Of a stretch of DNA of 64,000 bases, positions 1-64,000 are shown in pieces. Within the stretch, counting starts at the first letter, position 1. Every line of letters starts with the position of its first letter. Source of the stretch: a virus. The notes under the pieces were generated by a model. It was given only the letters and a program-made list of their open reading frames with translations. It was not told the DNA's origin and did no database searches. The position numbers were made by a program, and so were the translations under genes. Location of the stretch: positions 157,343-221,342 of IMG/VR virus record IMGVR_UViG_3300022866_000322; one strand, given 5' to 3'.

Positions 1-1004
1 TTTGCTACTGGTGTCAATCCATCAATACACATGTGCTTAGGATCGTGTAACATGTTAAAGTAATGATCATTGAACGTTTGTGTGTTTACCCACTCGCATA
101 GTTCTTCTAAGTAATAAACATTTTGTGCGTTAATGGTCATGCACACTTGTGTGGTAATTTTTCTTATGTTGCGATCACGCAGTTTATGAAAACGTCTTAT
201 GTTGTCTTCTACTTCGTTCCACTTAGCACCGTAGCGTTCGTATTCAAAACGCTTGCCTACGTTGTCGATACTGAATGCAATATCCACACGTTTAAAGTGA
301 CTCCATAACTCATACGCATCTGGCCATTGTGTACCGTTTGTGTTGTAGTGTATGTCAATGTCTTTGGCGTAGCCTTGATCTACTGCATACTGTAGCAATT
401 CAAAGTGTTCTTTGATCATAAATGGCTCACCGCCAGTGAATTCTAGATACTTGATGTTGGGTAGTAGTTCACGTAGGTTGTCCCAGAAGGCTTGTGTCTT
501 TCTTGGCCATTGTCCTTGTTGCAAGAACTTGTATGCCAAGTGGCTCTTTTTGTTCTTCAATTCGGGTATATAATCTATTTCTTCTTGTGCCCATTTACTA
601 CTGCTCCAACTTCCGCATATACGACACTTTAGGTTACAAATGTTCCCCAGCTTTAAATCCACAAACCATAATTGGTCTGGTTTGTCGTTAGCATAGTCTA
701 CTTTGTCAACAAACTCTTTTAGTCGGATCCTACTGTGTATGCGTTTGCTTGCACGGCCTGCGGCTTCTTCTTGCCAACAGCGTGTGCAGGTCTCTGGTTT
801 CTCACCATTTCTAAATTGTTGCCGTAAGTCTTGCATGTACTTGCTGTTGTATATTGTCTGCAAATTGTCTTTGTTTAAGTCATACTTTTCGCCTGACTCA
901 TCTGTTATTTCGTCTATTGCCAAACAGCAAGGTCTTGCGGATCCAATTGGACTAGCTTCTATGCTAATCCAAGGTAGCATGCATATTGTTTTAGGAAGTT
1001 CCAT
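1..1004 (-). CDS. Radical SAM protein with N-terminal twitch-like cysteine region (partial at window edge)
   Basis: The reading frame is open from the ATG at 1004 to the left edge, giving 334 visible residues; the C-terminus is outside the window. The radical SAM [4Fe-4S] motif CX3CX2C is C123-C127-C130 (CNLKCRIC), followed by a GGEP motif (SAM binding). Upstream lie C8 in CMLPW, a CC pair at 26-27 and CxxC at 73-76, which look like ligands of a second iron-sulfur cluster placed N-terminal to the core. It overlaps the preceding gene by 14 bases, so it is the last visible member of the operon. It is closest in pattern to its 442-residue neighbour (shared CMLPW and PCC). The substrate is unknown. 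Confidence 0.85.
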   Translation of the reverse strand, partial: MELPKTICMLPWISIEASPIGSARPCCLAIDEITDESGEKYDLNKDNLQTIYNSKYMQDLRQQFRNGEKPETCTRCWQEEAAGRASKRIHSRIRLKEFVDKVDYANDKPDQLWFVDLKLGNICNLKCRICGSWSSSKWAQEEIDYIPELKNKKSHLAYKFLQQGQWPRKTQAFWDNLRELLPNIKYLEFTGGEPFMIKEHFELLQYAVDQGYAKDIDIHYNTNGTQWPDAYELWSHFKRVDIAFSIDNVGKRFEYERYGAKWNEVEDNIRRFHKLRDRNIRKITTQVCMTINAQNVYYLEELCEWVNTQTFNDHYFNMLHDPKHMCIDGLTPVA

Positions 1005-2319
1005 TTAGTTCCTTGTACTCAGGGAATGTGTCCCAGAAGTTTTCGTTTCTTATAACATCTAATTTTGCAATTTGTTGCTCAAACTCAGGCCACTGCTTGT
1101 TGTTATCTTGTCCTTGTAATAAACTCAACACACTCTCATAGCCATTAATGGCACGACGTAAACTGTCCTGCGGGTCTAACCATGCAATATGTTCTTTGTA
1201 CTTGGGCGTTATAACATTCTTTTTAAATTCCGTTGTAAATATATCTGGTCTGTACCAGTCTGGTGACTGACATATATTAATATTCCAGTCTTTTGCTTCA
1301 ATTAGCCCTAACTCTACCCACTCTTTGTGAAAGTCTGGCACGTGTAGCACGTTCATTGCACTCACGGTTGCGCTTACATAAAAGTCCACATGCGGTACTT
1401 CTTTTAACATGCGTTGTCTGTTCTCAACTGTTTGTTTCCAATCTGTGCCTTTGCGCATAAGCTCTGCTCTAGCACCACTAGCATCTAAACTGGCGCCAAC
1501 ACTAACATTCGTAAAATGTTGCCAGTAATCGAATACATGTTTGTTTTTATAACGCATTTCGCTAAAGTTTGTATTGTACTGTATTCGCACATCTGTCTTA
1601 CCGTACTCTATTAGTTTGTCTAATAGATAATAATGTTCTTTCATTATAAGTGGTTCGCCACCTGCAAAATACACCTGCTCTAAATGTGGAATATGCTGTT
1701 CCATTTGTTCCAACATACTGTCTTCGTTGCCCGCAGTATACTCTACTCGTGCCATGTCCCTACCCAGTACATCTGGCTTACGATTATACAGTTTTACATG
1801 GTCATTATACCAATTACTGCTAAAGATAGGACCACAACTTCTACAGCTAAAGTTACACAGGTTACTGAACCTAACGTCCCAGTAGCGTATTTTAAAATCA
1901 TCTACAGAACCATCTGCATTAGTCTGCTCTGCTTCTGCTATGTGATGACCGTAGTTTCTGTTTGAATCGTTGCGCATACTAAATGCACCGTGTTGTTCTT
2001 GCTCGTAACACTTGGTACATTCTTTACACTCTTTACCTGCAAGCATATTTGTACGCATTGTTTTGTAATCGTCTTGATTCCATACCTCTTCCATAGTATG
2101 CTTGCGTAAGTCACCTACAGGATGCCAATAATCACTTAGACAACAAGGATATGCTCTGCCATCTGGAAATGCATGCATGTGCATCCAGGGCAACATGCAA
2201 AACGTTTTGCTGTCCATTAACAAGTCTGTTTGTTTCTCAGTCAAGTCTTCTAGTTCTGCAAAGTACGGCTTGCGACTCATGTAGTCGTAGCCTTTGTTGT
2301 AAAATTTTTTAGAGTCCAT
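991..2319 (-). CDS. Radical SAM protein with N-terminal twitch-like cysteine region (442 aa)
   Basis: The radical SAM cluster motif is C155-C159-C162 (CNFSCRSC), with GGEP at about 220-223. The N-terminal region carries C41 (CMLPW), C59-C60 (PCC) and C98, C101, C104, a spacing that suggests an auxiliary iron-sulfur cluster ahead of the catalytic barrel. In most SPASM/twitch enzymes the auxiliary domain is C-terminal, so this is an inverted order, as in proteins that annotation pipelines call twitch domain-containing radical SAM proteins. It overlaps the upstream gene by 11 bases and the downstream one by 14. The substrate cannot be read from the sequence; peptide or sugar modification are both possible. 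Confidence 0.88.
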   Translation of the reverse strand: MDSKKFYNKGYDYMSRKPYFAELEDLTEKQTDLLMDSKTFCMLPWMHMHAFPDGRAYPCCLSDYWHPVGDLRKHTMEEVWNQDDYKTMRTNMLAGKECKECTKCYEQEQHGAFSMRNDSNRNYGHHIAEAEQTNADGSVDDFKIRYWDVRFSNLCNFSCRSCGPIFSSNWYNDHVKLYNRKPDVLGRDMARVEYTAGNEDSMLEQMEQHIPHLEQVYFAGGEPLIMKEHYYLLDKLIEYGKTDVRIQYNTNFSEMRYKNKHVFDYWQHFTNVSVGASLDASGARAELMRKGTDWKQTVENRQRMLKEVPHVDFYVSATVSAMNVLHVPDFHKEWVELGLIEAKDWNINICQSPDWYRPDIFTTEFKKNVITPKYKEHIAWLDPQDSLRRAINGYESVLSLLQGQDNNKQWPEFEQQIAKLDVIRNENFWDTFPEYKELNGTS

Positions 2320-3652
2320 TGTACCAATCTGCTAGTTCTGGAAAAGTCTCTGTCAAGTTCTTTCCTCTGCGTTTGTCATACTGTTCGTGAAACTGTTTAA
2401 AGTCGTTGTGTAGTTTGGGCATGTCGAATGTGTCTGAATGTGGTGTTTCTACTACATCCAAGTAATCAATTAATCGTATGATGTGGTTAATCTCATGTTC
2501 ATGCAACAACTGCCCAATTGGTCGTGCCGTTTGATAATCCAACCATGTGCGTAAACGTTCTTTGTGTTTAATTCTAATTTCTTCAGGGAACACCAACGGA
2601 CTTTGGAAACTAGGGAAGCGTAAGATATTAAGTGTAAAACTTACAGCATGTTTACCGTGTTTTGATTTCCATCCAACTAATAAATCTAAAAAGGCAGTCA
2701 GACTTTCCAAACACAATGCATTAATTGTACACATTACATGTAACCCACGCAATTTATTTCTATGTACTTTTAGTACTTTGTTTATGTTATCACACCACAG
2801 TTCCCATTCCAGGCCGTCACGTATATACTCTGCTTGTTTATCCCAACTTTCGTTGCTAGTATATAGGTCTATAGGTTGGTCTACACTGTCGAACAATCTA
2901 TCTACATCTATATCCTTACCTAAGTTACTGTTAATCGCCAAGCGTGTTTTACTCTTGCCTTTGTTTTGTTTAAACCAGTCTATAAGTTTCCAGGTGTAGC
3001 CACTCATTAGTGGTTCGCCACCTGTAATGCGTAGTTCGTCTAGCGTTCGGTGTAGGTCTGATTCCCACCACTTGAAGAACGCCTCAACATAAGGATTTTC
3101 CTCGCCGAATTTGTACAACTGCGCACTGTCATGAGCATGGGTAAAATGATTACGCCCGTCAGAAACAAGCCCAGTATAACTTCCGTTTGATTTGATATCC
3201 TTAACCCATGTACTACTAAAAGCAGGGTTGCAATAACTGCAAGCAAATTGACAAGTCCTATCGAAACTGATTTCCAAAGTTCGTAAGTCCACGTCTCCTG
3301 TTGCATCTGATTGATATGCATCGTCTAATTCCTTTATAGTATATATTTTACTTTTATACACACGGTCAGAAATGTTATCACGTTTGATATCTTCAATCTT
3401 CCAGCAGTACTCACAACCTGGCGGACGTTCTCCTGCCTGCATCTGCGCCCTGTCTTGCTTCTTTTCGGGCGTGTTGTGTATTGCTTTGGGATTACGCTTA
3501 ACTTCTTCAATATCAACTTTGTGTGCTGGTGGATGATGACAACTGGTACTCATGCCACTACCAAGCCATATAGTAGCGTTATACCATTTTGCTCCACAAA
3601 AGCTCGCTGACTTTGTGTCTAATATTTGTTGTTTAAATTCTAAATCATTCAT
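2309..3652 (-). CDS. Radical SAM protein with N-terminal twitch-like cysteine region (447 aa)
   Basis: C134-C138-C141 (CQFACSYC) forms the radical SAM cluster motif and GGEP lies at 211-214. The N-terminal cysteines are C19, C38, C80 and C83, within a pattern (CxxKW, SCHHPPxH, HNT, CxYCW) shared with the 461-residue and, partly, the 420-residue neighbours. These three form a second subtype, distinct from the CMLPW subtype. The start overlaps the stop of the upstream gene by 4 bases (ATGA), which suggests translational coupling. It is presumably a cytoplasmic enzyme cleaving SAM to a 5'-deoxyadenosyl radical. The substrate is unknown. Confidence 0.88.
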   Translation of the reverse strand: MNDLEFKQQILDTKSASFCGAKWYNATIWLGSGMSTSCHHPPAHKVDIEEVKRNPKAIHNTPEKKQDRAQMQAGERPPGCEYCWKIEDIKRDNISDRVYKSKIYTIKELDDAYQSDATGDVDLRTLEISFDRTCQFACSYCNPAFSSTWVKDIKSNGSYTGLVSDGRNHFTHAHDSAQLYKFGEENPYVEAFFKWWESDLHRTLDELRITGGEPLMSGYTWKLIDWFKQNKGKSKTRLAINSNLGKDIDVDRLFDSVDQPIDLYTSNESWDKQAEYIRDGLEWELWCDNINKVLKVHRNKLRGLHVMCTINALCLESLTAFLDLLVGWKSKHGKHAVSFTLNILRFPSFQSPLVFPEEIRIKHKERLRTWLDYQTARPIGQLLHEHEINHIIRLIDYLDVVETPHSDTFDMPKLHNDFKQFHEQYDKRRGKNLTETFPELADWYNGL

Positions 3653-4911
3653 TTTAAATTATATTTTCCAAATTCGGCAACTAGCCAAGGAAAGGTTTTC
3701 CTCCAATTTATGTTTCTTCTCAAATCAATATCATTTAAAAAGTGAAACAAACTTGTTATTTCCTTGACATTCGGTTCTTTGCTGTTGCTTTGCTTTCTTA
3801 ATCCATCTAAGTAGTCTTTACTAAGCTGTTCTTCCTCTGTGTCAACAGGCTTTAATGCCAATGCCTTTTGAAAGTCTTCTTCGAATATGTTTCCGAATAT
3901 GTCTATTCTTTGATTAGTAGGATCATTTACAGAGTTTTGATACAAGTAAATCTTTCTAACCTTAGACCATTCCCTAACTTTTTCAAGTAATATAGGATAA
4001 GTTTTTATAGTCATTGGAGTAAGTGTTGAGTTAATAACTAAGTTAATATACTTCTTAGACAATATGTACAAAAAGTTTTCTTCCCATTGTTTTAAATCTA
4101 ACGGAAATCTAACATACTCGGCTTCCGGCCCCCAATTGTCCAAACTTGCTGTAACTTGAAACCCACCTATTTTTCTTTTTGCTATTAATTTCTCTACTTT
4201 ACTTATAATTTCAACTAATCTATCTTTCTTAACACTAAGATTGGTAAAAATTTGTAGTGTAAGTTTCGGACTGGGGTATTGATCAAATATATCCAAACAT
4301 TCTATAAATTCTTTTTGAAATAAAGGTTCTCCACCTAAAAAGTTAAACTGGCTTAAATTATGCCCTTCGTTCTTTAACCAATCGTATACCTTTTGCTTGT
4401 TGGCATCGAAGCTATTTGCATTCTTAAAAATTACGCCATGTCTCGAATAACTCCACTTTTGACTTGTGTATTGCCCGACATGCTTGAAGTTTTCTTCTGC
4501 CCACATAGAGCTGAAAAGTTCTGAACAGTATAGACATTTTTGATTACACAAGTTGCTGAAATAAACTTCCAACACTGTAGGTGTCACACTGGTTGCTATC
4601 GGATTGTCCTTGAGTTCAGGGGGAGTTGGGACGCCGGGCATTGCCAGATTTGTTGTTCTATCGCTCTCGCCTCCTGCTTGTTCTATGTCTCTGCAGTATT
4701 CGCATCCTTGGCCAGGCCACTTGCCTTCTAGCATCATTTCCCTTGATTTAACTTTCTCTTCTGTATTATGAAAATCAAATGTATCTAAATCAAATTCATG
4801 TCGGTTGCAACGATGACAACTTGCTGTTTCGCCTAAACTGAGATATATGGTGCTCCATCCCCATTTCAGACGGCAAGCAGTTTCTGTTTTTATAGGAAAT
4901 ATTTTATTCAT
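3649..4911 (-). CDS. Radical SAM protein with N-terminal twitch-like cysteine region (420 aa)
   Basis: C122-C126-C129 (CNQKCLYC) is the catalytic cluster motif and GGEP is at 193-196. The N-terminal cysteines are C13, C32, C35, C70 and C73. It belongs to the same subtype as its two neighbours but has HRCN in place of HHPP, so it carries an extra cysteine and lacks the PP. It is the most divergent of the cluster and visibly more A/T- and lysine-rich. It overlaps the upstream gene by 8 bases and the downstream gene by 4. The function is a radical SAM reaction on an unknown substrate. Confidence 0.87.
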   Translation of the reverse strand: MNKIFPIKTETACRLKWGWSTIYLSLGETASCHRCNRHEFDLDTFDFHNTEEKVKSREMMLEGKWPGQGCEYCRDIEQAGGESDRTTNLAMPGVPTPPELKDNPIATSVTPTVLEVYFSNLCNQKCLYCSELFSSMWAEENFKHVGQYTSQKWSYSRHGVIFKNANSFDANKQKVYDWLKNEGHNLSQFNFLGGEPLFQKEFIECLDIFDQYPSPKLTLQIFTNLSVKKDRLVEIISKVEKLIAKRKIGGFQVTASLDNWGPEAEYVRFPLDLKQWEENFLYILSKKYINLVINSTLTPMTIKTYPILLEKVREWSKVRKIYLYQNSVNDPTNQRIDIFGNIFEEDFQKALALKPVDTEEEQLSKDYLDGLRKQSNSKEPNVKEITSLFHFLNDIDLRRNINWRKTFPWLVAEFGKYNLK

Positions 4912-6289
4912 TGTGTGCGTGGTACCTGCATTCTTCCCAAAACTCTTTCATTTGTGGGAACGTTGCTAAAAAGTTAGTCTTACTACGTTTGTCTTGCTCG
5001 TTAAAAAATCTATAAAAGTCTGCACGTTGCATTATAACATACTCTGGTGTTAATTTGCTACCTTCGCGCATCCAATCTAGAACTCTGTGCATACGTGCTA
5101 TTTCATAATCTTTAAATCCAACATACATGTTTTCTTCTGTTTCGCGATGTAATTCCATCCACTCTATAATGCCCGCTAACCTGTCTGCATACACAGGCGG
5201 GAGTATCTGCAAACTTTGCCAAGTTGGCTGGCGCAGTATGGGAGTGTCAAACCAAACACGTTGGTATGTATGACTCTGAGTTGCTCGTAAACGCAATATT
5301 TCTTGCAATAGATCCTGTAAACCTAATATGTTTAGATTATTCATTGTTATAATAAACGTTAAACTATTTCGGTACGGAATCTGAGTAAGGAAACTGTCAC
5401 ACCGCTTTATAATCTTCTGATAGTCTGCACCGTATCTGATATAATGTGCATGTTCTGCTATGCCAGTATCAATACTAACATACTGCATAAAGTGTTCTAT
5501 GTTGCTGTTACATAGTTTTTCTACATAATTTAAGTATTGGATCCACAACTTTTCATCTACACTAAAGTTACTGGTAACATCTATGTGCAGATCAGGCTTG
5601 GGAAACGCCAACACATAATCAAACACTTTGAATGTGTTACGATCCATAAGTGGTTCGCCGCCAGTCATCCTAAAGTGTTTTAGTTTAGGATACAGTTCGG
5701 GCCACCATTTCCAAAATGCTTCCACATACGGATTCTCTTCGCGAGCAGGGATAGGTCTACGTCTGCCTGCAAAGTGTTCCGGGGCATTGTGTGGTTTGCT
5801 GGTTGGGTATGCGCCAAATCTTTTTATTTCGTCAGCCCAAGTACTGCTAAACTGAGGGCTACAGTAACTACACTTAAGATTACAAGCGTTGTTAAAATTG
5901 ACTTCCACATAACTCGGTATTTCATCTTCATCGCCAGTGCTCTCCATTATACGGTCAAAGTGTTCTGCGGCCCAAGGCTCGCCTGAGCGATAATGTCTAT
6001 CACTAAGGTTACCCATGTCTTCTTGTGTCCAACAATAACTACATTCGTTTGGACGTTCCTGCTTGATCATTATTTTGCGTTGTTCTTTTTTGTGCTTGGT
6101 ATTGTGCAGTGCGCTAGGATTATCTTTTAGTTCAGCGGCATCTATTTGGTGCAGTGGCGGATGATAACAACTGTTGTTCAACCCTGTAGGCAAGTGCAGA
6201 CTTACCTGTTGCCATTTGGCAAGGCACATTCCGTTTCCAAGTTTGTCACGCATCTGTTCTGCGCTATTCATAAAAACTGATTTAGCCAT
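4904..6289 (-). CDS. Radical SAM protein with N-terminal twitch-like cysteine region (461 aa)
   Basis: C136-C140-C143 (CNLKCSYC) is the radical SAM motif, with GGEP at about 210-213. The N-terminal cysteines are C22, C41, C83 and C86, again with the CxxKW, HPPxH, HNT and CxYCW signatures. Its ATG overlaps the stop of the glycosyltransferase gene upstream (TAATG), so the two are probably translationally coupled. That coupling hints that sugar transfer and the radical SAM reaction belong to one modification pathway, which is an inference from gene order only. Confidence 0.88.
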   Translation of the reverse strand: MAKSVFMNSAEQMRDKLGNGMCLAKWQQVSLHLPTGLNNSCYHPPLHQIDAAELKDNPSALHNTKHKKEQRKIMIKQERPNECSYCWTQEDMGNLSDRHYRSGEPWAAEHFDRIMESTGDEDEIPSYVEVNFNNACNLKCSYCSPQFSSTWADEIKRFGAYPTSKPHNAPEHFAGRRRPIPAREENPYVEAFWKWWPELYPKLKHFRMTGGEPLMDRNTFKVFDYVLAFPKPDLHIDVTSNFSVDEKLWIQYLNYVEKLCNSNIEHFMQYVSIDTGIAEHAHYIRYGADYQKIIKRCDSFLTQIPYRNSLTFIITMNNLNILGLQDLLQEILRLRATQSHTYQRVWFDTPILRQPTWQSLQILPPVYADRLAGIIEWMELHRETEENMYVGFKDYEIARMHRVLDWMREGSKLTPEYVIMQRADFYRFFNEQDKRSKTNFLATFPQMKEFWEECRYHAHNE

Positions 6290-7245
6290 TACCAGCCTTC
6301 CTGTTTCCTAATAACACTTATCTCTGTGGTCATTACCTCAGCATTGCGTAGTGTAGCACCATAATGATGTTTGAAAAACTTGCTCTGTTGTGCATCTAGT
6401 GTAACAATAGGTAAACCTAGCCGTTTTGTGAGTGCTGTTTCTAAATTTGCGTTATGCTCCATTGGGTCGTTGTCTTTAACTGACTCCCATAACTTTTCTA
6501 ATTCAGCAAAGTCTTGTACACGCTTGTAAGGCCAGTCTTCTAACATGGTCATGTAAGTACCAAGTCGTGCGCCATACATTGCCCACACACCATTCTCAAC
6601 ATCCATGCCTACACTTTGCCAAATACACAAATGATCATAGTTGCGATTGTTTACTTTCTTTTCAAACTCTACCAGTGTTGGCTTTGCACCACGATCCAAA
6701 CACATCTTTACACCTTCTCTAAATCCTGCTCGCCATGCTTGCTTGGGTGTGCCGTTTGGGTATGTTGTACTGTAGCAGTTGTGCATTGCTATGTACTTGG
6801 GATCAAAACAAAACTCCACTGCTGTGTCGTCACTGCCATCACTGGCTTCGTGTGTTTGCATGTTGTTAACAAATGTACGTGACCAAACACTTAGTCCGCC
6901 GTTGCCGTAACGTAGTCCATTGATCGTGTTCTTAGCTTTCCAACGGAATGCGCCACCTTCGAACGCAGGTTCTATTTCCAACTGTAGGTTAAAGAAGTCA
7001 GGATCAGGTAAGTTATCACCATCGATCAGCACAAACCATTCTGTGTTGCTCAGAGCGGCTGCGGCTTTGTGTGCGGCATCTGACCCTTCTACTCCGTCAA
7101 CACGATCCGCCCAAGGTACCATGTTCTGTATTTGTATCCAGAACTCTTCCTTCTTTGGTTCGTCATAACTTAGATAGATGCAATCCAAGTCTGCTATGTC
7201 AATAATCTGTGTATCCATAATATTCTGTGTTGTTGTGGGTTTCAT
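6289..7245 (-). CDS. GT-A-like glycosyltransferase (318 aa)
   Basis: This looks like a nucleotide-sugar transferase of the GT-A fold. FVLIDGDNLPDPDFF at about 71-85 has the DxD metal and nucleotide-sugar motif after a hydrophobic strand. The N-terminal part (IYLSYDEP) resembles the first beta strand of such enzymes. The ATG at 7245 overlaps the upstream gene by 47 bases; an in-frame ATG at 7218 would reduce this to 20 bases, and neither has a convincing ribosome site. The acceptor is unknown. Its position next to radical SAM genes suggests a shared role in making or modifying a glycan or glycoconjugate. Confidence 0.7.
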   Translation of the reverse strand: MKPTTTQNIMDTQIIDIADLDCIYLSYDEPKKEEFWIQIQNMVPWADRVDGVEGSDAAHKAAAALSNTEWFVLIDGDNLPDPDFFNLQLEIEPAFEGGAFRWKAKNTINGLRYGNGGLSVWSRTFVNNMQTHEASDGSDDTAVEFCFDPKYIAMHNCYSTTYPNGTPKQAWRAGFREGVKMCLDRGAKPTLVEFEKKVNNRNYDHLCIWQSVGMDVENGVWAMYGARLGTYMTMLEDWPYKRVQDFAELEKLWESVKDNDPMEHNANLETALTKRLGLPIVTLDAQQSKFFKHHYGATLRNAEVMTTEISVIRKQEGW

Positions 7246-7558
7246 CTTGCTCTAACAATAAGCCTGCGTGGTTCTTTACTACTTGAAAATCACCTTCACC
7301 GTGTACCAATTGTCTTTTATATCCTGGGTTGAACACTTTTACTTTTAGTTCACCATCTTTTACTCGTGCGTACTTGTGCATGTTTTCGTATTCGTCTTGT
7401 TCGACAACAATATAATCACCTTCAAGGTGCGGCTCAGTCATTGACTGGCCTACAATCTCTCCATTGAGATCATGGTATACTCTGTACTCCTTTACTATTT
7501 CTTTAGGAGTACCAACCAGTGCATTAACTTCTGCTAAAAACTTTTCAAGCTCGTTCAT
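7199..7558 (-). CDS. Small conserved-type protein of unknown function (119 aa)
   Basis: I do not recognise a family. I place the start at the ATG at 7558 (MNELEKFL); the frame stays open upstream to a TTG at 7567. The protein is acidic with a beta-rich centre (GDYIVVEQDEYENM) and an N- and Q-rich end, and it has no signal peptide or membrane segment. It overlaps the upstream GT-like gene by 14 bases and the downstream glycosyltransferase, so it is translated within the same operon. It may be an accessory to one of those enzymes, but nothing in the sequence proves this. Confidence 0.65.
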   Translation of the reverse strand: MNELEKFLAEVNALVGTPKEIVKEYRVYHDLNGEIVGQSMTEPHLEGDYIVVEQDEYENMHKYARVKDGELKVKVFNPGYKRQLVHGEGDFQVVKNHAGLLLEQDETHNNTEYYGYTDY

Positions 7559-8366
7559 ACTGTTCAATAAGTTCTGCTGTGCACCATTCTTTTACATGAT
7601 AGTGTACAGGGTTAAGTTGATTAATGTTGTTGATCCTGATTACTGGTGGGTCTGTTTCACACATAACTGTGTCTGTCCATTTACTTGACCCTGCCCATCC
7701 TTGTATGTGTGGTTTCATATGAACAAAGTTGAAGTAATCTAAACTGGGCATTGTGCAATTTTCAACGCCATACATCTTAGCGGCAAGTGCGTATATAACA
7801 TCAGTGCTAGGACGTTCTTCCCTGCAGTTTATCAACACGTTATCTCTAATATGATTATAGTGTTTATACAAAGTGCGAGCAAGTTGGAAAAATTCAGTTG
7901 CCTCACGTGTAAATCTAAAATACATCATACCATTATAGATGTTTGGCAAGTCGTTGTCAACCCAGAACTTTCTGTATCCAGTGTCAACAACCACTTGATC
8001 CTGAAGATTCCTGCAATGCGTTGCAAGCACAACAGGTTTCAGTCTAAGTGCGTCCCACCAGTGATCCACATTGCGTGTGAACAACAAATCCGCTTCTACC
8101 TTAATTGTTTCTTTAAAAGGTGAACATGAAAATAGGTCTGGTTCACGTTCCATAGGCCAGTCAGTCGCATTTACAGTTCTAACATAATCAAACACCAGGC
8201 TCTGCTTGTCTGTAATCAACTCTTGTGTAGTTGGGTCCACTGCTACACAATATCGTGCATCGGGCATTACTAACTTTATACTAAGTGCTTGCAAGTATGC
8301 CATTTTCAAATAGTCTGCACCAATTGCCAGGGTCATGAACCCTTGCTGTTCTTTGTGATCAAACAT
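7545..8366 (-). CDS. GT-A/GT8-like putative glycosyltransferase (273 aa)
   Basis: It has the layout of a GT8-like nucleotide-sugar transferase. MTLAIGADYLKMA near the N-terminus is followed by an ExD element (KVEADLLFTRNVDHWW) in the place of DxD, then YNGMMYFR, which resembles the second conserved strand of GT8 enzymes. I prefer the ATG at 8366: a GAGGAA ribosome site precedes it by a few bases and the overlap with the upstream stop is only 8 bases. An upstream in-frame ATG at 8402 would give 44 bases of overlap. Donor and acceptor are unknown. It resembles the next upstream gene in size and layout. Confidence 0.6.
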   Translation of the reverse strand: MFDHKEQQGFMTLAIGADYLKMAYLQALSIKLVMPDARYCVAVDPTTQELITDKQSLVFDYVRTVNATDWPMEREPDLFSCSPFKETIKVEADLLFTRNVDHWWDALRLKPVVLATHCRNLQDQVVVDTGYRKFWVDNDLPNIYNGMMYFRFTREATEFFQLARTLYKHYNHIRDNVLINCREERPSTDVIYALAAKMYGVENCTMPSLDYFNFVHMKPHIQGWAGSSKWTDTVMCETDPPVIRINNINQLNPVHYHVKEWCTAELIEQYERA

Positions 8367-9204
8367 CAAGTATTTCCTCAACAAACTCTTCAAACGCATC
8401 ACTGACTAAAAAGTTCTTGTCCATAATATGTACATTGTGCTTTGGTATGGTGATTGCTAAATCTTTGAGTCGCACAATAATCTTGTCTTTTAAATTTGTG
8501 TCCATGCGCACAACTTCTTGCACCACAGTAAACATCTTCCACGGAATAATGTTCTTAGACGTGGAACAATATCCATTTAGTATTGTGTTAGCCATAGCAA
8601 ACGAATAATCATTGCGATAACTTGTACCGTCTACCATAAACAGGTTTCTGTAATAAGCCCAGTTGCGCTGTATACGTCCTATTAGATTAAAGAACAGCTC
8701 ACTGCGTGGGCATTTTCTAAACATTACCACAGTAGCCCACAAGTAAGGCAAACTTACTTGCCCCATACGTGCTGGCATGGTTTCTGCACTACTGTTGCTG
8801 TGTTCCATAACACGATAATCATAGTCCAGTTCCATTAACTTTAATAAACCGTCGTCTAACACCAAGTAGTCTGTGTCTATCAGCAGTGTGTTATCGTATG
8901 GACTATGTTCGTATGCAGTATAACGACCGTGATTCTTCCACTGCTTTACTTCTTTAGATATATGGTCGTTTCTAAAGTTGTTGCCTGTGTAGTTGACACG
9001 CACAACATTGTCATAATTATGCTTGGGCTGTGACTCTGTGTCAGTTACTAGCGTGATAGGCAAGTTGAGATGTTGTTCTACTAACCGTGCAGAAAGGTCT
9101 GCGATACGAACATAGTCAACATCAACAGTGTTATGAGCAAAAAATACTACACCTTTAGACTCTGCGGAGTCGTCTGAGTTCATTATATTGTTGATGCCAG
9201 TCAT
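8359..9204 (-). CDS. GT-A-like putative glycosyltransferase (281 aa)
   Basis: VVFFAHNTVDVDYVRIADLSARLV opens like a nucleotide-sugar transferase N-terminus (about 19-42), and LLIDTDYLVLDD at about 107-118 carries a DxD motif after a hydrophobic strand. A second in-frame ATG at 9183 would shorten the N-terminus by seven residues. It overlaps the upstream gene by 50 bases (29 with the later ATG). It is the first of three GT-A-like genes in the operon and is similar in layout to the second. The reaction is inferred from the motif and fold pattern only. Confidence 0.6.
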   Translation of the reverse strand: MTGINNIMNSDDSAESKGVVFFAHNTVDVDYVRIADLSARLVEQHLNLPITLVTDTESQPKHNYDNVVRVNYTGNNFRNDHISKEVKQWKNHGRYTAYEHSPYDNTLLIDTDYLVLDDGLLKLMELDYDYRVMEHSNSSAETMPARMGQVSLPYLWATVVMFRKCPRSELFFNLIGRIQRNWAYYRNLFMVDGTSYRNDYSFAMANTILNGYCSTSKNIIPWKMFTVVQEVVRMDTNLKDKIIVRLKDLAITIPKHNVHIMDKNFLVSDAFEEFVEEILDV

Positions 9205-9469
9205 TCATTACCGCTTGATATCGTTGTTGAGCTAATTCTAAGAATTCTGTTCTGTCTACTTTGATTGGATTCTCATATGTGTCTTCTAAATACAGTTCGT
9301 CACTGTTCCACGTTGCCACGAATGATATCAGGTCAGGCGTGATCTTAAACAACCCATTACCGTATGTCATGTGCAACTCTGTTTGAATGTGTTCTCTTAG
9401 TGTGCGTCTGTTGGCTTGATAGTCCGTGGCCTGCTTGATTTCTGCAACTATGTTGTCTAATTCTGTCAT
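9155..9469 (-). CDS. Conserved small protein of unknown function (104 aa), first gene of the operon
   Basis: This mostly helical, charged protein has a central stretch (NGLFKITPDLISFVATW, then YENPIKVDR) that I associate with a conserved hypothetical protein of marine T4-like phages; I cannot name its function. The ATG at 9469 lies about 23 bases downstream of the predicted start site of a consensus sigma-70 promoter, and no clear Shine-Dalgarno sequence precedes it. As the promoter-proximal gene of the radical SAM/glycosyltransferase operon it should be expressed early. It has no signal peptide and no membrane segment. Confidence 0.75.
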   Translation of the reverse strand: MTELDNIVAEIKQATDYQANRRTLREHIQTELHMTYGNGLFKITPDLISFVATWNSDELYLEDTYENPIKVDRTEFLELAQQRYQAVMNDWHQQYNELRRLRRV

Positions 9470-9478
9470 GGTATTATA

Positions 9479-9519
9479 TAAAAAGAATGGATAAGCATAT
9501 TATACTGCCTATCCATTCT
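9479..9519 (-). terminator. Rho-independent terminator of the fibre/baseplate operon, overlapping a promoter
   Basis: Two 10-base arms, 9510-9519 and 9484-9493, pair perfectly on the minus strand (AGAATGGATA with TATCCATTCT) and are followed by TTTT. The hairpin ends transcription coming from the structural gene at 9541. The TATAAT of the sigma-70 promoter forms part of its loop, so new transcripts begin in the 3' arm and do not carry the full hairpin. Confidence 0.75.
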
Positions 9520-9527
9520 GTTGTCAA
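9499..9527 (-). promoter_or_regulatory. Consensus sigma-70 promoter (TTGACA-17-TATAAT) for the 9469-to-1 operon
   Basis: On the minus strand TTGACA occupies 9527-9522 and TATAAT 9504-9499, with a spacer of exactly 17 bases. Both hexamers match the bacterial housekeeping consensus perfectly. Transcription would begin near 9492 and read leftward into the small gene at 9469. A host-type promoter here suggests early expression of the downstream cluster. Confidence 0.88.
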
Positions 9528-9540
9528 CTACAATTAACTA

Positions 9541-10470
9541 TTAACCAATAGTTACTGAGCCCCAGACAGCAGACAAACCTGATGCTGTCTCTGGTGCTGT
9601 TACGTTTACTTTACTAACAAACTGTACATCAATGTTGTCATTGAAACTGCCGCCAGCGCCAGTAGCCGCGGCCTCAAGTGTTATTGTCCAAGTAATAATT
9701 GTGCCTACGTCACCATTTGCGCCTTGTGTACCATTTGACTTAACAGCAACTTGACAGAAGTCTGATGTGTATGGAGTGTATGCCGCACCTGACTCGTCGA
9801 CTCTTGAAATTACTTGGTTACTGGTTGTTAAATCATAATAACCAATGGTTAGATTGTTTGTGGTCTCAGTTTCGCCTGTGCCTGTACGTCCGTTGTTAGT
9901 GGTTGCTCTAAAATCTGCAACACCCCCAACTGCTGTTACCATTGATAGTGCTTGTGCGCCACGTCCTGTACCACCTGTGTTCGCACCTGCCGTTAAATCT
10001 AAATTAAGTTCGCCGCCTGCGTTAAAAAAGTAACGTGCTTGGTCTGCACTAGCAAATGTTGCTGTGCGGGTAAATGTAAATGTTGCGATACCGTCAGCAT
10101 CAACTGGATTGTGTGTTGTACCTGAATCTGTTGTGGTTGAGCCTTGTGCGTTAAAAACCAAACGATTCGTGTATGCTAGGTCAACGCCGTCATCAACACC
10201 AAGTTGGTATGCAACAATGTCACCTGTCACAACCGCAACAACACCTGTGCCTACACCAGTCTGATGTGTACGCACAATGTTCAGTTTGTTGATTACACTA
10301 GCCCACTCAGTGGCGCTGACTGTGTCACCGGCACTTTTAGTGGTTATTGCTGTTTGTCCGTAGCCTGCATCGCCGGTTCCAACAGACCAAGTTGTGTTAA
10401 GTTTGTTTCCCCCATTAATGAGAGTGTTATAATCGGCTGCTGATATGATCCCACCGGATTCGTATGCCAT
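9541..10470 (-). CDS. Virion structural protein, tail fibre or decoration type (309 aa)
   Basis: The N-terminus (MAYESGGIISAADYNTLING, about 1-20, then SATEWASVINKLN) is of the kind found in structural proteins of marine myoviruses, probably a short helical anchoring module. The remainder is rich in T, G, N and V with the low-complexity look of beta-structured fibre or decoration proteins. It is the last gene of the fibre block and ends just before a terminator. An AAGGAAG ribosome site precedes the ATG. It is unrelated at the N-terminus to the two MAYN-type fibres upstream. The exact virion location is unknown. Confidence 0.65.
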   Translation of the reverse strand: MAYESGGIISAADYNTLINGGNKLNTTWSVGTGDAGYGQTAITTKSAGDTVSATEWASVINKLNIVRTHQTGVGTGVVAVVTGDIVAYQLGVDDGVDLAYTNRLVFNAQGSTTTDSGTTHNPVDADGIATFTFTRTATFASADQARYFFNAGGELNLDLTAGANTGGTGRGAQALSMVTAVGGVADFRATTNNGRTGTGETETTNNLTIGYYDLTTSNQVISRVDESGAAYTPYTSDFCQVAVKSNGTQGANGDVGTIITWTITLEAAATGAGGSFNDNIDVQFVSKVNVTAPETASGLSAVWGSVTIG

Positions 10471-10490
10471 GTTCTACTTCCTTATGCTAT

Positions 10491-12146
10491 TTAACTATTT
10501 AGTTTCACAATGGCCTCAACTACTCCTGCGCCATCATCTAATTTATTTTCTAATGATCTTCCGATCACATTAAATGCAGTAACTTCACTCTTTGTTCCTG
10601 CACGAGCTAATCCGTTTCCTGCGGCAACTAATCGTTGCCCTTTCTTGATTGGGCCAATTACTCGAACTGGTACACGCCCGTTTACTGCAACTGGTGGATG
10701 TGTTGCATCACCACCAGCCCCACTGTTCATTAAGTATGCTGCCTTTGTACTAATAACGCCAAATACATCTTCACTTAATGCATCTGACGCCGCTGTAATT
10801 TCTTCTACACCACCTAGTGCAACAACTGTGCCTGCTGGGTATGCTGAATCACTAGCAAAACGCTCTGCCAAGTCAGCATATTGTGCTTGTAGCGAAACAC
10901 CAAAAATAGTATTAAATCGCATACCGTTACTTCCCAGGTTAACAGTATTACCCACAGTTGGGAATACTGAATTGGCAATGTAAATGTCTGTTACGTTAGC
11001 TCTTGTAGTGGCTACATTAGCACTAAACAGGTTGCCTGTAAAGCTGGTTTGGCTAATTACATTACTCCAACGGTTAGTTATGTTACCTAAAGTATATGTA
11101 ACATTTGCGGACGGGTTTACATTTGCTGTAAATGTAGTTGTTCCAACACCACCACCTAATCTTGTGTCAACATAATTCTTGGTTGCTATACTAAATCCAC
11201 TGCTTGCGGCTGTTGGATTTGCATAAACTTCTGCAAGTCCTGATGTTGCATTACCTTTAAAGAAGTTAGTATCAACACTTCCTTTGTTTAAACTGAATAT
11301 TACATCTTTGTTGTTTGTAAGTCCTTTGACATGCAATTGATCAGATGTAATTAAAATTTGTCCGTCGCTTCCTGCGCCAACTGTTAGGCCGGAATCGTTT
11401 GTTAATGATACTGCACCATTAATTGTTTGTGCTCCAACACCACCGTTTAGTATAATGTTATCAACACTAGTAGCTGAACTATCGCCTGTTCTAAATATAC
11501 CCAAAGTCGAGCTTGCGTTGCCTTGGAATGCATTGTTTGCAATTGCTGTTGATAAGTTCAATCCAGGCTTAATAGTTGCAAAACCTGCAACTGCTGTTGT
11601 AAAGTCTGATTCCTTACTCCAAATAGCAACTAGTGTGTTATCGACATAAATTTTTACAACAACATAAGTTGCACTAGGGCTTACTGCAACAATAGTATCT
11701 GGTATAGCACCCGAGTTACCTGTTGAGCTTGTTGCCGCTGGACCTACTGTAGTAAAGCTGGTTCCGTTATAAACTTTTAGTTGAAGAGTACTAGTATCCC
11801 ACCACTGTTCGCCAACTACCGGACTATTTGGTGCGCTTGCACCGCTAGACATTGTTGCTAGTGGTTTAAATGCTTGACTTGCGGCACCTTTTGTGGTTGC
11901 TGTGTTAATTTGCATTAACTTAGTTCCGGTGTCCCACCATAGTTGTCCTGGCAATGGGCCAGTCGGTGCAGATCCGTTAGCAAAGTTTTCTACTATACGT
12001 ACAACATTCTGATTTAAGAACGTGCCATATCCTGGGTAGTTTTTACCAACAAGTGTTAAACTGGTAGTTGTAGTGTCGATAGTTCCATCGGCTAAGCCTC
12101 CTGATATCAGCTCTGTACCGTTGGTTTGTGTAATATTGTATGCCAT
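10491..12146 (-). CDS. Tail fibre-like protein with C-terminal YADLAE processing/chaperone-like domain (551 aa)
   Basis: The N-terminal module (MAYNITQTNGTELI to about residue 80, with NQNVVRIVENF and GQLWWDT) is shared with the 373-residue fibre nearby and is probably the attachment domain; the GQLWWDT-type motif recurs as GEQWWDT. The middle is beta-rich repeat-like sequence. The C-terminal ~110 residues (YADLAERF, PAGTVVALGG, FGVISTKAAYLMN, GRVPVRVIGPIKKG) match the pattern of fibre-end domains thought to act in folding or self-cleavage (peptidase G2-like); that role is inferred. A late octamer CATAAATA lies upstream at 12169-12176. Confidence 0.75.
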   Translation of the reverse strand: MAYNITQTNGTELISGGLADGTIDTTTTSLTLVGKNYPGYGTFLNQNVVRIVENFANGSAPTGPLPGQLWWDTGTKLMQINTATTKGAASQAFKPLATMSSGASAPNSPVVGEQWWDTSTLQLKVYNGTSFTTVGPAATSSTGNSGAIPDTIVAVSPSATYVVVKIYVDNTLVAIWSKESDFTTAVAGFATIKPGLNLSTAIANNAFQGNASSTLGIFRTGDSSATSVDNIILNGGVGAQTINGAVSLTNDSGLTVGAGSDGQILITSDQLHVKGLTNNKDVIFSLNKGSVDTNFFKGNATSGLAEVYANPTAASSGFSIATKNYVDTRLGGGVGTTTFTANVNPSANVTYTLGNITNRWSNVISQTSFTGNLFSANVATTRANVTDIYIANSVFPTVGNTVNLGSNGMRFNTIFGVSLQAQYADLAERFASDSAYPAGTVVALGGVEEITAASDALSEDVFGVISTKAAYLMNSGAGGDATHPPVAVNGRVPVRVIGPIKKGQRLVAAGNGLARAGTKSEVTAFNVIGRSLENKLDDGAGVVEAIVKLNS

Positions 12147-12168
12147 TTTAAGTTTTCCTCAACTTTAT

Positions 12169-12176
12169 TATTTATG
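12169..12176 (-). promoter_or_regulatory. T4-type late promoter octamer
   Basis: CATAAATA on the minus strand, 23 bases upstream of the ATG of the 551-residue fibre gene. It matches the T4 late -10 octamer TATAAATA with one change and would be used by RNA polymerase carrying gp55. Confidence 0.6.
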
Positions 12177-12195
12177 CGTATTTAAAACTGTGGTG

Positions 12196-13659
12196 CTAAG
12201 AACTGTACGCTCTCACAACAGTGCCATATTCACCGCTTACTGCTGCCAATGCGCCTTGCGTTTGGCCAGCATCTTCTACTTTTCTCCATGTGCCGTCAAC
12301 CTTTACTTGCACGTCGTTAATACTTTTCCATGCACCACTTACTTTAACAAAGGCGTCTGTGACCTGTTTCCAATTTCCACTTACTCTAGTAGAGAACAAG
12401 CCTACTGGTGCTATTTCTAAAACTATCAATCCATTTTGTCCGTTGCCGCCCCCGCGAGCACCTCCGCCTGCAAATCCTGATTTGTAATACAATGTACCAA
12501 CACCGGTTGATGCACTGTTGGCTGGTAAGTTGCCTCCTGTTTTACCAGGGTTGGCTGGCACATCCGGAATACTGCCAGTGGGAATAGGGCCCTCGCGACT
12601 GGGACGAGAGAAGGTAAGTGTGTTACCGCTACCGCCTGTGCCACCAGGGTATCCACCACCACCTGCGCCACCACCGCCACCATCGGGAACACCTTTATCT
12701 TGGCCGTTCATTCCCCTATAGTCTGATGGTGTTGCACCTATAACATTGTTACCAATTGATGCATTAGGGTCGGTTGCTGGAAACAACCCTGCGCCGCCAC
12801 CTCCACCACCACCTCCGGCTATTAATATAGGAGTATTGTTGAGAAGCACAACCGAGGCTCCCCCACCGCCACCTCCGGTTCCTGATGCTCCATTAAAGCC
12901 TGACCTTCCACCTGTGCCACCGTTGAGTGATAGTGTAGAATTACTGCTTATGTTTGTTCTAGCATCGCCGGCGGCGCCGCCAGGACTCTGACCTCTCGGC
13001 TGATTGCCAGGACCGCCTTTACCGCCTTCGCCAACTACTACTTCTAGTGTATCACCTGATGTTGTCGTAAAGGTTAATGTATTGTACAGTCCCGGTGACC
13101 CAACACCACCGCTAACAGAAGCATCATTGCCGCCGCCTCCACCGGCACCACCCCATATGTGGGCTGTAATAGTTGCCGCATACGGAAGGACGGCCTGATA
13201 TCTTCCACTGGGAATCGCCGTAACAGTTAAGTTATCTTTAAGGTTAAAATTGTTTCCGCCTACAGGTGCTGTCACTGTTGCGGCAAGTCCGGCCGCTCCA
13301 CTGGTATTAGTTACTTGCCAACTAAGCAAATACTGTGTGCCTGCAACAAATGTTACTGTGTCTGAAGATGTACTTTGTGGATTGCTACCTGCTAGAACTT
13401 GTTCACCAGTAAAAGTCCCGCCAGTGATTGCCCACGAAAAACTGTCATCGCATGATGCTTGTAATGTGTGTGTCCCGGATGTATTTGGTATGTAGTATCT
13501 TGAAATTGTATATGTTACTGTCGTGTTACTATAGTCACGCCATACTGCATTGTTGTTTAAAAATGTGGGCCAAGAAGCATCACTTCGTAATACCAGATTA
13601 GTACGGCCTTGGGGGGAAGGATCAACTACAAATTCTTTAACAGTTAACCTAGTACTCAT
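12196..13659 (-). CDS. Glycine-rich putative adhesin / receptor-binding protein (487 aa)
   Basis: Three parts are visible. Residues 1-160 are a beta-rich domain. Residues about 165-420 are a glycine-rich region with runs such as GGAGGGGG and AGGGGGGGGAG separated by short variable segments. The C-terminal part has three related units, VSGNWKQV, VSGAWKSI and VDGTWRKV. Long G-runs alternating with variable loops are reminiscent of the polyglycine-helix sandwich of T4-like gp38 adhesins, which determines host range; that parallel is inferred. It overlaps the upstream fibre gene by 4 bases (ATGA), suggesting coordinated synthesis of a fibre and its tip. Confidence 0.65.
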   Translation of the reverse strand: MSTRLTVKEFVVDPSPQGRTNLVLRSDASWPTFLNNNAVWRDYSNTTVTYTISRYYIPNTSGTHTLQASCDDSFSWAITGGTFTGEQVLAGSNPQSTSSDTVTFVAGTQYLLSWQVTNTSGAAGLAATVTAPVGGNNFNLKDNLTVTAIPSGRYQAVLPYAATITAHIWGGAGGGGGNDASVSGGVGSPGLYNTLTFTTTSGDTLEVVVGEGGKGGPGNQPRGQSPGGAAGDARTNISSNSTLSLNGGTGGRSGFNGASGTGGGGGGASVVLLNNTPILIAGGGGGGGGAGLFPATDPNASIGNNVIGATPSDYRGMNGQDKGVPDGGGGGAGGGGYPGGTGGSGNTLTFSRPSREGPIPTGSIPDVPANPGKTGGNLPANSASTGVGTLYYKSGFAGGGARGGGNGQNGLIVLEIAPVGLFSTRVSGNWKQVTDAFVKVSGAWKSINDVQVKVDGTWRKVEDAGQTQGALAAVSGEYGTVVRAYSS

Positions 13660-14777
13660 GGGGTATACTTAAACCAAATGTCTCCGTCGGCACCATCACT
13701 AACGGTTGGATCTGCTGTGCTTACAAACTTTCTACTACCGTCCCAAAATACACCACGTGTCATTACATATTGTGTTGTGGCAACCTGTGTGGTATTGGCA
13801 CCAAATGTTGCTGTTGGTGCAACAGGAGTTCCTGTGAATGTTGGACCTGCTGTGTCTGCTTTTAGGTTAACATTTGCACTAAGTGCGGCAGTTTGTGCTA
13901 GGTTAACGCTGTCAAGTCTTCCGCTCAGTGTACTGATGCTAGTATTTGCACCAGTGACGTTGTTGTTGATTGTTGTAATACTGGTGTTTGCATAAGTTTG
14001 GAATGCACCAACATTGGCATTTATACCAGGTACAGTTGTCCCTACTACTGTACCTAAGTTTGCACTTGTAGTTTGTGCTCTTGTGTTGGAAAATGCTTGG
14101 TACGAACCTATATTGGCCTGCGTAGTGTCTATTTCAACATTAGCCGCTGTTACGTTTGCTCTTAGTGCTGACTCTGCGTCAGTTCTAACTGCAAGATTGG
14201 CATTTATGGTTGCTACATTAGCAGTCATTGCTACACCAGCATCATACCTGTTTTGCGCATCCACGCTGTCTACATATATCTTAGTAGTAACACCCATGTT
14301 GCTCGTAGCATTAGCAGATACTGTTGCTAGTCCTGTGTTGCCTTGGATGTTTAAAACATTAGTGCTTGTGCCCGCAACATTAGCAAATACTGCAATATTG
14401 CCATTATTGTTTGTATTTGTTACGTTTACAAGTCCGGCAACTTCTTTTATTTCTACGTTGCCACCACCACCAACAGTTAAGTTGCCGGCTATGTCTACAT
14501 TACCTGAAATGTTTGAGCCTACTTTAAACCAGGTCGTACCATTATAACTGTTTAGGTTGTTGGTACTAGTGTCGAACCACAGTTGTCCTGTAATAGGATT
14601 AGGTGGACTGGTACTTAATGCAAAGTTTTCCAGTATGTGTACAAAATTTTCGTTAGTAGCATCACCGTAGTTTTGAACTAGACGTCCAAAAAGCGTAATA
14701 CTAGTACTGGTGGTATCCTTAGTACCATCAAGTACTACTATTGTTGTTCCATCTGTTTTATTTACATTATATGCCAT
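13656..14777 (-). CDS. Tail fibre-like protein with MAYN N-terminal module (373 aa)
   Basis: Residues 1-80 (MAYNVNKTDGTTIV, ENFVHILENF, GQLWFDT) are homologous to the start of the 551-residue fibre, so the two probably attach to the same site or are alternative fibres. Residues about 95-330 are N-, A- and T-rich with coiled or beta-helical repeat character (NANVGAFQTYANTSI). The C-terminus contains TQVATTQYV and a short WDGSRKF end. It sits between the baseplate-linked 220-residue protein and the glycine-rich adhesin, which fits a fibre shaft. Confidence 0.7.
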   Translation of the reverse strand: MAYNVNKTDGTTIVVLDGTKDTTSTSITLFGRLVQNYGDATNENFVHILENFALSTSPPNPITGQLWFDTSTNNLNSYNGTTWFKVGSNISGNVDIAGNLTVGGGGNVEIKEVAGLVNVTNTNNNGNIAVFANVAGTSTNVLNIQGNTGLATVSANATSNMGVTTKIYVDSVDAQNRYDAGVAMTANVATINANLAVRTDAESALRANVTAANVEIDTTQANIGSYQAFSNTRAQTTSANLGTVVGTTVPGINANVGAFQTYANTSITTINNNVTGANTSISTLSGRLDSVNLAQTAALSANVNLKADTAGPTFTGTPVAPTATFGANTTQVATTQYVMTRGVFWDGSRKFVSTADPTVSDGADGDIWFKYTP

Positions 14778-14783
14778 TGTTTA

Positions 14784-15446
14784 TTACCCCTGACTTGTCA
14801 AGTTGGTCAGTGTTTGTATTCTAACTGTGTAGTCAATCTGTATCAATCTGTTGAGTGACTTTTGCACAGGGTGGAATACTACATGTGTTAACAACTTGCC
14901 TGTTGTTGCTAATCCACTTGTACCATCTGTGCTTCTTGCTTTAAGTCCAAGCTCGTCGAATGTGTATGTGTCGTCAAGGGTAGTTGAATTGTCAAATGCG
15001 CTTTGTCCTGTTGGTTCGCCATAATCAAGCAAGCAACTTACTACTATGTCTGTAAATACCTTGCCTGGTGTGTGTCTAATTTCCATCTTGTTGCGTGTAG
15101 GATCAGTGTTAAGTGTACTGGTGTTGTCTACAATCTTAGCAAAAGTTGGGTTGTACAAATTACTGTTGCTGGTATTGGTATTGCTTGGCAAATAGTTGAT
15201 GACCCCTGTTGGATCAACACTAGTACCTCCGTTACCAAAATGCATTTCGTAAATGTAACCTTGTTGTTTATTTGCAAGGTTGTATGCGATTGCTTCACTG
15301 ATGTTTTCATAGTGAATAGCATTTCGCTTGTTAATAAAGATTTCCCCAGACTCTGGGTCAAAAATCTTAATGTGTCCTTGAACGTGTAAACCACCGTGCT
15401 CGTCTGGTTTTGGTTCAAGTTCTGAATTTTCAGGTAAGGTTTGCAT
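14784..15446 (-). CDS. Conserved virion structural protein next to the baseplate genes (220 aa)
   Basis: The sequence HIKIFDPESGEIFINKRNAIHYENIS (about 21-46), IYEMHFGNGGT and HPVQKSLNRLIQIDYTVRIQ is a pattern I associate with a conserved structural protein of T4-like cyanophages. I place the start at the ATG at 15446 (MQTLPENS): GGAAG precedes it and a late octamer GATAAATA lies at 15470-15477. The upstream in-frame ATG at 15491 would put that promoter inside the gene. The location is probably the baseplate periphery or fibre connector, by gene order. Confidence 0.7.
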   Translation of the reverse strand: MQTLPENSELEPKPDEHGGLHVQGHIKIFDPESGEIFINKRNAIHYENISEAIAYNLANKQQGYIYEMHFGNGGTSVDPTGVINYLPSNTNTSNSNLYNPTFAKIVDNTSTLNTDPTRNKMEIRHTPGKVFTDIVVSCLLDYGEPTGQSAFDNSTTLDDTYTFDELGLKARSTDGTSGLATTGKLLTHVVFHPVQKSLNRLIQIDYTVRIQTLTNLTSQG

Positions 15447-15469
15447 ATTATTTTCTTCCGTGTCTAGAG

Positions 15470-15477
15470 TATTTATC
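15470..15477 (-). promoter_or_regulatory. T4-type late promoter octamer
   Basis: GATAAATA on the minus strand, directly after the stop codon of the giant structural gene. The expected start of transcription is near 15463, leaving a short leader with GGAAG before the ATG at 15446. It allows expression of the fibre genes independently of the 14-kb gene upstream. Confidence 0.6.
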
Positions 15478-15487
15478 TGGGGTTTAA

Positions 15488-18400
15488 TCATGGAGTATAA
15501 CTCCTCTCTGCTTTGATGTATTCAGCCCACTCAGTGGTACTAGAATCCAGTGTATCACCAGTTCCGTATGCCTTCCATAAGTAGTCCTGTTTAATTGTTT
15601 TGCCTGTTACACTAACATTACCAGTACTAAGTACTTCACCTAGTATGTTAAGTGCGGAAACATTAGCTGTTGTTGTAGTGCCATTGATACTAACATTAGC
15701 ATTAGCAATTCTTAGGTTGCCATCAACAAAGTCTACAGCAACCACATTGGCGTTTGCTACAGTTTCAAGTATTCTAACATTTGCTGTAGGACCAGTCTGC
15801 GTTATGTAATCACCAATGTTAGCACTGATTGTGTTGTTTAACGACACACGCCATGTAACATTTGCGGCTACTTTCTTTTCACCCGTTAGTGAGTTGGTTG
15901 TTGCTAGTGCTATGTTTGGTAACTGCTGTGCCAATGAGCTATCAACTACACGAGCATTGGCATAGTGTACGTTTGCACCAGTGCCGTCAACTCCTCTGCG
16001 CAACTGTGAAATTGTGTTGGCAAATACCTGCTTAACGTTTGATGTGTTGATGTATGCGTTAGCATTAGCAAACACATTTCCTAATACTAGGAAAACATTA
16101 CTGCTGTATGTAATCAAACTATCTGTTGCAAACTCAGTGTTGGCTGTCCAAACATCAGCACTGAGCATTTTAGCATCATCATACTTCTGGTAGTAGTAAA
16201 TCAATTCACCGTTGATGAATACCTCACCTGGTGAACCACCGACTCCAGTGCCTGGATCTGGTAGCAAGGCAGCGTTGTCAACAAATATGTTAACATCGTC
16301 AAGAGCCAAGTTAGCAGTAAGTGTTGTTGTACTGTTTGCACTTATTCGGTAGTAACTTCTGTCACGGTCCATTGGTTCAAACACTCTAAAGCCATAACTT
16401 GCAGTGTTTGACGCTGTATTAGTAAACACACGCATTTCAAGTGTGTCATACATTCTACCCGGAACTAGTTCTTCTGGTGCATGACTATTGTAAGCATCTA
16501 AGTAGAAACCACCAGCAATGTTAATGTCCTCTGGTCTAGTTCCTAGTGCGGTGTCTGTGTAAAAACTTGCAATGTTGCTGTCAAGTAAGTCGTCAATGTA
16601 CAAGTTACTGATCTTAACATTAGCAGTACCGGAACCTAACACATCCATAACATTAGCAGTAGTTGCAACACCATTTACGCGAACAACATTAGCATCAAGT
16701 TCTAAGAAACCTTGCTTTTCTTGGATAACTGCAATTTCTTTTACACTAGTATAGTTGTTCAACACTCTTGCGTTTGCAGTTGAATTAGTCTGAGTAATGT
16801 AGTCGCCTTCGTTTGCACTTATACTTTCACCTAACGACAACGTCACAATACTTTCGATCGGTTGCCCACTTAGCATCATTTCATCACGTGACACGCTTAC
16901 TACTCTGAACGTTGCATTGTTCTCAAAATTGAAGGTTTCGTACATGCCCTCAATTTTAATAGGATCATTTAGATTAAAGCCACGGTCAACGAAGTCTACC
17001 TGTTGTGTGTTTGCACTAGTAATCTTATGACCTGTGTAGTTGAATCCAATTACATTGCTCGTTAAGGTAAAGCTGTTAGATGTAAACGTCTCTCCACTTA
17101 TTTTATTACCAGGATAACTTGTACCAAACATCAATTGATTGATGTCTTTGCCTGGTCTTCCAAAACTTGGAACATAGTAACTGGTTATTCTATCTGCGGC
17201 ACTAAGCAATACATTACCGCTATCAATTTCTGTAAAGCGTGTAAAGTCAAACACTGTCTGCGAACTTACATTTGCGTTTGTAGCCAAGTATGCTGTGTTG
17301 TTGTAGAATATAATGTTGCCACTTGTGATATACAAGTTGCCGTCTATTTGTGTAATTCCGTTGCTGTTGAAATCATACTGTTGTACAAAGTTGCCTACGT
17401 CATCTGCTACAAACAAGCGTGTACCGTCGTGTCTCATGTACAAGCCAGTTGGATTAGTTGCATTCAAGTCTGCTGAATTATTAAGTGTAGCAGTTGAGAT
17501 ATCCCATGCCGTTGAAAGTGTATAACTCCATATCTTGTTATACTGCTGTCCAGTTACAAACAGTTCTTTACCATCTTCTCTGAAGCGCATACCTGTTGGA
17601 ATATTTTCTTCGCTAGCCACGCTCTTGCTTCGTGTGCTGTATGTTGCACTGCTTGCTAACCACGGAATGCTAAGTTCATATTCAAACACTGTGTCATTTG
17701 CTGTGCCTAACACGTACATTCTTGTGCCGTCTGTACTGAATTCAACACTAGTTGCACTTGTTTCTTGGCTGTTAATGCTTACAACACTGATGTTAGCGGC
17801 TGTATTAACAAACCAAGGAGTAGCAAGTCTGTACTCGTAAACGCTGTTACTTGTATCCCCAACAGTGTACATGCGAGATCCGTCTTCTCTAAAGAACAAA
17901 CCTTGCACACTGGTGTCTTGAACATTAACATTAGCTACAGCAACGTTGCTTGCCGTTGTAACTTCCCATGGTGTACCTAGTGTGTACTCATACACACTGT
18001 TTGATGTGTCGCCTGCGATATACATTTTAGTACCGTCAGGTTTGAAAAATACATCTGTAATAGTAGTATCTTGTGGAGCAACATTTGCATTGCCGTCAAG
18101 TTCTATTCTGTTCAAGTCATAGCTGTTTGCAAAGTTGCCATTTACTACAACAGTATCTTCGTATGCAACATTCGCGGTCCATTGTGCTACATTACTGGTG
18201 TAGGTTATTCTATCAAATTTAATTGTGCTGTCTATGCTTCTAACAGTGTTGTATCCACCTTGGCTATCAAACTCACTGTTTAACATTGCATACGCTGTTG
18301 CACCCTCACCTGTGCCGTTAATTACCACGTTTGGTGTAGTAGTGTATCCTGATCCTGCCTTTGTAACAGTAATACTAGTTACAGTTCCATCAGCGGCACT

Positions 18401-21400
18401 AATTGTTGCAGTTGCATTGGCTCCTGATCCGCCACCTCCTGTTATTTCGACGTTTGGTGCAATGGTGTAATTTTGTCCTATATTGCCTACAATAATTTCA
18501 CCAACTTTAAGTTTATAGTTGTCTGCATATGGCTGGTACAAGTCAGTTGTAAAATATGTACTGTCAGATGTAACCTGGATGTTTGGTGAGCGGAATGTAT
18601 TTTCTTCTGCATACCAACGTGCCGGGATGTCAAAGTCTGTCCAACTACCAGTTGCAGTATCAGTCTTTGTGTAAACTGGAGTAAACTCTTTAAGTTGTGT
18701 TCTGTATGGCTTTACTTCATCTATATACTGTTTATAAAAATCTTGATTATCTTTGCTGTAGGTTGGCAATTGCTCGAGTGATCTAAGATTATGTAATACA
18801 TCAATAAAGCTGGTTTTAAATATCCAGTCTGGATTTTTCTGTTCTTCAAACACATAATTTATTATTGTAAAGAATAGCTTATTAAAATCTGTAGCCAAAC
18901 TGTTAATAAAAATTTGGGTGTACAAACTATCAAAAATATTTCCTATTTCGCTGCCTGCTTGCTTATCGAATGCTACTGCGTCAAACACAGCAGTATCAAA
19001 GCCCAAAGTTATTGTGGTGTCGTACAATAAGCTACTTAAAGTTACTGTGGCATTTTCTGCCGCAATCAAAGAAAGCTGTCCTGTGGTTTCGTATCTATAT
19101 GTGGACCAGTTTCCTGCACCATCATCTAGTATTTTTATGTAGTCGTTGTTTGCCAATACTAATTTTTGAATATCACCATACGTATTAACAGTATGCGCTA
19201 TTGCATTACCTGCAATGTAAGTACTGTCATACCATTCCGAAGGTGTCCACCACAGGTCTGTCTTGTAACTCTGGCTACGTATTAAATCAAACTCTCTTGA
19301 CGTGCCGTTGAACTCAAGCAATGACCATCTGTTTTCGTAACGACTATCTTGCGGAATTAAAATTGTATACCCATCAGCAAAACCTGTAGTGTCGAGATAT
19401 TCTACATCTGTATATGATGCTACTTGTGCATCATAACTAGCAGGGAACGGTTGTTGTACATACAAACTTGTTGCTGTAGTTGTTAGCAATACTGGGTGCA
19501 GTGCTAGTAGCCTGTTGGCTTCATTTACAAAAACTTCCAAGGCAGCTGATCTATCCAAGAACAGTCCTTGTCTAGGTCTAGAAAGTATCCCTAGCCTGTC
19601 TTGTGGTTTAAGTGTAATGTCGGGCACCAATCTACCTGTGCTGTCTTCACCACGTAAACTATCTCGCAGTTTGTCTATTACACGTTGAGGGATGGCACTT
19701 GTAGTAGTGCCTTGCTGAACTAATCCAAATTCGTTGTGTATTAATTGATCGTTATTCTCAACAGTCGTGGTGTCCAAATGCAAAATAACATCACTGCCTG
19801 TGGTCTTGTCATTTATGTTGTACAAGTTTACACTACTAGGCGAAGTTAATCCTAGGTAAGGAATATTTTGATCCTTTGGACTTCTTATATATTGTTCTAA
19901 TAGAGTAGTGCTGATCCGACGGTTTGCAGTTACTGGATCGACACTAGTCTTTCCACTTACCCAATAATAATACTTGCTTACGATTATGCCAGTGCCAGGA
20001 TCAACAAAAGTTGATTGTGTGTAAGCAGAGTCATCTGCATTCTTAGGCACACCATCTCCGCCATTACCTACATATTGACTAGGTAAAACATCGCTTTCTA
20101 CCCATTCGTAAATTGTTACTGTACTTCCCGGGAACAAACTACCCCAATTAATACTTCTGTACAATAGTGTACTCTGCTCGTAATCAATAAAGTTAGCTAC
20201 ACTAGTGTCCCACCATGTCTTACCAATTTGTTGGGTAGTCCAGTAAAATGAATCATTTGATATGCCGGTGCTTGCTGTTGTTGTATTATAAGAAGCTGGG
20301 TCAAATTCCTCAATGTAATCTAGTTCCTGTTCAACAGCACCTAGTAACTTGCCTTTGACAGGATCTAATATATCTAAATAATTTATTATTGTTTCTGATG
20401 TCTTATTATAAATGAACGCTGAATTAATTGCATCAATTGCTACCCTTGGTTCTTTGTACCTAAGCAATTCCCATCCAGGTTTACTACCTTCGTTGTAGTA
20501 TGTGTATACACTTCCACCGCCTACTGTAATGTCTGAATCATTAGTAACACCAATTACCATGATATCATTTACAATATCAATATCAGCACCATAATCATCA
20601 CCTGTCTCGACGCCAGGTGCAGTTAGTTTTTGGCTGAATGCAAATATTGATGGATTGTCTTCTGACTCGTAAGGGTTAGCTATGAGATCATATAGGTAAA
20701 CTGCACCTGAATCTTTAACTATCTTAACAAACGTAGTAGATAAACTATCAAATATTGTAACTGTGTCAGCTATATCAAAAGTCGTAGGGGTTGTAGTATC
20801 TGCGCCTTCGCTAGATATTGCCAACTTACCAACGCTTTGGCTAATGCCTATCGCAGTACCAAACTTTTCTCCAATTTGATTAGGATGGGTTACAACTTGC
20901 GTATGCTTGTAGATCTCTATTCCGAGATCAGTTAATCCGGTACCTGTGCTTGCAGAGGTAATGTTAAGTTTTTCTGTAGCAACTTGTACATTGCTTGTAA
21001 TTTGTAGCCTCCAATGGCTTTCTGTTTCTCCCGACGTTACGTTACTAATAAACACCAATGCATTACTTGCTGTTACTCCCGGAATACCTGTTCCATTAAT
21101 GTCATTGGCTACGTCTGTTATAGTAGTTCCGGTAAATTCTACTGGCCTATCGTTAATTACAATACTGTCACCTGAAGTAACAGTGGCGTTGCTCACTGTG
21201 CCTGTTACGTTACCGTAAACTCTTCCTGTGTTTACCAGTCTATAGACTGCTCCCGAACTATATTGATTTGCAAAGTAGGAAGGAGCACTTCCGTATAGAT
21301 TACAGCCAGTACCGCATAACTGAATATCAGTTCCGAATCTTTGTCCGTTGATTCCTGTCAAACTAGGAGAGATAATCTGATCTTGGACGAAGTTATTGGT

Positions 21401-24400
21401 TTCAACTGTTAGCGTAAGCCCTGCTGTTTGGACATCGGGAAACTGTACAGTACTTGGTGCGATTATATAATAATCAAGATCTTGGGTCAGTTCTACACCA
21501 TTCAATAATACTCTGTAGCTGTTAGCAAAAGCGTCCGGGGCTGTGAATGATGCCGATGTACCGTCTGTAGTAAACTCTGTAATTGTTCTATGGTACGCAT
21601 ACAATAGTCCGTCGTTGCCCTGTGTCCCTACAACTGCTGTGTCACTTCCAACAGTAAGTACGCTACCGTCTGAATTAGTAGCAAGACTTGATCCAAAGTT
21701 TGTACTAGCGTTTCCAGTTATTGTTGTAAGATTTGTGTAGAAGCTACCACGGGTGAATACCTGTATAACGTCGTTAGTTGCTGGTGGTGTTACAAATGTT
21801 ATCGTTTCGCCGCTAACACTGTATTCGATGGTTGGTACATACTCTACTGCACGTAGTTGTGAGTACACAAAAACTTCGGTTGGATCGCTTGTGAGTATGG
21901 ATACGTTACTGAATGTGCCTGTAGCTACAGACTGCGTGTCCGATACAATGTTGGCTGCAACGTTGGCTCCATTGATTGCAATAAGATCTGTGTCAGTGAA
22001 TGCCGCAACGTTTCCTGTAATAATAACAACATTAGTGTTAGTCAAAACTCTGGTGCTATCAAACACAACTGTACCACTTGCTGATGATGTTGTACCTGGA
22101 CTTTGATACGTTATGGTATCGTTTACTGCAACACTAACATTAGCATCTAGTACTAGGTTATATCGTTCGACTGGCAGCAGAACTGGATCAACTGCTGTTC
22201 TCAGGTTCAATTGATAACAGAAAACTTTATTTGCACCACTAGCACCAATATACAAATAGTTTGCATCTCTACTAATTGCCAAACTAGATCCAAACAAATC
22301 ACTTGCGCTACCTGCGGCATCAGTTAATATTTGTTGTATGATACCGTCTTTAAAGATGTAAACATAGCCTTTTCCGCTCGAACTGTCTGGTGCGCTGACT
22401 GCAACATATCCTTGTGCATTTACAACTTTGTATCCGAAGCTGTCTAGTCCTGTACTGTTTGCACTTAAAGCAAAACTTGCTGTCCAAGAATTAGTAACGG
22501 ATCTGGTAAATGCATTAACTCTACCCTCGCCTGACCCTGGCGAACCTACATACATCAACTGAGCAAGATTAGGTTCTATACTAACTGTTCTACCAAAGTT
22601 ATCATTGCCGGATAGTTTACTAGGATCTAGCTCCGCTTTGCTGTTATATACCCACGGGCTTGTTTTATTGTATACACCCCAATTTCCATCGTTGTCTAAA
22701 TTTTCTACCCATACCTTATCATTTTCTAACCACCCACTTACTGGCATCACTGATTGTATGTCAACAGGATTGCTTATCTTGGCGCTGGACAATCTATACA
22801 ACAATCCCGACCCACTGATTACTGCTTCTTCCTGCAATGCTTCTAAGTTTCTTGTTATTGTAATACTAAACCTAGTAGTGTCTATGATGTTGCCTACTTT
22901 ATACGCCCCGTCAAATCTATCATCAAAGTTTTTAATAACAACTACATCATCAACTGCTAGTCCGTGATTTTCATTAAACACAACTTCTGCAGAACCGTCA
23001 TCTCGGCTTCGCAGTATAAACACCAAACCGTCTATATAAGTTGCTCTGAATACATTCCAGCTACCGTTAAAGTCTTTAGCTACCCAAATCTTGTACCCTG
23101 TTCCTATTTTATCAATTGATGCAGATAATGAATCATAGTTATTTAAATTAAACAGTGTAGTGTCTACGTCTGCTAGGTTTACAAAGCCTGCCACTGGCAA
23201 CGGACGTAGTAACGGAAACTGTGTTCTGTCTTCAGTCACAAATACATTTGCGTTGTAAGTGCCAGATATCTTAAAGATATCGTTTTCTATAATTGCAACT
23301 GTTCCTTCTTGGGCGGCGTTGTTGTTATCTGTAAACTGTATAAGTGTAGGATTTTTAGTAATTGCAGTGTCGCTCAACGGTGTTTCAATGAACGCATTTG
23401 TATCCAATGATCCGTATTCGCCTACACGCATAGCCCAGTTTTCATACCAGTCAATATCTGAATCTAAGTTGCCAAATATTCCACCTTCTAAAGCATTAAT
23501 AGAGTTAGGTGTGCCTTTTTGTGTAATTAATCCTTGGTAATACTTTGACTGGGTAGTAACGTCTATACCTAAGTCAGTAAAGTACTGTCTTTCTCTGAAC
23601 CCAGTGATACCGTCACTGAATAATTGTATTTCTTCGTTAGCAGGTTGATTGTCTATATCGTAGAAACTAACACCAAGTTGTGCGTTTGATGCAAGATTTC
23701 TCAACATTCCGCTTTGTAATTCTGCCTTGTCAAACTGCTTCCATTTCGTAGTTTGGAAATTAGGATCGGCGGTTATGTTTTCTAACGCTGTATAGTATCT
23801 ATTTTTATGCTGGACAATAGATCCTTTAAGGTAATCAGTTCCGCCGCCCCACGCATCGATGCTATCACTGCTGAACATGAATCCTGGCAGTTCTAAACTT
23901 CCGTTCCAAGAATCAGTTTTGTATCCAACAAACTTTAATCTATATTGTCTATTACCTAATTCCGGAACGTAGATAACATCATTGAATTCAGTAACGTTAT
24001 CTAATATCAACAAGTGTTCTGTTTGTACTAAGTTTAGTTCAGCAAAACCCACTGACTTTTGTGCGTTGGATTGGAATGTAAACAAGTTATCTTCTCTATA
24101 AACCGAAAATTCGTTTTTATTAATTGGTTTAAAGTTTAGGTCAAGTACTCTACTGCCAAACGGTGCATTTTTTATCTCGTCTACAATTGCTGTTTGTTCG
24201 AATACCTTTAAAGTATCGCTCACAGGACTTAACACAAGAATATTATTAACACGCCATCCTTGTGTTGTCCAATGTAAGAATTCCTTAACACTTAGTATAA
24301 AATCTTTTTGTTGCTTGAGAGAGTCGTCATTGTCTACAAAAAGAAATCCTTGACTCTGTAGGAATCGCTGATAGCCTACTAAAAAATCAGTAACTTGTTG

Positions 24401-27400
24401 ACTGGAATTAAATTCAAAACCATAAGGTATTGTAATTTTTTGTTTTTTAAAGTCTCTAAAGATTACAGCACTGGCATCACCGTCAGTAACTTGATATGCG
24501 TTATTGTTAGGCTCGCTAGGTATAATAGTAAAGAATGGGCTGGTTATATCATACCCGCTTACTGTATACCCATTGGCTGTTCTTTGTACAATGACAGCAC
24601 TATATGTAATCTTCCTAATAGGGCTACCTTTGTATATCTTTAATGCATAGTTGTCATCGGGAATAACAACACTGTTGTTTATACTACTCGGACTGCTCTG
24701 CTCTGCCAGTAGTTCAATGAATTTTTTATCGGTATATCCTGCCACTTTGTTTAACAATTGAACATTTAGTTTTGCTAAATTTTCTTGTATTACTGTAGGC
24801 GCTGAACCTGCACCTAAGTTGGTTATGTAATCTGTTATCCAGTTTAAGTACCCAGCAGTGCGTTGTGTTACACCGTTTGCATCTACGTACCCGTTAACAT
24901 GAAGTGAGGTAGGGGTAAGGTGCTGACTTGTGTCAGTGATTTCAAATTGTCCAGTAAAACTATTTCTTTTGTATCTATGTACGTCTGCTTGTAGTCCGTA
25001 AAATCTAGCAGGTTTTGTTAGTGCCAACGCTAACATTAACGCATATGGATATTCACTACTGCGTCTCCATGCAAGTTCAACAGGACCTATATCTCCAACT
25101 GCATAACTTATATTAGCTCGACTACCATCAAAATCAGTGACGAGCATTTGCTCAGGACTACGTAAGTTACCGTTATCGTCTACTGGTATAAATTCACTTA
25201 GGTTTGGTCTTTGGTAACGTAGATCAATACCTTGTCTATCGCCACTGTGTATGTAGCCTATACTTAAATCACTCCATAGGGTGCTATTTCCGCCTGTGTA
25301 CGGAGAAACTCCATATCTGGTTTCCCAGTAGTCTGGCTTTTTGCTAAAGCCTAGCATTTCCCATGGATGCGTATGTGGTCTATCAGTGTCGTAGAAGTAT
25401 CTGTAAATGCTTCTCCAGGTTCCTGGTAAAGTTTCACCATTGACTATATCTCTAAATGCTTTGTAGTTCCAAGTGAACGGATCGCTTGCACTAAAATAAC
25501 TGTTTGTAGAAAAGTCAACTCTATTTGTGCCTACCCAGGCCAAAAATCCTTGGCTTAAAACTTGTGTAAATTCTGCTCTAGTATAGTCAGTGTCTCTGAA
25601 TTTGCCGGGCACGTAGTCAATGATGTTAAAAGTATCAGTATCATATTCAACCTTGACGTTGTTATAAATTCTACGCTCTAGTTCTAATAACAGATCATCT
25701 CTAAAGTCATTAAAGGCGGGAGTAATACTACCATCATGTCCTTGAATTACATTTGCTGGTGTACGCAGTGTATTGTCTAAATACTTCTCAGGAATGAACT
25801 TAGGATACATTCCCATCTTTGTAGGAGTTTCTGGGATGAAACTTCCGTCTGTATCACTGTACTCTACAATATCTATCTTGTCTTCAAATAACAATCTAAA
25901 ATTACTTGTGAAAGTTATTGCGGCACGATCTGTATTGAAGGTATAATCTCTGCCTTTTACTACTAAGGTCTTTGTTGTAACATCATCTACAGTTCTAGTC
26001 ACATAAACTAAAACAGATTTGTTACTCGGAATAGTGTCGTTGAATATACTTGTGATTTCGTATGCAGTGATCTCTGGGTCAAGAACAGTGTAAGTAGGAA
26101 TCAATGATCTATTGTCATCTCCATGTGGTATCATGTCACTACGGAACCACGGGAAACTACTGTTCTTAACGCTGTGCATTTGCAGAAGCACTGCATCAAA
26201 ACTAGTCTGCACGTTGTTTAAATCTAACTCAATCTTTCCTGCAACTTCTAAGAAATTCTTCCTGAATTTTGAGTATTCTCTATTGGCTAATTTAATGGCG
26301 TTAATCGAATCCATCGTTGGGTGATTTAAAAACAGTCCTGCATACACTGCAGGGGCACTATGCTGAAGTATACTTCCTGATGTGTTTTTATACACAATGT
26401 CTCTCAGGTTACTACTTCCAGGTACAGTACCCACAACACGTAAACTGTTATTTTTCAGCTCTATTAGATGATTCCTCATTTGCCCTAGTGTAACTGTAGA
26501 CAGATTTTTATTCAAAGTATTGATGTCTAAGTTAATAGGAACTTCGTAGTGTGCGTTAGCAGTGACCGGTATATCTTTATTAAAGATAGCAACAAACACT
26601 GCATCGTTTTTTGTAATCAGATCTGGATTAACCAATACTGCAAATTTATCTACTACTTTTGTAGTTGCAAAGTTACCCACGCTTACAATCTTGTTGTTGA
26701 CGTAAACTTTGATATGCGGGAAATTAGTACTAACGTCAGGCAAATTATCAATTGGGAATAAATTAGTTACGCCGTCGTATACAAAATCATAAATTTTAAA
26801 TTGTTTACTAAAATTGGTTGCAATTTCCCATACGTTGTCTCTGGCACATGTTGTAGTTGACACGTTCTTCTGTAAATAACCAGCATTCACTTTTTGTGGA
26901 GTTACAACATTGTTGGTCCCTGCCAGGTAAGTGAATGTTTGAGAATCAAAAGTGTTTTCAAATTCAATATCACCTTGATTCGTAAAGTTTTTGTAACTGA
27001 GAGGGAAACCCAATACTGTATCGTTACTGCCAGTTCCTCGCTTATAAGAAAATATCTTAGATCCAGTGAACGTTGTTCCAGTGAATGTACTTGCGTCGGA
27101 ATAACTTATGCCTTTACTGTCAACTACGTCAAATAACGGTTCTTGGTTATTTGCAGTTTTCTCTTGCGCTATAGTCCAACTGAAGCCATTGAAGTACCAT
27201 TGTTTACCACCATTGGTTCCTGACAGGACCAGCACAGTATTGTTGTCTACAACTGTTGCATCATCTGCTTCAACTAAGTATGCCTTGTAAACATCACTCG
27301 GGTCGTCTATTGCTTTTTCAATAGTAAAATTGTAAATTTTGTTTCTTACGTTGTCATCTAAGTCACTTGCAAATATAACTCTATCGCCGGTTGTAAGAGT

Positions 27401-29647
27401 GAGTGTCCCTATAGTAAAAACTGTTGTGTCGACCGATACCACACCTTGCACTTGTTGAAATGCTCTGGTAATAGTAGTGTCTAAAATGTCGACAGGTAAC
27501 TTAGCAACTGCTCCGCTATTATATAATTGGTAATCTGCGTCAAATTCAATAATTGGTCTGCTGGCACGTTGTGCTTGATCTAATAATACTTCTTGATCAA
27601 GATACCCTGCTGTCTTTTCTATAACATCTATGTGTACCCATCTATTGCCACGGCTCCATGCATTTCTGTCCAGGCTAGATCTGTTTACTGTGATGTAATC
27701 TTGGTACTCTGGTTGTAAATATACTTCAAAACTTGCGCCTGAGCCCGACCCGCCTGTTACCGAAACAGGATTAGTAGGTAATACTGTGTAGTTTCCTCGT
27801 TGTTTAATCTTAAATGTCTTTATTGATCCAGACTCCGGGGCTGTTACTGTAATTATAGGATTAGCCTCGTATCCACTGCCGCCACTTGCTAGTGTAACTG
27901 CTGTAACAACACCATTTGTCAATGTTGCTGTGGCACTAGCCAAACTTCCAAATGCACTTGATGGATTTGCAAAAGTTAACGTTGGCGTTGCTAAGTAACC
28001 GCTACCGCCATCTACAATAGTTACCGCCGTGACTGCCCCTGAAGAAGGATCTATAGTTGCTGACAATACCGCGGTATCTTTAGTTATGCTATCAACTACT
28101 GCTATTGCCGCAGTAGTAAAAGTTCCGCCTTGGATAGTGACTCTATCATTGACTTGATAGTTTAGTCCTCCAGCTGTAACAAAACTATCGTTTAGAGTTT
28201 CCACACTGATTAGCTCGTCTTCAGGCACTAGTCTGATTCCTGTGCCTACACCTTCGATATAATAGTTTTTGTTTCGATAACTTGCTGTAACTGTACTGTC
28301 AAAACTAATTTTTAAACCATTTGTAAATACCACACCGTTAGGACTTGTGTAATTTATTTCGCCTACTATGTCCCTATCAGGATCTATAGTGTCAACTACA
28401 GCATCAACAATGTTTATGATGCCACTGGCACCTGAATCAGCTTGATTTTGGTAATATAAATTTGTTAATGGGGCAGTAATGTATGGTACAAGTTCATAAA
28501 CAGAGTTTCTAACAAACCACTGTTTACTTGCGTATGTAGCGCCACCTTTAATTCTTACTTTATTGTTTTCAGGCACAGCAATTTTACGTACCAAGAAAAT
28601 TCTATCATTGCCGGCAGCGTCAGGCTGTATTGACACAGTGTAAACAGAAGTCCTTTCGGATAACGGAATTTGTACACTCTGATCCAAGTATACGACACCT
28701 TCCTCAGTTCTAGCAACATCAATCCAGAAACTATCATCAATGTAATTTCTATTAACGAATACAACTGTAGCACCATCTAAATATGCAACAGGACCATCAA
28801 TGCCGCCGTATGTGTCAATTAACTCCTGTGGCTTGGCTCCTTGCACTTGATTAAATGCCAAATCAGTAGCATAACTTACTGCTTCTACTGTAGGGAGATC
28901 TAAAAAGCTATCTTGCGCTGTTGCGCCAGGTACCGTGAAAGTTACAGTGCCCGAGTCAGTTCCATTATTCGAAACTCCCAGTACTCCCCTAGTTTCAACG
29001 TTACTCAGATCAGGATCTATACCGTCCTTGCCTGGCTTGCCTTGTATCCAGAAGTTGTTTCCTGGGTTATTAATTACAAACTCGTATACTCCGCCACGTG
29101 CTAGTGCAATACTTGGGTTAGGCACGTTGTCACTGCCAGTAAATTCAAAAGCGTTGTTTACAGGATTATATGTTACAGTAAACGTCTGGGGTGTGCTTAT
29201 GCCACTGGATGTAATTTGTACTGGGTTAGGTCCTGAACTTAACCAATAGTACTGGCTGAAGTTTACAAATTTATCAAAACTTAACTTAGGATCATACGTA
29301 TAAAACTCATTGTCGAACAATCTGTTGTGATTGTTTGTTAGGCCGCCTTCGTATCCAATTTTATTAACAATGTCTACATAAGTTGTTGCATAGTCTACTT
29401 TGTTAGTTATTTGATCTTTAATTATCACGCCAGGTTCTAGCTGATAGTCTGCTCTCGATGCAGTTGGTTCAGATACATAGCTATCAGTTGCTTTATAAGA
29501 AGGTGCTAGTTTTCTACCAATGTAACCATTGACTTGTTTAAGTTGTGGTTCATTAACTAGCTGATCAACTGTAGCGTTTAAAAACTTTTTATTAGTATCA
29601 GTTTGAAAAACGTCAGGTAAAAACTGGTGAGTTTTGAATGCTGCCAT
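15488..29647 (-). CDS. Giant baseplate-associated structural protein (4719 aa), in the gp7 position
   Basis: This single uninterrupted gene follows gp6, where T4 has gene 7 (gp7 is about 1000 residues). The N-terminus (MAAFKTHQFLPDVFQ, then YDPKLSFDKFVNFSQYYWLSSG) resembles giant structural proteins of marine myoviruses. GSGY-type beta repeats occur at about 550-640 and 3725-3790. Seven FG-GAP-like units lie at about 2347-3055, and five further repeats (DGTKMYIAG...VYEYTL, about 47 residues each) at about 3860-4095. These suggest two propeller domains. No catalytic motif was recognised. It probably forms a large peripheral baseplate or fibre-base component; direct gp7 homology is not demonstrable by eye. 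Confidence 0.8.
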   Translation of the reverse strand: MAAFKTHQFLPDVFQTDTNKKFLNATVDQLVNEPQLKQVNGYIGRKLAPSYKATDSYVSEPTASRADYQLEPGVIIKDQITNKVDYATTYVDIVNKIGYEGGLTNNHNRLFDNEFYTYDPKLSFDKFVNFSQYYWLSSGPNPVQITSSGISTPQTFTVTYNPVNNAFEFTGSDNVPNPSIALARGGVYEFVINNPGNNFWIQGKPGKDGIDPDLSNVETRGVLGVSNNGTDSGTVTFTVPGATAQDSFLDLPTVEAVSYATDLAFNQVQGAKPQELIDTYGGIDGPVAYLDGATVVFVNRNYIDDSFWIDVARTEEGVVYLDQSVQIPLSERTSVYTVSIQPDAAGNDRIFLVRKIAVPENNKVRIKGGATYASKQWFVRNSVYELVPYITAPLTNLYYQNQADSGASGIINIVDAVVDTIDPDRDIVGEINYTSPNGVVFTNGLKISFDSTVTASYRNKNYYIEGVGTGIRLVPEDELISVETLNDSFVTAGGLNYQVNDRVTIQGGTFTTAAIAVVDSITKDTAVLSATIDPSSGAVTAVTIVDGGSGYLATPTLTFANPSSAFGSLASATATLTNGVVTAVTLASGGSGYEANPIITVTAPESGSIKTFKIKQRGNYTVLPTNPVSVTGGSGSGASFEVYLQPEYQDYITVNRSSLDRNAWSRGNRWVHIDVIEKTAGYLDQEVLLDQAQRASRPIIEFDADYQLYNSGAVAKLPVDILDTTITRAFQQVQGVVSVDTTVFTIGTLTLTTGDRVIFASDLDDNVRNKIYNFTIEKAIDDPSDVYKAYLVEADDATVVDNNTVLVLSGTNGGKQWYFNGFSWTIAQEKTANNQEPLFDVVDSKGISYSDASTFTGTTFTGSKIFSYKRGTGSNDTVLGFPLSYKNFTNQGDIEFENTFDSQTFTYLAGTNNVVTPQKVNAGYLQKNVSTTTCARDNVWEIATNFSKQFKIYDFVYDGVTNLFPIDNLPDVSTNFPHIKVYVNNKIVSVGNFATTKVVDKFAVLVNPDLITKNDAVFVAIFNKDIPVTANAHYEVPINLDINTLNKNLSTVTLGQMRNHLIELKNNSLRVVGTVPGSSNLRDIVYKNTSGSILQHSAPAVYAGLFLNHPTMDSINAIKLANREYSKFRKNFLEVAGKIELDLNNVQTSFDAVLLQMHSVKNSSFPWFRSDMIPHGDDNRSLIPTYTVLDPEITAYEITSIFNDTIPSNKSVLVYVTRTVDDVTTKTLVVKGRDYTFNTDRAAITFTSNFRLLFEDKIDIVEYSDTDGSFIPETPTKMGMYPKFIPEKYLDNTLRTPANVIQGHDGSITPAFNDFRDDLLLELERRIYNNVKVEYDTDTFNIIDYVPGKFRDTDYTRAEFTQVLSQGFLAWVGTNRVDFSTNSYFSASDPFTWNYKAFRDIVNGETLPGTWRSIYRYFYDTDRPHTHPWEMLGFSKKPDYWETRYGVSPYTGGNSTLWSDLSIGYIHSGDRQGIDLRYQRPNLSEFIPVDDNGNLRSPEQMLVTDFDGSRANISYAVGDIGPVELAWRRSSEYPYALMLALALTKPARFYGLQADVHRYKRNSFTGQFEITDTSQHLTPTSLHVNGYVDANGVTQRTAGYLNWITDYITNLGAGSAPTVIQENLAKLNVQLLNKVAGYTDKKFIELLAEQSSPSSINNSVVIPDDNYALKIYKGSPIRKITYSAVIVQRTANGYTVSGYDITSPFFTIIPSEPNNNAYQVTDGDASAVIFRDFKKQKITIPYGFEFNSSQQVTDFLVGYQRFLQSQGFLFVDNDDSLKQQKDFILSVKEFLHWTTQGWRVNNILVLSPVSDTLKVFEQTAIVDEIKNAPFGSRVLDLNFKPINKNEFSVYREDNLFTFQSNAQKSVGFAELNLVQTEHLLILDNVTEFNDVIYVPELGNRQYRLKFVGYKTDSWNGSLELPGFMFSSDSIDAWGGGTDYLKGSIVQHKNRYYTALENITADPNFQTTKWKQFDKAELQSGMLRNLASNAQLGVSFYDIDNQPANEEIQLFSDGITGFRERQYFTDLGIDVTTQSKYYQGLITQKGTPNSINALEGGIFGNLDSDIDWYENWAMRVGEYGSLDTNAFIETPLSDTAITKNPTLIQFTDNNNAAQEGTVAIIENDIFKISGTYNANVFVTEDRTQFPLLRPLPVAGFVNLADVDTTLFNLNNYDSLSASIDKIGTGYKIWVAKDFNGSWNVFRATYIDGLVFILRSRDDGSAEVVFNENHGLAVDDVVVIKNFDDRFDGAYKVGNIIDTTRFSITITRNLEALQEEAVISGSGLLYRLSSAKISNPVDIQSVMPVSGWLENDKVWVENLDNDGNWGVYNKTSPWVYNSKAELDPSKLSGNDNFGRTVSIEPNLAQLMYVGSPGSGEGRVNAFTRSVTNSWTASFALSANSTGLDSFGYKVVNAQGYVAVSAPDSSSGKGYVYIFKDGIIQQILTDAAGSASDLFGSSLAISRDANYLYIGASGANKVFCYQLNLRTAVDPVLLPVERYNLVLDANVSVAVNDTITYQSPGTTSSASGTVVFDSTRVLTNTNVVIITGNVAAFTDTDLIAINGANVAANIVSDTQSVATGTFSNVSILTSDPTEVFVYSQLRAVEYVPTIEYSVSGETITFVTPPATNDVIQVFTRGSFYTNLTTITGNASTNFGSSLATNSDGSVLTVGSDTAVVGTQGNDGLLYAYHRTITEFTTDGTSASFTAPDAFANSYRVLLNGVELTQDLDYYIIAPSTVQFPDVQTAGLTLTVETNNFVQDQIISPSLTGINGQRFGTDIQLCGTGCNLYGSAPSYFANQYSSGAVYRLVNTGRVYGNVTGTVSNATVTSGDSIVINDRPVEFTGTTITDVANDINGTGIPGVTASNALVFISNVTSGETESHWRLQITSNVQVATEKLNITSASTGTGLTDLGIEIYKHTQVVTHPNQIGEKFGTAIGISQSVGKLAISSEGADTTTPTTFDIADTVTIFDSLSTTFVKIVKDSGAVYLYDLIANPYESEDNPSIFAFSQKLTAPGVETGDDYGADIDIVNDIMVIGVTNDSDITVGGGSVYTYYNEGSKPGWELLRYKEPRVAIDAINSAFIYNKTSETIINYLDILDPVKGKLLGAVEQELDYIEEFDPASYNTTTASTGISNDSFYWTTQQIGKTWWDTSVANFIDYEQSTLLYRSINWGSLFPGSTVTIYEWVESDVLPSQYVGNGGDGVPKNADDSAYTQSTFVDPGTGIIVSKYYYWVSGKTSVDPVTANRRISTTLLEQYIRSPKDQNIPYLGLTSPSSVNLYNINDKTTGSDVILHLDTTTVENNDQLIHNEFGLVQQGTTTSAIPQRVIDKLRDSLRGEDSTGRLVPDITLKPQDRLGILSRPRQGLFLDRSAALEVFVNEANRLLALHPVLLTTTATSLYVQQPFPASYDAQVASYTDVEYLDTTGFADGYTILIPQDSRYENRWSLLEFNGTSREFDLIRSQSYKTDLWWTPSEWYDSTYIAGNAIAHTVNTYGDIQKLVLANNDYIKILDDGAGNWSTYRYETTGQLSLIAAENATVTLSSLLYDTTITLGFDTAVFDAVAFDKQAGSEIGNIFDSLYTQIFINSLATDFNKLFFTIINYVFEEQKNPDWIFKTSFIDVLHNLRSLEQLPTYSKDNQDFYKQYIDEVKPYRTQLKEFTPVYTKTDTATGSWTDFDIPARWYAEENTFRSPNIQVTSDSTYFTTDLYQPYADNYKLKVGEIIVGNIGQNYTIAPNVEITGGGGSGANATATISAADGTVTSITVTKAGSGYTTTPNVVINGTGEGATAYAMLNSEFDSQGGYNTVRSIDSTIKFDRITYTSNVAQWTANVAYEDTVVVNGNFANSYDLNRIELDGNANVAPQDTTITDVFFKPDGTKMYIAGDTSNSVYEYTLGTPWEVTTASNVAVANVNVQDTSVQGLFFREDGSRMYTVGDTSNSVYEYRLATPWFVNTAANISVVSINSQETSATSVEFSTDGTRMYVLGTANDTVFEYELSIPWLASSATYSTRSKSVASEENIPTGMRFREDGKELFVTGQQYNKIWSYTLSTAWDISTATLNNSADLNATNPTGLYMRHDGTRLFVADDVGNFVQQYDFNSNGITQIDGNLYITSGNIIFYNNTAYLATNANVSSQTVFDFTRFTEIDSGNVLLSAADRITSYYVPSFGRPGKDINQLMFGTSYPGNKISGETFTSNSFTLTSNVIGFNYTGHKITSANTQQVDFVDRGFNLNDPIKIEGMYETFNFENNATFRVVSVSRDEMMLSGQPIESIVTLSLGESISANEGDYITQTNSTANARVLNNYTSVKEIAVIQEKQGFLELDANVVRVNGVATTANVMDVLGSGTANVKISNLYIDDLLDSNIASFYTDTALGTRPEDINIAGGFYLDAYNSHAPEELVPGRMYDTLEMRVFTNTASNTASYGFRVFEPMDRDRSYYRISANSTTTLTANLALDDVNIFVDNAALLPDPGTGVGGSPGEVFINGELIYYYQKYDDAKMLSADVWTANTEFATDSLITYSSNVFLVLGNVFANANAYINTSNVKQVFANTISQLRRGVDGTGANVHYANARVVDSSLAQQLPNIALATTNSLTGEKKVAANVTWRVSLNNTISANIGDYITQTGPTANVRILETVANANVVAVDFVDGNLRIANANVSINGTTTTANVSALNILGEVLSTGNVSVTGKTIKQDYLWKAYGTGDTLDSSTTEWAEYIKAERSYTP
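17365..18090 (-). repeat. Five protein-level repeats forming a propeller-like region inside the giant protein
   Basis: Five consecutive units of about 47 residues share the pattern DGT(K/R)MY(I/V)xG, then (V/I)xxYxL and a P/A-W before a serine- or threonine-rich strand. Examples are KPDGTKMYIAGD, REDGSRMYTVGD, STDGTRMYVLGT, REDGKELFVTGQ and RHDGTRLFVADD. The form is that of NHL/YVTN-like beta-propeller blades. Confidence 0.75.
20470..22610 (-). repeat. Seven FG-GAP-like protein repeats inside the giant protein
   Basis: Seven units carry an (N/S/R/K/D)(F/Y)G start and a G-x-(V/L)-x-x-(Y/F) end: NFGRTVSI, SFGYKVVN, LFGSSLAI, NFGSSLAT, RFGTDIQL, KFGTAIGI and DYGADIDI, each followed by a V/I/Y-G/S-x-(P/S/D) strand and a GxVYxY-like strand. 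The pattern is that of integrin-alpha FG-GAP blades, and seven is the number needed to close one propeller. Long inserts separate blades 3, 4, 5 and 6. Confidence 0.75.
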
Positions 29648-29658
29648 TGCTTATCTTC

Positions 29659-32600
29659 CTATACCCTATTAAGTTGTCCTGCTGTAATAGCAGAAATAAT
29701 TTGTACATCATTAACTGTTGCCGCACTTATAAGAATCTCGTTTGGCTCTGTGTTAATCTGATATAAGTTACCAAAACTGTTTGACCCCGTATTAGGTACA
29801 ATTATGATACTACTCACTGTTGGTGTTAATTCACTATGCAAATATGCACTTAGTTCACTCATGTAAAATGATTCTCCGAAGTCCCAGTTGTTGATATCAA
29901 AGTAAGTGTTGATAGATTCAATTATTAAACTCTTTACTTCGTTATCACTTACGTTGGAACTAGGATTCTTAACCACTTTAAATGTTGCTCGCAACTCTGT
30001 CTCTGCTTTGCTACCAAACAAAGGTTTGAACGTTGCCGCGTTGTATATTAAACTGTCACTTACAGTTTTAAGATTTTCGATAGTGCTGTATGCTGTTTGT
30101 AAGTCTTCACTGGTTGGTGCAACCGGCTCTGGCAATGTTGCTGTTGTATCTGTAATGTATGCAGTGTAGTCGTCACCATATGCCTTGGTTAATATATACA
30201 GATCTATTAGGTTGTTTGGACTAGGATCTATTCTATTATTGTTTGGACTATTATGCTTGTATTGAAATGATACCTGCTCTCTACCAATTCTGGCAATGTA
30301 ATTTGTAAGTAACGTTATTGCAGTGCCGCTGGATCGGAAAAACTTATTGTCAGTGTACGCATAAAAGATTGTATCAATTGCGTACAAAGATATGTTGTTT
30401 AGAACGTCGCTTTCAGTTGCATAACTAGAAACTATGTCTGTCTTTGCAACAGGATCGTATTGCAGGAAGTTTACGGTATCTTGCGACTCTACAAAATATA
30501 TATACTTGTTCTGTGGATTAACTGTAGGGGCAACAAACGTAACAAACAAGTCAGGATCGTCAGGTACACCATCTAAATTTTCATCTGGGAACGTAACTAA
30601 TATTTTCCTATTATCAACAGTGCCATCTTCGGCGATAACACGATTGTCGATAGCCCATGATTGAGGATAGAAAATACTATCCGAACTGTCAGGCTTTGTG
30701 TTGGTCCTTAGTATCTTAATCTCATCTATTAATGTTGTAGCAGTCCTTGAGTCGTATACCTTTGCGTTTGGGTCGAAATAAAATCGTGTTTCTCTGACGC
30801 TTTCGAAGAAATATTTTGTTCCCCTGCTGGTCACATTGTATTCTTGATTGTCGTAGCTTAATCTCAAGAACCAACTGTTATCTAAATTTGTTCCTGTAGT
30901 GCTACCTGCATTGGTAAGACTAAAATTCCCAGTACCAATGTTGGCTTCGCTGACAATTTTCCACTCCATTTCACTTATATCATATCGCAATGCGAATGTT
31001 TTGAAACTTAAGATATTATCAATAATTGTAGTTATAAGTGTTGCTGGCCATGAGTTTTCAAATACTGGTATAACCTCACCTACTATTGCTGTACTAGGAA
31101 CAACCACACTCATTATAGCGTTGCCAACTCCAGGAGTTGGATAACTTATCACGCTTGCCCATATACTTGTACGTTGGAACTCAGTTGTAGGAGTGCCAGT
31201 TATAAGTTGATTTTGTGCATTAAAGTACTTGCCCGACGGAGCATTAAACTTTATAAGAGCTCCTTGGGTTAAGAATATATAATTATCAGAACTAAATGTT
31301 CCTGTACTACGTCCACTACTTGTAGAAACTTGTGTAAACGTTGCTGTTGGTGTTTGTCGTGTGGCAGTTCTGTAGTACAACTGTTTTACATCAGTCTGCG
31401 AAATAATATCTTGTATGGTAGTTTGTACCAGATTACTTACTTCACTCCTACTTGTAAACTGGAATGTTGACGCTACAGTAGAAACATCTTCTTTGTAGAT
31501 TTCTCCGTCTTCAGAAAAAATGTTTGTACTAGAATACTTGCCTGTTGCATCAATTACATCTAAGTATCTGCTTATGCCTGAACTACTTCTATTAACTGCT
31601 TTTGCTTTTAATATAGTACTGAAAGTGGTATACGGCAAGACATTGTAATCTTCCCCCGATACCATGCGATTCTGTGTGTAATATTGTTGTGGTGCTTTTG
31701 TTCTAATCTCGTCAAGAGACTCACGACTACTTGCATTTGTTACTGTATACTGTAAGCTGGCGCGAACTGATAAAGTTTCAGTACGTCCTGTTTTGCTACG
31801 ATACGGAATATTAATTGTAATAGAACTCATTTCCTCAGGTGTAATCTTATATGTCTGATTATTTGACAATCTGTAGTACAGTCTAAAATTACCGTCGGGA
31901 ATGTTTGTAAACGACCCGTCACCAAACACTAAATCAATTTGATCATTTGCCCGAGTACCGACACTGTATAAATTTCTTTCTGACGTATTATTATAGATTA
32001 CATTAATACCATTCACAGCCGGGACTTTAGTCCATTCTGTATCAATGGTTCCGTTGGAGTCTAATCCATACAGCCATACGTCGCTGTTATTAATGTTATT
32101 AAAATTAACATTTACTATACGGTTAGGTAAACTCTCACTGACGTTAAAATTTAAATTAAGCAGTTCACCTTGCTTAAAGTAGAAGAAATATCCAGTATTA
32201 TTTGATGCATTACCTTGATTGTCGTTTCTGTATAAAAAATTAAACAGGCCGTTGGGCTGTGGATCTTTTTCGTATACATATTCATACTCTGCTGTGGATG
32301 CGCTTACTACTTCGAATCTTGTTGTGACTCCGGATATGCTGGTGTTAAAAGAATTGACCGGAATAATGTTGTTTAACATTTTTACAGTATACTCATCAGT
32401 TTTGATACCATTGAGTGTTTTTGTTGCTCCGGGTTTACCTATGGATTGTGTAGTAAGCAAAGAAGCATTAAGCACGGCCGTAAATTGTTCTAGCCAGTTT
32501 TCGTTAGTACTGTCATTCCAGTTGATAATCGTGTTTGCAAGATTGTTACCTTCGCTGTCAAAGACGCTTTCGCTAGTAGAAACACTTTGAAACTTAATAA

Positions 32601-32949
32601 AGCCAGTGGCAGGTATATTGCGCTTGGGGTTGTAACTGATTAGTTTAGCCAGTTTGAGAATACTGTCTCTGCGCTCTGCTGTGTCTAAGAAGTTTTCTCT
32701 AGCATTCAAATCAGTTCTGAATGCTAAACTTTGCCCTAAGAATGCAATTAAATCAATTAGTGCAATGTATTCACTTGATTCAGTAAAGTCATTGAAGTCT
32801 TCAGGATAGTAAGTACGCAAGTACTCGATCATGCTCTTACGTATCGTTTCAAAATCAAAACTTTGAAAGTTTGCGTCTTTAAATGTTTGATAAATTTTAG
32901 TCCAATCCTGTTGAACTAATAAACTTGTTTGTCTTGTAGTAGTGGCCAT
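29659..32949 (-). CDS. 6: Baseplate wedge subunit gp6-like (1096 aa)
   Basis: The N-terminus (DFETIRKSMIEYLRTYYPEDFNDFTESSEYIALIDLIAFLGQSLAFRTDLNARENFLDTA, about 30-90, in pieces) is the hallmark of T4 gp6-type wedge proteins, which form the inner ring of the baseplate. It is longer than T4 gp6 (about 660 residues); the extra length lies in beta-rich middle segments. The C-terminal part (VVKNPSSNVSDNEVKSLIIESINTYF) is also typical of J/gp6-like wedges. It sits between gp25 and the giant protein as in the T4 order 25-6-7. A late octamer CATAAATA lies upstream at 32976-32983. Confidence 0.9.
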   Translation of the reverse strand: MATTTRQTSLLVQQDWTKIYQTFKDANFQSFDFETIRKSMIEYLRTYYPEDFNDFTESSEYIALIDLIAFLGQSLAFRTDLNARENFLDTAERRDSILKLAKLISYNPKRNIPATGFIKFQSVSTSESVFDSEGNNLANTIINWNDSTNENWLEQFTAVLNASLLTTQSIGKPGATKTLNGIKTDEYTVKMLNNIIPVNSFNTSISGVTTRFEVVSASTAEYEYVYEKDPQPNGLFNFLYRNDNQGNASNNTGYFFYFKQGELLNLNFNVSESLPNRIVNVNFNNINNSDVWLYGLDSNGTIDTEWTKVPAVNGINVIYNNTSERNLYSVGTRANDQIDLVFGDGSFTNIPDGNFRLYYRLSNNQTYKITPEEMSSITINIPYRSKTGRTETLSVRASLQYTVTNASSRESLDEIRTKAPQQYYTQNRMVSGEDYNVLPYTTFSTILKAKAVNRSSSGISRYLDVIDATGKYSSTNIFSEDGEIYKEDVSTVASTFQFTSRSEVSNLVQTTIQDIISQTDVKQLYYRTATRQTPTATFTQVSTSSGRSTGTFSSDNYIFLTQGALIKFNAPSGKYFNAQNQLITGTPTTEFQRTSIWASVISYPTPGVGNAIMSVVVPSTAIVGEVIPVFENSWPATLITTIIDNILSFKTFALRYDISEMEWKIVSEANIGTGNFSLTNAGSTTGTNLDNSWFLRLSYDNQEYNVTSRGTKYFFESVRETRFYFDPNAKVYDSRTATTLIDEIKILRTNTKPDSSDSIFYPQSWAIDNRVIAEDGTVDNRKILVTFPDENLDGVPDDPDLFVTFVAPTVNPQNKYIYFVESQDTVNFLQYDPVAKTDIVSSYATESDVLNNISLYAIDTIFYAYTDNKFFRSSGTAITLLTNYIARIGREQVSFQYKHNSPNNNRIDPSPNNLIDLYILTKAYGDDYTAYITDTTATLPEPVAPTSEDLQTAYSTIENLKTVSDSLIYNAATFKPLFGSKAETELRATFKVVKNPSSNVSDNEVKSLIIESINTYFDINNWDFGESFYMSELSAYLHSELTPTVSSIIIVPNTGSNSFGNLYQINTEPNEILISAATVNDVQIISAITAGQLNRV

Positions 32950-32975
32950 ATTGTCATTAATACCTGTGTATTCAG

Positions 32976-32983
32976 TATTTATG
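32976..32983 (-). promoter_or_regulatory. T4-type late promoter octamer upstream of gp6
   Basis: CATAAATA on the minus strand in the 54-base gap between gp25 and gp6, 27 bases before the gp6 ATG. It differs from the T4 late octamer by one base. Confidence 0.6.
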
Positions 32984-33003
32984 GCGTTTAAAATATGCTA
33001 TTA

Positions 33004-33381
33004 TTATACTACTGCTACTTCCTGACTGTTTGAATTAAACTCTAACTTTAGGCTGGAGGAAAAGTTTCCGGGTAGGAATGTTAGTTCAATATCTACGTTG
33101 AGACCTTGTTCAAATTCGTTAATAATTACCCTATCCGCACGTAATCTTGGGTCGTATTTAACAATGCGAGTAATATCGTCAATTAGCACTGATTTTAGAT
33201 CCGCTGTCATAGGTTCGTAAAGGAGTCCCCAAATTATTGTACCAAAATTTGGATTCATTAACTTTTGCCCTTTGTTTATGTTGAAGTGATTAATTAAGTC
33301 CTGCCTGACCAATTCAAAGTCATTAAGATGGAACTTTTTAACTCTACCAACAGTACTGAAACCTCTATATCGTATAGCCAT
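33004..33381 (-). CDS. 25: Baseplate wedge subunit gp25-like (125 aa)
   Basis: A short protein with the gp25 core pattern: DFELVRQDLINHFNINKGQKLMNPNFGTIIW (about 22-51), then DDITRIVKYDPRL and a C-terminal beta region. T4 gp25 is 132 residues. It joins the wedge at the sheath interface and triggers sheath contraction. A GGAG ribosome site precedes the ATG. The neighbours gp6 and gp5 support the assignment. Confidence 0.93.
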   Translation of the reverse strand: MAIRYRGFSTVGRVKKFHLNDFELVRQDLINHFNINKGQKLMNPNFGTIIWGLLYEPMTADLKSVLIDDITRIVKYDPRLRADRVIINEFEQGLNVDIELTFLPGNFSSSLKLEFNSNSQEVAVV

Positions 33382-33398
33382 ATGTATATTTACTCCGT

Positions 33399-34910
33399 TT
33401 AACTGTCGGAAAGAACAACTCCGACGCCTAATGTATTAAAAGCATATCTGCCAGCATTAAAAAACAATGACCCAGGTCTATCTTGGCTGTCTACTACCAA
33501 ATCTGCATTTTGTTTCCATTCTTTAACCTTGGAAGATATTACTGTTGTGTATACACTAGATATTCTTGAATCAAGAATACCAATATTTGCTCCTGCTGAA
33601 TTTATAGCCCTGAGCTTTGCTAGTCCTTCTACGTTTGCAAACAACGCACTTTGTACAACTTGTGTTGTTCTTATTGCAACGTTAGTCAAATCTTCAACAG
33701 TGGAGTATAGTTTTCTTTCGCTTAGTGGAGTTGCGGAAGTTAGCGTAAACTTACTTGCTATGTCTGCTATGCCACTGTCAACATATTGCTGGTATGCTGT
33801 ATCTGCACTGCCCAAATAACTTAACGTGTTTGCCAAGTTGATAGCAAGATTTGATGTGCGAGCAATAACATAACTCAAGTCTGTGTTTCGTAACCTTGAC
33901 ACTGTTCCTGTCGCAATGTTACTGGTAATTGCTTTTCCTAATCTGAATGTACTGTTGTTTACAGTGTCTGTCATGGTGTGTATTTCGTATATACCATTAT
34001 AAGTTCCAGCACCCGACACCTGCACAGGTAATCCTTGCACAAACAGTGTTCTTAATCCTGTTGGAGATACGTCACTTAACGAATCGTTTGCACTGCCGAT
34101 ACTGCTAACAGGGTATTGTGCTGAACTGGTGACAGTTCCTGTGTCAACTGTAACAACAATGTTTGCGTTGCCTTGGTGTGGATCACTGTAGTCAAATTCA
34201 AACAAGTTTATTACATTGCCGACTGTTTTAACCCCGTTAAGCGAAGTGAGTAGTACGTCGGCTAGATTAGATTTACCTAGATTTGTATCCACTGTTACAG
34301 TTCTTCCTGAACCAAAACTGTGCGTAGCAGGGAAGGTGTTTATGAATGCAACATTACTCACTCGAGAAACATTAGCAGTAATATATACTTCGTCAGGCAC
34401 AGTAAAACTGGTGCGATAGGTGGATATATGATCCTGGAACTGGTATGCCACAGCAAGAATACCACAAATAATATCACCAGTGTCCCCGACTGTGATAACT
34501 CTTGCGTCTATGCATGCTTTGTATTGTTCAGTTAGATACCGTTCCATTATGCTATCTTGCACTGCTTGATTACTTAGGAAAGTTGCGATCGAGTCAATGC
34601 CATCTTTGCCTGACCATACTTCGCCATTTTCTATCAGATAACCATAATTAATTAGGGTCTTTATATGTACAGCGTATCTACCAAATCTTGGACCTAGGCT
34701 GTAGGCTAAGTTATTACCTGTTTCCATATAAGCAATTTGTGTCATCAATCCTTTAATACTATTCCGGCGTAGACCAGGAATACCAGGACTTATACTATCT
34801 ATCGAAACACCAAGTGCCGCACTGGGCAAGTTTAATATGCTCCTCGGAGCCAATTGGTTTGTCCTTGGTGCTTGCTTGGCTACAATAATGCCTTGATTTG
34901 GAATAGCCAT
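33399..34910 (-). CDS. Virion protein with muramidase-like N-terminal region (503 aa)
   Basis: Residues about 50-135 (IAYMETGNNLAY, GRYAVHIKTLINYGYL, VWSGKDGIDSIATFLSNQAVQD) follow the layout of phage tail muramidases: a glutamate just before a GNN/GxY segment, then a GKDGI-FLxNxxxQ block. E63 would be the acid. The rest (about 150-503) is beta-rich and then helical, typical of a structural protein. It overlaps gp5 by one base. Because the adjacent gp5 has no obvious lysozyme domain, this gene may supply the peptidoglycan-cutting role; that is an inference. It could also be purely structural. Confidence 0.6.
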   Translation of the reverse strand: MAIPNQGIIVAKQAPRTNQLAPRSILNLPSAALGVSIDSISPGIPGLRRNSIKGLMTQIAYMETGNNLAYSLGPRFGRYAVHIKTLINYGYLIENGEVWSGKDGIDSIATFLSNQAVQDSIMERYLTEQYKACIDARVITVGDTGDIICGILAVAYQFQDHISTYRTSFTVPDEVYITANVSRVSNVAFINTFPATHSFGSGRTVTVDTNLGKSNLADVLLTSLNGVKTVGNVINLFEFDYSDPHQGNANIVVTVDTGTVTSSAQYPVSSIGSANDSLSDVSPTGLRTLFVQGLPVQVSGAGTYNGIYEIHTMTDTVNNSTFRLGKAITSNIATGTVSRLRNTDLSYVIARTSNLAINLANTLSYLGSADTAYQQYVDSGIADIASKFTLTSATPLSERKLYSTVEDLTNVAIRTTQVVQSALFANVEGLAKLRAINSAGANIGILDSRISSVYTTVISSKVKEWKQNADLVVDSQDRPGSLFFNAGRYAFNTLGVGVVLSDS

Positions 34911-36394
34911 TATATATCCTGTTGTTTCTTACTAGGTATCAGTGTTCCGTTATTCCTTTGCAGTTCACCTGTCTCTCTAGACCACGGTTCGTGCGTAGGG
35001 GTAAACGTTGCTATGCTATCAAGTGTACTGGCTGTATCAATTACCCAGCGTTTAGTAGTTGGGTCAAACTTTACATCATTTTGTTTGTATTGTTCCAATG
35101 GTGCTACACGGTTAGGAACATCAACAGACTTACCTGACGTGTTCAAATGTACTTGTGTACCAGTTAACCATAGTTCTCCTTGGCCAACTTGCCACCCACT
35201 GGTTGTGCCTGACTTAATTTTCAATTGTCCACCTACTCTTAAGTCGTATCTACCAGCGTCCATCAAATGCTCGTTAGCAACACGTTCACGCTTTTGTTGT
35301 GCTTGTACTTCTATGTTCTTTTCTGCAAAACAATTTATACTGTCTCCTGCTTGTATGTTAACATTTGCGTCTGCATGCAGGTTAATATCCAACTCACTAC
35401 GTACACTTAGTGTTTTAGCACTGTACACATTTACTGCACCGTTAGGAGTTAGTTCAACATACGCTGTTCCGTCTTTGTTGGTTATATAGATGATGTTTTC
35501 TGTGTCATGCATCAATATGGTATGGCCGCCAGCAGTACGTAATCTTACTAGATCGTTGTCACCGTAAATATCACCGTCATCCATAACCAGTGTATGACCA
35601 CCCGAACGTCCCTGCGGATTGTTAATTTGTGTGCGGTTATCTGGATTGCTTAACAGCTCGTTAACTGCTTCCTTTGACTCGGCGGTTTTTGTAACGTCAG
35701 GATATGGTCTTCCTGGTGTGCTTAAACCAAATACCCTGCTGGGTGATTCTCTCTGGCTGCTACTTGTAATTGTTCCTCTGACAGGATCTGTTTCTAAGCC
35801 TTGCTGTAATACCACTTCGGCTTGTATCTGATGGGCTACTCTTTTTAAATTCAACAGGTTGCCATCTTGATTTCTTTTATCATTGTTTAAGTTTACTTCA
35901 CTGGCAGGCAAGTAAACGTCTCCGTCCGTTAATCCCCTGCCTTCAAGACCGCTGCCTTTGAATATTGTTTTATCATTTTTTAGTCTACTGATGCCCGGTA
36001 ACATGTGTCTTGAATCAGCGTTGGGAACACACGCAAACCAGTATCCTCTACTGATGTCGCCTGCTACAAATGTAACCAATACTTGATTATCTATGTCTGG
36101 AGGGACAGCCCAGAATCCATAAGTTTGCTGTTCGTATGAAAAGAATTTGTCGTCCGATGTTGTGCCTCTGGTTGATCCTCCGAATGGGCTTGCGTAAGTT
36201 ACTGTAATGCCTACGTCTGACCCTTCAAAATGGCCTGACAGGTCTGGAATGTAAACTTCAAGTCTGCCTAGTCTCGCAGGGTCTACATTATTTTTAACAA
36301 TTCCTATATAAGGCCCAGAGTCTACAACAATACCCGAAGTACTGACTCTATCGTAGAGTGGATTAATACGTTTTCTATTTGTTGAATTTGCCAT
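34910..36394 (-). CDS. 5: Baseplate central hub/needle protein gp5-like (494 aa)
   Basis: An OB-fold-like N-terminus (GIVKNNVDPARLGRLEVYIPDL, about 30-51) and FWAVPPDIDNQVLVTFVAGD are hallmark gp5/VgrG features. The C-terminus (about 330-420) has short repeats of the triple-stranded beta-helix needle type (LDINLHADANVNIQAG). T4 gp5 has 575 residues with a lysozyme domain between these parts; here I see no lysozyme segment. A zipper-like overlap with its neighbours (1 base each side) indicates coupled translation. Confidence 0.88.
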   Translation of the reverse strand: MANSTNRKRINPLYDRVSTSGIVVDSGPYIGIVKNNVDPARLGRLEVYIPDLSGHFEGSDVGITVTYASPFGGSTRGTTSDDKFFSYEQQTYGFWAVPPDIDNQVLVTFVAGDISRGYWFACVPNADSRHMLPGISRLKNDKTIFKGSGLEGRGLTDGDVYLPASEVNLNNDKRNQDGNLLNLKRVAHQIQAEVVLQQGLETDPVRGTITSSSQRESPSRVFGLSTPGRPYPDVTKTAESKEAVNELLSNPDNRTQINNPQGRSGGHTLVMDDGDIYGDNDLVRLRTAGGHTILMHDTENIIYITNKDGTAYVELTPNGAVNVYSAKTLSVRSELDINLHADANVNIQAGDSINCFAEKNIEVQAQQKRERVANEHLMDAGRYDLRVGGQLKIKSGTTSGWQVGQGELWLTGTQVHLNTSGKSVDVPNRVAPLEQYKQNDVKFDPTTKRWVIDTASTLDSIATFTPTHEPWSRETGELQRNNGTLIPSKKQQDI

Positions 36395-39132
36395 TATGCT
36401 ATTCCTGCAGGATTACTAAAAGGTGGATTTTGTTGTATTTCTACAGTTGTGTTGTTTATGTTGGCCTTAGATGATTGGGTCTGCTGTTGTGCGGATTCCG
36501 GAACACCTTCTCCGTTAACTATAGGAAACACACCTGGGTCGGGACTGTTCCTTGCTTCTACTAATGCGGTGATATCGTTACCGGCTATGCCAAAGACATT
36601 GTTAACTTGTTGTACTTCAGGTTCGGGTGCAGACACAAAGTTTAGGTCGTCTTGTATACCCAGGACGTTGTTAATTTCTTGCACTTCGGGTAGAGAGTTG
36701 TCTGCGTCTGACTCGGGACTAAAATCAGTAAGTGTATTAGGCATTTTAATAATGTGTATAGTTTGTTCAAACTGTCCTTGCGAAAGTGTGCTTTCTACTG
36801 TTAGGACTTTGAATACTCCACTAAATGTAGAATCTAGTTTATAACCTGACGACAGTGTGTCAGCAGTATTGGGATTCATTATCCCAACATTATCATCTAT
36901 ATCTGTTGCACTTTTTACTAGGAGTTGCACATAAACTTGATTGGTATCAAAAACTATTTGTCCACTATTGTTTATGGGCAACTCTGGGGTTATGCCTTGT
37001 TTAAATTCATCGTACCCTCCGCGGGACGGATTATAGTACATGTCATCCTGTTTAATAAATGCCGGGTCACCAATTATTTTCATTTGAATACTAAGCATGT
37101 CTCCAGCAGACCTGCTGTAAATGCTACTTGCAATATCAGTAACTGTAATGCTTTTAAAGTCGTCGGTTCTATTTACTTGCCCTGATCCTGGGGCGTTTGC
37201 TCCCACAGGAATGAGCGAACTTGGTAGATCTCTAGGGGATTTATCAGTTGATATATACGGAAATTTATTTTCTTTTGATTTTATATCTGTCTCGTTACGT
37301 TTGGACAAACTAGATCCTGCTCTGTTCTTGAAGAATTGAGTTTTTGCGGTATAGAATGCAGTGTCGAACGTTATGTCAAGATCAATAATATCGGTATTTT
37401 TTCCTGTGTATCTATAATTGTATGTACGAACAACATTGTCTTTTGCTATCTTTGTTTTAGCAAAGTCGGGATGATTTGTATTTGCAGTAATATAGGGCAC
37501 GATATTATATGTAACTTCCATTGCATAGTCCTGCGCATCTCCGTTATCATATTCATTTAACTTAACCTCTGGTATAATCTTATACCAGTTTAGGAATTTA
37601 AATTCATCAAGACTTTCGTCTGCACCTGCACGCCCGTTAAACTCTTTTACTTGATCTGTTATGTAGTTACTCTTTTGCATTACCATGTCAATAACGCTAT
37701 TGATATTTGTTCCTTGCTGTATAGGGAAAGTTTGCTCTGTTCTGGCTTTTGGTATTTTTCCGTCACCAAATGACGCTTGCGCTTGAAGACCAGGAATTAC
37801 ACTCGCCGCCATAGGTACTGTTTTAAGTTCTGCTGTTAAAGGATTAACTATCTTGCTGTCAGCAAATAACGGATCGACGTTAAATTTAACAGTTAATCTG
37901 GGGAATTTAAAATTTGTATCAGGGCCACTGGTGCTTCTATACCATTCGTTAATACTGGCCGGGAAACTAGAAGTTGTGTCGCCTTCTTCTGAATTACCAA
38001 AGAACTCCCCAACAGTTCCTGCTCTGACTGTAAGCATTTTAGGGATAGATGCTGTTGTCTGTTGAAACGGAGAGTGATTATATGCTATGGCATTAATCTT
38101 GTACTCGGTATTTCCTTCACCCGGTGCAATTTTCATATTTAGAAACTTTATGGGAATACGTTTGGTGTCAATAATAAAATTGTTACCGTCTGGATCACTT
38201 GCATTTCCAAGAAAGTCAATTTGCAACATGTAAGGTTGCGCCAAGTAGTTTCCATCACCTGTTGTAATATTCGCACTTATTAACCTGTCCAGGAAAGTCA
38301 TGCCATACGGTTCTATGATGTCAAAGTCAAACGTAAGTGTATTACTTGCACGTGAGCTGGCATTCAATCCAACCACCGTAAACATTTTAAAATTATCAAT
38401 GCCAAAGTTAACTTTGAAATCAGGATGTCTATTGTTTAGTTCTCCGCCTCCACTTTGTACCAACAAGTTTTTAGGTACAAAACTACCTGGATTCTCAGTC
38501 AAGTCGTTATAATCATCCCTGGTTAAAAGGTATAGGCTAATTCTATATGTGCTACTTGCATAGTCATGCAGGACATTTGTGCGTTTCAGATCATCTTGGG
38601 ATACTGCCGCTTGTTGTGAAAGTTCATTCTGCTTTGTGTTGGCATCACTGGTTTTGTCTGATTGTGAACCCAATTGTAGTTCACCTTCTCCAACTAGTCT
38701 ACCGTCAAACCCATCGTCCTCATTGCTTACTACAGCAGGACGCTCTTGACCAAATGCAACTGCTTCTCCGTCTGGATTAAATACCGCTCCTGCGGCTTTG
38801 TTTTCTTCTTCGTCAGTTAACGGTTCTGGCTCGGACGTAAATGCTTGTACTCCTTCGCCTTTGAATGCAGGAGCTTCTGTGTTTTCTACTTGAGATTCAG
38901 CAGTTTGTCCCTTGGCGCTGTTTTGATCGCCTTGTTGATTTTTTAACGCATTAAGTTCTGCGCTGAGAGCTTCTGCTTCCCTGTTTAAATCTCTAAGGAT
39001 TCTCACATCAAAGAAAGGGTCAGCTCCAATTTTATTTTTGCCTTCAATCTGAAGTTCTAGGCTCTCTCTTCTTCCATCGATTCGATTGAGTCGTTGCTCT
39101 ATCTCATCAATTCTGTTTGGTATGAATGCCAC
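36394..39132 (-). CDS. Virion structural protein, candidate baseplate hub component (912 aa)
   Basis: The first ~45 residues form a charged coiled coil (RIDEIEQRLNRIDGRRESLELQIEG), followed by a low-complexity acidic and Q-rich linker to about 190. Then comes a beta-rich domain (YRISLYLLTRDDYND, FDFDIIEPYGMTFLDRLISA, IDLDITFDTAFYTAKTQFF) as seen in hub and tube-like phage proteins. The C-terminal ~100 residues are again low-complexity. It lies between gp53 and gp5, overlapping gp5 by one base. A gp27-like hub role is plausible from position but not shown. Confidence 0.6.
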   Translation of the reverse strand: MAFIPNRIDEIEQRLNRIDGRRESLELQIEGKNKIGADPFFDVRILRDLNREAEALSAELNALKNQQGDQNSAKGQTAESQVENTEAPAFKGEGVQAFTSEPEPLTDEEENKAAGAVFNPDGEAVAFGQERPAVVSNEDDGFDGRLVGEGELQLGSQSDKTSDANTKQNELSQQAAVSQDDLKRTNVLHDYASSTYRISLYLLTRDDYNDLTENPGSFVPKNLLVQSGGGELNNRHPDFKVNFGIDNFKMFTVVGLNASSRASNTLTFDFDIIEPYGMTFLDRLISANITTGDGNYLAQPYMLQIDFLGNASDPDGNNFIIDTKRIPIKFLNMKIAPGEGNTEYKINAIAYNHSPFQQTTASIPKMLTVRAGTVGEFFGNSEEGDTTSSFPASINEWYRSTSGPDTNFKFPRLTVKFNVDPLFADSKIVNPLTAELKTVPMAASVIPGLQAQASFGDGKIPKARTEQTFPIQQGTNINSVIDMVMQKSNYITDQVKEFNGRAGADESLDEFKFLNWYKIIPEVKLNEYDNGDAQDYAMEVTYNIVPYITANTNHPDFAKTKIAKDNVVRTYNYRYTGKNTDIIDLDITFDTAFYTAKTQFFKNRAGSSLSKRNETDIKSKENKFPYISTDKSPRDLPSSLIPVGANAPGSGQVNRTDDFKSITVTDIASSIYSRSAGDMLSIQMKIIGDPAFIKQDDMYYNPSRGGYDEFKQGITPELPINNSGQIVFDTNQVYVQLLVKSATDIDDNVGIMNPNTADTLSSGYKLDSTFSGVFKVLTVESTLSQGQFEQTIHIIKMPNTLTDFSPESDADNSLPEVQEINNVLGIQDDLNFVSAPEPEVQQVNNVFGIAGNDITALVEARNSPDPGVFPIVNGEGVPESAQQQTQSSKANINNTTVEIQQNPPFSNPAGIA

Positions 39133-39135
39133 CTA

Positions 39136-39441
39136 TTAGACTCCCAAATCTGATTGGAGAGTTGTTTTCTTGGGGATATATATTTGTGCGCCTGGTCTGA
39201 AATCACGCAAAGGATCTTTAAGTACGTTAGGGTTGCGTTGTGCAAATACCCACCATAGTCTACTGTCGCCATACAAGTCGAACGCTAATATGTCCGGACG
39301 TAAATCGTAAACCTTGTCTATTTCATACAACACATCATCTGCTCTCTTGGTTATTGGTCTATTAACCATAACGTCAAGGTAATTGCCAGACACATTAGTG
39401 CTGGCATACGGACTCGATGTTGAATACTTTACGTTTGCCAT
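39136..39441 (-). CDS. 53: Baseplate wedge subunit gp53-like (101 aa)
   Basis: The core is YEIDKVYDLRPDILAFDLYGDSRLWWVFAQRNPNVLKDPLRDFRPGAQIYIP (about 44-93, in pieces), the gp53 pattern of an RPD-LYG-LWWVFA segment followed by a LysM-like G-x-x-IYIP end. T4 gp53 is 196 residues; this is the shorter form. It helps join wedges in the inner baseplate. Stop and start of adjacent genes touch (39441). Confidence 0.88.
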   Translation of the reverse strand: MANVKYSTSSPYASTNVSGNYLDVMVNRPITKRADDVLYEIDKVYDLRPDILAFDLYGDSRLWWVFAQRNPNVLKDPLRDFRPGAQIYIPKKTTLQSDLGV

Positions 39442-40382
39442 TAAATGAATCCTTTATCTAGCTGTTGGCCGGCTGCAAATTGTTCAAAGGAGAATTCCAA
39501 TTGTCGCTTACGGCTGTATACTGGTTGTAGAGAAATCATTATGTTACTCAATGTAGGAATACGTTGTCCGTTACTCGCTGATATATAGTCTACGCCAGGT
39601 GGCATTGTATGTGAAAAATTAGTAATCAAGCACGGAACATGTGGCAAATAGTGTTTACCGTATCCATCCAAGTATACTATCGGTGGCGGTGATCCTTGGA
39701 ATTCTCCTGAATTACCAAAAAACATTTTTGTTGCTGATCTAAAAAAGTGTAGTGTTGCTAACACATAGTCTGCATCAACAGATGTTTGTGCGGAGAATTC
39801 TCCTGCAATAGAAATAGCTTGCACTTCACTGCTTTGATAAAAGTAATTTGTGTAGTTACTGTGTGTTAGATTAGTGGAGTTGTATTTTGCTGTCTGCTGT
39901 ATTGTCAGAGTAGGAGCATAAGGAAATATTACCCCGTCAGTATTCAGCAACGGAAACATAATATCTCCGCCAGCTCTGTATAGTATGTTTGCGTTCGGGG
40001 AAACGCTGACTCTCACACGCCAATCACCATTGTTTCCGCTATTTGCGTCAGGCACCTGACTTCCGCCATCGGCAAAAGTAACCACGCCATCAATACCAAC
40101 TTCTCGCGTTTCAGCGCCTGGTGGTAAGAGGCCCGACACTAGTTTGCCATCAAATTTCTGGCCGCCCCCGGGGGCTAATTTTGCTCCAGCTAGTCTGGTC
40201 TGTTGCGGGTTAGGGTTTGGTGGAATAGCGGCTGTCCTATTATTTGATTTACCGTTTAGAAACGCAAAATCAGCGTCGCTGATTCCGCCGCGAGGTCCGT
40301 TAGGACTCTGATTAGTTTTTCTATTAGTAGTACCGAACCCTGTACCAGGATTGGAAAATATTCCAGATTTAACGACTGCCAT
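39441..40382 (-). CDS. Putative baseplate tail-tube cap/initiator protein (gp48/gp54-like, 313 aa)
   Basis: The N-terminal ~110 residues are low-complexity and G-, P- and N-rich. The C-terminal half (YFYQSSEVQAISIAGEFSAQT, DADYVLATLHFFRSATKMFFG, HVPCLITNFSHTMPPGVDYI) has the tube-like fold pattern of proteins that start tail-tube assembly on the baseplate. Length is close to T4 gp54 (320) and gp48 (364). The assignment rests on position at the end of the baseplate block and on this pattern. It is the first gene of the leftward structural operon, with a late octamer upstream. Confidence 0.55.
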   Translation of the reverse strand: MAVVKSGIFSNPGTGFGTTNRKTNQSPNGPRGGISDADFAFLNGKSNNRTAAIPPNPNPQQTRLAGAKLAPGGGQKFDGKLVSGLLPPGAETREVGIDGVVTFADGGSQVPDANSGNNGDWRVRVSVSPNANILYRAGGDIMFPLLNTDGVIFPYAPTLTIQQTAKYNSTNLTHSNYTNYFYQSSEVQAISIAGEFSAQTSVDADYVLATLHFFRSATKMFFGNSGEFQGSPPPIVYLDGYGKHYLPHVPCLITNFSHTMPPGVDYISASNGQRIPTLSNIMISLQPVYSRKRQLEFSFEQFAAGQQLDKGFI

Positions 40383-40409
40383 TTTTTTAGATTCCTCTTG
40401 CTCTTTAGA

Positions 40410-40417
40410 TATTTATC
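40410..40417 (-). promoter_or_regulatory. T4-type late promoter octamer for the leftward baseplate operon
   Basis: GATAAATA on the minus strand in the 62-base divergent gap between the tube-cap gene and gp55, 28 bases upstream of the leftward ATG at 40382. Confidence 0.65.
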
Positions 40418-40453
40418 TGTTAAATTATATGCTTATATAAAGGAATGCATTCC

Positions 40454-41314
40454 ATGAGAAAACAAAACTATCTCAACAACAGAGATATACTGAAAGAGAT
40501 ACACAAAAGCAAGAAAACATACTGCAAATCCACAACATCAGAAAACGGTGACTTTGATATTATTCTCCCTGGTGTTGAGCGAATCAACAAAACAAACATA
40601 GCAGAAGGGCGCAAACTACGTGCTGAACGTTTAGGCAGGGCCGCTTTTGATGCCGCACAACTAGAGTCAACAGTAAAACTTAAATTAGACGAGTTTAAGG
40701 TAAACACTCGTGATGTGCCTGCTACAGACGTTGTGTTTAGAATTATGACTTTCGAACACATACCACTTGACCCAAATGGTGGCAAGAGGAAAAAGAAAGA
40801 GATAAAAAAATTATTCATTGACAATGATGATCATGTTGATCAAGAGAACGAAATACCAGATGATATCCCTGTAGCGAAAAAACATGTTAGATGTAACTTC
40901 CCACCTTTCTTCCACTACAGAATTACCCAAGAAGGTGAGCCATACCTAGTATGTAAGAGTCATTGGATTGGTGATTTAGAAACGGGCGAGTTTTCAAAAG
41001 ATCATGGCACTATGACAAACAAGCTAGCTCACATGTTTATTAAGTTATGCGAACGCTATGCTACTCGGTCAAACTGGCGTGGTTACACATACAACGACGA
41101 AATGCGTAGCACTGCACTTGTGCAGTTAAGCCAAATTGGATTGCAATTTGATGAGTCAAAAAGTCAAAACCCGTTTGCATACTACACTGCCGCGATTACA
41201 AATAGTTTTACTAGAGTGTTAAATATGGAAAAGCGTAACCAAAATTTGCGTGATGATATATTGGAGATGAATAATCTAACTCCTAGCCATACCAGACAGA
41301 ACTCAGGCAAATAA
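40454..41314 (+). CDS. 55: Late-transcription sigma factor gp55-like (286 aa)
   Basis: The C-terminal third (YNDEMRSTALVQLSQIGLQFDESKSQNPFAYYTAAITNSFTRVL) is the sigma region 2-like core of T4 gp55, which lets host RNA polymerase read late octamer promoters together with the sliding clamp. Residues 1-150 are a longer lysine- and glutamate-rich extension. I choose the ATG at 40454 because AAAGGA (40439-40444) gives a 9-base spacer; an in-frame ATG at 40445 would abut it. T4 gp55 is 185 residues, so this is a long version. It starts the rightward replication/late-control block. Confidence 0.88.
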   Translation: MRKQNYLNNRDILKEIHKSKKTYCKSTTSENGDFDIILPGVERINKTNIAEGRKLRAERLGRAAFDAAQLESTVKLKLDEFKVNTRDVPATDVVFRIMTFEHIPLDPNGGKRKKKEIKKLFIDNDDHVDQENEIPDDIPVAKKHVRCNFPPFFHYRITQEGEPYLVCKSHWIGDLETGEFSKDHGTMTNKLAHMFIKLCERYATRSNWRGYTYNDEMRSTALVQLSQIGLQFDESKSQNPFAYYTAAITNSFTRVLNMEKRNQNLRDDILEMNNLTPSHTRQNSGK

Positions 41315-41329
41315 GCCAAAGACTTTGGC
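41315..41329. repeat. Perfect inverted repeat (7-base arms, 1-base centre) at the gp47 promoter
   Basis: GCCAAAG-A-CTTTGGC directly follows the gp55 stop. The loop is too small for a good hairpin and there is no T-run, so a protein-binding dyad overlapping the -35 element (41325-41330) is more likely than a terminator. No regulator is identified. Confidence 0.5.
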
Positions 41330-41353
41330 ATATACAACTTTATGTGTTATAAT
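41325..41353 (+). promoter_or_regulatory. Sigma-70 promoter (TTGGCA-17-TATAAT) for gp47
   Basis: TTGGCA at 41325-41330 and TATAAT at 41348-41353 are separated by exactly 17 bases. The expected start point is at or next to 41360, the A of the gp47 ATG, so the transcript would be leaderless or nearly so. Confidence 0.7.
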
Positions 41354-41359
41354 TATTAG

Positions 41360-42379
41360 ATGACTAATCTATTTAAAAAAGCCGCTGTATGCACAGATAT
41401 CCACTTCGGATTAAAAAGCAATAGCACTCAACACAACGAGGACTGTTTAAACTTTATCAAGTGGTTTACTGCAAAGGCTAAACAAGAAGGTTGTGAAACT
41501 TGTATTTTTACAGGTGACTGGCATAATAATCGTGCCAGTATCAACATTGTTACTCTTAACTACAGTTTACGTGCACTAGAGCATCTAAACAACAATTTTG
41601 ATCATGTGTTCTTTATCCCAGGCAACCACGACTTGTACTACAGAGACAAGCGTGATGTGCAGAGTGTAGAGTGGGCTAGACACTTGTCCAATGTGCATAT
41701 CATGAACGATTGGCAACAAGAAGGCGATGTTATCTTTGCACCATGGATGGTAGGCGAAGACTACAAACGTGTGCCCAAGTATTCAGGCAAGTACATGTTT
41801 GGGCACTTTGAGTTGCCCAACTTCTTTATGAATGCTATGGTGCAGATGCCAGATCATGGTGAAATCAAAGCAGAAGCATTTGGCGGTATTGAGACTGTGT
41901 TCACTGGGCACTTTCACAAACGCCAAGTGCAACGCAACATACACTACATTGGCAACTGTTTCCCACACAACTATGCTGACGCCGCAGATGATCAACGTGG
42001 CATGATGGTGTTAGAGTGGGGAGAGGATCCAGAATACTTTAGTTGGGACGAACAGCCACGTTATCGTGTATACCAACTAAGTGATTTATTGCAGAACACA
42101 GAAGCGAGGCTACAGCCAGGCATGCATGTACGTGTTGATTTGGATGTGGATATCAGTTACGAAGAAGCTACCTTTATCAAAGAAACGTTTGTAAACACAT
42201 ACAAACTAAGAGAGATTACTCTTATACCACAAAAGCACATAGGCGACGATATCTCATTTGACACACAGGGTAATATTAAATTCGAAAGTGTAGATACTAT
42301 TGTTACTGATCAACTAACAAATATCAATAGTGAACAGTATAGTCCGAACATGCTGTTAGACATCTATAGAAATTTATGA
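41360..42379 (+). CDS. 47: Recombination endonuclease subunit gp47 (Mre11/SbcD-like, 339 aa)
   Basis: Calcineurin-type phosphoesterase with the metal motifs in order: TDIH (12-15), GDWHN (about 53), GNHD (about 89), GHFE (about 149) and GHFHKR (about 183). With gp46 it forms the T4 Mre11/Rad50-type nuclease that resects DNA ends for recombination-dependent replication. Length equals T4 gp47 (339). The start at 41360 fits the family, where the first metal motif lies near the N-terminus; no Shine-Dalgarno is visible. Three small genes separate it from gp46. Confidence 0.95.
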   Translation: MTNLFKKAAVCTDIHFGLKSNSTQHNEDCLNFIKWFTAKAKQEGCETCIFTGDWHNNRASINIVTLNYSLRALEHLNNNFDHVFFIPGNHDLYYRDKRDVQSVEWARHLSNVHIMNDWQQEGDVIFAPWMVGEDYKRVPKYSGKYMFGHFELPNFFMNAMVQMPDHGEIKAEAFGGIETVFTGHFHKRQVQRNIHYIGNCFPHNYADAADDQRGMMVLEWGEDPEYFSWDEQPRYRVYQLSDLLQNTEARLQPGMHVRVDLDVDISYEEATFIKETFVNTYKLREITLIPQKHIGDDISFDTQGNIKFESVDTIVTDQLTNINSEQYSPNMLLDIYRNL

Positions 42380-42810
42380 GTTGGCGCACTATACAATTAG
42401 GCGATAGCAACTGTGACCAAGACCAAATTATCTTAGACTTATACAAGGATACTGCTGTAAATTACATAGGGAACGACCCTGATTTTGCTAGGAAATTAAC
42501 TTTAGATACCGACAGTGAACATGCTGTGGCAGTGTTTAATCAGCCCGGATTGTTGTCGGATTTTATTGATTTTGTACAGCAGTTAGCTGAATACAAAACA
42601 TTTTATTTGGGCATTAATCGCTATTTTATATTAGGCAATGATACTACAATAACATACGACACTGCTAGTAACACAGACAGTAAAAACCTCTTTTTTACAG
42701 TACAGCAGGTGTTAAATTGCAATATAGTGCAGTCAGGAACGTATGACAACGATCAAGGACGCTACTTTAATTTTGTGCAACCGTTGACTTGGATGTATGC
42801 AACAAACTAA
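42376..42810 (+). CDS. Unknown protein between gp47 and gp46 (144 aa)
   Basis: The ATG overlaps the gp47 stop by 4 bases (ATGA), so it is translationally coupled. The sequence is acidic and mixed alpha/beta (MSWRTIQLGDSNCDQDQ; LGINRYFILGNDTTITYD) without a motif I recognise, a signal peptide or a membrane segment. Position suggests a link to recombination, but T4 also has small unrelated genes between 47 and 46. Confidence 0.7.
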   Translation: MSWRTIQLGDSNCDQDQIILDLYKDTAVNYIGNDPDFARKLTLDTDSEHAVAVFNQPGLLSDFIDFVQQLAEYKTFYLGINRYFILGNDTTITYDTASNTDSKNLFFTVQQVLNCNIVQSGTYDNDQGRYFNFVQPLTWMYATN

Positions 42811-43345
42811 GATCACAGCAGAGAATCGTGACGATTTTTACAGGACTGTGTATCCTACTATCAGCATGGCCAAACATGAACTTATAGATTTAGATAAGTT
42901 ACCTGGCAAAAAGGTGCTGTTTGATAGCGCAGGATGGCACTACGAACAACTGTTTACAAATCAAAAGATTATCAAACTAGAACACTTAGACTCTTGTAGT
43001 TCTTACAAACTAGAGAGACAACAGTTTGATTACATTTATACAGACGCTAAGATTCCTGCACTAATGCTAAATGAAGGAACCCTGGTATACGACAATGGCA
43101 CTTATTTAAAATACAAAACTGCACAACAAATAAAGCAGTCAGTAGCGTACCTAAGTGAACGAATACAACCATCAGTTATTGTGTTACGCATGGTAACTAC
43201 AACTTTGAATGATTCACGCTTCGAAAACAGGATACAAAGTTTTCTAAACATTATCCCAGACAACTTCTACTTTACCAAGTTTGTCTATAATATAGACAAC
43301 GTGTACATGGAAATGAAAATTAAAAAGACCTATGATCTCAATTGA
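42797..43345 (+). CDS. Unknown protein between gp47 and gp46 (182 aa)
   Basis: It overlaps its neighbours by 14 bases on both sides. The C-terminal half (QSVAYLSERIQPSVIVLRMVTTTL, SFLNIIPDNFYFTKFVYNIDNVYMEMKIKK) has the strand-helix-strand look of a small alpha/beta fold, vaguely like the end of a methyltransferase-type domain, but no cofactor motif is visible. No function is assigned. Confidence 0.7.
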   Translation: MQQTKITAENRDDFYRTVYPTISMAKHELIDLDKLPGKKVLFDSAGWHYEQLFTNQKIIKLEHLDSCSSYKLERQQFDYIYTDAKIPALMLNEGTLVYDNGTYLKYKTAQQIKQSVAYLSERIQPSVIVLRMVTTTLNDSRFENRIQSFLNIIPDNFYFTKFVYNIDNVYMEMKIKKTYDLN

Positions 43346-44195
43346 TTTTGTTCCAGGCTCACACGGGCACTTTTTAGAGTATGTGTGTAACAAATACATC
43401 ATGGGGCAAAGCATAGACTTTAATCCTTTCAACAGCATAGGTGCAAGTCATGCCAAGTTTGATAACGAAAACTATAATAAAAACAAGCACTTCCGTGCAT
43501 TACATTATTCTATAGAGAACATAGATAGATCTGATAGTGTATTACGTATTACAGTCGATCACGATGATTTGTTGATGTTAACCGCAGTAACATTTTTACG
43601 TGCAGGCGATTCTAACATTAACTTAAACGATCTACAGCACAACACATACAACACACTGGCAAACAGCAAATACTTTTCATGGTTAGTGGATTCACTAAAC
43701 AAATCGTATCCCAACTTGAAAATGTCAGCAGACAACCCCAACTGCCCAAGACACATACTTAGGGAGTTTTTTAAATTTGGATTTACGCATCCAGAACAAA
43801 ATGGTTTGATTTTAGAGTACAACAAACTATCTTACCCGTCTGACATAAAATGTTTTGACTTTTCATACAAAAGTTTTTATAATAAACAGTTGTTTTACAA
43901 AAACCTTGACAAAATTGCTGATTGGGTTGGCAGGACCTGCAGTTTAGATATTAACGACACTATCTGGGATACGTTTTACAGTAAACAGATTTTTAGAAAT
44001 TACAAGTCGCATTGCAACAAAATAATTAATTGTATTGCAAACAAAGAAAGCCTAGCTATTCCTAATTTAGATTTATTGCAAGAAAGTTATATCAACGGTG
44101 TACTGGAAAAACAGTATAACATTGAGATGCCTTTTAATCAGGAAAAATATTTCACAAACACCACTGAGATAATCAAGCACTTATGTTTAAAGTAA
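43332..44195 (+). CDS. Unknown protein with FVPGSHGHFLEY N-terminus (287 aa)
   Basis: The start (MISIDFVPGSHGHFLEYVCNKYI) places a G-S-H-G loop after a beta strand and before a helix, a layout seen in P-loop-like and sulfotransferase-type folds; this is only a structural hint, not an assignment. The rest is A/T-rich, aromatic- and asparagine-rich, and mostly helical. It overlaps the gene before (14 bases) and gp46 after (13 bases), so it is part of one coupled unit. Confidence 0.7.
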   Translation: MISIDFVPGSHGHFLEYVCNKYIMGQSIDFNPFNSIGASHAKFDNENYNKNKHFRALHYSIENIDRSDSVLRITVDHDDLLMLTAVTFLRAGDSNINLNDLQHNTYNTLANSKYFSWLVDSLNKSYPNLKMSADNPNCPRHILREFFKFGFTHPEQNGLILEYNKLSYPSDIKCFDFSYKSFYNKQLFYKNLDKIADWVGRTCSLDINDTIWDTFYSKQIFRNYKSHCNKIINCIANKESLAIPNLDLLQESYINGVLEKQYNIEMPFNQEKYFTNTTEIIKHLCLK

Positions 44196-45952
44196 ATAAT
44201 CTAACAGTAAAAAACTTCATGAGCGTGGGCAATGCTACCCAGGCTGTTAATTTTGGTCGCAAGGATTTAACTCTTGTGTTGGGTCAAAATTTGGACTTAG
44301 GTGGTGACGATACTGGCGCACGTAATGGTACAGGCAAGACAACTATAATTAATGCGCTAAGTTATGCGCTGTACGGTGAAGCACTAACAAAGATTCGCAA
44401 AGATAACTTGATAAACAAAACCAATGGTAAAAACATGTTGGTTACTATTGAGTTTGAGAACAGCGGTGTTGGTTATAAGATAGAGCGCGGGCGCAAGCCT
44501 AACACTGTGGCATTTTACGTAGGCGGGCAAAAACAAGAAATTACAGATGAGTCACAGGGTGATTCAAGAGAGACACAAGCAGAGATAGAACGCATGTTAA
44601 ATATGAGCCACGACATGTTTAAACATATTGTGGCACTAAACACATACACAGAGCCGTTTTTGAGTTTACGTGCAAATGATCAACGTACAATTATTGAGCA
44701 GTTACTAGGCATTACTATGCTCAGCGAAAAAGCAGATGTGCTCAAGGAACAAAACAAGCAAACCAAGGGCGATATTACAGAAGAAGAGTATCGTATCAAA
44801 GCAGTACAGGACGCTAATGAGCGTGTGCAAGGGCAGATCGAAGCTACAAAACGCAGACAAACCTTGTGGCAAAACAAAAAACAAGAAGAAGTTGATAAGT
44901 TGGCAGGGGCACTAGAAAACTTAGACGGTATAGATATCGAAGCAGAGTTAAATGCACACGACGCATTAGATAAGCACAGTGTAATATCTAAAGAAGTAAG
45001 CGAAGTAAATCGCTGGAAAGTGTCAGGTAACCAGGAATGCACACGTTTAGAGAAGCACATCACAAGTTTAACTTCGGAAGTAGCAAAGTTAGAAAAGCAT
45101 GAGTGCTATGCATGTGGTCAAGAAATACATGATGAAAAACACTTAGAAGTACTAGAGAAGAAGAAGGCAACACTAGAAGAAACGGAACAGCAACTCAATG
45201 AAAGTAAAGAAAAAGTACAAGCTCAAGTTGATCAACTCGAGAAACTGGGAGATCCAGGGCCAATACCCAATGTGTTCTACGACTCAAAAGAAGACGCGAT
45301 CAATCACAAAAACACAATCGAAAACTTAACTAACCAGCTTGAAACAAAATTAGCAGAATCTGATCCGTATGAAGAACAGATTACTGAAATGGAAACACAG
45401 GCGGTACAAGAAGTTGATTACGACAAGATAAACTCACTTACTAACATAAAAGAACATCAAGACTTTTTATTGAAACTATTAACAAACAAGGATAGTTTTA
45501 TACGTAAACGCATTATAGATCAAAATTTGAGTTATCTAAACACAAGACTAATACAGTACTTGGATAGGATTGGACTTCCGCATACTGTACAGTTTAATAA
45601 CGATCTTACAGTAAGTATTGAAGAACTAGGTAGAGAACTAGACTTTGACAACTTGAGCAGGGGTGAACGCAACAGACTGATACTTAGTATGAGTTGGGCG
45701 TTCCGTGACGTGTGGGAAAGTTTGTATCAACAGATTAATTTGATGTTTATTGACGAAGTGATTGACACTGGCATGGATGCTAGTGGTGTTGAAAACAGTT
45801 TAGCAATACTTAAAAAGATGGCACGTGAAGGTAACCGTAGTGTTTGGCTAGTATCACACAAGGATGAACTAGCAGGGCGTGTTAACAATGTATTAAGTGT
45901 AGTGAAAGAAAATGGGTTCACTACATATAACAACGATGTAGAAATATCTTAA
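44183..45952 (+). CDS. 46: Recombination endonuclease subunit gp46 (Rad50/SbcC-like, 589 aa)
   Basis: Walker A is GARNGTGKTT (45-54). A long coiled coil (about 190-400) is interrupted by a zinc hook CYAC at about 307-310. The ABC signature LSRGERNRLILSMS is at about 491-504 and Walker B LMFIDE at about 519-524. This is the ATPase partner of gp47 in end processing for recombination and replication. T4 gp46 is 560 residues. It overlaps the preceding gene by 13 bases. All key residues appear intact. Confidence 0.96.
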   Translation: MFKVNNLTVKNFMSVGNATQAVNFGRKDLTLVLGQNLDLGGDDTGARNGTGKTTIINALSYALYGEALTKIRKDNLINKTNGKNMLVTIEFENSGVGYKIERGRKPNTVAFYVGGQKQEITDESQGDSRETQAEIERMLNMSHDMFKHIVALNTYTEPFLSLRANDQRTIIEQLLGITMLSEKADVLKEQNKQTKGDITEEEYRIKAVQDANERVQGQIEATKRRQTLWQNKKQEEVDKLAGALENLDGIDIEAELNAHDALDKHSVISKEVSEVNRWKVSGNQECTRLEKHITSLTSEVAKLEKHECYACGQEIHDEKHLEVLEKKKATLEETEQQLNESKEKVQAQVDQLEKLGDPGPIPNVFYDSKEDAINHKNTIENLTNQLETKLAESDPYEEQITEMETQAVQEVDYDKINSLTNIKEHQDFLLKLLTNKDSFIRKRIIDQNLSYLNTRLIQYLDRIGLPHTVQFNNDLTVSIEELGRELDFDNLSRGERNRLILSMSWAFRDVWESLYQQINLMFIDEVIDTGMDASGVENSLAILKKMAREGNRSVWLVSHKDELAGRVNNVLSVVKENGFTTYNNDVEIS

Positions 45953-45980
45953 GATCAATTGGTCTTGATAATTATATGTA

Positions 45981-46403
45981 ATGTCATGGTTATTTGAATC
46001 TAAAGAAATAGAAGTACTACCAGAAGATTGTGTTGGATTCGTTTATTTGATAACGAATTTAACAAATAACCGTAAATACATCGGGAAGAAGCTTGCACGG
46101 TTTAAAACCACCAAGCCCCCACTTAAAGGCAGGAAGAACAAACGCCGTGGAACAAAAGAAAGTAACTGGCGTGAATATTATGGCTCAAACGACGAACTCA
46201 ACAAAGACATAGAACAACTAGGCACAGAAAACTTTCAAAGAGAAATACTCTACTATTGTAAAAGCAAGGCAGAATGCAGTTATATCGAGGCACGAGAACA
46301 ATTCAGACACAAAGTCTTAGAAACACCACAATACTATAACGGACATATACAAGTCCGTGTCCATGGCTCCCACATTATAAACAAATTAAGTAGTAACAGC
46401 TAA
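45981..46403 (+). CDS. GIY-YIG-like endonuclease (140 aa)
   Basis: GFVYLITN (19-26) and KYIGKK (32-37) form the two halves of a GIY-YIG motif, with a basic stretch (KGRKNKRRGTK, about 49-59), YYGSNDEL, and a candidate catalytic glutamate in CSYIEAREQF (E103 or E106). The family cuts DNA; members include homing endonucleases such as I-TevI and the T4 Seg enzymes. It lies 28 bases after gp46 and directly before a 422-base hairpin-rich gap. Whether it acts on phage DNA, host DNA or as a mobile element is unknown. Confidence 0.75.
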   Translation: MSWLFESKEIEVLPEDCVGFVYLITNLTNNRKYIGKKLARFKTTKPPLKGRKNKRRGTKESNWREYYGSNDELNKDIEQLGTENFQREILYYCKSKAECSYIEAREQFRHKVLETPQYYNGHIQVRVHGSHIINKLSSNS

Positions 46404-46825
46404 CACAGGCTAATCTCGTGTGTACCAAACCTGACAGTAACGTGTGCAGGGACGTAAGACTTGCCGCTACAGCAAGCACTCAATCACTACCCATATGGAT
46501 GAAGACTCTCAATGCTAGAGTTTGATTGTTTGAACAGGATTCAATAAAGCTAAAAAGACGTAGTAGCGATACTACACGTTTATGTAATATGTTAGCGTAT
46601 GTTATATAAATCGCCGTTGTTATAAAGACGGAGCTCGAGGTACCGGACAACCGCCTCTGTAATGCTCTAATGCTAAGTGACTGTTATACTCAGATGAAGC
46701 AGTTTACTTTTTTGCCCGCCCTGGGCAAAGAGTGACCATGTGATCTAGATGAAACGTCTAAAAACATATCATTAAAAAACAAGTTGATGAGTGATAACGA
46801 AATCAACAGACTAACGAAGTTAGTC
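46404..46825 (+). ncRNA. Candidate structured non-coding RNA in a convergent gap (no gene seen)
   Basis: No supportable reading frame fills this 422-base gap between the convergent GIY-YIG gene and the gp26 operon. Local hairpins on the plus strand include 46460-46476 (5 bp), 46505-46521 (5 bp), 46558-46579 (6 bp with GCGA tetraloop plus 2 bp), 46614-46631 (4 bp), 46637-46657 (4 bp plus 3 bp with ACAA loop), 46711-46729 (7 bp, TTTGCCC/GGGCAAA) and 46808-46826 (8 bp). Such a long structured gap stands out in a genome whose genes mostly overlap. No group I intron P7-type core was found. Strand is assumed from the upstream gene. Confidence 0.5.
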
Positions 46826-46826
46826 T
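46808..46826. terminator. Hairpin at the end of the gp26 operon (possible terminator)
   Basis: AGACTAAC-GAA-GTTAGTCT, an 8-base perfect stem. It touches the stop codon of the minus-strand gene ending at 46826. There is no T-run on either strand, so it is a weak candidate. Confidence 0.35.
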
Positions 46827-47044
46827 TAAAAGAATGGCATTCCTGACTTTTTAGTTGTTTCTAGATTATCTTTGATTAGTTTGGACATAAGTGATCTATC
46901 TTCTTGTGACAAAGACATACCTTCATCATAGGAAAGACTACCCCGCATATACCAACACAATTTAAGGATTTCTTCTTTTAAGGCTTTTGACTGTTTATCT
47001 AATGTGTCAAAGTAATCAAGCATGTCTGATTCAGACATGGCCAA
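46826..47044 (-). CDS. Small helical protein downstream of gp26 (72 aa)
   Basis: A short, charged, helix-rich protein (SDMLDYFDTLDKQSKALKEEILKLCWYMRG) beginning just after the gp26 stop (5-base gap), hence co-transcribed with it. I do not recognise it. T4 places the hub assembly factor gp51 near gp26, so an assembly role is conceivable, but length and sequence give no proof. Confidence 0.7.
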   Translation of the reverse strand: MAMSESDMLDYFDTLDKQSKALKEEILKLCWYMRGSLSYDEGMSLSQEDRSLMSKLIKDNLETTKKSGMPFF

Positions 47045-47049
47045 AAGCC

Positions 47050-47883
47050 TTAGCCGAAAAAATTACTGAACTCAAAACTCATTGAAGCTTCGTACTGCTT
47101 CTCGCATTCAGGGCAACCAACATCAAACGGTTTAATTTTGTTTTGCGTTGCCAAGTGTTCTACATGGGTCTTGATTGTTTCGTAAACTTTCCTATCACAG
47201 TTGTTTAAGAAGTCCAGTATGTGCTTTTTGTTGGTAACATTAGTTTCGTCGATCGTGATACTCTCAATGCTATCTACTATAACACTTACATTCAGATCCG
47301 TTACTTGTGGTAGTAACTCATTGAATCTTTTGGTTTTTTCTTCGTCACTTAGGTCACTTGCCATGATTGTTTGCAGTAAACTCTGTGTCTTGAAGTTTGC
47401 TAGGTTACTGTTGTTAACAGTTTCGAATAGTTGAGGTTTAAATTGTATGATTAGATCGTCTGACGCTATGCTGTCAAACACAGGTTCTGTCATGGTATCC
47501 ATTAACACTCGCAAGTCTATAGCGTGTTCGTTAGTTTCGTTGCAATGCTTGCATTGTGATGTGATAGTAAGTTCATCACCGTAACTGGCTATTCTTAATG
47601 CTACAAGAATAGCGTCAAGGTCACATGCAGGAATCTTCCATGCATTTTTAATGTTGGGTAAACAGCTGGTAATTACATTAACAGTGCCTTCTCCGTTAAG
47701 CAGTGCGTCCGGAGTTTTGATTGTGATCTCATCCTTGACTGTCATCGGGTATACTGGAATCTGTCCTGACTCAGGAAGATCTATAGATCCTGCAGGCCAA
47801 TGCTTGCCTTTGCTAGGGAGTTCTAAATAAATTGCAGGTTGTCTAAAGTGTTTTGCTAACGGGTTATTTGGTTCATTTACCAT
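47050..47883 (-). CDS. 26: Baseplate hub subunit gp26-like (277 aa)
   Basis: The N-terminus (LAKHFRQPAIYLELPSKGKHWP) and MTVKDEITIKTPDALLNGEGTVNVITSCLPNI are typical of the T4 gp26 baseplate family. Two CxxC pairs (CKHC about 140-143 in the middle and CPEC near the C-terminus) suggest a metal site. I choose the ATG at 47883 (MVNEPNN), preceded by AGGA and a late octamer; the frame is open further up to 47919 but that would start inside the promoter region. T4 gp26 is about 208 residues. Confidence 0.88.
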   Translation of the reverse strand: MVNEPNNPLAKHFRQPAIYLELPSKGKHWPAGSIDLPESGQIPVYPMTVKDEITIKTPDALLNGEGTVNVITSCLPNIKNAWKIPACDLDAILVALRIASYGDELTITSQCKHCNETNEHAIDLRVLMDTMTEPVFDSIASDDLIIQFKPQLFETVNNSNLANFKTQSLLQTIMASDLSDEEKTKRFNELLPQVTDLNVSVIVDSIESITIDETNVTNKKHILDFLNNCDRKVYETIKTHVEHLATQNKIKPFDVGCPECEKQYEASMSFEFSNFFG

Positions 47884-47895
47884 GGTTTTGAATCC

Positions 47896-47903
47896 TATAA
47901 ATA
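47896..47903 (+). promoter_or_regulatory. T4 late promoter octamer (rightward)
   Basis: A perfect TATAAATA on the plus strand, 37 bases before the ATG of the tape-measure-like gene. It is paired with a leftward TATAAATA 17 bases away. Confidence 0.75.
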
Positions 47904-47920
47904 GTATTACTAGATACAAT

Positions 47921-47928
47921 TATTTATA
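47921..47928 (-). promoter_or_regulatory. T4 late promoter octamer (leftward) for gp26
   Basis: A perfect TATAAATA on the minus strand, 37 bases before the chosen gp26 ATG at 47883. Together with the rightward octamer at 47896 it forms a face-to-face pair whose early transcribed regions overlap. Confidence 0.75.
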
Positions 47929-47939
47929 AGTGAAAACAT

Positions 47940-50147
47940 ATGGCTGTTAATATTAATATTCCTGGAATCGGCACTGTCAGTGCTTCTGATGCGGCTACTG
48001 AATCAACGTTACGAGCACTTTTAGCCGCCACACAAGGCGCTAACACGATTATACGGTCCAACGAGTCTACTATAGCGTACCAACAGGCACTCCAAGAACG
48101 ATCAGCGCAAGCAACTAATGCGCATATGACCTCGATTGGATCTAATACAAGGCGAGCAGGAACAGATATTAGCAGATTTGCAGATGACGTATCAAGTGGT
48201 CTTGCTGGCGTAAATGAACGGACTTACAGATTTCGCCAGTATCTAATAGATCTAAGTCATGCGGCAGCCGCACTTACTGATCGATTTGTCTCAAATTATG
48301 AAAGTTTGGCTACTGACCCGGTAGGCAGTTCAGTTAAAACAGTTAATACTTTAATTGATTTGTTTGCGGGCGCACTAAGCGGCCTATTGGGTTCTTTCAC
48401 CAGCTTTGGTAGTAAACTACTATCGATAGAAAAAGGCTTCAGCATTACTAAATTTTTATCTGGAGCTATTGATGGCATAGCTTCGGCCGCCAAGTATGTA
48501 AATGAGTTTCTTGGCAAACAATTACAAATTACGTTAGACAGTTTCCGAGAATTTAATCGTATGGGGACTACGTTTGCTGATGGTATGAGTACCATCAGAG
48601 CCGCAACCGGCAGTGCTGGAATATTACTGCAACAGTTTACACTAGGTATTAGATCGTCGATTGACAGTGTTAGAAATCTAGGTATAGGTACAGAATCAGC
48701 GACTATGTCAGTTGCAAGAGTTATGGAGCAGTTGGCAAAATCAACGCATGATATTGTAGTAAGACAACTTGATGATCAAGGAAACCTCGTAGCAGTTACG
48801 CAAACACAAAGTACATATAGAGAATCTCTTAGAAGATTGGGATACGAAATTGAAGATCAGATAGCATTGTCAGCAGACTTCTTGGCTATCCAACGTGCGT
48901 CAATGACTTCGGAGCAATTTAGGGAGTATACACGCAGGGGTATAGACCAAACAGTTGCCAAAGATACATTAGACTATGCAAAAAATCTAAGACTTATAGC
49001 CAATCTTACTGGAGTAAATGCGTCAGAATTAGCCAAAGAAGCAAGAGACAAACAGCTGTCTGCGGTAGCTTTAGCTAATCTTGATGGGGAACAAAGGAAG
49101 ATATTTGGCGGAGTGTCAACGGCATTAACACAAATGCCTGAAGTTCAAAACGCAATAGAACAGTTAATTGCTAGCCAAGGCGGCAATTACATTGACCCTG
49201 CTTTAATACAACTAACTAATACTATTCCGGAATTTGATCGAGCCATACGTAGAATTTACAGTAATATTGTTGACGGGTCAATGACTGCCGAGGAGGCAGC
49301 CCTGGCCACAGCAACAGACATGGGTGATATAGGTGAAATCGTTAAGCAAAATCAGGGCGCTTTCCGAGAAATAATTACTGCCGGTGCGTTTGGCGCAGGC
49401 GGCTCGATTGTAAGAGACACCATTAGTCTCCTTAATAGTATTAATAATTTTACAATAGATGGAAAAGCTGTAGAAGCTACTAGACTTGCTATAGAGGTAG
49501 CGTCTAACGCACCAGATAAACTTACTCAAAGTTTGAATAAGTCCGCCGAGACTATGTTAGAGATTGGCGCCGGAATTGAAAGGCTCACTACAGGCAATGT
49601 ATTAACAACATACTCTAGCTTTTTAGAAAGAGTTAACAACGGAGTAAGAGTCTTTGTTGAAGGAATTGCAAATTTGCCTACGAGTACATTGAACGCAATC
49701 CTGTCAGGGAAGGGTATTGTTGACACTGTTATTGACTCTTTCGGAGGGAAAAATAATACAACTACAGATAATCCTTACCGATACAATCCCGTCGACCCTG
49801 ATAGAAATAACCTTAGAGGTGGCCAAGGTACCGGTGAGTTTCCGTCTCAAGGAGCTGAATTATCCGGTGGCAGTAATGTTGCAATTGCTGGGCTAAATGG
49901 CGGTGATGTACTTGCTGTTATGAAACAACAAGTAGCGGAAACTAAAAATGTAACGGCTCAAGTAATTGCTGCCGCGCCAGGATCAAACGCAGACAAAGAA
50001 AGTTTAGCAGAACTTAAAGAAGTTAAAGGACTCTTGGGGCAACTAATACAAGCAGTAGACAACAACACTAGTGTTGCCCAAACTACTGCTCGCGCAAATC
50101 AAAACCAAGCAGATTCATCGTTTAGATATAATGCCTTCGGCCAGTGA
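47940..50147 (+). CDS. Probable tail tape measure protein (735 aa)
   Basis: A long, helix-rich, alanine- and serine-rich protein with hydrophobic stretches around 115-170 (LIDLFAGALSGLLGSFTSFG; AIDGIASAAKYVNEFLG), few cysteines, and a low-complexity hinge near 600-640 (NNTTTDNPYRYNPVDPDRN). This composition and its place between gp26 and the portal gene fit a gp29-type tape measure, which sets tail length and may enter the cell envelope (T4 gp29 is 590 residues). No enzymatic motif was seen. The name is an inference from composition and context. Confidence 0.6.
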   Translation: MAVNINIPGIGTVSASDAATESTLRALLAATQGANTIIRSNESTIAYQQALQERSAQATNAHMTSIGSNTRRAGTDISRFADDVSSGLAGVNERTYRFRQYLIDLSHAAAALTDRFVSNYESLATDPVGSSVKTVNTLIDLFAGALSGLLGSFTSFGSKLLSIEKGFSITKFLSGAIDGIASAAKYVNEFLGKQLQITLDSFREFNRMGTTFADGMSTIRAATGSAGILLQQFTLGIRSSIDSVRNLGIGTESATMSVARVMEQLAKSTHDIVVRQLDDQGNLVAVTQTQSTYRESLRRLGYEIEDQIALSADFLAIQRASMTSEQFREYTRRGIDQTVAKDTLDYAKNLRLIANLTGVNASELAKEARDKQLSAVALANLDGEQRKIFGGVSTALTQMPEVQNAIEQLIASQGGNYIDPALIQLTNTIPEFDRAIRRIYSNIVDGSMTAEEAALATATDMGDIGEIVKQNQGAFREIITAGAFGAGGSIVRDTISLLNSINNFTIDGKAVEATRLAIEVASNAPDKLTQSLNKSAETMLEIGAGIERLTTGNVLTTYSSFLERVNNGVRVFVEGIANLPTSTLNAILSGKGIVDTVIDSFGGKNNTTTDNPYRYNPVDPDRNNLRGGQGTGEFPSQGAELSGGSNVAIAGLNGGDVLAVMKQQVAETKNVTAQVIAAAPGSNADKESLAELKEVKGLLGQLIQAVDNNTSVAQTTARANQNQADSSFRYNAFGQ

Positions 50148-50150
50148 TGC

Positions 50151-50158
50151 GATAAATA
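50151..50158 (+). promoter_or_regulatory. T4-type late promoter octamer upstream of gp20
   Basis: GATAAATA directly after the tape-measure stop, 23 bases before the portal ATG at 50182. Confidence 0.65.
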
Positions 50159-50181
50159 TAACACAACTTCGGAATCACTAA

Positions 50182-51930
50182 ATGACCTGGCGAAAATATT
50201 TTAAAAGTAGCAACATACCTAGCAACGTAAGTCCTATAGGCAGTGGCCGTAGCAGTGGTGCAAACCCTGACTATCGCAACTTTGAGAGCAACTTGCCTGA
50301 CGTATACATTGGTCACCCAAATCGTACTGAACGTTATAATCAGTACGAGCAGATGGACATGGATTCAGAGATCAATGCCGCACTGGATATCCTTGCCGAG
50401 TTTATGACACAAACTAACGAATCAAACGGCACAAATTTTGACATACACTTTAAAGATAGTCCTACAGACAACGAAGTAAACATAATCAAAGAACAGTTAC
50501 AACAGTGGGTATCACTTAATGAATTAAACAAACGCACGTTTAAGATCATACGAAATACTATCAAGTATGGAGATCAAGTATTTGTGCGTGACCCAGAGAA
50601 CTTCAAGTTATTTTGGGTAGAAATGAGTAAAGTTACAAAGGTTATTGTTAACGAAGCAGACGGTAAAAAACCTGAACAGTACCTAATTAAAGATATTAAT
50701 CCTAACTTTCAAAATCTCACAGTTACATCAGTAGCCGCAACAGACACTTACATTAATCATCCACAAATTGGCGGAGGTGGTGGCGGTGCTTACACACAGC
50801 CAAACACTCCATATTCAGGTGGTAGCAGATTTAGCCATGCGCAAAATGAAACTGCTATTGATGCACAACACGTAATACACATGAGTTTGACAGAGGGATT
50901 GGACGCTTTTTGGCCATTCGGAAACAGTGTATTAGAAAACGTTTTTAAAGTTTACAAGCAAAAAGAACTGCTTGAAGACGCTATTATTATATACAGAATA
51001 CAGCGAGCACCAGAGCGTAGAGTATTCAAAATTGACGTAGGTAACATGCCATCTCACATGGCAATGGCTTATGTAGAACGTATTAAAAACGAAATACACC
51101 AGCGTCGTATCCCGTCACAAACTGGTGGCGGCGCTAACATGATGGATGCTACGTATAATCCATTAGCAATGATGGAAGATTACTTCTTCCCCGTAACAGC
51201 AGATCAACGTGGATCAAGCGTTGATGTTTTCCCTGGAGGACAGAACCTAGGCGAAATTACAGACTTGCGTTTCTTTACAAACAAACTGTTCCGTGGACTG
51301 CGTATTCCTAGTAGTTATTTGCCAACAGGGTTGGAAGACGGAACACAAAGTTTTAATGATGGGCGTGTTGGCACAGCACTAATACAAGAATGGCGCTTTA
51401 ATCAATATTGTAAGCGTCTGCAAAATATGATTGTTGACAAACTAGATCAAGAGTTTAAAACATTCATGCGATGGCGTGGTATTAATATTGATAGTCAACT
51501 GTTTGATCTTAAGTTAGCAGAGCCACAAAACTTTGCACAGTATCGCCAAGCAGATGTTGACTCAGCTCGTATTGCAACATTCGCACAGTTAGAAGCATTT
51601 CCTTACATGAGCAAACGTTTCTTGATGAAGCGTTATTTAGGTATGACAGAACAAGAGATGACCGAAAACGAAGAAATGTGGTCACAAGAACAGGGCGACA
51701 TAGAAACAGCACCAGCAGACGATGCATCATTGCGTAACGTTGGTATAAGTCCAGGTACTATTGCAGGTGACTTAGAAAATGTAGAAACTGCTAGTGAAGT
51801 TCCACCCGGAGCTGAAAGTCAAGCTGGTGGTGCACCAACAGGTGTTCCGGATACAGTAGGCCCAGGTTCGGCGCAAGGTCCTGGACCAGGAGCCGCAGGA
51901 GCTCAACCGTCAGCTCAAACTGCAGGATAG
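50182..51930 (+). CDS. 20: Portal vertex protein gp20 (582 aa)
   Basis: Typical gp20 sequence: PDVYIGHPNRTERYNQYEQMDMDSEINAALDILAEF (about 35-70), KTFKIIRNTIKYGDQVFVRD-like segment, HVIHMSLTEGLDAFWPFGNSVLENVFKVYKQKELLEDAIIIYRIQRAPERRVF, and FFTNKLFRGLRIPSSYL. The C-terminal ~80 residues are a G-, P- and A-rich tail. Length is near T4 gp20 (524). The dodecamer starts prohead assembly and is the DNA entry port. It is first in the order 20-core-21-22-23 seen in T4. Confidence 0.96.
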   Translation: MTWRKYFKSSNIPSNVSPIGSGRSSGANPDYRNFESNLPDVYIGHPNRTERYNQYEQMDMDSEINAALDILAEFMTQTNESNGTNFDIHFKDSPTDNEVNIIKEQLQQWVSLNELNKRTFKIIRNTIKYGDQVFVRDPENFKLFWVEMSKVTKVIVNEADGKKPEQYLIKDINPNFQNLTVTSVAATDTYINHPQIGGGGGGAYTQPNTPYSGGSRFSHAQNETAIDAQHVIHMSLTEGLDAFWPFGNSVLENVFKVYKQKELLEDAIIIYRIQRAPERRVFKIDVGNMPSHMAMAYVERIKNEIHQRRIPSQTGGGANMMDATYNPLAMMEDYFFPVTADQRGSSVDVFPGGQNLGEITDLRFFTNKLFRGLRIPSSYLPTGLEDGTQSFNDGRVGTALIQEWRFNQYCKRLQNMIVDKLDQEFKTFMRWRGINIDSQLFDLKLAEPQNFAQYRQADVDSARIATFAQLEAFPYMSKRFLMKRYLGMTEQEMTENEEMWSQEQGDIETAPADDASLRNVGISPGTIAGDLENVETASEVPPGAESQAGGAPTGVPDTVGPGSAQGPGPGAAGAQPSAQTAG

Positions 51931-51938
51931 TATAAATA
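51931..51938 (+). promoter_or_regulatory. T4 late promoter octamer immediately after gp20
   Basis: A perfect TATAAATA starting right after the gp20 TAG. Its start point would fall at about 51944, the ATG of the next small gene, implying a leaderless transcript for that gene or a promoter mainly for genes further right. Confidence 0.6.
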
Positions 51939-51943
51939 ATAAT

Positions 51944-52174
51944 ATGTTTTTAGCTGAACTATACCAAAAGACCGAAAAAGGTTACTATTCGCCAGGCGAT
52001 GACAACTCTACTATGCATTTGAGTGACATGCGCAAAGGTTCACGCCTTTCCCTCAGCGATCTAAATAGACTACGCATGAGTAACGATGTGCGTAAAATTG
52101 AACACGAAAAGAAACTGACTCGTGTGTCAACACAGTACAAACCACCTGTAGAAGCTGGTGGTATCGGCTTATAG
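51944..52174 (+). CDS. Small conserved protein in the prohead core region (76 aa)
   Basis: A short basic protein (MFLAELYQKTEKGYYSPGDDNST; MRKGSRLSLSDLNRLRMSND; YKPPVEAGGIGL) lying between portal and core genes, where T4 has genes 67 and 68. I do not recognise a family with certainty. A prohead core or head-maturation role is inferred from position only. Confidence 0.7.
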   Translation: MFLAELYQKTEKGYYSPGDDNSTMHLSDMRKGSRLSLSDLNRLRMSNDVRKIEHEKKLTRVSTQYKPPVEAGGIGL

Positions 52175-52265
52175 CCCACAAATCACTTCAAAAAACACCT
52201 ATTTAACTAGTAATATACCTATATTTGTTAAATACTCAACAGCCATATTAAATTAAGGAGTCACT

Positions 52266-53189
52266 ATGAACAAATATGAACAGCTTATAGAATATATCAT
52301 CAACGAAGATGAAGACAAAGCCAAGGCTTTATTTCATGATATCGTTGTTGAAAAATCACGAGACATTTATGAGACTTTGATGGACGAAGAAACCGTTGAT
52401 GAAACAATTGGTGGAAACGAAGTCGAAGACTTGGTAGACGAAATACAAGCCGACGAAACCGACGGCATTCCTGAAGGCGACATGGACATGGACGCTGAAG
52501 AGGAAATGATGAGCGGTGACGACGAAGTCGACGCTGAAGAAGGCGGTGAAGAAGATCTTGAAGATAAAGTTATGGATCTTGAAAAAGAGTTAGACGAGCT
52601 CAAAGCAGAATTTGATGCATTGATGGCAGATGAGATGGACGAGCCAGCACATAGCGATATGGAAATGGACATGGACATGGACATGGGCGCTAGTGATTCC
52701 GAAGCTGACGAGTTAGAAATGTATGAAGGCGATAAGAAATACAAGAAAATGGAAGAAGACGAAGTCGACGAAGCACATTGCACGCCTGCACACAGAAAAA
52801 AGAAAATGGAAGAAGACGAAGAAGTAGTTGAGGATGCAGAGGAAGTTGCAGAATCAACAAAGCCAAAAGCAAAATACTCTAAGTCAGCAGTTGATCTTAT
52901 GCGTGAGTACGTTGAAAAAGTTGCAATGCCAGCAGGCGAAGATAACAAAGCAGTATCACCAGTTGCAGGATCAAATGACATGGGTGGTACGGCAGTTGAC
53001 TTTGACGCAGGCGGAGACAGTAACCCAGACGGAACAAGCGCACCTAAGGAAGGTAAAGTAGATAAAATGCCACATGCTGGTAACTACCAAAACGTTCCAG
53101 GCGCCAAAGCAAATCTTAGCAAAGCAACAGGTGCTAAAAATACCGAAGAGGCAGGCGTTAACACCAAGGCTGTCGAAGGTGACAAGTAA
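52266..53189 (+). CDS. Acidic prohead core protein (gp67/gp68-like position, 307 aa)
   Basis: The N-terminal ~40 residues (YEQLIEYIINEDEDKAKALFHDIVVEKSRDIYE) form a conserved helical module. Residues 45-200 are extremely acidic with MDMDMDMD-like repeats and a coiled-coil segment (EDKVMDLEKELDELKAEFDAL). The C-terminus is G- and N-rich. Acidic core proteins of T4 (gp67, gp68) lie in the same place and are cleaved to internal peptides by gp21. An AAGGAG ribosome site precedes the ATG. Assignment is by composition and context. Confidence 0.65.
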   Translation: MNKYEQLIEYIINEDEDKAKALFHDIVVEKSRDIYETLMDEETVDETIGGNEVEDLVDEIQADETDGIPEGDMDMDAEEEMMSGDDEVDAEEGGEEDLEDKVMDLEKELDELKAEFDALMADEMDEPAHSDMEMDMDMDMGASDSEADELEMYEGDKKYKKMEEDEVDEAHCTPAHRKKKMEEDEEVVEDAEEVAESTKPKAKYSKSAVDLMREYVEKVAMPAGEDNKAVSPVAGSNDMGGTAVDFDAGGDSNPDGTSAPKEGKVDKMPHAGNYQNVPGAKANLSKATGAKNTEEAGVNTKAVEGDK

Positions 53190-53203
53190 ACTAGGACAAT
53201 AAT

Positions 53204-53845
53204 ATGGCTTTGTACCTAAAAGAGAATCTTACTTTTGACCGGGCCAAGATTGAGGTCATCTCAGAAGACAGCAATACTGGTCAAGGTAAGAATCTTTATA
53301 TGAAAGGGATATTCATTGAGGGAGGCGTCAAAAACGCTAACGAACGTGTTTATCCGCTTCACGAAATTGAAAAAGCCGTTTCGAGTATTAATGAACAAAT
53401 CAAAGAAGGACACAGCGTCCTAGGCGAAGTAGATCACCCAGATGATTTAAAAATTAACTTGGATCGTGTATCACATATGATTGAAAGTATGTGGATGGAC
53501 GGACCATGCGGCCACGGTAAACTTAAAATCCTTCCAACACCAATGGGAAAACTAGTTGAATCTATGATTACTAGCGGTGTTAAGTTGGGTGTTAGTTCAC
53601 GTGGTAGCGGCGAAGTTAATGAGAGTTCGGGACACGTTAACAATTTTGAAATTATTACTGTTGACGTTGTCGCACAACCAAGTGCTCCACATGCTTATCC
53701 AACCCCAATTTATGAGGGGTTAATGAACATGCGTGGTGGACACAACATATTTGAAGTAGCGAAAGAAGCTACTCAAGATCAAAGAGTACAAAAGTACCTG
53801 AAAGAAGGCGTTTTACGCTTAATCAAGGACCTTAAGTTAAAATAG
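53204..53845 (+). CDS. 21: Prohead core protease gp21 (213 aa)
   Basis: T4-type prohead serine protease: GIFIEGGVKNANERVYP (about 35-51), GEVDHPDDL with the candidate catalytic histidine H78, and GVSSRGSGEV with the candidate nucleophile serine at about 131-132. T4 gp21 is 212 residues. It cleaves scaffold, core and capsid proteins after (L/I)xE sites during head maturation. It sits in the canonical place just before gp22. Confidence 0.95.
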   Translation: MALYLKENLTFDRAKIEVISEDSNTGQGKNLYMKGIFIEGGVKNANERVYPLHEIEKAVSSINEQIKEGHSVLGEVDHPDDLKINLDRVSHMIESMWMDGPCGHGKLKILPTPMGKLVESMITSGVKLGVSSRGSGEVNESSGHVNNFEIITVDVVAQPSAPHAYPTPIYEGLMNMRGGHNIFEVAKEATQDQRVQKYLKEGVLRLIKDLKLK

Positions 53846-53854
53846 GAGAACTAG

Positions 53855-54961
53855 ATGTTAGATGCTATCAAGCCATTGATAGATAGCGGTATCATTAACG
53901 AAGATACGCAAGAAGCAATCACTGAAGCATGGGAAGCAAAACTTTCCGAAGCTAAAGAAATTGCCCGTGCAGAACTTCGTGAAGAATTCGCACACCGCTA
54001 TCAACATGACAAACAAGTAATGGTTGAAGCTCTAGACAAAATGGTAACTGAAAGTCTCCAGTCAGAACTTGAAGAATTTGCTTCAGAAAAGCAAGCACTT
54101 GCTGAAGATCGTGTGAAGTTTAAAACACACATGAACGAAAGCAGTACTAAATTTAATGATTTCATGGTAACAAAATTAGCAGAAGAAATCAAAGAACTTA
54201 GAACAGATCGCAAGCAGTACGAGAATAGTGTATCTAAACTCGAACAGTTTGTTATCAAGCAACTTGCAGAAGAGATTCAAGAGTTTGAGCAAGACAAGCA
54301 GGCAGTAGTAGAAACAAAAGTCCGCTTGATTGCTGGAGCAAAAGACAAATTAGCAGAATTACAGCAGAACTTCGTATCACGTAGTTCGGCACTTGTTAAA
54401 GAGTCAGTTGCTAAAAACCTAGAGTCAGAAATGACTCAACTCAAAGAAGACATCCATCAAGCACGTGAAAACATGTTTGGTCGTCAAATCTTTGAAGCCT
54501 TTGCTTCAGAATTCGCTGTTACTCACTTAAATGAGAACAAAGAAATCCAGAAGTTGCAGGCTGTTGTTGTTGCTAAAGAGGAAGCTCTCGCAGAAGCTAA
54601 ATCACAAGCAGAAGAAAAAGCAACAATTGCTGAGTCGAAAGATAAAGAAATTAAAATGATTAAGGAATCGGCGGAACGCAAGGATACACTTGCTGACCTG
54701 TTGAAACCACTTAATAAAGAGAAAGCCGCAGTGATGAGCGAACTTCTCGAAAGTGTGCAGACTGCTAAGTTGCAGAAATCATACGACAAGTATCTACCGG
54801 CAGTTTTAAACGCAAACGGCAGGACAGTTAACGAAGCGAAAGCAGTGTTAACAGAAAGCCGTGTTGAAGTTACTGGTGATAAATCTGCTAAACAAACCAA
54901 CGCAAGAACACAAGACGACAATAATAATGTTGTTGAGATCAAGCGTTTAGCAGGGCTTTAA
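53855..54961 (+). CDS. 22: Prohead scaffold/core protein gp22-like (368 aa)
   Basis: An almost entirely helical, glutamate- and lysine-rich coiled-coil protein (EEFAHRYQHDKQVMVEALDKMVTESLQ; LAEEIKELRTDRKQYENSVSKL) between the protease and the capsid gene, as T4 gp22 (269 residues). It fills the prohead and is degraded by gp21; several LxE-type sites (LQSELEE) are present. A GGAG ribosome site lies upstream of the ATG. Confidence 0.9.
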   Translation: MLDAIKPLIDSGIINEDTQEAITEAWEAKLSEAKEIARAELREEFAHRYQHDKQVMVEALDKMVTESLQSELEEFASEKQALAEDRVKFKTHMNESSTKFNDFMVTKLAEEIKELRTDRKQYENSVSKLEQFVIKQLAEEIQEFEQDKQAVVETKVRLIAGAKDKLAELQQNFVSRSSALVKESVAKNLESEMTQLKEDIHQARENMFGRQIFEAFASEFAVTHLNENKEIQKLQAVVVAKEEALAEAKSQAEEKATIAESKDKEIKMIKESAERKDTLADLLKPLNKEKAAVMSELLESVQTAKLQKSYDKYLPAVLNANGRTVNEAKAVLTESRVEVTGDKSAKQTNARTQDDNNNVVEIKRLAGL

Positions 54962-54988
54962 TAACCCTAAAAGGAAAAAGGAAAAGAA

Positions 54989-56173
54989 ATGACACAAGCA
55001 CTATTAGAAAGCCGTTGGGGCGAAACAAAAGATGCCCTGTTAGAAGGACTAAATGGCTCCAAGCGTACTACAATGGGAGTTATTCTTGAAAACACCCGCA
55101 AGAGTTTGCAAGAGACCGCTACTGCTGGCTCAACAGCCGCTGGTAACGTTGCTACATTGAACCGTGTAATTTTACCAGTCATTAGACGAGTAATGCCAAC
55201 CGTTATTGCTAACGAAATTGTTGGTGTACAGCCTATGACAGGTCCAGTTGCACAGATTCACACACTACGTGTACGTTATGCTGATAACGCTACATCAACA
55301 GCAGGTGCGCCATTTGATACAAGCGTTACTGCTGGTGACGAAGCACTATCACCATTTAAGATTGCTACAGTATATTCAGGTAGTACTGCTACCGGTCGTG
55401 CTGACAGCACAAGTACACTTGAAGGTACACCAGGTAACAAGATCAACGTCCAGATCTTAAAGCAAGTTGTTGAAGCTAAGACACGTAAGCTATCAGCACG
55501 TTGGACATTCGAAGCCGCTCAAGATGCGCAAGCAATGCACGGCTTAGATATTGAAGCAGAAGTTATGGCAGCTCTTGCACAAGAGATTACAGTTGAAATT
55601 GATCAAGAAGTTCTTGGTTCACTTCGTAGTCTTGCTGGTACTGAGTTCACATATAACCAGGCAGCAGTATCTGGTACAGCTACTTACGTTGGTGATGAGC
55701 ATGCCGCATTGGCAGTTCTTATCAACAGAACAGCTAACTTGATTGCATCACGCACACGTCGTGGCGCAGGTAACTGGGCAGTTGTTTCACCAGCCGCTTT
55801 AACAGTTCTCCAAAGCGCAACAACAAGTGCTTTTGCACGTACAACTGAAGGCACATTTGAAGCACCTACAAACACCAAGTTTGTTGGTACATTGAATGGC
55901 GCAATGAAAGTTTATGTAGACAGCTATGCTGGCGATGCACAGGCAGTTCTAGTTGGTTACAAAGGTTCAAGCGAAGCAGATGCAGCCGCATTCTATTGCC
56001 CATATGTTCCATTAATGAGCAGTGGTGTTGTGTTGGATCCATCAACACTTGAGCCAGTAGTTGGCTTTATGACCCGCTACGGGTACGTAGAGCTCACCAA
56101 TACAGCATCATCGTTTGGTAATGCAGCCGACTATCTCGGGGAAATCGCAGTTTCTAACTTGTCTTTCCAGTAA
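54989..56173 (+). CDS. 23: Major capsid protein gp23-like (394 aa)
   Basis: Recognisable gp23 segments include RVILPVIRRVMPTVIANEIVGVQPMTGPVAQIHTLRVRY (about 59-97), LSARWTFEAAQDAQAMHGLDIEAEVMAALAQEI and GFMTRYGYVELTN. It is shorter than T4 gp23 (521), lacking much of the insertion domain. The N-terminal LQE at 40-42 before TATAG is a candidate gp21 cleavage site, giving a short pre-peptide (T4 cleaves after residue 65). A purine-rich ribosome site (AAAGGAAAAAGGAAAAG) precedes the ATG. A strong terminator follows. Confidence 0.95.
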   Translation: MTQALLESRWGETKDALLEGLNGSKRTTMGVILENTRKSLQETATAGSTAAGNVATLNRVILPVIRRVMPTVIANEIVGVQPMTGPVAQIHTLRVRYADNATSTAGAPFDTSVTAGDEALSPFKIATVYSGSTATGRADSTSTLEGTPGNKINVQILKQVVEAKTRKLSARWTFEAAQDAQAMHGLDIEAEVMAALAQEITVEIDQEVLGSLRSLAGTEFTYNQAAVSGTATYVGDEHAALAVLINRTANLIASRTRRGAGNWAVVSPAALTVLQSATTSAFARTTEGTFEAPTNTKFVGTLNGAMKVYVDSYAGDAQAVLVGYKGSSEADAAAFYCPYVPLMSSGVVLDPSTLEPVVGFMTRYGYVELTNTASSFGNAADYLGEIAVSNLSFQ

Positions 56174-56194
56174 TAGTAACAAGCAAAAACAGAA

Positions 56195-56218
56195 AAGGGG
56201 TCGCAAGACCCTTTTTTT
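56195..56218 (+). terminator. Rho-independent terminator after gp23
   Basis: GGGTC-GCAA-GACCC stem-loop, extended by A-T pairs, followed by seven T. It lies 22 bases after the gp23 stop. Confidence 0.9.
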
Positions 56219-56275
56219 GTGACTTAAAACTCTATTTGATTCAACACCTTTTCTGTCAATATAAAACAAAATAAC

Positions 56276-56306
56276 TTGACTTAATATGACGGTTAGTGTA
56301 TAAATA
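56276..56306 (+). promoter_or_regulatory. Overlapping sigma-70 (TTGACT-17-TATAAA) and T4 late (TATAAATA) promoter
   Basis: TTGACT at 56276-56281 and TATAAA at 56299-56304 are separated by 17 bases. The same -10 is part of a perfect late octamer TATAAATA (56299-56306). Either polymerase form would start near 56312, exactly at the first base of the riboswitch fold, so the RNA downstream could be made both early and late. Confidence 0.82.
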
Positions 56307-56312
56307 TATATA

Positions 56313-56366
56313 CGTTCAGCTGAGAGGCCGGAAGTAGACTTCATTATTAGTCGAAGGAACGCATTA
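56313..56366 (+). promoter_or_regulatory. Glutamine riboswitch (glnA/Downstream-peptide class), copy 1
   Basis: P1 is CGTTC (56313-56317) with GAACG (56357-56361). P2 is GCT/GGC with a GAGA loop (56319-56328). The conserved CGGAAGTAG is at 56329-56337, a variable hairpin GACT/AGTC at 56337-56352, and the conserved CGAAGGAACGC at 56352-56362. These two conserved blocks in this order are diagnostic of the L-glutamine-binding RNA class known from cyanobacteria and marine phage or metagenome sequences. Confidence 0.9.
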
Positions 56367-56370
56367 TCAT

Positions 56371-56423
56371 CGTTCATCTCGAAAGAGACGGAAGTAGGTA
56401 ATGGTTACCGAAGGAACGCACCT
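56371..56423 (+). promoter_or_regulatory. Glutamine riboswitch (glnA/Downstream-peptide class), copy 2
   Basis: P1 is CGTTC (56371-56375) with GAACG (56414-56418). P2 is TCTC-GAAA-GAGA (56377-56388). Conserved CGGAAGTAG is at 56389-56397, hairpin GGTAA-TGG-TTACC at 56397-56409, and CGAAGGAACGC at 56409-56419. CACC (56419-56422) can pair with GGTG (56439-56442) beside the AGGAGG ribosome site, a possible route to translational control; that part is inference. It is the copy nearest the peptide gene, 25 bases before its ATG. Confidence 0.92.
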
Positions 56424-56447
56424 AACTTTAAAAAGGAGGGTGTTAAA

Positions 56448-56555
56448 ATGACAATGTGGACTCAATATTGTAGACTACATGCACTTGATGACTATCGCAA
56501 GTTATGCATGTTGAAACTTTTGTTGTTGCGTACATTACACAACACATACAAGTGA
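56448..56555 (+). CDS. Riboswitch-controlled small peptide (35 aa)
   Basis: ATG at 56448 to TGA at 56555 encodes 35 residues. A strong ribosome site AGGAGGG (56434-56440) lies 7 bases upstream. The peptide starts MTMWTQYC, is basic overall and probably helical, with a leucine run (LKLLLLR) flanked by charged residues. Short peptides directly after this riboswitch class give the Downstream-peptide motif its name. The function is unknown. In cyanobacteria the related RNA controls small inhibitors of glutamine synthetase, so an effect on host nitrogen metabolism is a reasonable but unproven idea. A terminator follows at once, so this is a monocistronic unit. Confidence 0.8.
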   Translation: MTMWTQYCRLHALDDYRKLCMLKLLLLRTLHNTYK

Positions 56556-56561
56556 ACTTCG

Positions 56562-56585
56562 AGGGGTGTAACTGCCCCTTTTTTT
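56562..56585 (+). terminator. Rho-independent terminator after the riboswitch peptide
   Basis: AGGGGT-GTAACT-GCCCCT stem-loop followed by seven T, 6 bases after the peptide stop. It closes a self-contained promoter-riboswitch-peptide-terminator unit. Confidence 0.85.
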
Positions 56586-56622
56586 ATAACTGCTATTACA
56601 TATTATTTAAGGAGGATCTTGG

Positions 56623-56907
56623 ATGAATACAGCTACAGAAGTAAAGTGCGAAACGCTCAATATCCGCATAGAACCCAAAGTTCGAGATCTAATTGATCGT
56701 GCGGCGAAGTCACGCGGCAAAAATCTCACGGACTTCATACTGGAGTCTGCTCGTCTCGCTGCAGAAGACACTCTGCTCGACCAGGTGATCATGGCGACCA
56801 GCCCAGACGCCTTTGCGCAGTTTCAGGCTCGCTTGGATATGCTACCTAAGCCTAATGACCGTTTACGCAAAACTATGCTCACGCCTGCTCCCTGGGAGCG
56901 TGAATGA
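56623..56907 (+). CDS. Orphan TacA-like (DUF1778) antitoxin (94 aa)
   Basis: The N-terminal ribbon-helix-helix part (LNIRIEPKVRDLIDRAAKSRG, about 12-32, then LTDFILESA) and C-terminal tail (LDMLPKPNDRLRKTMLTPAPWERE) follow the TacA/DUF1778 pattern, whose C-terminus wraps and neutralises a GNAT acetyltransferase toxin. No GNAT gene lies next to it. Base use differs from neighbours: 7 of 11 leucine codons are CTC or CTG and CGC arginine codons are frequent, suggesting recent transfer. AAGGAGG precedes the ATG. It may neutralise a host toxin during infection, or act as a DNA-binding repressor. Confidence 0.85.
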   Translation: MNTATEVKCETLNIRIEPKVRDLIDRAAKSRGKNLTDFILESARLAAEDTLLDQVIMATSPDAFAQFQARLDMLPKPNDRLRKTMLTPAPWERE

Positions 56908-56936
56908 AGTTGGCTGCTTTTTTATGACTACTATTA

Positions 56937-56944
56937 CATAAATA
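56937..56944 (+). promoter_or_regulatory. T4-type late promoter octamer
   Basis: CATAAATA, 87 bases before the ATG of the structural gene at 57031. The leader between them contains an 8-base inverted repeat (56953-56970, CATATAAA/TTTATATG) and a GCGG/CCGC hairpin near 56977-56991, possibly stabilising a strongly expressed mRNA. Confidence 0.6.
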
Positions 56945-57030
56945 CTACTGTTCATATAAATCTTTATATGTTCTTATGCGGAACCAAACCGCGTAGGCCT
57001 AGAACGCCACTTAATTTAAGGAGAAACAAA

Positions 57031-57651
57031 ATGGGAAGACCTATAGCAAAAAAGTTTATTGGCGATGGCGTTGGCAAGATTGCAATTACAGCAGTTAAGT
57101 TTGCAAGCGGCAGCGAAGTTCTTAGCGGTGCAGATATTCAAAGACAAAGAACAGCTAAAAGTTTCGTTGTATCTGACGGAGCTAAAACAGAAACATGTAC
57201 ACTGGTTAACAAGTCAATTGGTGCCTTGGGTGCTAGTGAATTTACCATCAACGTTACCGACAACGATGGCGACCAACAGCAAGTTACCAAGATGACCAAC
57301 AGAAAAGTTTACACTGAAGGTACTACTTGGAAACAGTGGACAAAAGATGCCGACGGCTCAGCATCGGGTGCAGTTCAAAAAACAATCACAGGTGCAACAG
57401 CGGCCAACCCAGTTGTTATTACATCTGCCGGTCACGGACTTGCAAATGGAACTAAAATTTCAATCCGTAAAGTAGTTGGTATGGTTGAGCTTAACACTGA
57501 AACCGGCTATACAGTGGCAAGTACTGCAACTAACACTTTTGCATTATCTGGAGTTGACGGTAGTGGATTTACTACTTACACATCAGGTGGTGATGTAACT
57601 GTTGCGGCAGCAGGTGCAGACGATGTGATAATAGATACACAACAGTCTTAA
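57031..57651 (+). CDS. Virion structural/decoration protein (206 aa)
   Basis: MGRPIAKKFIGDGVGKIAIT is the N-terminal style of small structural proteins in marine myoviruses. The C-terminal part (ITGATAANPVVITSAGHGLANGTKI, then TNTFALSGVDGSGFTTYTSGG) matches a beta domain recurrent in phage virion proteins that pipelines often label E1 FCCH-like. I choose the ATG at 57031 because AAGGAG (57018-57023) is correctly placed; the frame is open to 56968 without a ribosome site. Its strong signals and capsid-proximal position suggest an abundant virion protein. A terminator follows. Confidence 0.75.
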   Translation: MGRPIAKKFIGDGVGKIAITAVKFASGSEVLSGADIQRQRTAKSFVVSDGAKTETCTLVNKSIGALGASEFTINVTDNDGDQQQVTKMTNRKVYTEGTTWKQWTKDADGSASGAVQKTITGATAANPVVITSAGHGLANGTKISIRKVVGMVELNTETGYTVASTATNTFALSGVDGSGFTTYTSGGDVTVAAAGADDVIIDTQQS

Positions 57652-57694
57652 TATCAAAAGAAACATAAAGTAAAGTTTTATGTGTTAACTGATT

Positions 57695-57717
57695 AACCCG
57701 CTTCGGCGGGTTTTTCT
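57695..57717 (+). terminator. Rho-independent terminator
   Basis: CCCGC-TTCG-GCGGG stem-loop with flanking AA/TT pairs, followed by TTTTTCTTT, 44 bases after the preceding stop. Confidence 0.92.
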
Positions 57718-57740
57718 TTATCCACCAACATTTCAATCTG

Positions 57741-57748
57741 CATAAATA
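57741..57748 (+). promoter_or_regulatory. T4-type late promoter octamer for the rightward fibre block
   Basis: CATAAATA, 22 bases before the ATG at 57770, with AAGG at 57757-57760 as ribosome site. It begins the operon reaching the right end of the window. Confidence 0.65.
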
Positions 57749-57769
57749 TAATGAATAAGGACTTTGATA

Positions 57770-58369
57770 ATGGCCGTAGTCAACAATTTAAACACAGATT
57801 TCTTAATAACCACAAAAGTAAATCCTTCTGCGAATATCACATTGCAGAGTTCCACTGTTTATATAGATGGTGACTTGCAGGTTGGCGGAAACAGCACGGC
57901 TATTTCTAAAGTAGATTTGGAAGTTACTGATAATCTGATTACATTGAATAAGGGTGAATCAGGTGCAGGAATTACATTAGGTAGTGCCGGGATCGAAGTT
58001 GACAGAGGTAGTTCTAGTACAGTTGCCCTTCGATTTAACGAAACTGTCGACAAGTGGCAGATTACAAACGACGGCGCAACCTATGCAAATATACATACCT
58101 TGGCTGCTGACGAAAATCCAACATTGGGTTCTAACTTAGACGTTGCCGCATTTACTATTTCAAGCGAATCAACTGACTATGTTAAGTTTGATAGTAATTT
58201 AGCAGTTAGATATACAAGTGTAGTCCCTGTCGCAGTTGCAGATCATAGTGTAATTTATACACAAACACCAAGTAACGGACAAAGTGGAGTTTACATAACA
58301 AGTACAAGCGATGCTGATAGACAGGTCAGCACAGTAAGAAATTCAGTAGTATATTCATTAGTATTGTAA
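57770..58369 (+). CDS. Virion fibre-like structural protein (199 aa)
   Basis: The segment VYIDGDLQVGGNSTAISKVDLEVTDNLITLNKGESGAGIT, then AGIEVDRGSSSTVALRFNETVDKWQITNDG, is a beta-structured module common in tail fibre-like proteins of T4-like marine phages. The start at 57770 (MAVVNNLN) has an AAGG ribosome site; a TTG at 57764 is in frame but less likely. It is first in an operon of four structural genes. The role is probably a fibre or head/tail decoration. Confidence 0.7.
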   Translation: MAVVNNLNTDFLITTKVNPSANITLQSSTVYIDGDLQVGGNSTAISKVDLEVTDNLITLNKGESGAGITLGSAGIEVDRGSSSTVALRFNETVDKWQITNDGATYANIHTLAADENPTLGSNLDVAAFTISSESTDYVKFDSNLAVRYTSVVPVAVADHSVIYTQTPSNGQSGVYITSTSDADRQVSTVRNSVVYSLVL

Positions 58370-58381
58370 GGATAAACAAGA

Positions 58382-58699
58382 ATGGCGATTCATAGCAATT
58401 TATTAGGGAGTGGGGTAGCAGGTAATATTACTGTATCAGATGCTACCAATGGTGATGCAGTTACCACAATGTATTTTTGTAATACACATACCGTCCCAGT
58501 TACATTTAACCTACATGTGTGCCCAGCAGGTTTTTCAGCAAATGGCAATAACGTAGTGTATTCGGATAAAGTTATTGCGCCAGGCGATACTTATGTAGTT
58601 GATTGGGAAAAACTTGTATTGGGCTTTCACGACACATTGCAAGCAAATGCAAATATAGCAAGTAAAATTGTAGCAACAGTAAGCACAATAGGATTATAA
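58382..58699 (+). CDS. Small structural protein (105 aa)
   Basis: A beta-rich protein with no enzymatic motif (AGNITVSDATNGDAVTTMYFCNT; VTFNLHVCPAGF; VIAPGDTYVVDWEKLVL). The pattern resembles small head- or tail-associated proteins of phages. AAGGA lies before the ATG. It sits 12 bases after the previous stop and 4 bases before the next gene, so all three belong to one operon. Confidence 0.7.
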   Translation: MAIHSNLLGSGVAGNITVSDATNGDAVTTMYFCNTHTVPVTFNLHVCPAGFSANGNNVVYSDKVIAPGDTYVVDWEKLVLGFHDTLQANANIASKIVATVSTIGL

Positions 58700-58703
58700 C
58701 GCT

Positions 58704-59141
58704 ATGGGACGTTATGTTAAAAAAATTGAAGTAATGGGTGGAAGTAGCGCCCTTGCATTGCAAATTCCAACCAGTTCAAACAGTATTGGACCTGAAGTAC
58801 TTGAAAATGGTTTGCTTAGATGGAACACAGACAACAGGCGTGTTGAGTTCTGGTACGAGAATGCATGGCAAACCATTGCCAAAGTAGGCACTGTGCAAAT
58901 TGCCACAGACGAATTCACAGGCGACGCAGTGGGCACAACATTTACCATGGGCCAAGCAGAATCAGATGCAAACGCAGTTATTGTACAAATTGGAGGAGTA
59001 TATCAACAACCAAATGTTAACTACACAATGAACGGTAGTACCACAATTACGTTTACCAGCGCACCACCTGCTCCGGGAGTGAACCCAAATAAAATAGTTG
59101 TTGTGCATAATATAAACAGCACTGACTCTGTTTATGAGTAG
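58704..59141 (+). CDS. Structural protein (145 aa)
   Basis: MGRYVKKIEVMGGSSALALQIP followed by GLLRWNTDNRRVEFWYENAWQTI, a WNTDxxxVEFWY-type module that recurs in phage fibre proteins. The C-terminal half is a beta domain (VIVQIGGVYQQPNVNYTMNGSTTITFTSAPP) similar to receptor-proximal phage domains; a related element (LVSINGTSQNPDTAYSVSGTDITFTEVP) occurs in the last gene of the window. The precise location in the virion is unknown. Confidence 0.7.
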   Translation: MGRYVKKIEVMGGSSALALQIPTSSNSIGPEVLENGLLRWNTDNRRVEFWYENAWQTIAKVGTVQIATDEFTGDAVGTTFTMGQAESDANAVIVQIGGVYQQPNVNYTMNGSTTITFTSAPPAPGVNPNKIVVVHNINSTDSVYE

Positions 59142-59151
59142 GAAACGTTAA

Positions 59152-62100
59152 ATGGCAATTGGGAAAATTTCCGGTGCAATGCTTTATGCAAACCTTGACC
59201 GCCAAGGTATAGATTTAGCATTTGAATCAAACTTACTTTACTTAGATGTAAGCAATCACAGAGTTGGCATAGTCAACTCCTCCCCTGCCTATGCATTAGA
59301 CAGCAGTGGCAATGTAAAAATAGCAAATATAATAGTAGAAGGAAGCACCCTTAGTTCTAACACTGGCGTTGTGTCTTTTGGAAGCAATGCCAATGTTAGC
59401 ATCACAGGTGGAATAGATGGCCAATTTTTAACTACAGATGGTAGTGGAAATTTAAGTTGGAGTGCACCGATTGATACTGCCGCAAATCTAGCACTAGGCA
59501 CAGTTGGCGATGGATCGCTTTGGCCCACAGGCATGGTAAGCAGTTGGACAGGAACAACACTGCTTGGCGATGCTGTTGACGATGTAAACGAGTGCATGTT
59601 CAACATAATGAATTCAACAGCAGTTGCTAATGTAGCATTTACTGCTGATACAACATCAGGTGGTGCTGGTACAGCAGTTACATTAACCATTGCCTCACTA
59701 GGTAATCCTAATAGGTACGACATTAATTGGGGCGACGGCACAACTGATAGTAATCAAACAGATTCAACCCCGACACACACATACAGCACAAACAGTGGAT
59801 CACCATTTACTGTGAATGTAAGAGCATACAATAATGGTGGTATTGGTACGTGTAGTGAAATGTATTACGAACGTGATGATTATATCATAATTTACACAGC
59901 TGATCCTGTTGTAACTTTTGCGGCTTACACAGCAAGTTCAGGCGGGAGTCCAATTACGCAGTGGGACGATGGCGACACAGTTTACTTTGAAAATACCACA
60001 ACCAATACAAGTGGTGCTACAGTCCAGTATACTTGGACTTGGGGTGATGGAAGCAGTAATAATGTAATATCCAGCGACGCATCTGCAGGCGGGGTAGGCG
60101 GCAGCAGACTAGCACATACATTTAGTGCAAGTACAGAGCAAGAACAAACAAGAACAGTATCTCTTACACTGGATAGTCATACAACAGCAACCCCAGCAGT
60201 GATACCAACCAATGATTCTAGTGCGTTTAAAATTTATGACGATCATACACCATCAGTTACACTGAGTACCATAACTGGTATTAATCAAGAAGCTACAACT
60301 GGATTGCCTGTTACATTCACTAATGCAACAGAAATCACAATTGGTAATTATGCAACTTACGGTATACAATATCAATACCAGTTTGGTGACGGTAATACAC
60401 ATGTAGTCAACACAGGCACAACCAACGCAGGTGACACAGGTACAACCATTGCACACACTTATGTGCTGTCCGGTAGCGAACAAGCAAATGGTACAGCAAG
60501 AGACTTTACTGGAAACTTGAGAGTACTCAGTGCCCACAGTAATTCACCGTTTATCAGCAGTGCCTTTACTGTACACGTTGAACCAGATGTACGTGCTACT
60601 GTAAGTGGCACAGCAGTAACAACAAGTGATAGATCAGGCGATAATCAATACGATTTGTATGCCTTTACTGATTATAACGGAAACAATCGTGCGTTAGTTA
60701 GGGTAACTAATACATCACAAAATGCTGATAATTATTTGTACGACTGGGGAGATTCTGTAGATGACTCTGTGACTGAAGACGGCTCTTCGGCTGGTAGTAT
60801 AGCCGCAACGATTGACCATAGTTATATAAGTGCAAGCACAGGAAACTATAATTTATCATTTACAGCAAACGGCACACCTGATATTACTGCACAAACAGAT
60901 ACAGACACAGGCATTACGCTTTCACTAAATGCCGTACCGTCAGCACCAGCTAGTTTGAGTGCTAAAAGCATAACACTTAGCGATAGTGCGCAAGGAACAA
61001 GTCCAAAGTTAGCACACGGTTTTACTGACAACAGTGCAACAAACCCTCTGAGCGCAGGTGCAAGCCTAAACACCACCACAGCAAGACGATATACCAGCGG
61101 TACAATTGACACCAGCACAGTAGATAACGCATATAACGGTGTTAGTGGCAACTTGGTTGCTGTAGTAAATGGCATAAGCAAAGGCAATAAAGTATTCAGT
61201 ACTACAACAGGGGAGAACGGAACGTTCACAAGCCTTGTTGTTAGCGGACAACTTGATGCACACGATAGCATTAGCGCAAGCACGTACCCAACAGGATTCT
61301 ACCAAACATTTGACGCTAAAATTACACAGGCACTTTCAAGTTATAGTGTAGGTGTTAATGATGAAAGATTAGAACACAGCTCTACTGGCAATACAAACTA
61401 TGTTAGTGTTGTATACGATGATGTTACAAGTGTACCAAGCATTATTTCAAGCGGTGCACTAGCTGAAGGCACTGGCGGCACTAAACGCTATATATCTGGT
61501 ATTCCTTATTACAATTCAGGATCACCAACAGTTTCGCTGAGTGGAGTGCAAATCAGCAACTTAACAGGTCAAGCATATACAGATCAATCAAACATTGTTG
61601 AAATAGATAATGCTACCAATCAAGAAGGCACAAGTTCTGCAGGTACAACAAATACAGATTACACTTACAGCAACATTGATGGATCAGTAACCATGTTGTC
61701 AGGTGGCATACCTAAAATAGATATAGGTGTTAGCAGTGCATACACCATTGGAGCACTTACTGTTCCAGTTACAGCCAGTTCAGTAAGAACAATAGACAGA
61801 GTCCAAGTACGTGCTAGAAACTGTAATGGTGTAGGTAGTTACAGTGAGAACACAACCAACGTACAAGTACACAAGTCAGCACAAAGTGGTATCAGTGAAA
61901 TTGCTATTGCAGTATCGGATAGTCTGGGAGCAGGATTTGACGATGATGGTGTGCGTATATTCGATTTTAGTGCCGCTACAACAGACAATCCAAGTTATAC
62001 AGGGTCAACAAACTTTTACACAAATAGTCTTTACACAGAAGCAAGTGACCCGGGTGTTGAAGGCACAAAAGAAGCAACTATTAGATTGGGTGTTTTGAAG

Positions 62101-62556
62101 TATGATGTTACAGATTATAGTTCAGGATATCTTCCAGTAGGCCCAGACAGAAGCAGTGACACAGGCACACAATACTTTACATTTGCATTTAGACGTACCA
62201 CAATGGCAAACTTTGACATTAACATAACAAGTGCAAGCATTGCAGGGTTATGGATAGCGGCACCAGGTACTGGTATCGATGACGCTTCAGGATTGAACGG
62301 TTGGGTTGATGCTAGTATAACATATGGTGGTTCAGGCGTTCCTGGATCGGACACTGGCAACGGTGGTAACGGTAGTAACGGATGTGCATTTACTTCAGGT
62401 GATAGGATTGCCAGTAGTACATCACTTAGTGGTGGTTACACAATGACACTGGGAAGTGAAAACGGAACAAATGCAACAGGCAATGTTGTGTTGGTAAGAA
62501 TAGCATTAACAAGTGGACAGAGTGTATCAGCACTTAGCGTAGGAGTGGCAAGCTAA
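59152..62556 (+). CDS. Large fibre/adhesin-like protein with PKD-like domains (1134 aa)
   Basis: The N-terminus (MAIGKISGAMLYANLDRQGIDLAFESNLLYLDVSNHRVGI) is a fibre attachment module of marine T4-like phages. Four PKD-like domains follow, marked by WGDGTTDSN (about 195), WTWGDGSSNN (about 297), YQFGDGNTHVV (about 409) and YDWGDSVDDS (about 529), each followed by an (I/L)xHTY/HTF/HSY strand. The C-terminal half is S-, T- and G-rich beta structure ending in a glycine-rich region (GSDTGNGGNGSNG). PKD domains often bind glycans or act as spacers, so a host-contact role is likely; this is inference. Confidence 0.75.
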   Translation: MAIGKISGAMLYANLDRQGIDLAFESNLLYLDVSNHRVGIVNSSPAYALDSSGNVKIANIIVEGSTLSSNTGVVSFGSNANVSITGGIDGQFLTTDGSGNLSWSAPIDTAANLALGTVGDGSLWPTGMVSSWTGTTLLGDAVDDVNECMFNIMNSTAVANVAFTADTTSGGAGTAVTLTIASLGNPNRYDINWGDGTTDSNQTDSTPTHTYSTNSGSPFTVNVRAYNNGGIGTCSEMYYERDDYIIIYTADPVVTFAAYTASSGGSPITQWDDGDTVYFENTTTNTSGATVQYTWTWGDGSSNNVISSDASAGGVGGSRLAHTFSASTEQEQTRTVSLTLDSHTTATPAVIPTNDSSAFKIYDDHTPSVTLSTITGINQEATTGLPVTFTNATEITIGNYATYGIQYQYQFGDGNTHVVNTGTTNAGDTGTTIAHTYVLSGSEQANGTARDFTGNLRVLSAHSNSPFISSAFTVHVEPDVRATVSGTAVTTSDRSGDNQYDLYAFTDYNGNNRALVRVTNTSQNADNYLYDWGDSVDDSVTEDGSSAGSIAATIDHSYISASTGNYNLSFTANGTPDITAQTDTDTGITLSLNAVPSAPASLSAKSITLSDSAQGTSPKLAHGFTDNSATNPLSAGASLNTTTARRYTSGTIDTSTVDNAYNGVSGNLVAVVNGISKGNKVFSTTTGENGTFTSLVVSGQLDAHDSISASTYPTGFYQTFDAKITQALSSYSVGVNDERLEHSSTGNTNYVSVVYDDVTSVPSIISSGALAEGTGGTKRYISGIPYYNSGSPTVSLSGVQISNLTGQAYTDQSNIVEIDNATNQEGTSSAGTTNTDYTYSNIDGSVTMLSGGIPKIDIGVSSAYTIGALTVPVTASSVRTIDRVQVRARNCNGVGSYSENTTNVQVHKSAQSGISEIAIAVSDSLGAGFDDDGVRIFDFSAATTDNPSYTGSTNFYTNSLYTEASDPGVEGTKEATIRLGVLKYDVTDYSSGYLPVGPDRSSDTGTQYFTFAFRRTTMANFDINITSASIAGLWIAAPGTGIDDASGLNGWVDASITYGGSGVPGSDTGNGGNGSNGCAFTSGDRIASSTSLSGGYTMTLGSENGTNATGNVVLVRIALTSGQSVSALSVGVAS

Positions 62557-64000
62557 TGGCTATATCAGATACACAAAAAGTTGACTACTTGTGGAAGAAA
62601 CTAGGTTACTCAGCAACTAAAACAGACACCAACGCTAACAAAAAAGCACCAAACGAAGCAATAGCAAGTCCGCTATTGATGCGTGCCGATACAATATGGT
62701 CACAGAGTTCGACTATACCAGCAACACTTCCAGGTAGCAGTGCATCACCTGTAACAGTTTACCCAACTAGCAATCCAATTGAAACTACACTAGACGGAAC
62801 TTCTACAGCAAACAGAACATGGAAAACAGGAACAACAGACTGGATCAGTCCTGAGTTTGGCTCAACTTACCAAGTAAAAGTTTATATTCATACGTCAAGT
62901 GATGCCGCAGGAGCAAGCGGCGGCGATCAAGTATTCGCAACTGGTTCCGGAAACAACGACGAATGGTTCTTTGATTACCAGTCTGGTGTATTGCACTTTA
63001 TTGGTGACAACTTACCTAATGGAATAAGTTTTACAGGCAAGAGTGTTTATATCAGCGGCGGCCGATACACAGGCACGTTTGGTACAGGGACAATCGCAGA
63101 AGCAACCATCACTGGCGGCAATGTTACAGCAAATATCAGTGGTAACATTTTAGGAACGTTTGGTCGTTTTACTAGCAATGTTACCGCTCCTTGGTTTGTT
63201 GGAAACATTGATTCAGATATTGGTACGTTTGATACCAGTTTGTACGCCGAACAGCTCACAGTAAGCAGTAATAGTTCATTTAATGATAGTAGTGCTACTA
63301 TACAGTACTTAACTATTAACGGTGAAACAATTACCAGTACAAACGAGCATGTGGTTATAAGTCCAAATATATCCGGCGCCAACAATGTAGTAAAAATTGG
63401 CGGAGTAACTGCACTGGATGTACCAACAGGAAACACAGCACAGCGACCAGCAATAGCAGATGCAGGTTATATTAGATTTAACACATCTACCTCAACGTTA
63501 GAATGGTATACAGGATCCACATGGGCGTCAGGTTCTAGCGGAATTACACAACAGACAATTAATCCAGATGGTAGCGCAAGTACATTTACATTAGACCAAG
63601 AGTCTACAGCAGATGGTGTTTTGGTTAGCATCAACGGTACTAGCCAAAACCCAGATACAGCGTATAGCGTCAGCGGTACAGACATAACATTTACAGAAGT
63701 TCCACTGTCATCTGACATTATTGATGTACGTTTCCTAGCTGTAGCAGTTGCAAGCTCAGGTCTCAACAGTTTAATTCAAGATACCAGTCCACAGTTGGGC
63801 GGCAACTTAGAAGTCAACAGCAAGTTTATTACCAGTGCAAGTAATGGCAATATACCAATCAAAGCAGACGGAACAGGCGAGGTTACGCTACAAGGTAACG
63901 TGATTAGCCTAACAGGAAACTTAGAAGTCAGTGCCACATCTGGCACACCTAGCGATACCACAGACCCAGCAGCCTGGCTCAAAGTTTACGTCGGCGGAAC
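62556..64000 (+). CDS. Tail fibre-like structural protein (partial at window edge)
   Basis: The ATG overlaps the previous stop (TAATG). The frame is open to the right edge, giving 481 residues without a stop. The N-terminus (MAISDTQKVDYLWKKLGYSATKTDTNANKKAPNEAI) is a recurrent start of marine myovirus fibre proteins. It continues with WISPEFGSTYQVKVYI, GYIRFNTSTSTLEWYTGSTW and LIQDTSPQLGGNLEVN, which are repeat-type beta modules of fibres. Coupling to the PKD protein suggests parts of one appendage. Confidence 0.8.
   Translation, partial: MAISDTQKVDYLWKKLGYSATKTDTNANKKAPNEAIASPLLMRADTIWSQSSTIPATLPGSSASPVTVYPTSNPIETTLDGTSTANRTWKTGTTDWISPEFGSTYQVKVYIHTSSDAAGASGGDQVFATGSGNNDEWFFDYQSGVLHFIGDNLPNGISFTGKSVYISGGRYTGTFGTGTIAEATITGGNVTANISGNILGTFGRFTSNVTAPWFVGNIDSDIGTFDTSLYAEQLTVSSNSSFNDSSATIQYLTINGETITSTNEHVVISPNISGANNVVKIGGVTALDVPTGNTAQRPAIADAGYIRFNTSTSTLEWYTGSTWASGSSGITQQTINPDGSASTFTLDQESTADGVLVSINGTSQNPDTAYSVSGTDITFTEVPLSSDIIDVRFLAVAVASSGLNSLIQDTSPQLGGNLEVNSKFITSASNGNIPIKADGTGEVTLQGNVISLTGNLEVSATSGTPSDTTDPAAWLKVYVGG

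Follow-up and report, generated by a model that had tools for sequence, protein, structure and literature searches.

Glutamine riboswitches of type 1 (glnA motif, RF01739) are the closest described relatives of the RNA studied here. Tandem forms are common in this class, with 157 doublets and 4 triplets on record (PMC9481103; see also PMC2864571), and members have been found in the phages Melnitz (OM43) and Mosig (SAR11) and in the cyanophage S-CREM1 (PMC9004378, PMC9964418). In Melnitz, the switch lies beside a two-piece tmRNA, and for the tmRNA and lysis genes glutamine was proposed to report on cell fitness or timing; the word "tandem" is absent from that account, and small peptide genes do not form part of it (PMC9004378). 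Cyanobacteria use the small proteins IF7 and IF17 (gifA/gifB) in place of adenylylation of glutamine synthetase (GS), and a review describes these factors as unique to cyanobacteria (PMC7760959). IF17 is controlled by a type-1 glutamine riboswitch (PMC6316151).

The locus described here belongs to the same riboswitch class and shares the tandem form. It differs from known RF01739 examples in its jumbo-type phage setting, in the short peptide that it precedes and in a covarying hairpin that hides the SD in phage and bacterial leaders. With IF7/IF17 and the Downstream-peptide/DUF4278 genes it has in common a glutamine riboswitch, a small basic protein and the lack of GS adenylylation (PMC6316151, PMC7760959). 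Unlike IF7 and IF17, the peptide family of this locus (family A) occurs in Proteobacteria and their phages, with homology not detected; DUF4278 is carried by some of the other peptide families surveyed. PirA (Ssr0692) of Synechocystis, to which the peptide is likened by description, is likewise small, basic and nitrogen-responsive, and binds PII (PMC8092223). Neither the riboswitch class nor its tandem form nor its occurrence in phages is new (PMC2864571, PMC9481103, PMC9004378, PMC9964418). Apparently new are the wide phage repertoire of peptides behind tandem switches with its capsid-adjacent position, the output stem that covaries across phage and proteobacterial leaders, and a peptide common to phage and Burkholderiales that is linked with loss of GlnE.

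The riboswitch pair beside the capsid gene

The window, by which we mean the whole 64,000-nucleotide stretch analyzed, is the terminal part of a 221,342-bp virus record. An earlier note made from the letters alone had proposed that positions 56276-56585 hold tandem glutamine riboswitches of the glnA/Downstream-peptide class and a short peptide gene, to be given up if no covariance model matched or if the peptide frame was not conserved in related phages. The whole window was scanned with cmscan against Rfam, where RF01739 has a gathering score of 35 bits. Both copies exceeded this value with significant matches, no other RF01739 match was found in the 221,342-bp record, and the peptide frame proved to be conserved in related phages and also in bacteria, so the tandem riboswitches and the peptide gene are confirmed. 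The class assignment stood for its glnA part (type 1, RF01739); membership in the Downstream-peptide class (RF01704) was ruled out by the Rfam assignment to RF01739. The features of the locus are as follows.

54989-56173, + strand: major capsid gene, gp23-like, 394 aa (tblastn, 60-70% identity to jumbo-phage capsids)
56276-56306, + strand: promoter read from sequence, TTGACT at 56276-56281 and T4-late-type TATAAATA at 56299-56306
56311-56365, + strand: glutamine riboswitch aptamer 1 (RF01739; 46.7 bits, E 4.5e-7)
56363-56370, + strand: 8-nt linker ATTATCAT between the aptamers
56369-56422, + strand: glutamine riboswitch aptamer 2 (RF01739; 61.1 bits, E 4.9e-11)
56418-56443, + strand: expression platform, SD-hiding hairpin (minimum-energy fold and covariation)
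56448-56555, + strand: peptide gene of 35 codons, family A, MTMWTQYCRLHALDDYRKLCMLKLLLLRTLHNTYK (frame conserved in phages and Burkholderiales)
~56562-56586, + strand: intrinsic terminator read from sequence, AGGGG..CCCCT and a T run

The arrangement agrees with the mini-operon that had been described as adjoining the capsid gene: a T4-type capsid gene lies upstream, and a strong ribosome site and a short gene (ATG at 56448, stop at 56553-56555) are followed by the gene's own terminator, an equivalent of which is found after the peptide gene in most family A phages. The riboswitch pair starts ~140 bases 3' of the end of the capsid gene, and the TATAAATA box sits a few bases 5' of aptamer 1. 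ATAAATA was present at most 70 nt upstream of 88 of 171 viral riboswitch leaders compared with 16 of 110 bacterial ones; over the window as a whole it was not enriched.

By tblastn, the capsid is related to those of PA5oct, 121Q and Vibrio 2.275.O-type jumbo phages, which are T4-like phages of Proteobacteria. This large aquatic phage is of the T4-like jumbo type, with a probable proteobacterial host. A cyanophage origin was considered and dropped, because the capsid is nearest to Proteobacteria jumbo phages and homologues of the family A peptide occur in Burkholderiales. A Polynucleobacter-1 RNA (RF01718, 93.7 bits) was found at 46398-46531 (+) of the window; the description of that family was based on Burkholderiales and fresh water, in keeping with the presumed host. 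Directly 3' of the peptide gene, at 56623-56907 (+), lies an orphan TacA-like antitoxin gene (PF08681, E 8e-23), for which an adjoining toxin was not identified; most family A relatives have no antitoxin at that site. Two genes past the riboswitch cassette, a freshwater-2 RNA (RF02980, 63.7 bits; 56953-57033, +) serves as leader to a gene whose 206-aa product contains an FCCH-like domain.

Expression platform and tandem arrangement

In the minimum-energy fold, the anti-SD GCACCU (56418-56423) pairs with GGGUGU (56438-56443), and together with an inner CUU/AAG stem this hairpin hides the SD AAGGAGGG at 56433-56440. The same layout was found in 118 of 124 distinct leaders, where the strand starting at the conserved GCA that follows P1 is paired to the ribosome site or to the bases just 3' of it; the mean z of the SD-hiding stem across leaders was -2.9. 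Covariation was assessed against permutations in which the 3' arms were dealt randomly among leaders. Among 101 distinct leaders, pairing was kept in 298 of 303 variable cells, compared with 249.8 ± 3.6 after permutation and a maximum of 263 in 5000 permutations. With each of the 16 distinct arm pairs counted once, 43 of 48 cells were paired against a permuted mean of 35.0. All three variable stem pairs covary, with C-G, U-A, U-G and A-U combinations.

The leader thus carries an expression platform, as expected of RF01739, in the form of the covarying stem. Because this hairpin covers the ribosome site and uses bases that also belong to the ligand-bound aptamer, it argues for a translational ON switch. 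The RNA switch mechanism is well supported and agrees with the ON behavior published for glutamine riboswitches (PMC6316151). At low glutamine, GCACCU just 3' of aptamer 2 would base-pair with the 3' portion of the ribosome site, preventing translation; on glutamine binding, aptamer 2 would close P1 and take the conserved G-C-A into the aptamer, so that the ribosome site would open. Secondary-structure energies alone did not show strict mutual exclusion of P1 and the SD hairpin, and we therefore infer the coupling to the ligand. With pairing and covariation observed directly, an ON switch acting through aptamer 2 is very probable.

Two aptamers are arranged in series in one leader. The linker ATTATCAT contains neither an SD nor a terminator of its own; this 8-mer is the commonest viral tandem linker (25 of 79 distinct linkers) and also occurs in 15 distinct bacterial linkers. 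A pseudo-cooperative arrangement has one platform per aptamer, whereas here only aptamer 2 precedes the output stem, so that two inputs feed one output. Lacking its own output, aptamer 1 could act only via aptamer 2, for example by pairing of its GAACG strand with the latter's CGUUC strand. The sharper or two-input response suggested in the earlier note is plausible, and a steeper response would be somewhat more probable than a response without such an effect.

Distribution and conservation of the peptide genes

Viral contigs were searched with a degenerate DNA pattern matching tandem copies, which located the tandem RNA in at least 115 stretches. The frame that follows it nearly always encodes a short basic peptide, some 26 to 80 residues long. 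Family A, the kind found in the window, has the signature M-x-x-WTxYCR, and family B has MTKYQ...ITDNPFYP; another family consists of DUF4278-type YRG proteins (Pfam match), and further families are present. The families look unrelated to one another. At four loci (L054, L014, L073 and L117), the family B peptide contains an insertion of YRGVRY type that resembles DUF4278, and judged from these sequences the insert possibly links family B with the DUF4278 peptides. In isolated-phage records, no match was found to the leader, peptide A or peptide B, apart from short leader matches in Roseobacter/Dinoroseobacter phages.

The capsid gene lay directly upstream in 45 of the 100 tandem viral loci with enough upstream sequence. 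In a scan for single copies, among the matches listed, this was the case in 20 of 78 with enough sequence. The adjacency persists even where the capsid is only 33% identical to that of the window. Conversely, the cassette was present in just 3 of the 73 closest capsid relatives with enough downstream sequence, which indicates that it is accessory and dispensable.

That this one RNA precedes unrelated peptides in different phages does not point to one target. Together with the late-type promoter, the capsid-adjacent position and the coupling of the glutamine riboswitch to other genes in Melnitz (PMC9004378), it would suit a peptide that serves host takeover and has no link to nitrogen, glutamine then serving as a readout of cell fitness or timing. 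We regard this explanation as distinctly unlikely, because homologous peptides under the same tandem switch are encoded on bacterial chromosomes and their function is hence not phage-specific.

Among bacterial genomes, the tandem pattern was found in SAR11-type and SAR116 Alphaproteobacteria, SAR86, SAR92 and Betaproteobacteria. Among the genes controlled in alphaproteobacterial genomes are an ammonium transporter (amtB) and glutamine synthetase, and other bacterial genomes with the tandem switch encode short peptides of the phage peptide families. Pattern matches in Pseudomonas and Luteibacter were set aside as chance, no RF01739 match being found in the two genomes tested. In marine Alphaproteobacteria (L344, L334, L351 and similar loci), a circularly permuted ATP-grasp gene (PF14403) is preceded, at a distance of 125-128 nt, by a glutamine riboswitch.

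Within one small-genome Burkholderiales family, the family A peptide occurs in TMED22, UBA3031 and a third bacterium; the tandem switch is present in 8 of 17 genomes of that family, at one locus each. Leader, linker and ribosome site of the bacterial version nearly match those of the phage letter for letter. The chromosomal neighbors are ordinary bacterial genes, among them those for a thioesterase, a c-type cytochrome and a substrate-binding lipoprotein (the latter two named from sequence), and they rule out mis-binned phage contigs as the source of these copies. One host-chromosome copy (genome G026, locus L456, 7688-8051, - strand) encodes a peptide close to the phage form and has a phage-like TATAAATA promoter box. 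Its frame runs through a partial duplication of leader and peptide, giving a 72-aa double peptide, and a PII gene (Pfam) lies 4.4 kb away. The features of L456 suggest that the cassette has moved from phage to host, from host to phage or both.

The family A peptide is predicted to form one helix over residues 3-34 (pLDDT 92.6). In phage and host, W4, Y7, C8 and A12 are invariant, and R9 and R28 are nearly so. Non-synonymous change is depleted in the gene, with a pooled pN/pS of 0.51 (pN 0.32, and pS 0.64, which is near saturation). Glutamine riboswitches generally count as low-affinity binders, and the peptide sequence is loosely conserved between lineages; both points would be compatible with an incidental peptide and an RNA that is itself the functional part, for example as a decoy soaking up glutamine or protein. 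The strong SD hidden by a covarying stem, the excess of synonymous change and the four invariant residues make such a decoy highly improbable.

Glutamine synthetase control in cassette-bearing genomes

GlnE is the enzyme that adenylylates GS. As in organisms with IF-type regulation, which do not use adenylylation by GlnE, GlnE was absent from all 8 cassette genomes of the Burkholderiales family; it was present in 7 of the other 9, and the remaining two (G306 and G311) had neither GlnE nor the riboswitch. The association gave a Fisher p of 0.0023, and of 0.035 among genomes <2.5 Mb, for a single family and with statistics that ignore kinship. PII was present in 17 of 17 genomes and GlnD in 7 of the 8 with the cassette, so the absence of GlnE is not explained by general incompleteness. 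The adenylylation loop of GS is changed in the cassette genomes from DKNLYDLPPEE to DQDLYTM[STA]PEE (one REE variant), with the tyrosine that is the adenylylation site retained.

Among further riboswitch genomes, which represent few lineages, GlnE was found in 2 of 30 compared with 80 of 114 in the class background. GlnE loss also marks genomes whose riboswitch controls amtB or GS, and small genomes generally, and it may therefore follow lineage rather than the peptide. Two riboswitch genomes with a different peptide, MTYxxYQWK (G007 and G008; loci L390 and L407), keep a GlnE-like protein encoded by a frame of 504-526 aa, in which the GlnE domain matches once rather than twice as is usual.

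Family A peptides gave no sequence match in Pfam, PHROGs, NCBIfam or the PDB, and none to IF7 (NF052599) or DUF4278. An IF7 sequence, by contrast, was recognized by NCBIfam as NF052599 at 2.7e-36. Because sequence matches to IF7/IF17 and in these libraries are lacking, a role in GS control is put forward as an analogy, in which the peptide would act like the cyanobacterial IF7/IF17.

Taken with the host genomics, these results lead us to a reading that we hold to be evenly balanced: a small regulatory peptide, common to phage and host lineage, would lower GS activity and be made late, under a translational switch that glutamine activates. The peptide, a single basic helix, would reduce GS activity at high glutamine by binding GS or, less likely, PII. 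In the host it would replace the lost adenylylation by GlnE. In the phage it would be used late, as host messages decay, and would hold the balance of glutamate, glutamine and ATP. Judged by the host genomes, some role in nitrogen control is likely, and GS itself as the target is a possibility somewhat short of even.

With the same switch, the peptide might instead bind PII (GlnB/GlnK) or another nitrogen regulator, as does PirA, a basic nitrogen-induced PII binder of 51 aa (PMC8092223). The retention of PII throughout the Burkholderiales family and of GlnD in most cassette genomes, as well as the one host copy near a PII gene, would fit such a partner. That the loss is specific to GlnE and that the loop of GS is altered point to the GS step instead, and we consider a PII binder unlikely.

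With GS preferred as the candidate target, the family A peptide may be a borrowed nitrogen brake. More tentatively, and less probably than not, small proteins under glutamine riboswitches could have replaced GlnE for feedback inactivation of GS in Proteobacteria, parallel to the IFs, with phages carrying such inhibitors late and linked to the capsid gene to set the nitrogen flux of the host. An orphan phage peptide is now tied to a bacterial gene family under the same RNA switch, and a GlnE substitute is proposed for small-genome aquatic Proteobacteria without GlnE. If the peptide inhibits GS, control of GS by small proteins would extend beyond the cyanobacteria, and phages would steer host nitrogen by this means.
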